Source: Ignavibacteriales bacterium CG_4_9_14_3_um_filter_30_11 (lineage in GTDB: Bacteria; Bacteroidota; Ignavibacteria; Ignavibacteriales; Ignavibacteriaceae). From it: a stretch of DNA of 35,944 bases. This document shows positions 1 through 35,944 of this stretch, piece after piece; position 1 is the first letter of the stretch, and the number at the start of each line of letters is the position of its first letter. Under the pieces are notes generated by a model that was not told the origin of the DNA, searched no databases, and saw nothing but the letters and a program-made list of their open reading frames with translations. The DNA is taken from positions 1 through 35,944 of the forward strand of contig PFVA01000043.1 of NCBI GenBank assembly GCA_002790365.1. Direction: 5' to 3'. Both the position numbers and the translations under genes were made by a program.

Positions 1-2
1 CA

Positions 3-74
3 AGTGGTGTTTATATTTACAGAATAAAAGTAAACGACTTTTCTACTTCTAAAAAGTTATTGTTGATGAAGTGA
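3..74 (+). CDS. C-terminal end of a type IX secretion-sorted protein (partial, 5' end outside the window)
   Basis: Only the last 23 codons and a TGA stop are in the window, in the frame starting at base 3. They read SGVYIYRIKVNDF followed by STSKKLLLMK. This closely matches the end of the T9SS C-terminal sorting domain (Por_Secre_tail family), which typically has a G-[VI]-Y-x-Y-[RK] strand followed by a K-[KR]-[ML] end. Such proteins cross the outer membrane through the type IX machinery and are released or anchored at the surface. The function of the body of the protein cannot be told. It faces the tricorn-like gene tail to tail, with a palindromic hairpin between them. Confidence 0.7.
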   Translation, partial: SGVYIYRIKVNDFSTSKKLLLMK

Positions 75-107
75 TTCAAAAGATAAATAAAAACAAACAA
101 TACTACA

Positions 108-134
108 TAGAGACGAGTCGGCGACTCGTCTCTA
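108..134. repeat. Perfect 13-bp inverted repeat (REP-like hairpin or terminator)
   Basis: TAGAGACGAGTCG (108-120), one central G, then its exact reverse complement (122-134). It is much richer in GC than its surroundings and lies between two convergent genes. An A-run follows on the plus strand, and a T-run lies a few bases further, so it could terminate transcription in either direction. Hairpins with GTAGAGACG-like arms are common dispersed repeats in Bacteroidota-type genomes, so a mobile REP-like origin is plausible; no second copy is in this window. Confidence 0.6.
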
Positions 135-153
135 CAAAAAAATATAATTTTTG

Positions 154-3100
154 TTACTTATTATCAATCTCTTTCAGCAATTCATCAACAGCAGTTTTTA
201 ACTGAGGATCAATTCCGTTAGCTTTGGCATCAGGCGGATCTTCAACAATTATATCCGGAACAGCCGGGCCCCATTCCATATTTTTTTTAGTTGCTTTTAC
301 ATACCATCCTCTAAAAGGTAAACGAACATAAGATCCGTCAATTAATCCTTTTCCACCTGTTGAAATTACGGCACCAAATGTTGGTTTACCCACAAGTTTG
401 CCAATACCTAAAGTTTTATAAGCATGAGAAAATATTTCTGCATTTGAATAACTGTTCTCATTGCAAAGTGCAATTGATGGTTTTGTCCAAGCTGCAAATG
501 GAAGTCTTTCACCAAAAGGATAATGATTTATGAATTTAGTCTGTTCATTTTTAAGATCATTTGCTGCCCCTCTTGGGATAGTGTAAGAGTGTTGTCTGTA
601 AGTAAGCACCGTCATTAAATAATCAGTTGTCCATCCACCGCCGTTATAGCGAACATCTATTACAATACCTTCTTTTCCCAAACCTGCGGCTGTTAATTCC
701 CTTTCAAAAACTTCAAAGCTGCTCCAATTCATTCCTTGAATATGAATATAACCAAGTCTTCCGTTAGAATATTTGTTAACAAGTTCTTTTCTTGAGTTAA
801 CCCATTCATCATACAATTCAGTTCGCAGACTATTTGTCGGCCTTATTGTCACTTCTCTGTTGTTACCATTTTTGTCTTTTACAGAAAGTAATAATTTTTC
901 ATTTGGTCTGTTAATTAAAGCTGAATAAAAATTCATTGAAGAATTAATTGGGGTTCCGTCAACTGAAATTATTATATCACCATCCTTTAATTTACTCGAT
1001 AATTTATCAGCAGGTGAGTTGGGAACGATATGTGCAACAAGTACTCCCTCCAACAATGGTTGAATAGAAATTCCTAATAAACCTGTAGATTCTTTTTGTG
1101 TTTCCGCTCTGTCACTGCCGTATAATCCCATATGACTTGCATTCAACTCACCGAGCATATAATTAAATATTTCTTGGAAGTCAGTATCCGTTGAAGATGC
1201 CAATGCCCAAGGTTTATATTTTGCTTTAAGAGCATTCCAATCTTTGCCATGAAAATTGGGATCATAAAAACCGTCTCTTAAAGTTCTCCAAGCTTCTTCA
1301 AATATTTGGTTTCTTTCTTTAGGGTGGTCAATATCAAGTTTTGCAGAAAATGAAAGTGAATATGTTTTTTTACTTTTTAAATTCAAACCGGAAAGTCTGC
1401 CGCCTGATTTTAGGAAATAAAGATCATCTCCTTTACTATCAATAGATACACTATAAGGTTTTTGATTTCCTTTTGTAATGGGTTTAAGTTCAGTTCCATT
1501 CCATTTAATACTATATAGGTCAACATCGGTTTTATAATTTTGATTTGTATTTCTGTAGGCAACGAAATAAAAAATTTTACCGTCATCAGAAATTACAAGA
1601 TCAGATTCATTACCCGGAAGAGAAGTGACCTGTGATAGTCTTTTGTAAATGTCATCGAAATCAATTGTAATAGGTTTAACAATTTTATCATCTTTTTTGT
1701 CTTTTTTATCTTTGACCGGTTCATCATCTTTCCAGTCCTGTTTAGTTTTTTCCCAATCTTTTTTGTTTAACCAGACAAACCAAACATCATCGTCGCTGTT
1801 ATTTCTGTTGGATATAAAACCCAATTTACTTCCGTCTTTACTCCAAAATGGGTTGTAATCTCCTCTTGGATGCATTGAAACATTAACCGATTCTTTGCTG
1901 TTGTCGGCAGCGTGAATATAAACTTCATCATTAAAATCTAAATCAGGTAAAGAATATGCCAGCCATTTACTGTCAGGGCTCCAGGTAACTGCATCCGGAG
2001 TTGCCCAACCATCCAATAAAGTTTTAGTATTTGATATTTCACCTGTTTTTGAAATATCAGCTGTAACTAATTTACCTCTTCCGATTGTATATGCTATGTG
2101 TTTTAAATCAGGAGATATTACAGGATTAAATTCATCTTCTTCTGTATCAGTAATTTTTTCAATTGTATGTTTTAAACTTTTAAAAAGATCGGTTTCATTT
2201 TTATCTGCAGATGTAACCAAATACAAATCTCTTTCACCGGTTCTATCAGAAATAAAAATTAGTGTAGTGTCATTTAACCAGGCAGGTGAAGCATCTCTGA
2301 AAGAATTATTTGATAAATTTACACTTCTCTTTTTTTCTTTATCATTTTGAGTTATAAAAATTTCACCGTGAACCTCTAAAGCAATATATTTACCGTTTGG
2401 AGAAACACTGTAATAATTAATATTTTTCGAAAAAGTTTTGTGTTCAACATCATAAAAATGATAATCATCAGTAACATCTATTTTAATAATTGATGGAACA
2501 CCTCCGTTTGTTTTTAAAGAGTAGATGTTTTTATCTTTTTCAAACACAATTGTTGAGCCGTCAAAGCTTACATCAAAATTTCTTATACCGCTATCTATAT
2601 AGTTTGTAAGAGGTGTCGGTTTCCCAATTGTTTTACCGTTTTCATCAATCTTTAATTTGTAAATATTGTATCTGTCATTAAAAGCACTTAGATAATAAAT
2701 TGTAGAATTATCTCCCCAATCAGGGTAAATATCCTGTCCCTCAAAAGTTGTAAGTTTATCATAAGTTTTATTTTTTGTGTCATAAATCCAAATATCTTTG
2801 TTTGCAGGTCCATTATACTGTTCTCGGGTTATTCTGGAATATCCTTTTGTAAATGCAATAAATCTTCCATTGGGTGAAACTGATAACATATAGCCAAATG
2901 AATTTATTAATTTTGTTGGCGTACCACCTTTAGATGAAACAAAATAAAGTTCATTTTCCCATTCTATTTGTCTGTCGTTTCTTCTTGTTTCAAATAGTAA
3001 ATCTCCGGTTGGGGACCATCCATTCAAACCATCACTAGACGAAAAATATGTTAATCTATTTGGTTTGCCGCCTTGGGATGGAATTGTAAATATATCATCG

Positions 3101-3363
3101 TTTCCAAAACGGTCACTTGTAAATGCAATCAATTTATCATCAGGGCTCCATTTTGGTGTTCCGTCAAAAGCCTGATGAATTGTTAATCTCATTGCACTTC
3201 CACCATTAATTGGCATTGTCCAAATATCACCTTGAAATGAAAATGTTATTTGAGTACCGTTGGAATTAACAGATGGATATCTGGCAAAAGGATTATTATC
3301 AGCAAAAGTAAATGAATAAATTAAAATAGAAAAAATGATAAAAAGTTTAATTGTTCTAAACAT
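154..3363 (-). CDS. Exported tricorn-type S41 serine protease with PDZ domain
   Basis: A 1069-residue protein with an N-terminal signal peptide (residues 1-21, cleavage probably after FTFA), so it should act in the periplasm or outside the cell. Residues about 25-680 hold WD40/TolB-like beta-propeller repeats (WSPDDKLIAF, WSPDSKWLAY, WSKDGSKLGF), as in the two propellers of archaeal tricorn. A helical core domain follows, with the likely catalytic His in LNASHMGLY. A PDZ domain lies near residues 770-860 (GDIIISVDGTPIN). The S41 catalytic domain has YSNAEIFSHA near residue 973, where the nucleophilic Ser is expected, and WGPAVPDI near the end. The length matches tricorn. The Lys/Asp-rich stretch KDKKDKKDDK near residue 560 is a low-complexity linker. 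A Shine-Dalgarno AGGAG lies just before the ATG. Family knowledge suggests degradation of oligopeptides; the actual substrate is unknown. Confidence 0.93.
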   Translation of the reverse strand: MFRTIKLFIIFSILIYSFTFADNNPFARYPSVNSNGTQITFSFQGDIWTMPINGGSAMRLTIHQAFDGTPKWSPDDKLIAFTSDRFGNDDIFTIPSQGGKPNRLTYFSSSDGLNGWSPTGDLLFETRRNDRQIEWENELYFVSSKGGTPTKLINSFGYMLSVSPNGRFIAFTKGYSRITREQYNGPANKDIWIYDTKNKTYDKLTTFEGQDIYPDWGDNSTIYYLSAFNDRYNIYKLKIDENGKTIGKPTPLTNYIDSGIRNFDVSFDGSTIVFEKDKNIYSLKTNGGVPSIIKIDVTDDYHFYDVEHKTFSKNINYYSVSPNGKYIALEVHGEIFITQNDKEKKRSVNLSNNSFRDASPAWLNDTTLIFISDRTGERDLYLVTSADKNETDLFKSLKHTIEKITDTEEDEFNPVISPDLKHIAYTIGRGKLVTADISKTGEISNTKTLLDGWATPDAVTWSPDSKWLAYSLPDLDFNDEVYIHAADNSKESVNVSMHPRGDYNPFWSKDGSKLGFISNRNNSDDDVWFVWLNKKDWEKTKQDWKDDEPVKDKKDKKDDKIVKPITIDFDDIYKRLSQVTSLPGNESDLVISDDGKIFYFVAYRNTNQNYKTDVDLYSIKWNGTELKPITKGNQKPYSVSIDSKGDDLYFLKSGGRLSGLNLKSKKTYSLSFSAKLDIDHPKERNQIFEEAWRTLRDGFYDPNFHGKDWNALKAKYKPWALASSTDTDFQEIFNYMLGELNASHMGLYGSDRAETQKESTGLLGISIQPLLEGVLVAHIVPNSPADKLSSKLKDGDIIISVDGTPINSSMNFYSALINRPNEKLLLSVKDKNGNNREVTIRPTNSLRTELYDEWVNSRKELVNKYSNGRLGYIHIQGMNWSSFEVFERELTAAGLGKEGIVIDVRYNGGGWTTDYLMTVLTYRQHSYTIPRGAANDLKNEQTKFINHYPFGERLPFAAWTKPSIALCNENSYSNAEIFSHAYKTLGIGKLVGKPTFGAVISTGGKGLIDGSYVRLPFRGWYVKATKKNMEWGPAVPDIIVEDPPDAKANGIDPQLKTAVDELLKEIDNK

Positions 3364-3512
3364 TTTTACTCCTTTTTTTTATGGTCAATATAAAGTTTAC
3401 TAAAATTTGTTAGCACGAGATTACAAAATATAATATATTACATCTTATAAAAAATGCTCAATCAATTAGACACTCCGTTTATCATTTTTTTAATTAAGAA
3501 TAAGGACTTAAA

Positions 3513-3998
3513 ATGATCTTATATCCAATAGTAATAGTAATTCATATTTTGTCAGCCATAGCTTGGTTATCATTTCTTTCAATAGATTACATTTTAAGAA
3601 AAAGTATTAGGGAAACAGAAAATATTTCTGCGAAGAGAGAATTAATTTCTATTTGGTTAAAAACTTCAAATCTTTTGGGAATTATTGGAATGGCAGGGAT
3701 ATTAGTTACTGGAATAATAATGGTTTCAATGAGTGATTATTATTCGTTTTTTCAATTTTCAATGAACCATTGGCTTGCAACAAAACAAGTGTTTATGGTT
3801 GTGTTAATTATTACAACCTTTGTTTTTTTAATCCCCGGTGCAAAAAAATTATCTGCTGAACTTACTTTGGTGCTAAATGATAATAATAATGAGAATAATA
3901 TTAATTCTAAAGTGGATAAAATTGGTAAAATTTTAAGTGTGATAAATGTACTTGTTTTAATTAATCTTTTGCTGGCTGTAACACATAAGTATATTTAA
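3513..3998 (+). CDS. Small integral membrane protein, DUF2269/CopD-like
   Basis: 161 residues with four predicted membrane helices, near residues 2-24, 52-72, 91-110 and 143-159. The first helix carries a His in VIHILSAIAW, a position where DUF2269- and CopD-type four-helix proteins have a conserved His. The loop between helices 3 and 4 is Asn-rich (NDNNNENNIN). No catalytic motif is visible. A weak Shine-Dalgarno (AAGGA) precedes the ATG. It is divergent from the tricorn-like gene and stands alone before prs. The function is unknown; a heme- or metal-related membrane role is possible only by family resemblance. Confidence 0.6.
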   Translation: MILYPIVIVIHILSAIAWLSFLSIDYILRKSIRETENISAKRELISIWLKTSNLLGIIGMAGILVTGIIMVSMSDYYSFFQFSMNHWLATKQVFMVVLIITTFVFLIPGAKKLSAELTLVLNDNNNENNINSKVDKIGKILSVINVLVLINLLLAVTHKYI

Positions 3999-4071
3999 TT
4001 ACAAAGCGTTGCAGAAAAATAATTTAATATTATATACCTGTCAAATCTGGCTTTTCATAGTATTAAATATA

Positions 4072-4100
4072 TTGACAAAATTTTGTGTAATGCCTATATT
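4072..4100 (+). promoter_or_regulatory. Sigma-70-type promoter for prs
   Basis: TTGACA (4072-4077), a 17-base spacer, then TATATT (4095-4100): a full-consensus -35 and a five-of-six -10. The predicted start, near 4107, would leave a leader of about 27 bases before the GTG of prs. A second -10-like TATAAT (4117-4122) has no matching -35. The best-scoring promoter I can see in the window. Confidence 0.6.
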
Positions 4101-4133
4101 TCTTGACTAATTTTTTTATAATTCGAGTAAAAA

Positions 4134-5084
4134 GTGGTTACCCAGGAAGGATATAAAATTTTTTCAGGACAGGCAAGTTTAAACCTTGCAGAAAAGATTT
4201 CAAAAAAATTGAAACGCCCGTTAGGTAATCTTGAAATTAAAAAATTTAGTGACGGCGAAATTTGGGTAAAGTATGGTGAGAATATACGCGGAAGTGATAT
4301 ATTTATAATACAATCAACACCGCCTCCCGCTGAAAATTTAATGGAGTTATTAATATTAATAGATGCTGCTAAAAGAGCATCTGCAAAAAGAATAACTGCC
4401 GTTATACCTTATTTCGGATATGCAAGACAGGACAGAAAAGATCAACCCCGTGTTGCAATTACGGCCAAGTTAATTGCCAATTTAATTACAGTTGCGGGAG
4501 CTGACAGAGTGATGACAATGGATCTTCATGCTGCACAGCTTCAAGGTTTTTTTGATATTCCTTTTGACCATCTTTATGGCTCTACCGTATTTAGCGGATT
4601 GGTAAAAAATAAAGGAAAAAATACTGTTGTGGTTTCTCCAGATGTAGGCGGAATTAAAATGGCAAGATCTTATGCAAAAAGAATACACGCTGATCTGGTC
4701 GTAATTGATAAGAGAAGACCAAACCAAAATCTTGCGGAAGTAGTAAATATCATTGGTGATGTTAAAGATAAAGATGTTCTTATAGTTGATGATTTAATTG
4801 ATACAGCCGGCACCTTTGTTGGTGCCATAAAAGCATTAAAAAAGAAAGGTGCAAAAGATATTTACGGAGCTATTACTCATCCGCTTTTATCTGGACCTGC
4901 AATAGAAAGAATAAAAAGATCACAACTTAAAAAATTGTATGTAACAGATTCAATTCCATTAAATGTTGATGTTGCTGACGGTAAAATATCCGTTGTAACA
5001 GCATCTGATTTGTTTGCAAAAGCAATACAGAGAACATTTAATAATGAATCAATTAGTTCACTATTTGAAAACGATAAAGGATAA
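4134..5084 (+). CDS. prs: Ribose-phosphate pyrophosphokinase
   Basis: 316 residues, the usual length. The enzyme makes PRPP from ribose 5-phosphate and ATP, feeding purine, pyrimidine, histidine, tryptophan and NAD synthesis in the cytosol. Visible signatures are the ATP-binding flexible loop YFGYARQDRK (residues 93-102), the divalent metal/phosphate region MDLHAAQLQGFF (129-140) and the PRPP-binding loop VDDLIDTAGT (218-227). The start is GTG at 4134: an in-frame TAA lies two codons upstream, so no earlier start is possible, and no clear Shine-Dalgarno is seen. It heads the prs-rplY-pth cluster, an arrangement common in bacteria, with rplY only 18 bases downstream. Confidence 0.97.
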   Translation: MVTQEGYKIFSGQASLNLAEKISKKLKRPLGNLEIKKFSDGEIWVKYGENIRGSDIFIIQSTPPPAENLMELLILIDAAKRASAKRITAVIPYFGYARQDRKDQPRVAITAKLIANLITVAGADRVMTMDLHAAQLQGFFDIPFDHLYGSTVFSGLVKNKGKNTVVVSPDVGGIKMARSYAKRIHADLVVIDKRRPNQNLAEVVNIIGDVKDKDVLIVDDLIDTAGTFVGAIKALKKKGAKDIYGAITHPLLSGPAIERIKRSQLKKLYVTDSIPLNVDVADGKISVVTASDLFAKAIQRTFNNESISSLFENDKG

Positions 5085-5102
5085 AAAAGTTTCGGAGAAA
5101 CA

Positions 5103-5771
5103 ATGGAAAATGTAATATTAGAAGCAAATGTAAGAGAAAAAACAACCAAAGCATCAAGAAATAAAGTAAGAAATGCCGGAAGAGTAACTGGTGTTTTTTA
5201 TTCAAGACACGCTCAAACCGTAGCTTTAGATGTTGATGAAAAAGCAATAAACCCCTTAGTTTTTACATCAAAAACACATTTAATATCATTACAGGTTAAA
5301 GGCAAAGAAGAACACGAATGTATTATTAAAAATGTTCAATTTGATCCTATCACTGATAAAGTTATTCATTTTGATTTATTAGGATTAACTAAAGGTGAAA
5401 AAATAGAACTTGATATACCTATATCTTTTGTTGGAAGTTCAATCGGCGTAAAAGAAGGCGGAGTATTACAAATAGGTCTGCATAAACTAACAGTTGAATG
5501 TTTGCCTAAAAATGTACCTGAATCGATAGATATTAATATTGAAAATATTAATATTGGTGATTCAGTGCATGTTAGAGACCTTAATTATGAGAATTTAACA
5601 ATTCTAAACCCAGGCAATACGAGTATTGTTTCTGTTACTCATCCAAAAGTTGAGGTAGAACCTGTTGCTGATGAACTAGCAGAAGTAATGACAGAACCTG
5701 AATTAATTGGTAAATCTGATAAGGATTCTGAAGAGGAAGAAGAAGTAAAAGACAAAAAAGACAAAAAATAA
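5103..5771 (+). CDS. rplY: 50S ribosomal protein L25, long CTC/TL5 type
   Basis: 222 residues. The N-terminal half (about 1-95) is the 5S rRNA-binding L25 beta-barrel, with RNKVRNAGRVTGVFY; the second half (about 100-185) is the TL5/CTC domain (FVGSSIGVKEGGVLQ, VECLPKNVPESIDIN). The protein binds 5S rRNA at the central protuberance of the large subunit. The tail (about 200-222) is a charged run of Asp/Glu then Lys (SDKDSEEEEEVKDKKDKK), probably disordered. A good GGAG Shine-Dalgarno lies at 5094-5097. It sits between prs and pth and is likely co-transcribed with both. Confidence 0.96.
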   Translation: MENVILEANVREKTTKASRNKVRNAGRVTGVFYSRHAQTVALDVDEKAINPLVFTSKTHLISLQVKGKEEHECIIKNVQFDPITDKVIHFDLLGLTKGEKIELDIPISFVGSSIGVKEGGVLQIGLHKLTVECLPKNVPESIDINIENINIGDSVHVRDLNYENLTILNPGNTSIVSVTHPKVEVEPVADELAEVMTEPELIGKSDKDSEEEEEVKDKKDKK

Positions 5772-5772
5772 A

Positions 5773-6354
5773 GTGCGAATAATTTTAGGAATTGGTAATC
5801 CTGAGCAAAGGTATAAAAATAACAGACACAATATAGGATTTATGTTACTAGATTATTTCGCAGATAAACATTCTTTAAAATTTAAAGCATCTAAACAAGA
5901 GTATTATTTTTGTAAAGGTAATATTAGTGGGGAAAAATATACTCTTGTAAAACCTACCACCTATGTTAACAATTCAGGTATAGCAGCAAAACAATTATTA
6001 GATAAATTAAAAACTCCAGTTAATGAGTTGTTAGTTATTTGTGACGATATAAATTTAGATATACCAGTCTTTAGAATAAGGGTATCTGGCGGTGATGGCG
6101 GGCACAATGGGCTTAGCTCAATAATTTACCATTTGAATGATAACAATTTTGCAAGGCTAAGACTTGGCATAGGTAATGATTTTGAAAATGGTAGTATGGC
6201 AGAATATGTCTTAAGTGATTTTAAGAAAGATGAAACAGAAAAATTAAAATATACATTTGAAAAAAGTATAATTTTATTGGAAGAATTTATAGTTGGTGGT
6301 TATAAGCAAATGTTAAATGTTAACAGCAGAATTAATAAAAATTTAATTAATTAA
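5773..6354 (+). CDS. pth: Peptidyl-tRNA hydrolase
   Basis: 193 residues, normal for the family. It hydrolyses peptidyl-tRNA released from stalled ribosomes, recycling tRNA. Catalytic His19 lies in [28 protein letters not shown] (residues 60-69) corresponds to the substrate-binding KPxTxMNxSG; DDINLD (91-96) and GGHNGLSSI (109-117) are the other family motifs. The usual GSxGGHNG element reads GGDGGHNG here. The start is GTG, one base after the rplY stop, so translation is probably coupled to rplY. The acidic-basic end of rplY directly precedes it and no separate Shine-Dalgarno is visible. Confidence 0.95.
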
Positions 6355-6379
6355 GATTAAGGGAGAATATAAAAATCCT

Positions 6380-8566
6380 ATGGAATCAATTATTTACATA
6401 ATACCGTTGTTTGGAGTAATTGCTCTTATATATACTTTTTGGAAAGCATCTTGGGTTTCTAAACAGGAAGTAGGTACAGAAAAAATGCATAAGATATCAG
6501 AGCATATAGCAGAAGGAGCTATGTCTTTTCTTAAAGCAGAATATAAGGTTTTATCAATTTTTGTTGTTTGTGTTGCTATTCTTTTAGCAGTTTCAGCAAA
6601 CCCTGTTGAATCATCTCCAATTATCGGAGTATCATTTTTAGTTGGTGCTTTATGTTCTGCACTTGCCGGATTTATAGGAATGAAGGCAGCAACAAAAGCG
6701 AATGTCAGAACAACAAATAAAGCAAGAACCAGTTTGGGTAAAGCTCTTGAAATTGCTTTTGCCGGTGGTTCTGTAATGGGAATGGGAGTTGTTGGTTTAG
6801 GTGTACTTGGACTTGGAGCATTATTTTTAATATATAGCAATGTTTTCGGAGTAAATAGTTTAAGCGATTTAAATAGAGTAATCACAATTATAACCGGTTT
6901 TTCTTTTGGTGCTTCATCAATTGCTCTTTTTGCCAGAGTGGGTGGAGGTATTTATACAAAAGCTGCTGATGTTGGAGCTGATCTTGTAGGAAAAGTTGAA
7001 GCAGGAATACCTGAAGATCATCCATTGAATCCGGCTACTATAGCTGATAATGTTGGTGATAATGTTGGTGATGTTGCTGGTATGGGCGCAGATCTTTTTG
7101 AATCTTATGTTGGTTCAATAATAGGAACTATGGTTTTAGGAGCTGCCTTTTTTGGTTACCCGGAATTTGCAAATAAATTTAACGGTCTTAGTGCGGTATT
7201 ACTACCATTAGTTATTGCCGGTGTTGGAATTATTTTATCAATAGTAGGTACATTCTTTGTGCGAGTTAAAGAAGGAGGAGATCCTCAAAGAGCTTTAAAT
7301 ATGGGTGAATTTGGTTCATCTGGTATTATGATAATCGCTCTTTATTTTATTATTAAATGGATGATGCCTGAAACTTGGACACACGAAGACCCATTATATG
7401 GTATTACATATACAATAACTTCAACTGGAATATTTTTGGCAACAGTTATAGGATTAGTTGCTGGAGTATTGATAGGTATTTTAACAGAATATTATACTGG
7501 TCAAGGAAAGAAACCTGTAAATGATATAGTAAGACAATCGTTGACTGGTAGTGCTACAAATATTATTGCAGGGCTTGGTAACGGATTAAGTTCTACTGCA
7601 ATGCCATTAATAATTTTAGCAATTTCAATAATTGGTGCATTTCATTTCGGTGGATTATATGGTATTGCCATTGCAGCAGTTGGTATGCTTTCAAATACAG
7701 GTATTCAATTAGCCGTTGATGCTTATGGTCCTATCTCTGATAATGCAGGTGGAATTGCTGAAATGTCAGAGCTACCAAAAGAAGTTCGTCAAAGAACAGA
7801 TAAATTAGATGCAGTCGGAAATACAACTGCAGCAATAGGTAAAGGTTTTGCAATTGGATCTGCAGCACTTACAGCACTTGCTTTATTTGGAGCATTTATG
7901 ACAGCAGCAAATATTAGCACAATTGATATTTCAAAAGCAGTAGTTATGGCTGGGCTGTTTTTAGGTGGAATGCTTCCATTTTTATTTTCTTCAATGGCAA
8001 TGAAAGCTGTTGGTAAAGCAGCAATGGCAATGATTGAAGAAGTAAGAAGACAATTTAAAGATATACCTGAACTAACCAATGCTTTAAAAGTAATGAAAAA
8101 AAATGACGGTAAAGAACAAAAGACATGGTCTGATGAAGATAAAAAAATATTTGAAGATGCAGATGGCAAAGCTGAGTATGGTAAATGTGTAGAAATTTCT
8201 ACAAAAGCCGCCATCAGACAAATGCTTATTCCTGGACTTTTAGCTGTTGTTGCTCCTGTAATTATTGGATTTTTTGGTGGACCTGAAATGCTGGGGGGAT
8301 TATTAGCAGGTGTAACAGTAACCGGTGTTTTGATGGCTATATTCCAATCAAATGCAGGTGGCGCTTGGGATAACGCTAAAAAAACAATTGAAGAAGGTGT
8401 TGAAATTAATGGTGTAAAATATGGAAAAGGATCAGAACCACACAAAGCAGCAGTGGTTGGCGATACAGTTGGTGATCCGTTCAAAGATACATCCGGTCCA
8501 TCATTAAATATTTTGATAAAATTAATGGCTGTAGTTTCTCTTGTAATTGCGCCTTTAATTAAATAA
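6380..8566 (+). CDS. hppA: Membrane-bound K+-dependent pyrophosphatase (ion-pumping)
   Basis: 728 residues of dense transmembrane helices (about 16). The enzyme couples pyrophosphate hydrolysis to Na+ and/or H+ export across the inner membrane. Substrate and Mg2+ motifs include [51 protein letters not shown] and the C-terminal [16 protein letters not shown]. The [10 protein letters not shown] segment (480-489) has Ala484 and Gly487, the K+-dependent signature; K+-independent enzymes have Lys and Thr at these positions. Glu241 in DLFESYVGS is where Na+-transporting members carry their gate Glu, so a Na+ or Na+/H+ pump is more likely than a plant-type H+ pump. A GGGAG lies at 6361-6365, a rather long 14 bases before the ATG. 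Confidence 0.96.
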
Positions 8567-8597
8567 ATTTGTCCCTATTTTAAATAATAATTATTAA

Positions 8598-8643
8598 CCC
8601 TGCTCGCACATAAAATAGTGTGGGCCTAATGACCAAAGGGAGG
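8598..8643 (+). promoter_or_regulatory. Possible S6:S18-type autoregulatory leader of the rpsF operon
   Basis: A compact fold is visible just before rpsF. An inner stem CGCAC (8605-8609) pairs with GTGTG (8618-8622) across an 8-base loop. An outer stem CCCT (8598-8601) can pair with AGGG (8637-8640), which is part of the GGGAGG Shine-Dalgarno of rpsF (8638-8643). CC-containing bulge sequence (GACCAA) lies between the stems. S6 or S6:S18 is known to regulate rpsF operons through such leaders. I could not match the published CCG-box consensus with certainty. Confidence 0.35.
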
Positions 8644-8654
8644 TTACTTTATTA

Positions 8655-9056
8655 ATGAGTAAAAATACTTATGAAAGTGCTGTTCTTATAAATGCAGCTC
8701 TTGATGATGAACAAATTCAAGCTCAAGTTTCCCGAATAAAAGAAGCTATAACAAGCAACGCAGGTGAAATTAAAGAGGTTGAAGACTGGGGAAGAAAAAG
8801 ACTTGCCTACCCCATAAACAAAAGTAAGCTTGGGTATTATGTTTTTTACAAATACGAAGCAGAAAATACCACAGTATCCAAATTAGAAAGAATGTTCAAT
8901 TTAGATGAACAGATATTGCGTTATCTTACAATTAAATTGGATGAAACCGCTCTTGAATATTTGGAACAAAAAAAGAAAAATGCAGCTTTAAAACTTGAAG
9001 AAGAATTAGCTGATGACGATCAGGTGGATTCAACTGATGAAGAAGAAAATGATTAA
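8655..9056 (+). CDS. rpsF: 30S ribosomal protein S6
   Basis: 133 residues. S6 binds the central domain of 16S rRNA together with S18. Family motifs are YESAVLINAALDDEQI at the start, VEDWGRKRLAYPINKSKLGY and the RYLTIKLDE strand. The C-terminal tail (about 103-133) is highly acidic (EEELADDDQVDSTDEEEND), longer than in E. coli unmodified S6 and comparable to the glutamylated E. coli tail. A strong GGGAGG Shine-Dalgarno lies 11 bases before the ATG. It is the first gene of the rpsF-ssb-rpsR-rplI operon. Confidence 0.96.
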   Translation: MSKNTYESAVLINAALDDEQIQAQVSRIKEAITSNAGEIKEVEDWGRKRLAYPINKSKLGYYVFYKYEAENTTVSKLERMFNLDEQILRYLTIKLDETALEYLEQKKKNAALKLEEELADDDQVDSTDEEEND

Positions 9057-9077
9057 TCTTAAGTATGGAGGAAAGTA

Positions 9078-9572
9078 ATGGCTGATTTGAAAATGCCTGA
9101 AATTAATTATGTAATTGTAGCTGGAAATTTGACCAAAGACCCTATTTACAGACAGACAACAAATAATACACCTGTTGTAAATTTTTCAATTGCTTCTAAC
9201 AGAAAATATAAAGACAGCTCTAATCAGTGGCAGGAAGATGTTTGCTATATTGGCATTGTTGCTTGGAACAAGTTAGCTGAAAGTTGTAGAGACAAACTAA
9301 GAAAAGGTTATGCAGTTTTAGTGGATGGCGAACTTCAAAGCCGTAATTGGAAATCTGATGATGGACACAACAGAAGTATTGTTGAGATTAAAGCCAGAAG
9401 GATTCAGTTCTTAAACAGAAAAGCAAAATCTGATGCTGTTGAAGAAAATGAAGGATATGATGAAGTTGATTCTGTTTCTGATGAAAATAGTAATAAAGAA
9501 TTAGAAAAAGATTTTTCTGGTGATTCATTTGATAAATTTTTATCAAGCGATGAATCAGATCTATTAAAATAA
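9078..9572 (+). CDS. ssb: Single-stranded DNA-binding protein
   Basis: 164 residues. The OB-fold covers about residues 8-115 (NYVIVAGNLTKDPIYRQT, VVNFSIASNRKYKD, VCYIGIVAWNKLAE, YAVLVDGELQSRNW). It coats single-stranded DNA and recruits repair and replication proteins. The linker and tail are acidic, but the protein ends DKFLSSDESDLLK and lacks the usual DDDIPF-like hydrophobic tip that binds partner proteins. Neither other frame restores the tip at the 3' end. GGAGG precedes the ATG. The position between rpsF and rpsR is the classical one, so this is very likely the main chromosomal ssb. Confidence 0.95.
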   Translation: MADLKMPEINYVIVAGNLTKDPIYRQTTNNTPVVNFSIASNRKYKDSSNQWQEDVCYIGIVAWNKLAESCRDKLRKGYAVLVDGELQSRNWKSDDGHNRSIVEIKARRIQFLNRKAKSDAVEENEGYDEVDSVSDENSNKELEKDFSGDSFDKFLSSDESDLLK

Positions 9573-9584
9573 AAAGGAAATTTT

Positions 9585-9815
9585 ATGAAAAATGAAATAA
9601 GAACTAAAAAGGTTTGCAGATTTACTAAAAACAATATCAAGTATATTGATTATAAAGATGTAAAACTTTTACAAAGGTATATAAACGAACAGGGCAAAAT
9701 AATTCCTAAAAGAATTACTGGCACAAAGGCCAAATATCAAAGACAATTAACATTAGCAATTAAACATGCACGCCATATGGCTTTTTTACCATATGTATCT
9801 GATTCTGCAAGATAG
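9585..9815 (+). CDS. rpsR: 30S ribosomal protein S18
   Basis: 76 residues, the normal size. The family core is clear: [24 protein letters not shown]-like [12 protein letters not shown] and the [18 protein letters not shown] element that contacts 16S rRNA and S6. It is 12 bases after the ssb stop with AAAGGA as its Shine-Dalgarno, within the rpsF-ssb-rpsR-rplI operon. Only one Cys remains near the N-terminus, so no zinc-binding Cys pair is present. Confidence 0.96.
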
Positions 9816-9833
9816 TGCGAAGAAGGAGATAAC

Positions 9834-10277
9834 ATGAAAGTAATACTAAGAAAAGACTTTGGAACATTAGGCAAAGTCGGAGAAATAATTAATGTAAAAG
9901 ACGGTTATGCACGCAATTACTTAATACCAAATAAATTAGCATATACTGCATCAAAAGGTAATGTTAGAGCATTGGAAGAAGAAAGGAAATCTTTAGAAGC
10001 AAAAGCAAACCATGAAGTTATTGCTGCAGAAACTCTTTCAGTTGAATTGGAAAAAGTATCAGTTACTATTCCTGTCCAAGTTGGTGAAGAAGATAAATTA
10101 TTCGGTTCAGTAACTGCACAAATGATTTCTGATGTTTTAAAAGAAAAAGGGTTTGAAATTGATAAAAGGAAAATAGAACTCGATGATCAAATTAAAGCTC
10201 TTGGAATTTATGAAGTAAAAGTTAAACTACATCCATCTGTAAGTACAACCATTAAGGTATGGGTAGTTAGACAATAA
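9834..10277 (+). CDS. rplI: 50S ribosomal protein L9
   Basis: 147 residues. The N-terminal domain has the L9 signature (MKVILRKDFGTLGKVGEI then VKDGYARNYLIPNKLAY), followed by the long connecting helix (about 45-75) and the C-terminal domain (KLFGSVTAQMISDVL, IKALGIYEVKVKLHP). L9 binds 23S rRNA near the L1 stalk. AAGGAG lies seven bases before the ATG. It is the last gene of the rpsF operon and is followed by a strong hairpin terminator. Confidence 0.97.
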   Translation: MKVILRKDFGTLGKVGEIINVKDGYARNYLIPNKLAYTASKGNVRALEEERKSLEAKANHEVIAAETLSVELEKVSVTIPVQVGEEDKLFGSVTAQMISDVLKEKGFEIDKRKIELDDQIKALGIYEVKVKLHPSVSTTIKVWVVRQ

Positions 10278-10299
10278 TAAAGATACAAACAGATTAATA

Positions 10300-10333
10300 A
10301 AAAAAAGGAAAGTATAAAAACTTTCCTTTTTTA
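10300..10333. terminator. Bidirectional intrinsic terminator between rplI and rpmB
   Basis: GGAAAG (10307-10312) pairs with CTTTCC (10321-10326) around an 8-base loop. It is flanked by an A-run on the left and a T-run on the right, so it works as a hairpin plus U-tract in both directions. It lies between the convergent rplI and rpmB genes. Confidence 0.8.
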
Positions 10334-10353
10334 GTTTTAAATAAAATCTGTGT

Positions 10354-10593
10354 CTAATTAACTTTAACTTTTTTATTTCTAATCATTTTTGCCAATTCTG
10401 AAGTTCCATTTTTATTTAAAGTTTTTAAAGCACTTGTTGTAATTTTTACTGTTACAAACTTATCAAGTTCTTGAACCCAAATTCTTTTTTTCTGTAGATT
10501 GGGTAAAAATCTTTTTTTGGTTTTATTATGTGCGTGTGAGATGTTATTTCCTGCTTTTGGTCCAACACCTGTAATTTGGCATTTTCTGGCCAT
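10354..10593 (-). CDS. rpmB: 50S ribosomal protein L28
   Basis: 79 residues, the usual length. The protein starts MARKCQITGVGPKAGNNISH and continues AHNKTKKRFLPNLQKKRIWV, both typical of L28, ending with TLNKNGTSELAKMI. Only Cys5 remains of the possible zinc-ligand positions, so it looks like a zinc-free form. AGGAGA lies just before the ATG. It is monocistronic, as no other ribosomal gene (for example rpmG) follows it, and it faces rplI. Confidence 0.96.
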   Translation of the reverse strand: MARKCQITGVGPKAGNNISHAHNKTKKRFLPNLQKKRIWVQELDKFVTVKITTSALKTLNKNGTSELAKMIRNKKVKVN

Positions 10594-10715
10594 AGTATCT
10601 CCTAAATTCTTTACCTTTTAAATAAAATATGAATTACAAATATAACGATATTTAAATGAATATTAAAAATTTATACTTAAAAATCGTCAAATATTAATAA
10701 TAAATTTTTTTAAAA

Positions 10716-10743
10716 TTGACAATTAATAAAATGTTTATATCTT
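10716..10743 (+). promoter_or_regulatory. Candidate promoter for the Sua5/YciO gene
   Basis: TTGACA (10716-10721) followed after 16 bases by TATCTT (10738-10743). The -35 is perfect and the -10 matches four of six. It lies about 57 bases before the ATG at 10801, in the divergent region with rpmB, which otherwise shows no structure. Confidence 0.35.
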
Positions 10744-10800
10744 GTTAGTAACTTTCCTAGTTAAAAATAGTTATTTTAATCAAACTTAAGGAGAATATAA

Positions 10801-11412
10801 ATGGAATATTATGAACTCCACCCAGAAACACCACAGTTAAGATATATAAATAAGGCAGTTGAAGTTTTGAGACAAGGAGGTGTAATTATTTACCCAACTG
10901 ACACAGTCTATGGTATTGGATGTGATATTTATAATAAAGAAGCACTTGAAAGAATATTTGAAATCAAAAACGAAGTAGATTCAAAACTGTTAAGTTTTAT
11001 TTGTCCAAATTTGAAAAATATAGCTAAGTATGCAAAAGTATCTGACTATGCATATAGAAACATGAAACATTTATTGCCTGGTCCATACACATTTATTTTA
11101 CCTGCATCAAAATTGACCCCTAAAATACTTTACAGTAAAAGAAAAACTGTTGGGATAAGGATACCCAATCATCAAGTCTGCTTAAAACTTGTTGAAGAAT
11201 TTGGAAGCCCGATAATAAGTACAAGTACAACATCCAGAAGGGGAGAAATATTAATCGATCCGATTGATATTAAAAATGTTTTCTCATCACAAGTAGATCT
11301 TATGTTAGCTTCAGGAAGTTTAAATGGTAGACCTTCCAGTGTTATTGACCTTAGTGAAGAAGAACCTGAAGTAATAAGAGAAGGTGCCGGGGATGTAAGT
11401 TTGTTCGTTTAA
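10801..11412 (+). CDS. Sua5/YciO/YrdC family protein, probable threonylcarbamoyl-AMP synthase or YciO paralogue
   Basis: 203 residues forming a single YrdC-like domain. The N-terminal region has VIIYPTDTVYGIGCD, matching the family's YPTDTxYGLG nucleotide and threonine-binding motif, and SKLLSFICPNLK replaces the usual KR-x(3)-PL motif. LLPGPYTFILPAS and KTVGIRIPNHQV are also family motifs, and SSVIDLSEEEPEVIREG closes the domain. Members make L-threonylcarbamoyladenylate for tRNA t6A; YciO paralogues have the same fold with much weaker or uncertain activity. The SKLLSFI variant and the short length (no Sua5 extra domain) point to the YciO branch. A good AAGGAG Shine-Dalgarno precedes the ATG. 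Confidence 0.85.
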   Translation: MEYYELHPETPQLRYINKAVEVLRQGGVIIYPTDTVYGIGCDIYNKEALERIFEIKNEVDSKLLSFICPNLKNIAKYAKVSDYAYRNMKHLLPGPYTFILPASKLTPKILYSKRKTVGIRIPNHQVCLKLVEEFGSPIISTSTTSRRGEILIDPIDIKNVFSSQVDLMLASGSLNGRPSSVIDLSEEEPEVIREGAGDVSLFV

Positions 11413-11440
11413 AAATTTTGAGTTAATAGGATTGAATAAT

Positions 11441-13309
11441 TTATTTTGTTTCTTTTATAAGGTTTAATCTTTCTGTTTTTAGTTCGTTTCCCAATTTTAT
11501 TAACTCAAATTTTTCTTCTTCATTGTCAACAAGCTCTAGATTTTGCATATTTTTTTGAATTAATTTATCCAAAAGGTTGATCTTCATTTTATTTACTACT
11601 TCAACAGTGTAATTAAGTAGTTTAAATTCTGATTGAGAATCGGGGAGTAGCTCTTCCCATTTAGAGCTGATAGAATGCTTGTCAAACAACAACTCTCTTA
11701 AATATAGCTCTATTTTTTCATCTATAAATTCATCCAATAATAATGAAACATCTATATTTTCCTTTTGTGAAAAATGATTAGAAACTTTTCTAACAATTTC
11801 TTGATGTAGTTCAATACTGAAGTCTTCAACATTTAAGTTATCAAAAATATATTTTACAACCTCAACATCACCTTCAAATAATAGTTTTATTAGATCTCTC
11901 TCAGTTTGAAGGTGAATCAATGAAATGGAATTACTTTTTTTACTGAATTCATTTTGTTCAATATTAGCTTTAATATTAGTTCGTCTTTGTTGAGAAGTCT
12001 CTAATTTGGAAATATTTTTTATTGCCTTATTTAATTCTGACTCGATCAGCATTTCTCTTAGATTAAATTTTTTTGCGATTGTTTTTATTAAAAGACTTCT
12101 TTTTAATTCATCTTTAATAAGTGCCGCTGGTTTAACTAATTCTCTAATAGCTTCAGCAGTTTTACCGGAATCATTAAACATACCTGCAGCTTCATAATAA
12201 GCAGATTGATACTCAAAAAAATTTTGAGCTTTTGCTAAATGACCTTGAAATTTTGTCTTACCAAATTTATTTATAAAAGAATCCGGGTCTTCTCCCTTTG
12301 GCAGAGTAGCAATTTTTATTTCAAAATCTTGATCCAACAAGATTTCTATACTTCTCATAGATGCATTAATGCCTGCTGCATCAGAATCAAAAAGGAGAGT
12401 TACATTTTTTGTGTAGCGTGAAAGAAGCCGTACTTGTTCTTCTGTAAAAGCAGTTCCTGAAACAGCAACTACATTTTTTATTTCATTTTGAACAAGAGCT
12501 AATAGATCCATATACCCTTCAACAATAATTGCAATGCCTTTTTTTCTTATTTCATCTTTTGCATGAGAAAGACCGTAAAGAATTCTTCCCTTAATATATA
12601 TTGGTGTTTCTGGTGAGTTGATATATTTACCTCCAGGAGTTCCTTCATCAAGCTTTCTACCTGCAAAAGCAATTACTCTTCCGTTGGGGGAAAATATTGG
12701 AAAAATAATCCTACCGGGATATCTATCATAAAGTCTACCTTTTTCTGATTTTCCGACAAGACCCAATGTAAGTAATCTATTAAAATCTAGTTCTTTTTCT
12801 TCAGCAAAATTTACAAATGAATTGTTTGAAATAAGAGAATAGCCAAGACCGAATACTCTTAAAGTCTTTAAGTTTAATTTTCTTTCCTCAAAATATTTTC
12901 TAGCTGATTCTCCATCATTGTTTACTAGTAATTGATCTGAAAAATATTTAGCTGCGATATTATTAAGTTCATAATATTCTTCCAATTCATTTTGTTGCTC
13001 ATCATGTACATTAGTTTCAAGTTCCAGATCAACACCTGTTTTTTCTGCTAATTCCTGAACAGCTTCAACAAATGAAATTTTATCGTATTCCATCAAAAAT
13101 TTATAAACATTTCCACCCGAATGACATCCAAAACAATGAAAAATCTGCTTTTCTTCACTAACAGTAAAAGAGGGTGTTTTTTCGTTGTGGAATGGGCAAA
13201 GACCTATATAGTTTTTACCTCTTTTCCTCAGCTGTACAAACTCTGATATTATATCAACAATGCTTACAGATAATTTTATTTGCTCTATTTTTTGTTCAGA
13301 TATTCTCAT
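11441..13309 (-). CDS. dnaG: DNA primase
   Basis: 622 residues. It synthesises RNA primers for replication. The N-terminal CHC2 zinc finger has ligands Cys38, His41, Cys59 and Cys62 (CPFHNEKTPSF, FHCFGCHSGG). The RNA polymerase domain includes the basic GRIIFPIFSPNGRVIAFAGR. The TOPRIM metal-binding residues are Glu264 and Asp268 (VEGYMDLL) and Asp308/Asp310 (LLFDSDAAG). The C-terminal third (about 440-622) is the helicase-interaction region, diverged as usual. It ends convergently 28 bases from the Sua5/YciO gene, with no clear terminator between them, and is divergent from ispG. Not linked here to rpoD or rpsU as in many bacteria. Confidence 0.97.
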   Translation of the reverse strand: MRISEQKIEQIKLSVSIVDIISEFVQLRKRGKNYIGLCPFHNEKTPSFTVSEEKQIFHCFGCHSGGNVYKFLMEYDKISFVEAVQELAEKTGVDLELETNVHDEQQNELEEYYELNNIAAKYFSDQLLVNNDGESARKYFEERKLNLKTLRVFGLGYSLISNNSFVNFAEEKELDFNRLLTLGLVGKSEKGRLYDRYPGRIIFPIFSPNGRVIAFAGRKLDEGTPGGKYINSPETPIYIKGRILYGLSHAKDEIRKKGIAIIVEGYMDLLALVQNEIKNVVAVSGTAFTEEQVRLLSRYTKNVTLLFDSDAAGINASMRSIEILLDQDFEIKIATLPKGEDPDSFINKFGKTKFQGHLAKAQNFFEYQSAYYEAAGMFNDSGKTAEAIRELVKPAALIKDELKRSLLIKTIAKKFNLREMLIESELNKAIKNISKLETSQQRRTNIKANIEQNEFSKKSNSISLIHLQTERDLIKLLFEGDVEVVKYIFDNLNVEDFSIELHQEIVRKVSNHFSQKENIDVSLLLDEFIDEKIELYLRELLFDKHSISSKWEELLPDSQSEFKLLNYTVEVVNKMKINLLDKLIQKNMQNLELVDNEEEKFELIKLGNELKTERLNLIKETK

Positions 13310-13440
13310 AATGATGTAGCAAATTATAAATTTATTATCATATATATTAAATATTGTTTTAAAAATTTAATATGTATAAAGTATTATATTTACTTAATAT
13401 TTTTATAACAATTAAAAAATTAAAGCCTAATTTATTCTAA

Positions 13441-15387
13441 ATGGATATTAAAAATAAATTACAATTTTACTGTAACAACCTTTACAATTATTCTCGATAT
13501 AAAACAAAGGAAGTAAATATTGGTGATTTACCTTTAGGGGGAAATAATCCTATTCGAATTCAGTCAATGACTACGACTGATACAATGAACACTTTAGCTA
13601 CTGTTGAACAATCAATAAGAATGATTGAGGCTGGTTGCGAATATGTAAGGATTACGGCACCCAGTAAAAACGAAGCTGAAAATCTTAAAAACATAAAAGA
13701 TGAATTAAAAAAACGCGGTTATAATACACCTTTAATAGCAGATATTCATTTCACACCAAATGCCGCTATAATTGCCGCCAAAATTGTTGAAAAGGTAAGA
13801 ATAAACCCCGGCAATTTTGTTGACAAAAAAAAGTTTCAAACAATTGAATACACTGATTCAGAATATTTGAAAGAAATAGATACTCTTCGTTTAAAATTTA
13901 CCCCTCTTGTAAAAGTTTGTAAAGAATATGGAACTGCAATGAGGATTGGCACTAATCATGGTTCATTGTCTGATAGAATTATGAGCCGTTTTGGTGATAC
14001 TCCCGAAGGAATGGTGGAATCTGCTTTAGAGTTTGTTAGAATTTGTGAGGACTTAAATTACTCTAATATTGTACTTTCAATGAAATCCAGTAATCCACAA
14101 ATTATGGTTTATGCTTATAGGCTATTAGTTAAAAAACTGGAAGAAGAAGGAATGAATTATCCACTTCATTTGGGAGTTACTGAAGCAGGTGGGGGGGAGG
14201 ACGGAAGAGTTAAATCAGCATTGGGAATAGGAACTTTACTTGAAGATGGACTTGGAGATACTATTAGAGTTTCATTAACAGAAGATCCGGAATTTGAAAT
14301 ACCAGTAGCACAAATTTTAGCAAATCGTTACAATGATAGGAGTAATCATTCTAAAATTGAAAGTGTACTTATTAATAATTTTGATTTTTTTAATTATTCT
14401 AAAAGAGAGACTTATTCAGTTGAAAATATTGGAAACGGAAATGTTCCGATTGTTTTTGCTGATTATTCTAAAATAAAAATTACAGATAAAGAAGATTTGA
14501 AACAGATCGGTTATGTTTATAATAAACTTACCGATAAGTGGATATTAACCGATAATGCTTCAGATTTTATTTATTTAAATGATGAGATAAAAAATTTAGA
14601 GTTACCACTCAGCCTAAAAAAAGTTTATGATTTTAAAGTGTGGTCAAAATTAAAAGATTTTTCAAAAAGTTTTCCTTTGCTAAATGCAGATGAGTATTTA
14701 GAACATAATATTAACAGCAGCATTAAATTTATAAATGTAAGCGATGATCAATTAAATGAAAGTTTAGTAAAAAGATTACAAATTGATACTTCAGCAGTAT
14801 TGGTATTAAACACAGATAATTTAAATGGGATGGCGGAACAGAGAAGCACATTCTTTAAACTTTTAAATAATAATATTAAAACTCCTGTAATAATAAAAAG
14901 AAGTTATAAAAATATTTCCTTTGATGAAATCAGATTATATTCTTCAACAGATTTTGGATCATTATTAATTGACGGTTTTGGAGACGGAATTTGGTTGGAA
15001 AATAATAATTACAAAAAAAATTCTCTACAGGATATTAATCTTTTACAATTCAATATTCTTCAAGCAGCAAGAGCCAGAATAACGAAGACAGAATACATAG
15101 CTTGTCCATCTTGTGGAAGAACACTTTTTGACCTTCAAAAAACTACCGAAATGATAAGAAAAAGAACTCTCCATTTAAAAGGTGTAAAAATCGCAATTAT
15201 GGGGTGCATTGTTAACGGTCCAGGAGAAATGGCAGATGCTGATTATGGATATGTGGGTTCTGGAATTGATAAAATTACTCTATACCGTGGAAAAGATATT
15301 GTTAAAAAGAATATAAAATCAGCTATTGCAGTGGATGAATTAATAGATTTAATAAAAGAAGATGATATTTGGATGGAACCTTGTTAA
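13441..15387 (+). CDS. ispG: 4-hydroxy-3-methylbut-2-enyl diphosphate synthase, long form
   Basis: 648 residues. The enzyme converts MEcPP to HMBPP, the penultimate step of the MEP isoprenoid pathway, using a [4Fe-4S] cluster. The TIM-barrel half covers about residues 25-295 (IRIQSMTTTDTMNT, LIADIHFTPNAA, VRINPGNF, LGVTEAGGGEDGR). An insert of roughly 230 residues follows (about 310-540), typical of the three-domain form found in plants, Chlamydiae and Bacteroidota. The reductase-like end has the cluster ligands Cys555, Cys558 (CPSCGRTLFDL) and Cys589 with Glu596 (GCIVNGPGEMADADYGY). dxr, another gene of the same pathway, lies 12 kb away. No obvious Shine-Dalgarno is seen. Confidence 0.96.
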   Translation: MDIKNKLQFYCNNLYNYSRYKTKEVNIGDLPLGGNNPIRIQSMTTTDTMNTLATVEQSIRMIEAGCEYVRITAPSKNEAENLKNIKDELKKRGYNTPLIADIHFTPNAAIIAAKIVEKVRINPGNFVDKKKFQTIEYTDSEYLKEIDTLRLKFTPLVKVCKEYGTAMRIGTNHGSLSDRIMSRFGDTPEGMVESALEFVRICEDLNYSNIVLSMKSSNPQIMVYAYRLLVKKLEEEGMNYPLHLGVTEAGGGEDGRVKSALGIGTLLEDGLGDTIRVSLTEDPEFEIPVAQILANRYNDRSNHSKIESVLINNFDFFNYSKRETYSVENIGNGNVPIVFADYSKIKITDKEDLKQIGYVYNKLTDKWILTDNASDFIYLNDEIKNLELPLSLKKVYDFKVWSKLKDFSKSFPLLNADEYLEHNINSSIKFINVSDDQLNESLVKRLQIDTSAVLVLNTDNLNGMAEQRSTFFKLLNNNIKTPVIIKRSYKNISFDEIRLYSSTDFGSLLIDGFGDGIWLENNNYKKNSLQDINLLQFNILQAARARITKTEYIACPSCGRTLFDLQKTTEMIRKRTLHLKGVKIAIMGCIVNGPGEMADADYGYVGSGIDKITLYRGKDIVKKNIKSAIAVDELIDLIKEDDIWMEPC

Positions 15388-15465
15388 CTCCAATATTGTT
15401 AAATATTTAGCTTAATGATAACCTTGAAAATGGTTCTTAAAATAATTATTTTATAATTCTAAATT

Positions 15466-15549
15466 ATGAAAAACAGAAAAATTTTATTAAAACTTATAAA
15501 TAAACATATATTAAAAAACCTAATTAAAGTAAAACAGAAGAATTACTAA
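15466..15549 (+). CDS. Possible 27-residue leader peptide or part of a small RNA
   Basis: ATG to TAA, 27 codons, encoding a basic Leu/Ile/Lys/Asn-rich peptide (MKNRKILLKLINKHIL then KNLIKVKQKNY). A TATAAT lies at 15452-15457, so a transcript could begin right at the ATG; no Shine-Dalgarno and no good -35 are visible. A strong terminator starts at the next bases. This could be a leader peptide, a leaderless microprotein, the body of a small RNA, or chance. The composition reflects the AT-rich background and shows no clear amino acid that would sense starvation. Confidence 0.25.
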   Translation: MKNRKILLKLINKHILKNLIKVKQKNY

Positions 15550-15583
15550 AATGCACTCCGAATTACGAAGTGCATTTTTTTTT
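15548..15583 (+). terminator. Intrinsic terminator directly upstream of the Nif3-family gene
   Basis: AAAATGCACTCCG pairs with CGAAGTGCATTTT around AATTA (15561-15565), with a single C/A mismatch, followed by nine T (15575-15583). The start codon of the next gene (15588) is only four bases beyond the T-run. It ends the ispG transcript and/or the small transcript at 15466. Confidence 0.8.
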
Positions 15584-15587
15584 GTTT

Positions 15588-16700
15588 ATGACCGTAAAGA
15601 ATGTTATAAAATATATTGAAGAATGGGCTCCAAAAGAAATTGCTTGGGGAAGAGATAATGTCGGACTTCAGGTTGGTTCTTTAACAAGAAGGTTGCAAAA
15701 TATCATGTTATGTCTTGAAATTACCGAAGGAGTAATAAATGAATCGATAAAGAACAAATGCAATTTTATTTTTAGTCACCATCCATTACTTTTCAAATCA
15801 TTAAAAAAGATAGATACCGATATAGACAAAAACTCAATTTTTATAGAAAAGTTATTAAAGAATAATATCACCCTTTATTCAGCACACACAAATCTAGATT
15901 TTACTAAAGATGGTGTAAGTTTTCAGTTAGCTAAAAGAATGAAACTTACTAACATAGATTTTCTAGTTAATCTAAATTCCAACCAATTCAAAGTTATAGT
16001 TTTTGTACCTCAAAAAGATGTAGATAAAATATCTAAAAAAATATTTGAATACGGCGGCGGAATAATTGGTGAATATGAAAACTGTAGTTTTAGAAGCAGC
16101 GGTGTAGGAACATTTAAAGGTAGCGGTAAATCTAACCCGTATATAGGGAAAAAAGATAATAATGAAAAAGCTGATGAAATAAGATTAGAAATTATTGTTA
16201 ATAAGTGGAATTTAAATTCGATTATTGAAGCTATTAAAAAGAATCATCCTTACGATGAGCCGGCATTTGATATATATCCTTTAGAGAATAAAAACTTAAA
16301 TTATGGAGCAGGGGCAATTGGAAATTTTAACAAATCAATAACTGTTAATGAATTTTTATGCAATGTTAAAAAACATCTGAACTTAAAAAATTTCAGATAT
16401 GTAAAAGGATCAGCAAGAACAATTAAAAAAGTAGCAGTCTGCGGTGGTTCATGTTCAGAATTAATAAACGATGCTATAAAGAAAGGAGCAGATGCTTTTA
16501 TTACTGCCGATATAAAATATCATGATTTTCACAATGCAACAGATAAAATACTTTTGATAGATGCAGGACATTATGAAACAGAGATTCATTCAATAAATGA
16601 AGTGCAATCAAGGTTAAAGAAATTTTTAGTTAACAATAAAAAGATAAAAGTTTTTAAATATAGTGCTTCCACAAACCCAATAATTTTTTATAATAATTAA
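15588..16700 (+). CDS. Nif3/DUF34 family dinuclear metal-binding protein
   Basis: 370 residues from the ATG at 15588. A longer reading from GTG 15570 is rejected because that codon sits in the terminator stem and adds MHFFLF, while homologues start near MTVKNVIKYIEEWAPKEI. The dinuclear metal ligands are in IFSHHPLLF, SAHTNLDFTKDGV and LIDAGHYETEIHS. The central segment of about 110-130 residues (FKVIVFVPQKDVDKI to AFDIYPL) is the PII/CutA1-like insert of the longer bacterial members. The family forms hexameric toroids; its reaction is not firmly established, with a GTP cyclohydrolase or metal-chaperone-like role proposed. The zinc-ribbon gene begins 14 bases after the stop, a widely conserved pairing. 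Confidence 0.92.
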   Translation: MTVKNVIKYIEEWAPKEIAWGRDNVGLQVGSLTRRLQNIMLCLEITEGVINESIKNKCNFIFSHHPLLFKSLKKIDTDIDKNSIFIEKLLKNNITLYSAHTNLDFTKDGVSFQLAKRMKLTNIDFLVNLNSNQFKVIVFVPQKDVDKISKKIFEYGGGIIGEYENCSFRSSGVGTFKGSGKSNPYIGKKDNNEKADEIRLEIIVNKWNLNSIIEAIKKNHPYDEPAFDIYPLENKNLNYGAGAIGNFNKSITVNEFLCNVKKHLNLKNFRYVKGSARTIKKVAVCGGSCSELINDAIKKGADAFITADIKYHDFHNATDKILLIDAGHYETEIHSINEVQSRLKKFLVNNKKIKVFKYSASTNPIIFYNN

Positions 16701-16714
16701 GGAGCAAGAATAAA

Positions 16715-17440
16715 TTGATAAACAGACTGAAAGTTTTGTATGAATTACAAAACATTGATGATCAATTAGATGATCTGGAAGAACTAAGAGGGGATTTGCC
16801 AAAAGCTGTAGAAGATCTTGAAGCACAAATTGAAAGTATTAAAAGCACAATATCTGAAAAAGAACAACAGCGAAAAGAGTCGATGGACAAGAGGAAAGAA
16901 AATGAAAGCCAAATAGAAATTTCAAAGGAAAGTCAGAAAAAATTTAAAGCTCAACTATATAAAGTAAGAAACAATAAAGAGTACGATGCACTGACAAAAG
17001 AAATTGATCACACAGAAGAACTAATTGCAAAATATGAAACTGAAAACAATGAACTTGCTGATATGAGTAAAACTTTAGCCGATGAAATTGAAACTATTAA
17101 ACCTAAACTTGACGAACTTAATGAAGAAGTAAAAAAGAAACAGTCAGATTTGAAAGTGATAATAAAGGCTAATGAAAAAGAAGAAGAGAAACTAAATGAA
17201 AGCAGGAAAAAGCTGGTAACTCAAATAAAAAAAGGTGACCTTTCTGCTTATATGAGAATTAGAAAAGCAAAAAAAGGTAAAGCCGTTTCAACAATAAAAA
17301 GATCTGCTTGTTCAGGCTGCCATAATATTGTACCCTCACAAAGACAGTTGGAATTAAGACAGAATAACAGATTGTACTATTGTGAGTATTGTGGAAGGAT
17401 TTTAGTATCAGCGGAAGTATCCGAATCAGTTGCTGTTTAG
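16715..17440 (+). CDS. Coiled-coil protein with C4 zinc ribbon
   Basis: 241 residues. Residues about 10-170 form a long antiparallel coiled coil, very rich in Glu and Lys (LEDLEAQIESIKSTISEKEQ). The C-terminus is a zinc ribbon with ligands Cys199, Cys202 (CSGCHNIVPSQRQ) and Cys223, Cys226 (YYCEYCGRIL). This matches the bacterial zinc-ribbon family related to chlamydial CT398, whose structure resembles nucleic-acid or helicase-associated coiled-coil proteins; the exact function is unknown. The start is TTG at 16715 with GGAG (16701-16704) ten bases upstream; no in-frame ATG lies near. The GGAG abuts the Nif3-family stop, so the two genes are an operon. Confidence 0.88.
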   Translation: MINRLKVLYELQNIDDQLDDLEELRGDLPKAVEDLEAQIESIKSTISEKEQQRKESMDKRKENESQIEISKESQKKFKAQLYKVRNNKEYDALTKEIDHTEELIAKYETENNELADMSKTLADEIETIKPKLDELNEEVKKKQSDLKVIIKANEKEEEKLNESRKKLVTQIKKGDLSAYMRIRKAKKGKAVSTIKRSACSGCHNIVPSQRQLELRQNNRLYYCEYCGRILVSAEVSESVAV

Positions 17441-17523
17441 TAAAAAATTATTTATTTATGGGGCGAGCCAACTTAGTGAATAAATTAATTATAAAATGGC
17501 TCAAAATTGATTTGTAATTGACA

Positions 17524-17562
17524 AAATCGAGATATTTAAGAAATTTCGATTTAATTTTTTTT
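17524..17562 (+). terminator. Intrinsic terminator of the Nif3/zinc-ribbon operon
   Basis: AAATCGAGAT (17524-17533) pairs with ATTTCGATTT (17543-17552) through ten positions including one G-U pair, with a 9-base loop, followed by AA and a run of eight T. It separates the zinc-ribbon gene from rnpB. Confidence 0.7.
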
Positions 17563-17574
17563 AGAATAATAAAT

Positions 17575-18010
17575 ACAATGTCCGGGCAATTGCTGCCCCG
17601 ATTTATCGGGGTAGAGGAAAGTCCGAACTTCATAGAACAGGGTGCCGGGTAACTCCCGGTGATTCGGTATTAATAACCGGATTAAGGAAAGTGCCACAGA
17701 AAATATACTATCCGGCAACTGCCGGATAAAGGTGAAAAGGCAGGGTAAAAGCCTACCGCGGCAATGGTAACATTGCCGGTCCCTTTTTGGGATTCTGATT
17801 TTATCAGAACAAGGTAAACCCCACCCGAAGCAAGGCCAAATAAAGAAGTCTTTCCTTTTAGGAAACAAAGTTGTTCGCTTTGTATGGCTTCAGGGTAGGC
17901 CGCTTGAACCCTTTGGTAACATTGGGTCTAGATAAATAATTGCCGTCCCGACCTGCCTGCCGACAAGGCAGGCTTATCGGGGCTACAAAATTCGGCTTAT
18001 AGGACTTGTG
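17575..18010 (+). ncRNA. rnpB: RNase P RNA, class A
   Basis: About 436 bases with all the conserved blocks in order: GAGGAAAGTCC (P4 5' side region), CAGGGTGCC-GGGTAA, CCACAGAAA, AAGGTGAAAAGGCAGGG, AGCCTACCGCG, CGAAGCAAGG, GTAGGCCGCTTGA, AGATAAATAATTGCCG, and ACAAAATTCGGCTTATAGG. The ends are set by helix P1: ACAA-GTCC (17575-17583, with T17579 bulged) pairs with GGACTTGT (18002-18009); a T-run follows at 18011. A CCCCGA/TCGGGG hairpin lies near the 5' end. The hairpin between the AATTGCCG and ACAAAATTCGG blocks (P19 position) carries an extra GC-rich palindrome (17955-17973). It is the catalytic RNA that matures tRNA 5' ends. A TAGAAT at 17562-17567 may be its -10. Confidence 0.97.
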
Positions 18011-18045
18011 TTTTTTTATTCTAACGTTATTTAATTGGATATATT

Positions 18046-19773
18046 ATGAATAAACGTTGGATATTAAAAAAAGTTGAAGACGAATACTCTGTTAAATCTT
18101 TAGCTGACTCATTAAAGATTTCAGAAATTCTTGCCAGAATTTTAATATTGAGAGATATTAATACCTTCCAGGATGCTAAAAATTATTTTAGACCTAACTT
18201 AGATACTTTGCATGATCCATTTTTAATGGATGGAATGGAAACTGCAACTTACCGTGTAATTAATGCTTTAACAGAAAATCAACTTATTACTGTCTATGGG
18301 GACTATGATGTGGACGGCACATGTTCTACTGCTCTTCTATATTTATTTTTAAAAGATTTAGGGGCCAATGTAGATTATTATATTCCTCAAAGACTATCAG
18401 AAGGTTACGGTCTTTCAAAAACAGGGTTTGATTATATCCATAGTAAAGGAGCCTCTTTAGTTATTGCTGTTGATTGCGGAATTACTGCTATTGAAGAAAC
18501 AGATTATGCTAACAGTTTAGGGCTTGATCTAATAATTTGTGATCACCATCAACCTAAAGATATAATACCAAACGCTGTTGCAGTTTTAGATCCTATAAAA
18601 CCTAATTGTGAATATCCTTTTAAATATTTATCTGGTGCAGGCATTGCTTTTAAACTTGCTCAAGGTGTAGCAGAAAGAATTGGCAAAAATGAATTACCAT
18701 ATAAATTATTGGATTTAGTAGCTCTAGCCGGAGCTGCTGATATTGTTCAACTAACAGGTGAAAACAGAGTGCTGGTTAGAGCAGGAATTGAATTAATAAA
18801 CTCTAACCCAAGACCGGGAATAAAAGCTCTAATCGAATCCAGCAAAATAAATCCTGGTAATTTAAGTTCAGGTCAAATAGTTTTCACAATCGCACCCAGA
18901 ATTAATGCAGCAGGAAGAATGGGTGATGCCAAAAGAGCCGTTGATTTATTTATTTCAGATAATGAAGAATCTGCAAGAGAATTTGCCTCTATTTTAGAAA
19001 ATGAAAACTTTGAAAGAAGAAAAATTGATGAAACAACTTTAAATGCTGCTCTGGAACTTGTAGAAAATGAATTAGATCTTAATATTGATATACCAATTGT
19101 ACTTCATCAGGAGGAATGGCATCCCGGCGTAATAGGTATTGTAGCTTCCCGTTTGGTTGAAAAATATTACAGACCAACAATTATGCTTACTTCAATGGAT
19201 GGAGTTGCAAAAGGTTCTGCAAGAAGTATTTCTAGTTTTAATATTTATGATGCTCTTGAAAAATGCAAAGATGTACTTCTTCAATTTGGCGGACATAAAG
19301 CTGCCGCCGGTTTAGAATTGGAAATAAGCAACATTGCTGAATTCAAAAAACAATTCAATAAAGTTGTAAAAGATTCTATAACAAAAGAAGAACTTTTACC
19401 TGAAATTACAATAGACTCTAAACTTAAATTTTCTGAAATTACACCTAAATTTTTGAGAATTCTTGAAGAGTTTACTCCCTTCGGACCTAAAAATATGCGT
19501 CCGGTGTTTTTATCAGAAAAAGTACAAACTGCTTTTTCACCCCGTATAGTAGGTAAAAATCATTTACTGGTAAGTTTTAAACAAGAAGATGGTAAAAAAA
19601 CTTTTGATGCAATAGGTTTTGGACTTGGGGAAAAATTTGATATTGTAAATAATAATCAAAATCTTTTTAATATTGTTTATACAATTGATAAAACAAAAAG
19701 AAATGGGAATACATTCCCACAATTTAGAATTAAAGATCTAAAAATTAGCAGTGGAAATTTAGAGGAGTTTTAA
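18046..19773 (+). CDS. recJ: Single-stranded-DNA-specific 5'-3' exonuclease RecJ
   Basis: 575 residues, the usual length. The DHH phosphoesterase core has YGDYDVDGTCSTALLY (Asp86, Asp88, Asp90), AVDCGITAIE (Asp143) and ICDHHQP (Asp166-His167-His168), the Mn2+ ligands. The DHHA1 domain has GVAKGSARSISSFN and FGGHKAAAGLELE. A C-terminal OB-like domain ends the protein (FGPKNMRPVFLSE). It acts in recombinational and mismatch repair. It follows rnpB directly, and the YebC-family gene starts one base after its stop, so those two are co-transcribed. Confidence 0.97.
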   Translation: MNKRWILKKVEDEYSVKSLADSLKISEILARILILRDINTFQDAKNYFRPNLDTLHDPFLMDGMETATYRVINALTENQLITVYGDYDVDGTCSTALLYLFLKDLGANVDYYIPQRLSEGYGLSKTGFDYIHSKGASLVIAVDCGITAIEETDYANSLGLDLIICDHHQPKDIIPNAVAVLDPIKPNCEYPFKYLSGAGIAFKLAQGVAERIGKNELPYKLLDLVALAGAADIVQLTGENRVLVRAGIELINSNPRPGIKALIESSKINPGNLSSGQIVFTIAPRINAAGRMGDAKRAVDLFISDNEESAREFASILENENFERRKIDETTLNAALELVENELDLNIDIPIVLHQEEWHPGVIGIVASRLVEKYYRPTIMLTSMDGVAKGSARSISSFNIYDALEKCKDVLLQFGGHKAAAGLELEISNIAEFKKQFNKVVKDSITKEELLPEITIDSKLKFSEITPKFLRILEEFTPFGPKNMRPVFLSEKVQTAFSPRIVGKNHLLVSFKQEDGKKTFDAIGFGLGEKFDIVNNNQNLFNIVYTIDKTKRNGNTFPQFRIKDLKISSGNLEEF

Positions 19774-19774
19774 A

Positions 19775-20500
19775 ATGTCTGGGCATTCAAAATGGGCAAC
19801 CACAAAAAGAAAAAAGGCTGCCATTGACGCAAAAAGAGGGAAAATATTTACCAAGTTAATTAAAGAAATTACCATTGCTGCAAGAGGCGGCGGTGGTGAT
19901 ATTGCAGGCAATCCGAGATTAAGACTTGCAGTTGATAACGCTAAAGCTGCCAATATGCCTCAGGATAATATTGAACGAGCAATAAAAAAAGCTACGGGTG
20001 AATTAGAAGGAGTAACATTTCATGAATTTATGTATGAAGGTTATGGCCCAGGTGGAATTGCAATATTGGCAGAAGTTGCAACTGATAATAAAAACAGAAC
20101 TGTAGCTGAGGTAAGACATTTATTTAATAAAGCAGGCGGTAATTTGGGTGAAACAAATTCTGTTTCGTGGATGTTTGAAAGAAAAGGAATTATTACTCTA
20201 CCTAAACAAAACAAAACAGAAGAAGATTTGTTAGAATTAGTAATGGATGACGGTGCTGAAGATTTAGTAAATGAAGATGATTTTTACGAGGTTGTAACTC
20301 CAGTTGAAGCATTTGAAAATATTAGAAAAAAACTTGTTGATACAGAACTTGAAGTTGAAAATGCTTCTCTTCAATGGATCGCAAAAAATTATATTAAAGT
20401 TGAGGGAGAAACTTCAGAAAAAGTTGTAAATTTAATTGAAGCACTAGAAGATAATGACGATGTTCAAAATGTTTATTCTAATGCCGACTTTGAAGACTAA
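19775..20500 (+). CDS. yebC: YebC/PmpR (TACO1) family protein
   Basis: 241 residues, full length. The N-terminal signature is MSGHSKWATTKRKKAAIDAK then FTKLIKEITIAARGGG and ANMPQDNIERAIKKATGE; the second domain has YEGYGPGGIAILAEV and NKNRTVAEVRHLF, and GNLGETNSVSWMFERKG follows. The family has been described as transcription regulators, and more recently as translation factors that relieve ribosome stalling; which applies here is not shown. AGAGGAG at the end of recJ serves as the Shine-Dalgarno. The yebC-ruvC-ruvA order is common in bacteria. Confidence 0.95.
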   Translation: MSGHSKWATTKRKKAAIDAKRGKIFTKLIKEITIAARGGGGDIAGNPRLRLAVDNAKAANMPQDNIERAIKKATGELEGVTFHEFMYEGYGPGGIAILAEVATDNKNRTVAEVRHLFNKAGGNLGETNSVSWMFERKGIITLPKQNKTEEDLLELVMDDGAEDLVNEDDFYEVVTPVEAFENIRKKLVDTELEVENASLQWIAKNYIKVEGETSEKVVNLIEALEDNDDVQNVYSNADFED

Positions 20501-20595
20501 GAGTAATCTTTTAAATCAATGCGAATTTGTCAAATATGAATGAAGCAATTTGTTATTGATAAGCTAAACATACTTTTTTAAAAACAGGAATTATT

Positions 20596-21129
20596 TTGAT
20601 AATTCTCGGAGTTGATCCAGGTTCTAATTTTACAGGTTATGCTGTAATTAAAAATGATAAAAATAAATTTTTCCGCGTAACCAGTGGAATAATAAAATTA
20701 CCTTCCTCTAAAGATATGTCACAAAAGCTTGAAATTATTTATGACAAATTAAAAGATGTTATAAAAAAACATAAACCTGATGAGTTTGTAATAGAAACTG
20801 CTTTTTACGGAAAAAATGTTCAATCAACATTAAAGATTGGATATGTTAGAGGTGTTTGCATTCTTTCAGCTGCACACAACAAAATACCTGTTAACGAATA
20901 CTCACCAAGAGAAATTAAAAAAGCTGTCGTAGGAAATGGCGCTGCAGCAAAAGAACAAGTAAATTATATGGTAAAAAATATTCTAAGTATTAATGAAAAA
21001 ATGCAATACGATGAAAGTGATGCATTGGCAATTGCTTTATGTCATATATTTAAAATGAGGTCTCCCTCAAAAAAAGGTGGGAACTGGAAAAGTTTTATAG
21101 AAGCTAATCCGGAAAGAGTAATTAGCTGA
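20596..21129 (+). CDS. ruvC: Holliday junction endonuclease RuvC
   Basis: 177 residues. It resolves Holliday junctions as a dimer with RuvAB. The four catalytic acids are visible: Asp7 (GVDPGSNFTGYAVI), Glu67 (VIETAFYGKN), and Asp139 and Asp142 (YDESDALAIALCH). The start is TTG at 20596, supported by the position of Asp7 and by AGGAA upstream. Its stop codon (21127-21129) overlaps the first bases of a 16-bp terminal inverted repeat. Confidence 0.95.
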   Translation: MIILGVDPGSNFTGYAVIKNDKNKFFRVTSGIIKLPSSKDMSQKLEIIYDKLKDVIKKHKPDEFVIETAFYGKNVQSTLKIGYVRGVCILSAAHNKIPVNEYSPREIKKAVVGNGAAAKEQVNYMVKNILSINEKMQYDESDALAIALCHIFKMRSPSKKGGNWKSFIEANPERVIS

Positions 21130-21254
21130 AACTTTTGAAAAATTTAAAAAAGCCATACTGAATTTATTTCAGTATCAAAATGTTAATATTTTTAAATGAA
21201 TTCAAAATAACCATATCTGTTTTATTTAAATAATAATTATTTTTCAAAAGTTTC
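21128..21254. repeat. 127-bp MITE-like element with perfect 16-bp terminal inverted repeats
   Basis: GAAACTTTTGAAAAAT (21128-21143) is the exact reverse complement of ATTTTTCAAAAGTTTC (21239-21254). The 95 bases between them are AT-rich, contain no ORF and carry an internal 8-bp hairpin, ATACTGAA (21155-21162) with TTCAGTAT (21168-21175). The element fills nearly the whole ruvC-ruvA gap. I see no clear target-site duplication. It may be a non-autonomous transposon relic or a structured RNA element in the ruvC-ruvA transcript. Confidence 0.5.
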
Positions 21255-21273
21255 TAATTTGTATATTTAAATT

Positions 21274-21855
21274 ATGATTGGATTTTTAACAGGAAAAAAA
21301 ATTTCTTTAAAACCGACACATCTGCTTTTGGATGTAAACGGAGTTGGTTATTCAATTAAAATATCTTTGACTACTTTTGAAGAAATTTCCGAAAAAGAAA
21401 TTATTTCTTTGTTTATTCACACCAATGTTAAAGAAGATTCAATTTCTCTTTTTGGATTTTTCAATGAATCTGAAAAGCAAATGTTTGAGCTGCTTATTTC
21501 CGTAAGTGGTGTCGGACCTAAAATTGCATTAAGTATATTATCCGGTATAAGAGTGGATGATCTTCGTTTTGCTTTACAGTCAGGTGATATTAGCAAAATT
21601 ATAGCAGTGCCGGGAATTGGCAAAAAAACTGCAGAAAGACTCTCTTTGGAGTTAAGGAATAAAGTAACTAATATTGCTGAACAAAAAGGTGATAAAACAA
21701 CCTCCAGCATAAGAACGGAAGCAGTTTCAGCATTAATAACGCTTGGCTATAATTTAAAACAAGCCGAAAGTTCAGTAAGAGTAATATTAGGTAAAAAACC
21801 TGATATTAATATTGAAGAGTTATTAAAAGAGGTGCTTTCATTATTGAGTAAATAG
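21274..21855 (+). CDS. ruvA: Holliday junction branch-migration subunit RuvA
   Basis: 193 residues. The N-terminal OB-fold begins MIGFLTGKKISLKPTHLLLD, with FIHTNVKEDSISLFGF. The two helix-hairpin-helix motifs follow (LISVSGVGPKIALSIL and IIAVPGIGKKTAERLSLEL). The small C-terminal domain that contacts RuvB ends at GKKPDINIEELLKEVLSLL. RuvA tetramers hold the junction open for the RuvB motor; no ruvB is in the window. It follows ruvC after a 144-base gap that contains the inverted-repeat element. Confidence 0.96.
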   Translation: MIGFLTGKKISLKPTHLLLDVNGVGYSIKISLTTFEEISEKEIISLFIHTNVKEDSISLFGFFNESEKQMFELLISVSGVGPKIALSILSGIRVDDLRFALQSGDISKIIAVPGIGKKTAERLSLELRNKVTNIAEQKGDKTTSSIRTEAVSALITLGYNLKQAESSVRVILGKKPDINIEELLKEVLSLLSK

Positions 21856-21873
21856 TTTTCTAGGGAGGGTAAT

Positions 21874-22029
21874 ATGAAATTATTTAAAATCTTGTTTTTC
21901 ATTTCATTATTTTCATTAACTACTTTAGCACAAACAAATTCAATTTCAAATATTGTTCCCAAAAATGAACGACCTCATCAGGGAATAAATGGTAAAATAC
22001 CGATAGAATTTTGTCATCGAATTATGTAA
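21874..22029 (+). pseudogene. Truncated secreted-protein gene fused to a transposase C-terminal remnant
   Basis: 51 codons with a strong Shine-Dalgarno (GGGAGG). Residues 1-19 are a textbook signal peptide (MKLFKILFFISLFSLTTLA, cleavage before Q). After about residue 29 the sequence turns into NERPHQGINGKIPIEFCHRI, which closely resembles the YNxERPHQxLxGKTPxEF end of rve-type (IS3/IS481-like) transposases. The ORF therefore looks like the 5' end of a lost secreted-protein gene, cut by an insertion sequence that later decayed. The stop is followed by about 25 noncoding bases and then the FAH-family gene. A genuine small secreted peptide is less likely. Confidence 0.55.
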
Positions 22030-22054
22030 CATATACAGGAATGACATAAGTAAT

Positions 22055-22711
22055 TTATTCCACTTTACAATTTAATTCTGCAACATCTGATATTTCAGCA
22101 AAAATATTATCCCCTTTTTTTACTTTACCAACCCCTTTTGGAGTGCCTGTAAAAATTATATCACCTTTTTCAAGTGTCATTAATGATGAGAGATATTCTA
22201 CAATTTCTGCAGGAGGAAAGATCATTTTATTTAATATTTCGTTTTGCTTTATGTCACCATTAACAGAAAGAGATATTTGTTCTTCTAAAGTTAAAGCATA
22301 ATCTTTTTTAGAAATAAAATCAGATACAACAGCTGAAGTATCAAACCCTTTGGCAATTGTCCAAGGGTGTCCTTGTTCTTTTAATTTATTTTGAACATCT
22401 CTTAAAGTCATATCCAATCCTACTCCGTATCCTGCAATAGCATTTTCAGCTTCAGAGAGATTCCCATCTTTAATTGTTTCATTTATCAACAAAACTAATT
22501 CTACTTCGTGATGCATATCATTTGAAAAAGATGGATAAACAATTTTATCACCGGAAAATATTAGAGATGAATTTGGTTTTAAAAAAACTATAGGTTTTTC
22601 TGGCACAACATTACCGAGTTCTTTAGCATGTTCAGTATAATTTCTACCAACACAAACTATTTTACCAACGGGAACTTTTTGATTTGATTTTTTAATTGTA
22701 ATGTTTTTCAT
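22055..22711 (-). CDS. Fumarylacetoacetate hydrolase family protein
   Basis: 218 residues, the short single-domain form. Metal ligands Glu69, Glu71 (HHEVELVLLINE) and Asp100 (GYGVGLDMTLRDVQ) are in place, with the nearby KGFDTSAVVSDFI and IFTGTPKGVGKVKKGD motifs. The start of the protein has KIVCVGRNYTEHAKELG, typical of acylpyruvate hydrolase / oxaloacetate decarboxylase (FAHD1-like) and HpaG-like members. The substrate cannot be fixed from sequence; cleavage of a C-C bond in a 2,4-diketo acid, or oxaloacetate handling, is the family expectation. AAGGAA lies about 11 bases before the ATG. It is the last gene of a minus-strand series after the exported 417-residue protein. Confidence 0.9.
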   Translation of the reverse strand: MKNITIKKSNQKVPVGKIVCVGRNYTEHAKELGNVVPEKPIVFLKPNSSLIFSGDKIVYPSFSNDMHHEVELVLLINETIKDGNLSEAENAIAGYGVGLDMTLRDVQNKLKEQGHPWTIAKGFDTSAVVSDFISKKDYALTLEEQISLSVNGDIKQNEILNKMIFPPAEIVEYLSSLMTLEKGDIIFTGTPKGVGKVKKGDNIFAEISDVAELNCKVE

Positions 22712-22740
22712 ATTTTATAATTTCCTTGTTTCTTTTTGGA

Positions 22741-22795
22741 GTATGAATGTATGAGTGAATAATTGTATGATGAAAACTTATTCCATCATTCATAC
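22741..22795. repeat. Imperfect compound hairpin between two minus-strand genes
   Basis: GTATGAATG (22741-22749) pairs with CATTCATAC (22787-22795), and inside it GAATAA (22757-22762) pairs with TTATTC (22778-22783). The GTATGA-type unit also occurs again at 22765, so the region mixes direct and inverted copies. There is no U-run on the minus strand, so it is not a clear terminator; it may stabilise or process the mRNA between the exported protein and the FAH-family gene. Confidence 0.35.
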
Positions 22796-22817
22796 AACCA
22801 CTTTACTATACAGTTTT

Positions 22818-24071
22818 CTATGTTTTTTGTTCTTTCTTTTTTGCAGCAGGGAATAAAACATTATTTAAAATCAATCTGTAACCCGGTGAATTTTTATATA
22901 GTGAAAGATCTGTTGGTGGATCTCCAACTGCGTGACGGTAATCTTCAGGATCGTGACCGGCATAAAATGTAAAGGTTCCTCTTCCAAAATTTCCATGAAT
23001 ATATTTTACCTGATTAGTTCCATCTCGTTGTGCTAATATAATTATTCCAGGTTTAATTGTTTCTTTTCTAAACATAGTCGTTTGCCCCATAAATCCGTGG
23101 ATTACATTTACATGATCCTGTGTCAGCATAGTTGGGACAGGATCATACTTTGCTGAAAATTCAAAAAGAGTAAAGTAATCATTTTCTTCGCTTCCAATTT
23201 CAAGTGGTTGAATATCAATATTGCTGTATTCATAAATATATGGGTTCATTTCTAATTTGAAATCTGTAAAGGCAAGCGTATTGTCGAAATCTAATTTACT
23301 TTGTGCATTTGTATCAGCAGCATCTCCGTCATATATGTTAGAAGCAATATCCACATTGTGTGCGGCAAGAGCTATATCATAACTATCAGTGGCAGAACAC
23401 ATTGCAAATAGGAACCCACCATTTCCCACATATTTTTTAATATCTTCAGCTACTGTATTCATCATTTCTGAAACTTTTTTAAATCCGTTTTTCTTTGCAT
23501 CGTTTTCATAAAGTATTTGGTTATCATTATACCACTGTGCGTTACTAAAACTTGCATAAAATTTCCCATATTGTCCTGTAAAGTCTTCGTGGTGAAGATG
23601 AACCCAATCATATTTTGTTAAATCGCCTTTAAGAATTTCATCATTCCAGATTTTTGTATATGGAACACCCGCATATTCCAGCACCATTGTAACTGCATCA
23701 TCCCAAGGCTGAAAAGATGGCGGAACATAAACGGCTATCTTAGGTGCTTTTTCCAAACGAACAACATTCATATTATTAGCTTTTTCCTGAATGACAGAAT
23801 ATATTTCAGTTGATTGAATAGCATCTAATATTTGAAATGAAACGCCATAAACTCTACATTCATTTACAATCTGTTGGGTATAATCTATTAGAAATGATCC
23901 GCCTTTATAATTTAAAAGCCAATCAGCTTTTAAACCTTTTAACAAAGCATTGTATGTAATACCGTAAGCTTTTAAGTGGTCTGTTTGACTTAAATCCATT
24001 TCAATTAATATTTTTGACTGCCCAAATAATGATGGCAGAAAAAATAATATTATCAAAAATTTTTTAAGCAT
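22818..24071 (-). CDS. Exported protein of unknown function with an amidotransferase-like domain
   Basis: 417 residues with a signal peptide (MLKKFLIILFFLPSLFGQ). Notable segments are YVPPSFQPWDDAVTMVLEY (115-133), the charged DWVHLHHEDFTGQYGKFY (155-172), a nucleophile-elbow-like GGFLFAMCSATDS with Cys225 (218-230), and GRGTFTFYAGHDPEDYRH near the end. The order resembles a class I glutamine-amidotransferase/ThuA-like fold. I recall relatives in Bacteroidota-type genomes being named asparagine synthetase B, but neither the N-terminal Cys2 nucleophile nor the SGGxDS ATP loop of AsnB is present, and a secreted location argues against that name. It follows clpX after 48 bases on the same strand. 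No clear Shine-Dalgarno is seen. Confidence 0.6.
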   Translation of the reverse strand: MLKKFLIILFFLPSLFGQSKILIEMDLSQTDHLKAYGITYNALLKGLKADWLLNYKGGSFLIDYTQQIVNECRVYGVSFQILDAIQSTEIYSVIQEKANNMNVVRLEKAPKIAVYVPPSFQPWDDAVTMVLEYAGVPYTKIWNDEILKGDLTKYDWVHLHHEDFTGQYGKFYASFSNAQWYNDNQILYENDAKKNGFKKVSEMMNTVAEDIKKYVGNGGFLFAMCSATDSYDIALAAHNVDIASNIYDGDAADTNAQSKLDFDNTLAFTDFKLEMNPYIYEYSNIDIQPLEIGSEENDYFTLFEFSAKYDPVPTMLTQDHVNVIHGFMGQTTMFRKETIKPGIIILAQRDGTNQVKYIHGNFGRGTFTFYAGHDPEDYRHAVGDPPTDLSLYKNSPGYRLILNNVLFPAAKKKEQKT

Positions 24072-24119
24072 AAAAGATAAGTATTACCAGCAATGAATAA
24101 TTATTTTTCATTAAAAAAT

Positions 24120-25373
24120 TTACGCAGATTTTCTGTCTTGTTCTATTAAAATCGGTTCAGAACCTTTTTCAACAACATCTCTAGTAATTATGCACTTTTC
24201 AACTTTGTTTTTTTTAGGAAGTTCATACATAATTTCTAACATAAATTCTTCAACTATCGATCTTAAAGCACGAGCACCGGTTTTTCTAGCCATTGCTTTT
24301 TCTACTATGGAGTCAATTGCTAATGGATCAAATTCTAATTCAACTCCATCCATTAACAAAAGTTTCTTGTATTGTTTCAAAATTGCATTCTTAGGTTTGA
24401 TTAATATGTTTTTAAGTGCTTCTTTGGAAAGAGATTGAAGTGGAGCAACAATCGGTATTCTTCCAATTAATTCGGGTATTAATCCAAAACGCAGCAAATC
24501 TTCTGGTAAAGTCTGTCCAATTAAATAGTCATCATTATTATTTATTTTTTTTACATCAGCAGAGAACCCCATTTTGTTTTTATTTAAACGGGTAGAAATT
24601 ATTTTATCTATTCCTGCAAATGCTCCTCCAACAATAAATAAAATATTTTTAGTATCAACATTTATCAAATTTTGTTCTGGATGTTTTCGTCCACCTTTTG
24701 GAGGAACTCCGGCTATTGTTCCCTCCAGAATTTTTAAAAGAGCCTGTTGAACGCCTTCACCGGAAACATCTCTTGTAATAGAAGTGCTTTCGCTTTTACG
24801 CGCTATTTTATCAATCTCATCAATGTAGACAATTCCTTTTTGTGCTCTTTCAAGATTGTAGTCAGCTGCTTGTAAAAGATGAACTAAAACAGTTTCAACA
24901 TCGTCACCTACATAACCAGCTTCAGTTAGAGTTGTTGCGTCTGCAATGGCAAAAGGAACATCAAGAATTCTTGCCAATGTTTTCGCAAGTAATGTTTTTC
25001 CAACACCGGTTTGACCAATCAATAAAATATTACTTTTTTCAATTTCAACATCGTCTAACTCAAAAAAAGTATTCTTTTTGCTTATCCTTTTATAATGATT
25101 ATATACTGCAACCGCTAAAATCTTCTTTGCTTTTTCTTGATCTATTACATATTCATCTAAAGAATTTTTAATTGATTCAGGTTTTTTAATATTTGCAATT
25201 GAAGAATTTGTGTTGTTAAAAACAGCCAAATTATTTTTTAATATATCAACACTGCTGCCTACACATATATCACAAATGTATACATCGGGACCAGCGATCA
25301 TGCTACCCACTTCGTTTCCGCTTCTTCCACAAAAGGAACATTTAACTATTTTTTGATTTTCTTTTTTACTCAT
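24120..25373 (-). CDS. clpX: ATP-dependent unfoldase ClpX
   Basis: 417 residues. The N-terminal zinc-binding domain has Cys12, Cys15, Cys34 and Cys37 ([15 protein letters not shown]). The AAA+ core has Walker A GQTGVGKT (120-127), Walker [11 protein letters not shown], the pore loop GYVGDD and the sensor-2 segment [13 protein letters not shown]. It unfolds substrates for ClpP; clpP is not in the window. A low-complexity linker (about 45-65) follows the zinc domain. The ATG overlaps the stop of the upstream TPR gene by 8 bases (ATGAGTAA), so the two are probably translationally coupled. This linkage to a TPR gene, not tig/clpP, is unusual. Confidence 0.97.
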
Positions 25374-27216
25374 TTTTATTCTTTAATTTTAAAATTTCTT
25401 TTCTAGCTTCATCAACAATTATTGAGTTTGGAAATTTCTCTAGAAACTCTTGATACATATTAAGAGCATCTATATTATTATTCAAGCCAAATTGATAAAC
25501 CTGTCCTTTCAAAAATAATGCTTTATCAGCAAAAATGTTTTGTTTTTCTTCCTTTATTATTTCAGAAAGTGTAATTAAAGCCCCGGATAAACTGTCAAGA
25601 GCGACTTGCGTCTGGGCATATCTATAAGTAGAATAAGATTTTAATACAAATGAGGTAGATTTGTTTAAATAAAGATTCTTTAATATTAAGCTTGCAGAAT
25701 CAATTTTATTCTTATTGATTAAAAATTCTGCTTGAGCATATTTAATTAAATGAAGCGAATCACTTTTAGTTGTATTTAATAATAGTGATAGCTCAATTGC
25801 GTTATTAGCCGAGTTATCATTTTTAAAGTTTGAAATTTGTTTTAATAGATTTGAAGCATTTTCAAAGTCACCTTTATAAAAAAGAATTGTTGCTTTATTA
25901 AATCGGGCAGTGTTTCTTAGCTCATTTGAAGCCCTTCCATCTTTGATCAAAAAATCATAATCTGATAATGCTTTATTTAATTCTCCTTTTCTAATAAAAG
26001 TTTTTGCTCTTAATTTATAAGAATCAGCAAAAAGCATTGAGGAAGTGTAATTGTTTATCACATTTGTAAAATTTTCAACAGCTTTGTCAAAATTATTTTG
26101 TATCTCCAAATTTATTTCACCAATTCTAAAATATGCTTCAGCACCTACTTCTGATAATTTATACTTGTTTATTAGTTCGTTATAGGCATTTATTACTTCA
26201 TTGGTTTTTTGGGTGAGGATATTTTTTTTAATATAAATAGGTTTCCAAACAGGAGAAGTTTTAATTATTTCTCCTTTTAACTCTTCCCCCAATGCTTTAG
26301 TGTATCCCAATTTAGCCGAAGAAAGAAAAGGTGAAGTTGAATAATCTTTAATTATTTTATTAAAAATTTTTGAAGCAACAGTAAATTTATTTTTTCCTAG
26401 TAATGATTGAGCAAATGTAAGTAAATATCTTCCGTTAGAATTTTGTGCTTTTTCTATTTGCAAATATTCTTCAAAAGCATTGTCATAATTTTCATTTTCT
26501 TCATAAAGTTTGGTGAGTAAGAATAAAAAATTGATATTTCTTTTTTCACTCCAGTTTTTTACAACGGTAATAGTAGCTTCTAAAGCGTTTGGTTTTCCTG
26601 AGTAACTTAAGATTCTTGATTCTACTGCTCCTAACTGTTTAGGATCGTTTGCTAATATTGTGCAGTATTCTTTTGCTGCGTTTTCAAATTGCATGGTTAA
26701 AGCATAAAGATTTCCTAAATCATATGAAAACATTTTTGGATCATCACTTATTTTTTTACCGGCTTGCAGATATTCAATTGCTTTTTCAAAAGCTCTTCTT
26801 TCAATTGCATGATTAGCCAAAACTCTATAATTGATATAACTTGGTTCTAATTTCTTTATTGATTCATCCCAGACTGCAAATGCTTTTTTTTCATCTCCGG
26901 ATAAATAATATGTGGAGCCCATTATACCGTAAAGATTAATATCTATCGGTGTTAACTGTAATCTTTTATTTATTAAAACTATGGAAGAGTCATATAATTT
27001 TAATTGTATGTAAACTTCATTTAGTGAATGAAAATACTGATAATTTTCAGGTTGTTGGCTATACAATTTTATAAATATTTCTTTCGCTTCTATATATTTA
27101 GCACCTTTTATGTATGACTGTCCAAGTAAAAATAAGTTATTTGTGTTGTTATTTACTTGTGCTAAGCAGGTAAATACCAAAATAAAACTGAATATTATTG
27201 ATCTTTTAATTATCAA
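25366..27216 (-). CDS. Exported TPR-repeat protein
   Basis: 616 residues from a TTG start at 27216, giving the signal peptide [19 protein letters not shown]. The open frame extends to another TTG at 27273, but that adds a Lys/Asn-rich stretch ahead of the signal peptide and is less likely. The body consists of TPR and TPR-like repeats ([59 protein letters not shown], ending [15 protein letters not shown]). The protein should sit in the periplasm or on the outer membrane as a protein-protein scaffold; no enzyme domain is seen. Part of the C-terminal half resembles the BamD/YbgF-type pattern of repeats. Its stop overlaps clpX by 8 bases. Confidence 0.8.
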
Positions 27217-27326
27217 GATTGCTATGCTTTCATTTTTAATCTTAAAGAAAATATTTGTTATCAATAATAACAAAATTTATCCATTATTTGTCTCCTATTT
27301 AGCCCTTTTATCATATTTTCATTTAC

Positions 27327-27343
27327 ATTGATTGCCAATCAAT
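27327..27343. promoter_or_regulatory. Perfect 8+1+8 palindrome upstream of dxr (possible operator)
   Basis: ATTGATTG, C, CAATCAAT: perfect dyad symmetry centred at 27335, 35 bases before the dxr ATG, in the divergent region with the TPR gene. No T-run follows, so a protein-binding site is more likely than a terminator. A second 8-bp inverted repeat, TTTGTTAT (27254-27261) with ATAACAAA (27267-27274), lies close to the TPR gene start. Confidence 0.4.
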
Positions 27344-27377
27344 ACATCGTTAAATTTAGCATTAATTAATTTTAATT

Positions 27378-28517
27378 ATGAAAAAAGTACTATTATTAGG
27401 CTCAACAGGTTCCATTGGTGTTAATTCTCTAAATGTAATAAGGGAATATCCTGATATTTTTTCTGTTTCAGTTTTAACAGCTAACAATAATATTGATATT
27501 CTTAAAAAACAAATTGAAGAATTTCACCCTCAAACAGTTGTGGTTGTGGATAAAGAAAAAGCTGAAGAATTAAAAAGAAGTTTAAAAATTAATTGCAATA
27601 TCTTTTCCGGTAAAGAAGCACTTTGCCAGGTTGCCGCAAATTCAGATTATAATATTTTGCTTGGTGCCGTTGTTGGTTTTTCAGGGCTTGCACCTACAAT
27701 TGAAGCAATTAAAAGAGGAAAAAGAATTGCACTTGCCAATAAAGAAACTTTGGTTGTGGCAGGCGAATTCATAATGAATTTAATAAAAGAATTTAATGCA
27801 GAATTACTACCTATTGACTCAGAGCATAGTGCAATATATCAATGTTTAATGGGTGAAAAAAAAGAGCAGGTTGAAAAATTAATTATTACTGCTTCGGGCG
27901 GTCCTTTTTTAAATACTGATCAAAATAAATTTTCATCTATTACCGTTAAGGAAGCTTTAAATCATCCTAATTGGAGTATGGGAAATAAAATTACAATTGA
28001 TTCTGCAACAATGATGAATAAAGGACTTGAAGTTATTGAAGCAAGATGGCTGTTTGGTTTTTTACCTAAAAAATTAGAAGTTTTGGTTCACCCTCAGTCA
28101 ATTATACACTCTATGGTACAATTTATTGATGGTTCTATAAAAGCACAATTAGGTTTTCCAGATATGCGTCTTCCAATTCAATTTGCACTAACTTATCCAA
28201 ATCGAATTGAAAATAAAATGGAAAGAACTAATATGGCTACATTAAAAGAACTTACTTTTTTTGAACCTGATTTAATCAAGTATAAATGCTTAAAATTAGC
28301 TTATCAAGTACTTGACAAAGGTGGTATTACACCTTGTGTACTTAACGCCGCTAATGAAATAGCCGTAAGTAGATTTTTAAAAGAAGATATAAAATTTTCA
28401 GATATTCCTAATTTTGTGGATAATGCACTTAATAAATTTAAAAACATTATTAAACCTGATATTGAAACTATTTTTGAATATGACAGGTTAACAAGAGATT
28501 ATGTTTTAAGTTTATAA
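27378..28517 (+). CDS. dxr: 1-deoxy-D-xylulose 5-phosphate reductoisomerase
   Basis: 379 residues. It converts DXP to MEP with NADPH, the committed step of the MEP isoprenoid pathway. The NADPH-binding start is LLGSTGSIGVNSLNVI. Further motifs are ALANKETLVVAG, the metal-binding PIDSEHSAIYQCL, ITASGGPF and HPNWSMGNKITIDSATMMNK, with LEVIEARWLF and VHPQSIIHSMVQF. Length and order are normal. rseP follows after 83 bases on the same strand, a dxr-rseP neighbour pair seen in many bacteria. No clear Shine-Dalgarno is seen. Confidence 0.97.
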   Translation: MKKVLLLGSTGSIGVNSLNVIREYPDIFSVSVLTANNNIDILKKQIEEFHPQTVVVVDKEKAEELKRSLKINCNIFSGKEALCQVAANSDYNILLGAVVGFSGLAPTIEAIKRGKRIALANKETLVVAGEFIMNLIKEFNAELLPIDSEHSAIYQCLMGEKKEQVEKLIITASGGPFLNTDQNKFSSITVKEALNHPNWSMGNKITIDSATMMNKGLEVIEARWLFGFLPKKLEVLVHPQSIIHSMVQFIDGSIKAQLGFPDMRLPIQFALTYPNRIENKMERTNMATLKELTFFEPDLIKYKCLKLAYQVLDKGGITPCVLNAANEIAVSRFLKEDIKFSDIPNFVDNALNKFKNIIKPDIETIFEYDRLTRDYVLSL

Positions 28518-28600
28518 ATTGGTGTTAGTAATATAGATTGTAAATTGAAGCCCAATAATAAAGATTAGTAAAGAAAATATAACAGGAGAAATATAAATAG

Positions 28601-29956
28601 ATGGATTATGTAATTTATTTTGTAATAACAATAGGTATATTAGTTTTTATTCATGAGTTTGGACATTTTATTGCAGCTAAAGCATTTAAAATGAGAGTTG
28701 ATGTTTTTGCAATTGGATTCGGAAAAAGATTGTTCGGCTGGAATAAATTAACCGGTTTTACTTTTGGAGAATTAGCTAAAGATTTTGACGGACTAGGAAA
28801 TACTGACTATAGATTAAGTTTACTGCCTCTTGGTGGTTATGTTAAAATAGCAGGTATGGTTGATGAAAGTTTTGATACGAAGTTTGCAAGTGAAGAACCA
28901 AAACCATATGAATTTAGAGCCAGACCAACTTATCAAAAAATAATTGTTATTACTGCCGGAGTAATGATGAATTTACTTTTGGCATTGATGATCTTTTGGG
29001 GAGCTAATTTCTTTAATGGAAAACAGATAACAAAAACAACAACTGTTGGATATGTTGTTCCAAATTCTGTTGCAGATTCACTTGGATTTTTACCAAATGA
29101 TAAAATCGTTTCTATAAATGGTAAACAAGTTGATACTTGGGGAGATTTACGCAGTCAAATTTTTATTTACACCGCTGGTGTTGATTTAGATATAAAAGTA
29201 CAACGAGATAGTAATTTAATAGATCTAAAAGCCCCAAGGGCAAGAATACCTGCCTCTGAAGAAACAGATTATTTTCTAATCCCATTCGGAATAAAACCTG
29301 CAGTTGCTATGGTGTTAGACAAATCCCCTGCAGAAAAAGCCGGTTTAAAAGAAAATGATGTATTCTTAAAATTAAATGGGGTAGAACTTTATAGCCCAAG
29401 TCAAACCACCAAAATATTTTCATTGAATAAAAATGTAGAACTTCCATTAGTTATTCAAAGAGATAAAGATACACTTACTGTAGCTGTAACTCCTGGCAGT
29501 GATGGAATGATAGGTATTCAAATAACTCAAGTATTTACAGGTCTTGTAGAATATGAAAAATATGGGTTCTTTGCTTCATTCTATCAAGGCTGGCAAGATA
29601 TTGTAAGAATGACAGATTTAACTTTTAATATGTTTGGAAAAGTTGTTGATGGAGATGTTGCATTTGGTAAAGTTTTTGGCGGTCCGGTTAAGATAGCTCA
29701 GTTTGCAGCAAAATCTGCCAATGACGGTATTTCAAGTTTTTTAGTTTTCTTAGCTCTCTTAAGTTTGAGTCTTGCAATATTAAATATTCTGCCATTTCCA
29801 GTTTTAGACGGTGGTCATTTAATAATAATAATAATAGAAGGAATCATTAGAAAAGAAATACCTATTAAAATTAAGATGGCTATTCAAAACACAGGCTTTG
29901 CTATATTATTAATTTTAATGGCTTATATAATTTACAGCGATATTTTAAATCTATAA
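28601..29956 (+). CDS. rseP: Site-2 intramembrane zinc metalloprotease (M50), RseP-type
   Basis: 451 residues. The catalytic HEFGH is at 18-22 in the first membrane helix, and the third zinc ligand region LPFPVLDGGHLI is near the C-terminus. Two PDZ domains lie between (NDKIVSINGKQVDTW and AGLKENDVFLKLNG). MNLLLALMIFW is the conserved second helix. It cleaves transmembrane anti-sigma factors or remnant signal peptides in the inner membrane; the substrate is not shown here. AGGAGA lies 12 bases before the ATG. The hairpin at 29969 probably ends the dxr-rseP transcript. Confidence 0.95.
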   Translation: MDYVIYFVITIGILVFIHEFGHFIAAKAFKMRVDVFAIGFGKRLFGWNKLTGFTFGELAKDFDGLGNTDYRLSLLPLGGYVKIAGMVDESFDTKFASEEPKPYEFRARPTYQKIIVITAGVMMNLLLALMIFWGANFFNGKQITKTTTVGYVVPNSVADSLGFLPNDKIVSINGKQVDTWGDLRSQIFIYTAGVDLDIKVQRDSNLIDLKAPRARIPASEETDYFLIPFGIKPAVAMVLDKSPAEKAGLKENDVFLKLNGVELYSPSQTTKIFSLNKNVELPLVIQRDKDTLTVAVTPGSDGMIGIQITQVFTGLVEYEKYGFFASFYQGWQDIVRMTDLTFNMFGKVVDGDVAFGKVFGGPVKIAQFAAKSANDGISSFLVFLALLSLSLAILNILPFPVLDGGHLIIIIIEGIIRKEIPIKIKMAIQNTGFAILLILMAYIIYSDILNL

Positions 29957-29968
29957 AATATTTTATGT

Positions 29969-30003
29969 GAAAGCTTCATATCTAATTATGGAGCTTTCGT
30001 TTA
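29969..30003 (+). terminator. Probable terminator after rseP
   Basis: GAAAGCTTCAT (29969-29979) pairs with ATGGAGCTTTC (29988-29998) over 11 positions including one G-U pair, with an 8-base loop. A short T-rich stretch follows (GTTTAATT), so termination may be incomplete. Confidence 0.55.
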
Positions 30004-30127
30004 ATTACTAATTGACAAAAAGAACATTTTTATCCGCCTATCATTTTTATTTACCGTTTGCAATATTAATTCAATCAGTGAATAACCCATAACCTACATT
30101 TCTTCCCTGAAAAAATTTTATTACTAA

Positions 30128-30156
30128 TTGGTGAATATTGGTTTATCAGTTATATT
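30128..30156 (+). promoter_or_regulatory. Candidate promoter of the LytS/LytTR operon
   Basis: TTGGTG (30128-30133), a 17-base spacer, then TATATT (30151-30156), 25 bases before the ATG at 30181. The -10 is good and the -35 partial. The rest of the 29957-30180 gap holds the rseP hairpin and no other structure I can see. Confidence 0.35.
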
Positions 30157-30180
30157 AAATGAGAAAATAAAAATTAAAAA

Positions 30181-31293
30181 ATGAAGAACGATTTTGAAAT
30201 AAGAGATAATTATAACTTATATAATAATTTTTCAATTAAGTCAAAACATTCCCGCAGTAAAATTTATTGGATAAGCCAAATCATCGGATGGTCAATTTTT
30301 GTAATATTTAATATTAGCATGATCTCACTGTTCGGCCATTTTACCTGGCAAAGGTTTACAACAACTTTATATATGGGTTTTGTTGGAGTTTGTATAACCC
30401 ATATTTTCAGATATTATACTATAAAAAGAAAATGGTTAAAACTTTCTCTTAAAAAAATAATTCCCAGAACCCTTTTATCTTCTTTTGTATTAGGAGCAAT
30501 ATTATATCTAATAATTTTAACAGTTTCATATTTTATTGGTTATACACGCATAGAGGAAATGAAAATAGGAAATATAATCTGGAGTTTATTCAACTTAACC
30601 GGAATTATTTTAGTTTGGGAATTGATCTATTTTTCAGTTCACTTTTTTGAGAACTATAAAGCCGTAGAAGTGGAAGCATTAATATGGGAAGCCGCTGTTA
30701 AAGATTATGAATTGAAGACATTAAAATCACAGTTAAATCCTCATTTTATTTTCAATGCACTAAACAGTATAAGAGCATTGATTAAAGAAAACCCTGAAAA
30801 TGCACAAACCGCAGTAACATATCTTTCTAATATTTTAAGATATTCATTAAAAAAAGAACACATTGAAACAGTTTGTTTATCAGATGAAATATTAACCGTA
30901 AACGATTATTTAAAATTAGAATCAATTCGTTTTGAAGAAAGACTAAAATATAAAATAGATGTAGATGAAGCATCAAAGCAGATAGAAATACCGCCAATGA
31001 TGATTCAAACCTTGGTAGAAAACGGAATTAAACATGGATTATCTAACAGAGAAAATGGCGGTGAAATACATTTAAGTACAAAACTCACAAACTCACATTT
31101 AATAATTGAAATAAGAAATACTGGAAATTTTGAAGACGAAGCCCTAAAAATTTCAAAAGGTTTTGGCATTAAAAACACAAAACACAGATTAAATCTTATT
31201 TATGGTGAAAAAGCAAAATTTACAATTGAAAATGAAACAGAAGAAATTGTTTTAGCAAAGATAGTAATTCCAATTGAAGGAGATAAAAAATGA
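30181..31293 (+). CDS. LytS-type sensor histidine kinase
   Basis: 370 residues. Four membrane helices fill roughly residues 30-155, with short loops and no recognisable extracellular sensor domain. A short coiled segment leads to the His_kinase (PF06580-type) domain: the phospho-acceptor His188 in LNPHFIFNALNS, and the ATP-binding N-box QTLVENGIKHGLSN near residue 280, with GFGIKNTKHRLNLIYG. The autophosphorylated His should pass phosphate to the next gene's product, whose ATG overlaps its stop by four bases (ATGA). The stimulus is unknown. Confidence 0.93.
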   Translation: MKNDFEIRDNYNLYNNFSIKSKHSRSKIYWISQIIGWSIFVIFNISMISLFGHFTWQRFTTTLYMGFVGVCITHIFRYYTIKRKWLKLSLKKIIPRTLLSSFVLGAILYLIILTVSYFIGYTRIEEMKIGNIIWSLFNLTGIILVWELIYFSVHFFENYKAVEVEALIWEAAVKDYELKTLKSQLNPHFIFNALNSIRALIKENPENAQTAVTYLSNILRYSLKKEHIETVCLSDEILTVNDYLKLESIRFEERLKYKIDVDEASKQIEIPPMMIQTLVENGIKHGLSNRENGGEIHLSTKLTNSHLIIEIRNTGNFEDEALKISKGFGIKNTKHRLNLIYGEKAKFTIENETEEIVLAKIVIPIEGDKK

Positions 31294-32006
31294 AAGCAAT
31301 AATTATTGATGACGAGCGTTTAGCCCGTGTTGAACTACGCAGATTATTAACTCCACATAAAAATATTGATATAATCGGTGAAGCAAAAAATGTAGATGAA
31401 GCAGTAAAAAAGATAGAAGAGTTAAAACCTGAACTGATTTTTTTAGATATACAAATGCCAGGTAAAAACGGGTTTGATCTTCTTGAAAGCTTAGATACTG
31501 TACCTATAGTAATTTTTACTACAGCTTATGATGAATATGCACTAAAAGCTTTTGAATATAATGCTCTTGATTATCTTCTAAAACCAATAGAACCTCAAAG
31601 ACTTGAGGAAACAATCAATAAAATTCTATTGAGAAATCAAGAAGCAATGGATGAAAAATTGGGTAGTGTCTTAAAAGAAGATGATCAAATATTTGTTAAA
31701 GATGGTGAAAGATGCTGGTTTGTAAAATTAGCAAGTATCCGTTTATTAGAATCAGAAGGAAATTATGTTAGACTTTATTTTGACGATAACAAGCCTCTTA
31801 TTTTAAGGACGCTAAATTACCTGGATGAAAGATTGGATAACAGAACTTTTTTTAGAGCAAACCGAAAACATATTATCAATCTTAAATGGATCTTGAATAT
31901 TGAACCTTGGCTGAATGGAGGTTTACTTGTTAAATTAAAAGGCGACCACAAAATTGAAGTATCAAGAAGACAAGCTTCAAAATTTAAAGATAAATTAAGT
32001 CTTTAA
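31290..32006 (+). CDS. LytTR-family response regulator
   Basis: 238 residues. The receiver domain (1-120) has Asp7/Asp8 (IIIDDERLAR), phospho-acceptor Asp53 (FLDIQMPGKNG), Thr in FTTAYDEYAL and Lys in LLKPIEP. The LytTR DNA-binding domain (about 135-238) has IFVKDGERCWFVKLA, LLESEGNYVRLY, FFRANRKHIINL and KIEVSRRQASKF. LytTR regulators bind direct repeats as dimers. It is co-transcribed with the LytS-type kinase. Its stop overlaps the end of the convergent glycosyltransferase gene by four bases. Target genes are not indicated. Confidence 0.95.
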   Translation: MKAIIIDDERLARVELRRLLTPHKNIDIIGEAKNVDEAVKKIEELKPELIFLDIQMPGKNGFDLLESLDTVPIVIFTTAYDEYALKAFEYNALDYLLKPIEPQRLEETINKILLRNQEAMDEKLGSVLKEDDQIFVKDGERCWFVKLASIRLLESEGNYVRLYFDDNKPLILRTLNYLDERLDNRTFFRANRKHIINLKWILNIEPWLNGGLLVKLKGDHKIEVSRRQASKFKDKLSL

Positions 32007-33397
32007 AAATTTACTGATATTATTTCTTTTGACTCTTTTTCTTTATTATTCCTCAGCCAGAATATATCCATTATCAAAAGAATGAAAAAAGGAATGTATT
32101 GGATTAATAGAACCATTAAATATTCCTTCCAAACAGGAGCCAGTGGAGTAAAGTTAGTTAAATTGATACTAAACAATAAACTTGTTACTGAGTAAAATGC
32201 AAACATAGGATTTATTGCAGCAATCCAACCTAAATACCACGGATATAAAGTAACGCTAAAAACAATAAGACTTATAAATATTCCGTAAGCCGCTTTTGTA
32301 AAATCTTTATAATAAATAGAAATAATTCCTATACTAATAATAAAAGCTGAAGCACAAATTACTTTTGACAAGTTTCCATCATTAAGATTATATTTTAATA
32401 AATTGTAAATTGAACCGTTAAATTCCCAATTAGCAAGGTAATTGGTCAGTGCTGAAAAAACAGATAAATTCCAATTCAAAAATGGCAGATAAATTGTAGT
32501 TATAAGTAAAACAGACAATAATAAAAACACAAAAGATTTTTTAAGCCCAAATTTTTTAATGATAATTGGAAATAATATAACAGGATATAATTTTGACAAT
32601 ACAGCAAAAGAAAATGATACAGCCGAAAATATATGTTTATCTTTTTCACTAAAATAAATAAACATTACCATAAACATAATTCCAATTGGGTCTAGATGAG
32701 CATTAATAAAATACTCCATTATGCTCAATGGAAGCCAGGAATATAAAATTATATAATTGAGATTTTTCTTTTTTAGATGAAGTAATTTTAATAGAAATAA
32801 AAGAGTTATTATTTCACATATTAAGTATAAAAGTTTTAACGCAGTTACACTGTTTTTTTTAATAAAATAACCTAAAGTAAAAACAGTTTGTGAAAAAGGC
32901 GGATATATAGCCGGAATATCTTTAAAGGTTACTTTATAGTAATTTCCATCTCTTAAATAAATTAAAGTTGAATCGTTAGGAGCAGTTGTAAACGGATTAT
33001 GACCTTCGGCCAATATTTTTCCTTCCCAAAGATATCTGTAAACATCATCTGAAGTGGTTGGCACAGCAGGAAATAATGTTAATCTGAATATTAAACCAAA
33101 ACCTATTATTACAATGGGTAATTTTAATATTTCCTGATTTTCAATTTTTGTGAATCTTGAAAAAATTTTAAGAAATATATTTTGCTTTGTTTTCTTCTCA
33201 TTTTCTTCAGATTTTTCTCTTAAGTTTTTTACAAAGTAAAAGCTTAACATCATTATTAAAAATGTTTCCAGATAAATGAACATATAAAGAGGAATGTCTT
33301 TATTACTGAAAATCAGAAATGCGATATAATATAATTCTGTAACCAAGCCGGCGATAAAAACATAGAGAGGAATATTTTTTTTATTTGTTATAAGCAT
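32003..33397 (-). CDS. Multi-pass membrane glycosyltransferase, GT87/DUF2029-like
   Basis: 464 residues with about ten to eleven membrane helices. An acidic pair Asp117-Asp118 in TTSDDVYRYLWEGKILAEG, just after a membrane segment, is the pattern of GT-C glycosyltransferases, where an Asp in the first extracytoplasmic loop is catalytic. AIYPPFSQTVFTL matches the YPP motif of DUF2029/mannosyltransferase-like members, and WLPLSIMEYFINAHLDPIG fits the same group. It should transfer a sugar from a polyprenyl-phosphate donor at the outer face of the inner membrane; donor and acceptor are unknown. It starts 21 bases after the TonB-receptor-like gene, so the two are likely one operon. Confidence 0.75.
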   Translation of the reverse strand: MLITNKKNIPLYVFIAGLVTELYYIAFLIFSNKDIPLYMFIYLETFLIMMLSFYFVKNLREKSEENEKKTKQNIFLKIFSRFTKIENQEILKLPIVIIGFGLIFRLTLFPAVPTTSDDVYRYLWEGKILAEGHNPFTTAPNDSTLIYLRDGNYYKVTFKDIPAIYPPFSQTVFTLGYFIKKNSVTALKLLYLICEIITLLFLLKLLHLKKKNLNYIILYSWLPLSIMEYFINAHLDPIGIMFMVMFIYFSEKDKHIFSAVSFSFAVLSKLYPVILFPIIIKKFGLKKSFVFLLLSVLLITTIYLPFLNWNLSVFSALTNYLANWEFNGSIYNLLKYNLNDGNLSKVICASAFIISIGIISIYYKDFTKAAYGIFISLIVFSVTLYPWYLGWIAAINPMFAFYSVTSLLFSINLTNFTPLAPVWKEYLMVLLIQYIPFFILLIMDIFWLRNNKEKESKEIISVNF

Positions 33398-33418
33398 ATT
33401 TGATCTTGCAAAATAAAA

Positions 33419-35323
33419 TCAGTTAAACAACTCCCAAGAAATACCAAACCGAATGTTTCTATCAGGCATAGGATAATAAGGAATAATAAAATATTTTTTA
33501 TTTGTCAGGTTTTCCCAGGTAAAGTAAACAGTAGCAACTTTTTGAATTATCCCGGAAATAGTCAGATCGAATCTATTAAAAGATGGAACAGTTTCTGCTG
33601 TTAAATTGTTATATTCAACATTCCTAATTCCGTTGTGAGTAAATAAAATACCGGCTTTTAAAAGCATATTATCATTAAAAACATAATTATTATAATATAA
33701 ACCTAATATTATTATTTCTTTTGGAATAATCCATAAATTATTATTTGTTGAATTTGAAGTAGCATAAAATTCACCTTTATTTTCTAAAACAAAGTCACCA
33801 AATTTTAAATTAACTAATAAATTATAACCATTTAATGATTGCTGTTCATTATAAAATATATTATTAGTATAAATATTAATTGGTTGATAAAAATCTTTTC
33901 TAATAAAAATTCCGCCACTTATTTGAAGCTGATCATTGTCATAATTCAACCTACCTTCATAGTTTTTTGAATAACTATCTGTGAAATCATTTTTTATTGA
34001 CGATAGCCCTAAGTAAAAATTAGTATTATCATTTATTATAAAAGTTAGATCTGCGCCATACCCGTTTCTACTTTTATTTATATTATTAAAGTTAGAATGC
34101 TGATATTTATAAAAAATTGATGGAATTATTTTTTCACCAAAAATATTAGTTGATAAAATAACTGAAGCAAAATAATTTACTAAATGAAATGAATTATTTG
34201 AAAGAGTAAAATTATAAGATGAATCAGAGTTTATATCTGATGATTCATAACCTTTAATAAGGTTTAACTTAAATATATTATTATCATATTTATTATTAAT
34301 TATCATTCCATAAGTTTTAGCATTATTGGTAGAATTAAGTAAAGGTAAATTATTAGTTTGAGCAATTCTCTCATTACCGAACCTATAATAAAATGAGATA
34401 TCGCTGTTTAAACTTTTAGAAAAAATATATAAAAATTTAAGATTAAAATTTTGTGCTCGGTATTCTTTACTTCTGTCAATAAAATTTACTGGAGCAAATA
34501 TATTATCATAAAGAAGACTGTCTATATTTGTAGTAACCAGTTTTATGCTGTCAACATCTACACCTCCATTTATACCAACAATTGATTTTTCGATATTGTA
34601 ACCAGCGATAATGTTTAATTTATTAGAACTTAAATATTTAAGCTTTATGTTTCCCTGCCAATAACTAAAATTTGTATTAGAATATTTATCATCCATTTTT
34701 CTGTTTGTAATGTCGAATGATAAATTAAATTTATTAGATAGAAGTGAGTTAAAATAAACATCAGCAAAAGATTCACCATCCGGACCTTGATAATATTTTA
34801 TTTTTGAATAAGGCACTGTTGAAACAAAATCTTTACTAATTAAATTTATGCTAACAAGATTGTTTGCCGGACTGTAAAGAAATCCCCTGGGATAGTTTAT
34901 AACTTCAATTGAATCTAACAATTCTGATTGAATATCATTGAAATCAGTAAAGTTAGAATATCTGTTATTTATTAAAACACCATCTTGTAAAAAACTTATT
35001 CCGTTATTTCCAACACCATATAAAACAGATATATTCGGCTGTCCAATAAATCCAAATGAAAGCGTATAGTTAAAATTAGATTTATTTAAAATATCACCAG
35101 TATATCTGTAATCAATTTGGTTAATATTTTTTTTAGAAATGACAAAATTATTTTCACCCAATAAAGATGTATGAAGAGGAACTATTGTATCTTTTGTTGC
35201 AGCGCTGTCTTTAATGATATTTGTATTTAATGAATCCGAGAATTGATTATAGGACCTTGATAAAGATGTATTGTGTAAACCGAAAAACAAAAGTAAAAAA
35301 ATGAAAAGTGATTTTTTGTTCAT
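33419..35323 (-). CDS. TonB-dependent-receptor-like outer membrane beta-barrel
   Basis: 634 residues from the ATG at 35323, which begins a signal peptide (MNKKSLFIFLLLFFGLHNTS). An extension to a GTG at 35377 would place 18 residues before it and is rejected. Residues about 75-195 look like a plug domain (NGISFLQDGVLINNRYSN, SIEVINYPRGFLYSPANN). The remainder is alternating beta-strands of an outer membrane barrel, Asn/Tyr/Ser-rich, ending with an aromatic residue near the C-terminus (WELFN). No TonB box and no N-terminal carboxypeptidase-like domain are visible. It may import an unknown ligand; a TonB-independent porin is possible. GT87-like gene follows. Confidence 0.72.
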   Translation of the reverse strand: MNKKSLFIFLLLFFGLHNTSLSRSYNQFSDSLNTNIIKDSAATKDTIVPLHTSLLGENNFVISKKNINQIDYRYTGDILNKSNFNYTLSFGFIGQPNISVLYGVGNNGISFLQDGVLINNRYSNFTDFNDIQSELLDSIEVINYPRGFLYSPANNLVSINLISKDFVSTVPYSKIKYYQGPDGESFADVYFNSLLSNKFNLSFDITNRKMDDKYSNTNFSYWQGNIKLKYLSSNKLNIIAGYNIEKSIVGINGGVDVDSIKLVTTNIDSLLYDNIFAPVNFIDRSKEYRAQNFNLKFLYIFSKSLNSDISFYYRFGNERIAQTNNLPLLNSTNNAKTYGMIINNKYDNNIFKLNLIKGYESSDINSDSSYNFTLSNNSFHLVNYFASVILSTNIFGEKIIPSIFYKYQHSNFNNINKSRNGYGADLTFIINDNTNFYLGLSSIKNDFTDSYSKNYEGRLNYDNDQLQISGGIFIRKDFYQPINIYTNNIFYNEQQSLNGYNLLVNLKFGDFVLENKGEFYATSNSTNNNLWIIPKEIIILGLYYNNYVFNDNMLLKAGILFTHNGIRNVEYNNLTAETVPSFNRFDLTISGIIQKVATVYFTWENLTNKKYFIIPYYPMPDRNIRFGISWELFN

Positions 35324-35453
35324 ACAAAAATATAACAAACACTTTTTAGGTTGACAAATAAAAAAGATAGCCAACACTTAGTTTGTTTTTAATATTTTAT
35401 TATATATTTTTCAGATGTAATAATCATTCACATAAATTAAAGAGGTTCATAGC

Positions 35454-35753
35454 ATGGCTTCAAAACCAATGACCAAGGGTGATATCTTATCACACCTTTC
35501 AAAAAAAACAAACACCACAAAAAAATTAGCTGGTGAATTTTTAGATGAACTTACTTCTTTAGCTTATAAAGAAGCAAAAAATTCTTTTGTGCTTCCTGGA
35601 TTAGGAAAGTTACAAGTTTCAAATAGAAAGAAAAGAATGGGTAGAAATCCTGCAACAGGTGCTACAATGGCAATACCGGCAAAAAAGGTATTAAAATTTA
35701 AAGTTTCTAAAACTGCTGCAGATGTAGTATTCCCATCTCAAAAGAAAAAATAA
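35454..35753 (+). CDS. HU-family nucleoid DNA-binding protein
   Basis: 99 residues. The N-terminal helices (TKGDILSHLSKKTNTTKK, LAGEFLDELTSLAYKEA) and the arm region (LPGLGKLQVSNRKKRMGRNP, ATGATMAIPAKKVLKFKVSK) fit the HU/IHF fold, with the intercalating Pro in GRNPATG. The tail SQKKKK is basic. It bends or compacts DNA. AGAGG lies 10 bases before the ATG. The extra N-terminal Ala-Ser-Lys and the IP before AKKV suggest a variant HU and not strict IHF. It is monocistronic, followed by a strong terminator. Confidence 0.93.
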   Translation: MASKPMTKGDILSHLSKKTNTTKKLAGEFLDELTSLAYKEAKNSFVLPGLGKLQVSNRKKRMGRNPATGATMAIPAKKVLKFKVSKTAADVVFPSQKKK

Positions 35754-35770
35754 TAAAATAAAATACTTAA

Positions 35771-35800
35771 AAAAAAGTCCGTTTAATAACGGACTTTTTT
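35771..35800. terminator. Strong bidirectional terminator after the HU gene
   Basis: AAAAAAGTCCGTT (35771-35783) pairs perfectly with AACGGACTTTTTT (35788-35800) around TAAT, giving a T-run at the end on both strands. Confidence 0.85.
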
Positions 35801-35879
35801 GTTTTATAACATATGATATTAATTATTTCAAATTTATTTTGTATAAAAAGTTAATAAGTCATGTTACGCAAAATCTGTT

Positions 35880-35944
35880 TTTGACTTGCCACGCCCTTTA
35901 GGGCGTGGATTAAAAAGACCTCAAAATTCTGGACTTTAGTCAAA
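35880..35944. repeat. REP-like hairpin within a 7-bp inverted repeat at the window edge
   Basis: CCACGCCC (35889-35896) pairs with GGGCGTGG (35901-35908) around TTTA, a GC-rich stem in AT-rich DNA. It is bracketed by TTTGACT (35880-35886) and its exact complement AGTCAAA (35938-35944), which is the last base of the window. The layout fits a REP/BIME unit or the end of an IS200/IS605-type or other mobile element, whose remainder would lie to the right. Confidence 0.5.

Follow-up and report, generated by a model that had tools for sequence, protein, structure and literature searches.

A short open reading frame after ruvA that probably joins a secreted-protein start to the right end of an IS481-like element

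Directly behind ruvA in contig PFVA01000043.1 of Ignavibacteriales bacterium CG_4_9_14_3_um_filter_30_11 lies a short open reading frame (ORF) that begins like a secreted protein and ends like a transposase, and the question is how these two parts came together. The window, that is the whole stretch of DNA analysed, comprises 35,944 nucleotides. The ORF (21874–22029, plus strand) begins 18 nt downstream of the stop codon of ruvA, and its product, MKLFKILFFISLFSLTTLAQTNSISNIVPKNERPHQGINGKIPIEFCHRIM, opens with a basic-hydrophobic signal peptide whose last residues are LAQ. An earlier note had called it a chimera with a signal peptide and a strong Shine-Dalgarno sequence, and it is present as described. 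We consider it very probable that this 51-residue ORF is a pseudogene that arose by fusion, an IS481-like element having inserted into a TGTCATTCC-type repeat and a subsequent deletion having joined its right end to the start of a secreted-protein gene. The sequence shows both parents, the right IS end, half a target site, synteny and the lack of orthologues in the searched genomes. The features of the locus are:

21274–21855, plus strand: ruvA, the upstream neighbour (193 aa ORF; RuvA relatives in 57 of 59 relative genomes)
21863–21869, plus strand: GGGAGGG, Shine-Dalgarno-like (from sequence and alignment; common to the congeners' secreted gene)
21874–22029, plus strand: chimeric ORF, 51 codons plus stop (ORF listing)
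21874–21922, plus strand: 5' remnant of a secreted-protein gene, signal peptide (aligns with the post-ruvA genes of genomes G001 and G004)
21923–21963, plus strand: junction zone with no clear match to either parent (21931–21963 at shuffle level against both)
21964–22011, plus strand: final codons of a transposase, probably IS481-like, NERPHQGINGKIPIEF (profile E 7e-7; DNA match to IS ends)
22007–22037, plus strand: inverted repeat at the right end of the IS (26 of 31 positions match a left-end variant of relatives)
22038–22046, plus strand: GGAATGACA, half of the TGTCATTCC target repeat (L128 and L146, both related elements, have the same flank)
22055–22711, minus strand: downstream, convergent gene (218 aa ORF; in relatives it follows ruvA or the secreted gene), fumarylacetoacetase-like by its appearance

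The head was traced to a small secreted-protein gene found directly 3' of ruvA, with the same start, in two congeners, G001 (160 aa) and G004 (168 aa), which agrees with the origin suggested in the earlier note. GGAGGGTAA and the start are common to the window ORF and to both of these genes, and the ribosome-binding site and signal peptide (21864 to about 21922) match the beginning of the congeners' gene. In a DNA alignment of window positions 21864–21913 with G001, 43 of 51 columns are identical. Local DNA scores of the head against the post-ruvA region were 60 for G001 and 33 for G004, neither being reached by any of 500 shuffles, which preserved base composition only. The window ORF therefore has the start, the signal peptide and the position after ruvA of the congeners' secreted protein; the mature domain of that protein, of about 140 residues, is absent from the window and was not found in the window's own genome, nor was a full secreted gene. 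Since this genome is 76% complete and in 269 contigs, the sequenced part may simply lack an intact copy of the secreted gene or of the IS. The gene order in G004 is ruvA, secreted gene and fumarylacetoacetase-like gene, as in the window's flanks, and a fumarylacetoacetase-like ORF starts within 900 nt downstream at 13 of 25 ruvA loci, the window included (30 loci were read, and a script placed ruvA in 25). SprA or another secreted protein had been expected at this position; the gene does encode a small secreted protein, but it is not sprA, which was not encountered, and has no Pfam family (no match for G004, one sub-threshold match with E 0.1 for G001). Relatives of the protein at E ≤0.01 occur in 6 of 80 family genomes.

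In G001 (contig C332, L010:2609-2743), a second copy of the RuvA C-terminus lies beyond the secreted gene; it is 43% identical to the window's RuvA (E 3e-5) and has one internal stop. The arrangement looks as if an incoming ruvA and secreted gene had interrupted a ruvA already present. At about 2780–2930 of L010, and 3' of ruvA in L018, a short leader-like ORF rich in Met, Cys and Thr, possibly an attenuator, stands before a gene that resembles homoserine dehydrogenase.

Searched as a bare peptide, the ORF gave no meaningful match in Pfam, the PDB or plasmids (tblastn), and its tail found only itself in its own genome. Among 80 family genomes the bare tail had seven non-self matches, one of which (L047, E 1.04) falls on a true rve tail; five others (all but L044 and L047) were set aside on account of surroundings that looked unrelated by eye. 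Genome contigs searched with a degenerate DNA pattern designed on ERPHQG..GK gave at least 119 stretches, about one being expected by chance by our own estimate. The degenerate pattern had no match in viral contigs. Translation of 80 of the ERPHQG..GK loci gave the same tail in nearly every case, some loci ending beside the match; as loci often end near it, 25 distinct C-termini and 31 left ends were readable among the matches listed. A profile built from these 25 C-termini of related transposases and run without filters on the 896 ORFs of the window returned the NERPHQGINGKIPIEF tail with an E-value of 7e-7, the next ORF having 0.23. Three full transposases of the group have rve_3 and rve domains over the cut-off, and their best NCBIfam match is IS481 (NF033577), at 199–202 bits against a curated cut-off of 224. 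At the DNA level, 21964–22037 scores 31–46 against five IS ends, and none of 200 shuffles reaches any of these scores. By the profile and the inverted-repeat match described below, codons 31–46 and the DNA that follows as far as 22037 appear to derive from the right-hand end of an element of IS481-like type, of whose transposase only 16 residues remain in the window. The rve-type transposase tail recognised in the earlier note is thus borne out by the profile, by rve/DDE relatives and by the adjoining IS end.

Left ends of the related elements, read by eye and by a motif count, start with TGTAAAGGTTAGATAATTCGGTAACA or near it, and right ends close with TTACA. Read on the minus strand, 22007–22037 agrees with one left-end variant in 26 of its 31 positions and is the best place in the window, the next place having 22/31 and the maximum of 200 shuffles being 23. 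The right inverted repeat of the remnant ends in ACA, which fits TGT..ACA ends, and the right end alone is present. An IS end had been anticipated after 22029; it lies at 22037, 8 nt beyond the stop codon, so that the last codons of the ORF are inside the terminal inverted repeat. The window holds no complete mobile element, the left end and the DDE core being absent, and neither a second DNA copy of the tail nor an intact parent IS was found in its own genome. With the left end and the second target copy gone, the insertion itself is unprovable from the window. A search of class genomes (294, E 1e-30) with a full relative yielded a single match, 38% identical, on contig C140 of the window's own genome; phylum genomes (395, E 1e-60), searched with another full relative, also yielded a single match, 62% identical. 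The C140 locus (L202:1394-2428) is an intact-looking distant relative of the group, read as having ends TGTAATTC..AGTACA and a transposase ORF that likewise enters the right inverted repeat.

Could the tail instead be a diverged, internally deleted remnant of the secreted gene, its likeness to transposases being accidental? The letters KN..H and GI.GK can be aligned by eye with the G004 protein, but the DNA of 21964–22037 scores only 18 and 21 against the secreted genes, values reached by 375 and 118 of 500 shuffles, respectively, whereas the scores against IS ends are reached by none of 200, and a terminal inverted repeat and a target half-site come next. Because the segment scores high with IS ends but no better than shuffles with the secreted genes, we reject a decayed secreted gene as the source of the tail and hold this explanation to be extremely improbable. 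Slightly more room, though still very little, must be given to an assembly artefact at the join. IS ends are frequent sites of misassembly, and the assembly is a metagenome-like draft of 269 contigs and 76% completeness; against this, the tail occurs once in the assembly, and the flanking ruvA and fumarylacetoacetase-like gene stand in the G004 order.

A functional small peptide for export, newly built from the two parts, is as improbable as the remnant explanation. The frame is open, and neither the start nor the ribosome-binding site nor the signal peptide is damaged, but the C-terminus is a transposase end running into an inverted repeat, and the ORF has no orthologue in the 80 family genomes. 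In that search 51 of the 80, its own included, gave a match at E up to 1; the best non-self match (E 0.0025) was rejected as an orthologue, being a different secreted ORF with signal-peptide-like similarity. The earlier note had named conserved 51-residue orthologues, or a tail without transposase matches, as grounds against its reading; no such orthologue was found in these family genomes, and the tail does match transposases. As for the exported 30-residue peptide that it foresaw upon expression, cleavage would leave about 32 residues, and no sign of function was found. The ORF is most likely a pseudogene.

For the fusion pseudogene that we favour, we infer the order of events, the deletion mechanism and the absence of function as follows. 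The ancestor would have had the arrangement kept in G004: ruvA, then the small gene for a secreted protein, then the fumarylacetoacetase-like gene in convergent orientation. An IS481-like element would have entered a TGTCATTCC-type palindromic repeat between the latter two genes, with its right end facing the fumarylacetoacetase-like gene. A later deletion, perhaps of the IS-adjacent type, would then have taken the left end, nearly the whole element and most of the secreted gene, joining the signal-peptide codons in frame with the last transposase codons. The deletion breakpoint falls within 21923–21963, a segment matched by neither parent. Selection need not be invoked for the frame, as one in three deletions would presumably give it. 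The idea that an insertion destroyed the secreted gene needs one correction: an insertion by itself does not suffice, and a deletion is required as well.

The IS end at 22037 abuts GGAATGACA, half of the palindromic target TGTCATTNC, and the first five bases of 22038–22046 are presumed to be what remains of the target duplication. Palindromic half-sites flank 106 of 112 readable right ends among the matches listed, a descriptive figure, since the sample is mostly Flavobacterium and Mucilaginibacter, its copies are not independent, and right ends and half-sites were recognised by regular expressions drawn up after viewing the sequences. (Of the matches, at least 119 in number, 7 had a right end that was not reached or recognised and 6 lie in other sequence.) The right flanks among the matches listed, GNAATGAC in 55 and ATTNCGA in 51, each represent one half of a TGTCATTNCGA palindromic repeat, seen in either of two orientations. 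A 5-bp target duplication is present in 22 of 24 two-ended elements among these matches, the other two having 2 and 0. TGTCATTCC itself occurs once in the window (0.22 expected), and a search of six genomes for TGTCATTCC, a spacer and GGATC gave mostly unrelated-looking matches, with 9 in the window's genome and 0 in the reversed control. We regard it as rather likely that the scar stems from one group of IS481-like elements, present in Bacteroidota and some others, which homes on a single 5-bp position (ATTNC/GNAAT) within dispersed TGTCATTNCGA palindromes, in either orientation. Intergenic palindromes would then be the entry points of these elements, and deletions starting there would wear away the genes nearby.

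The relatives resemble the IS481 family in their best NCBIfam match, in their TGT..ACA ends and in their 5-bp duplications, which fall within the 2–15 bp (mostly 6) given for IS481 elements in the available part of PMC10045372; they differ in that the three transposases tested score below the cut-off of 224, and the window holds a remnant only. In the excerpt of PMC11708052 at hand, an IS481 element of Pseudomonas fluorescens SBW25 occupies one fixed position of REP sequences, and IS-adjacent deletions are described. The likeness to our case lies in a fixed position within dispersed palindromic repeats and in IS-linked rearrangements; host and repeat are different, and a duplication, not a deletion, was observed there. 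Insertion into REP sequences is known for the IS3, IS110, IS4, IS256 and IS5 families, and IS1397, ISKpn1, IS621, ISPpu9 and others likewise enter extragenic palindromes but belong to other transposase families; IS481 has no occurrence in the portion of text available for this source (PMC1525189). A literature search with the string GTCATTGCGAGG gave nothing on bacterial repeats, judged by titles, and one on IS481, Mucilaginibacter and insertion sequences found no paper. The locus would illustrate how an IS and a deletion can make a short in-frame chimera that could be annotated as a small secreted protein. More notable than the scar is a by-product, the fixed palindromic target of the IS481-like group, which would extend the P. 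fluorescens REP case, as far as the excerpt of PMC11708052 describes it, to other bacteria. Among the matches listed, six right ends (L085, L143, L168, L137, L190 and L198) lie outside the GNAATGAC and ATTNCGA half-sites, that of L085 being in a GCTCC repeat and that of L168 having a CCTTT duplication.
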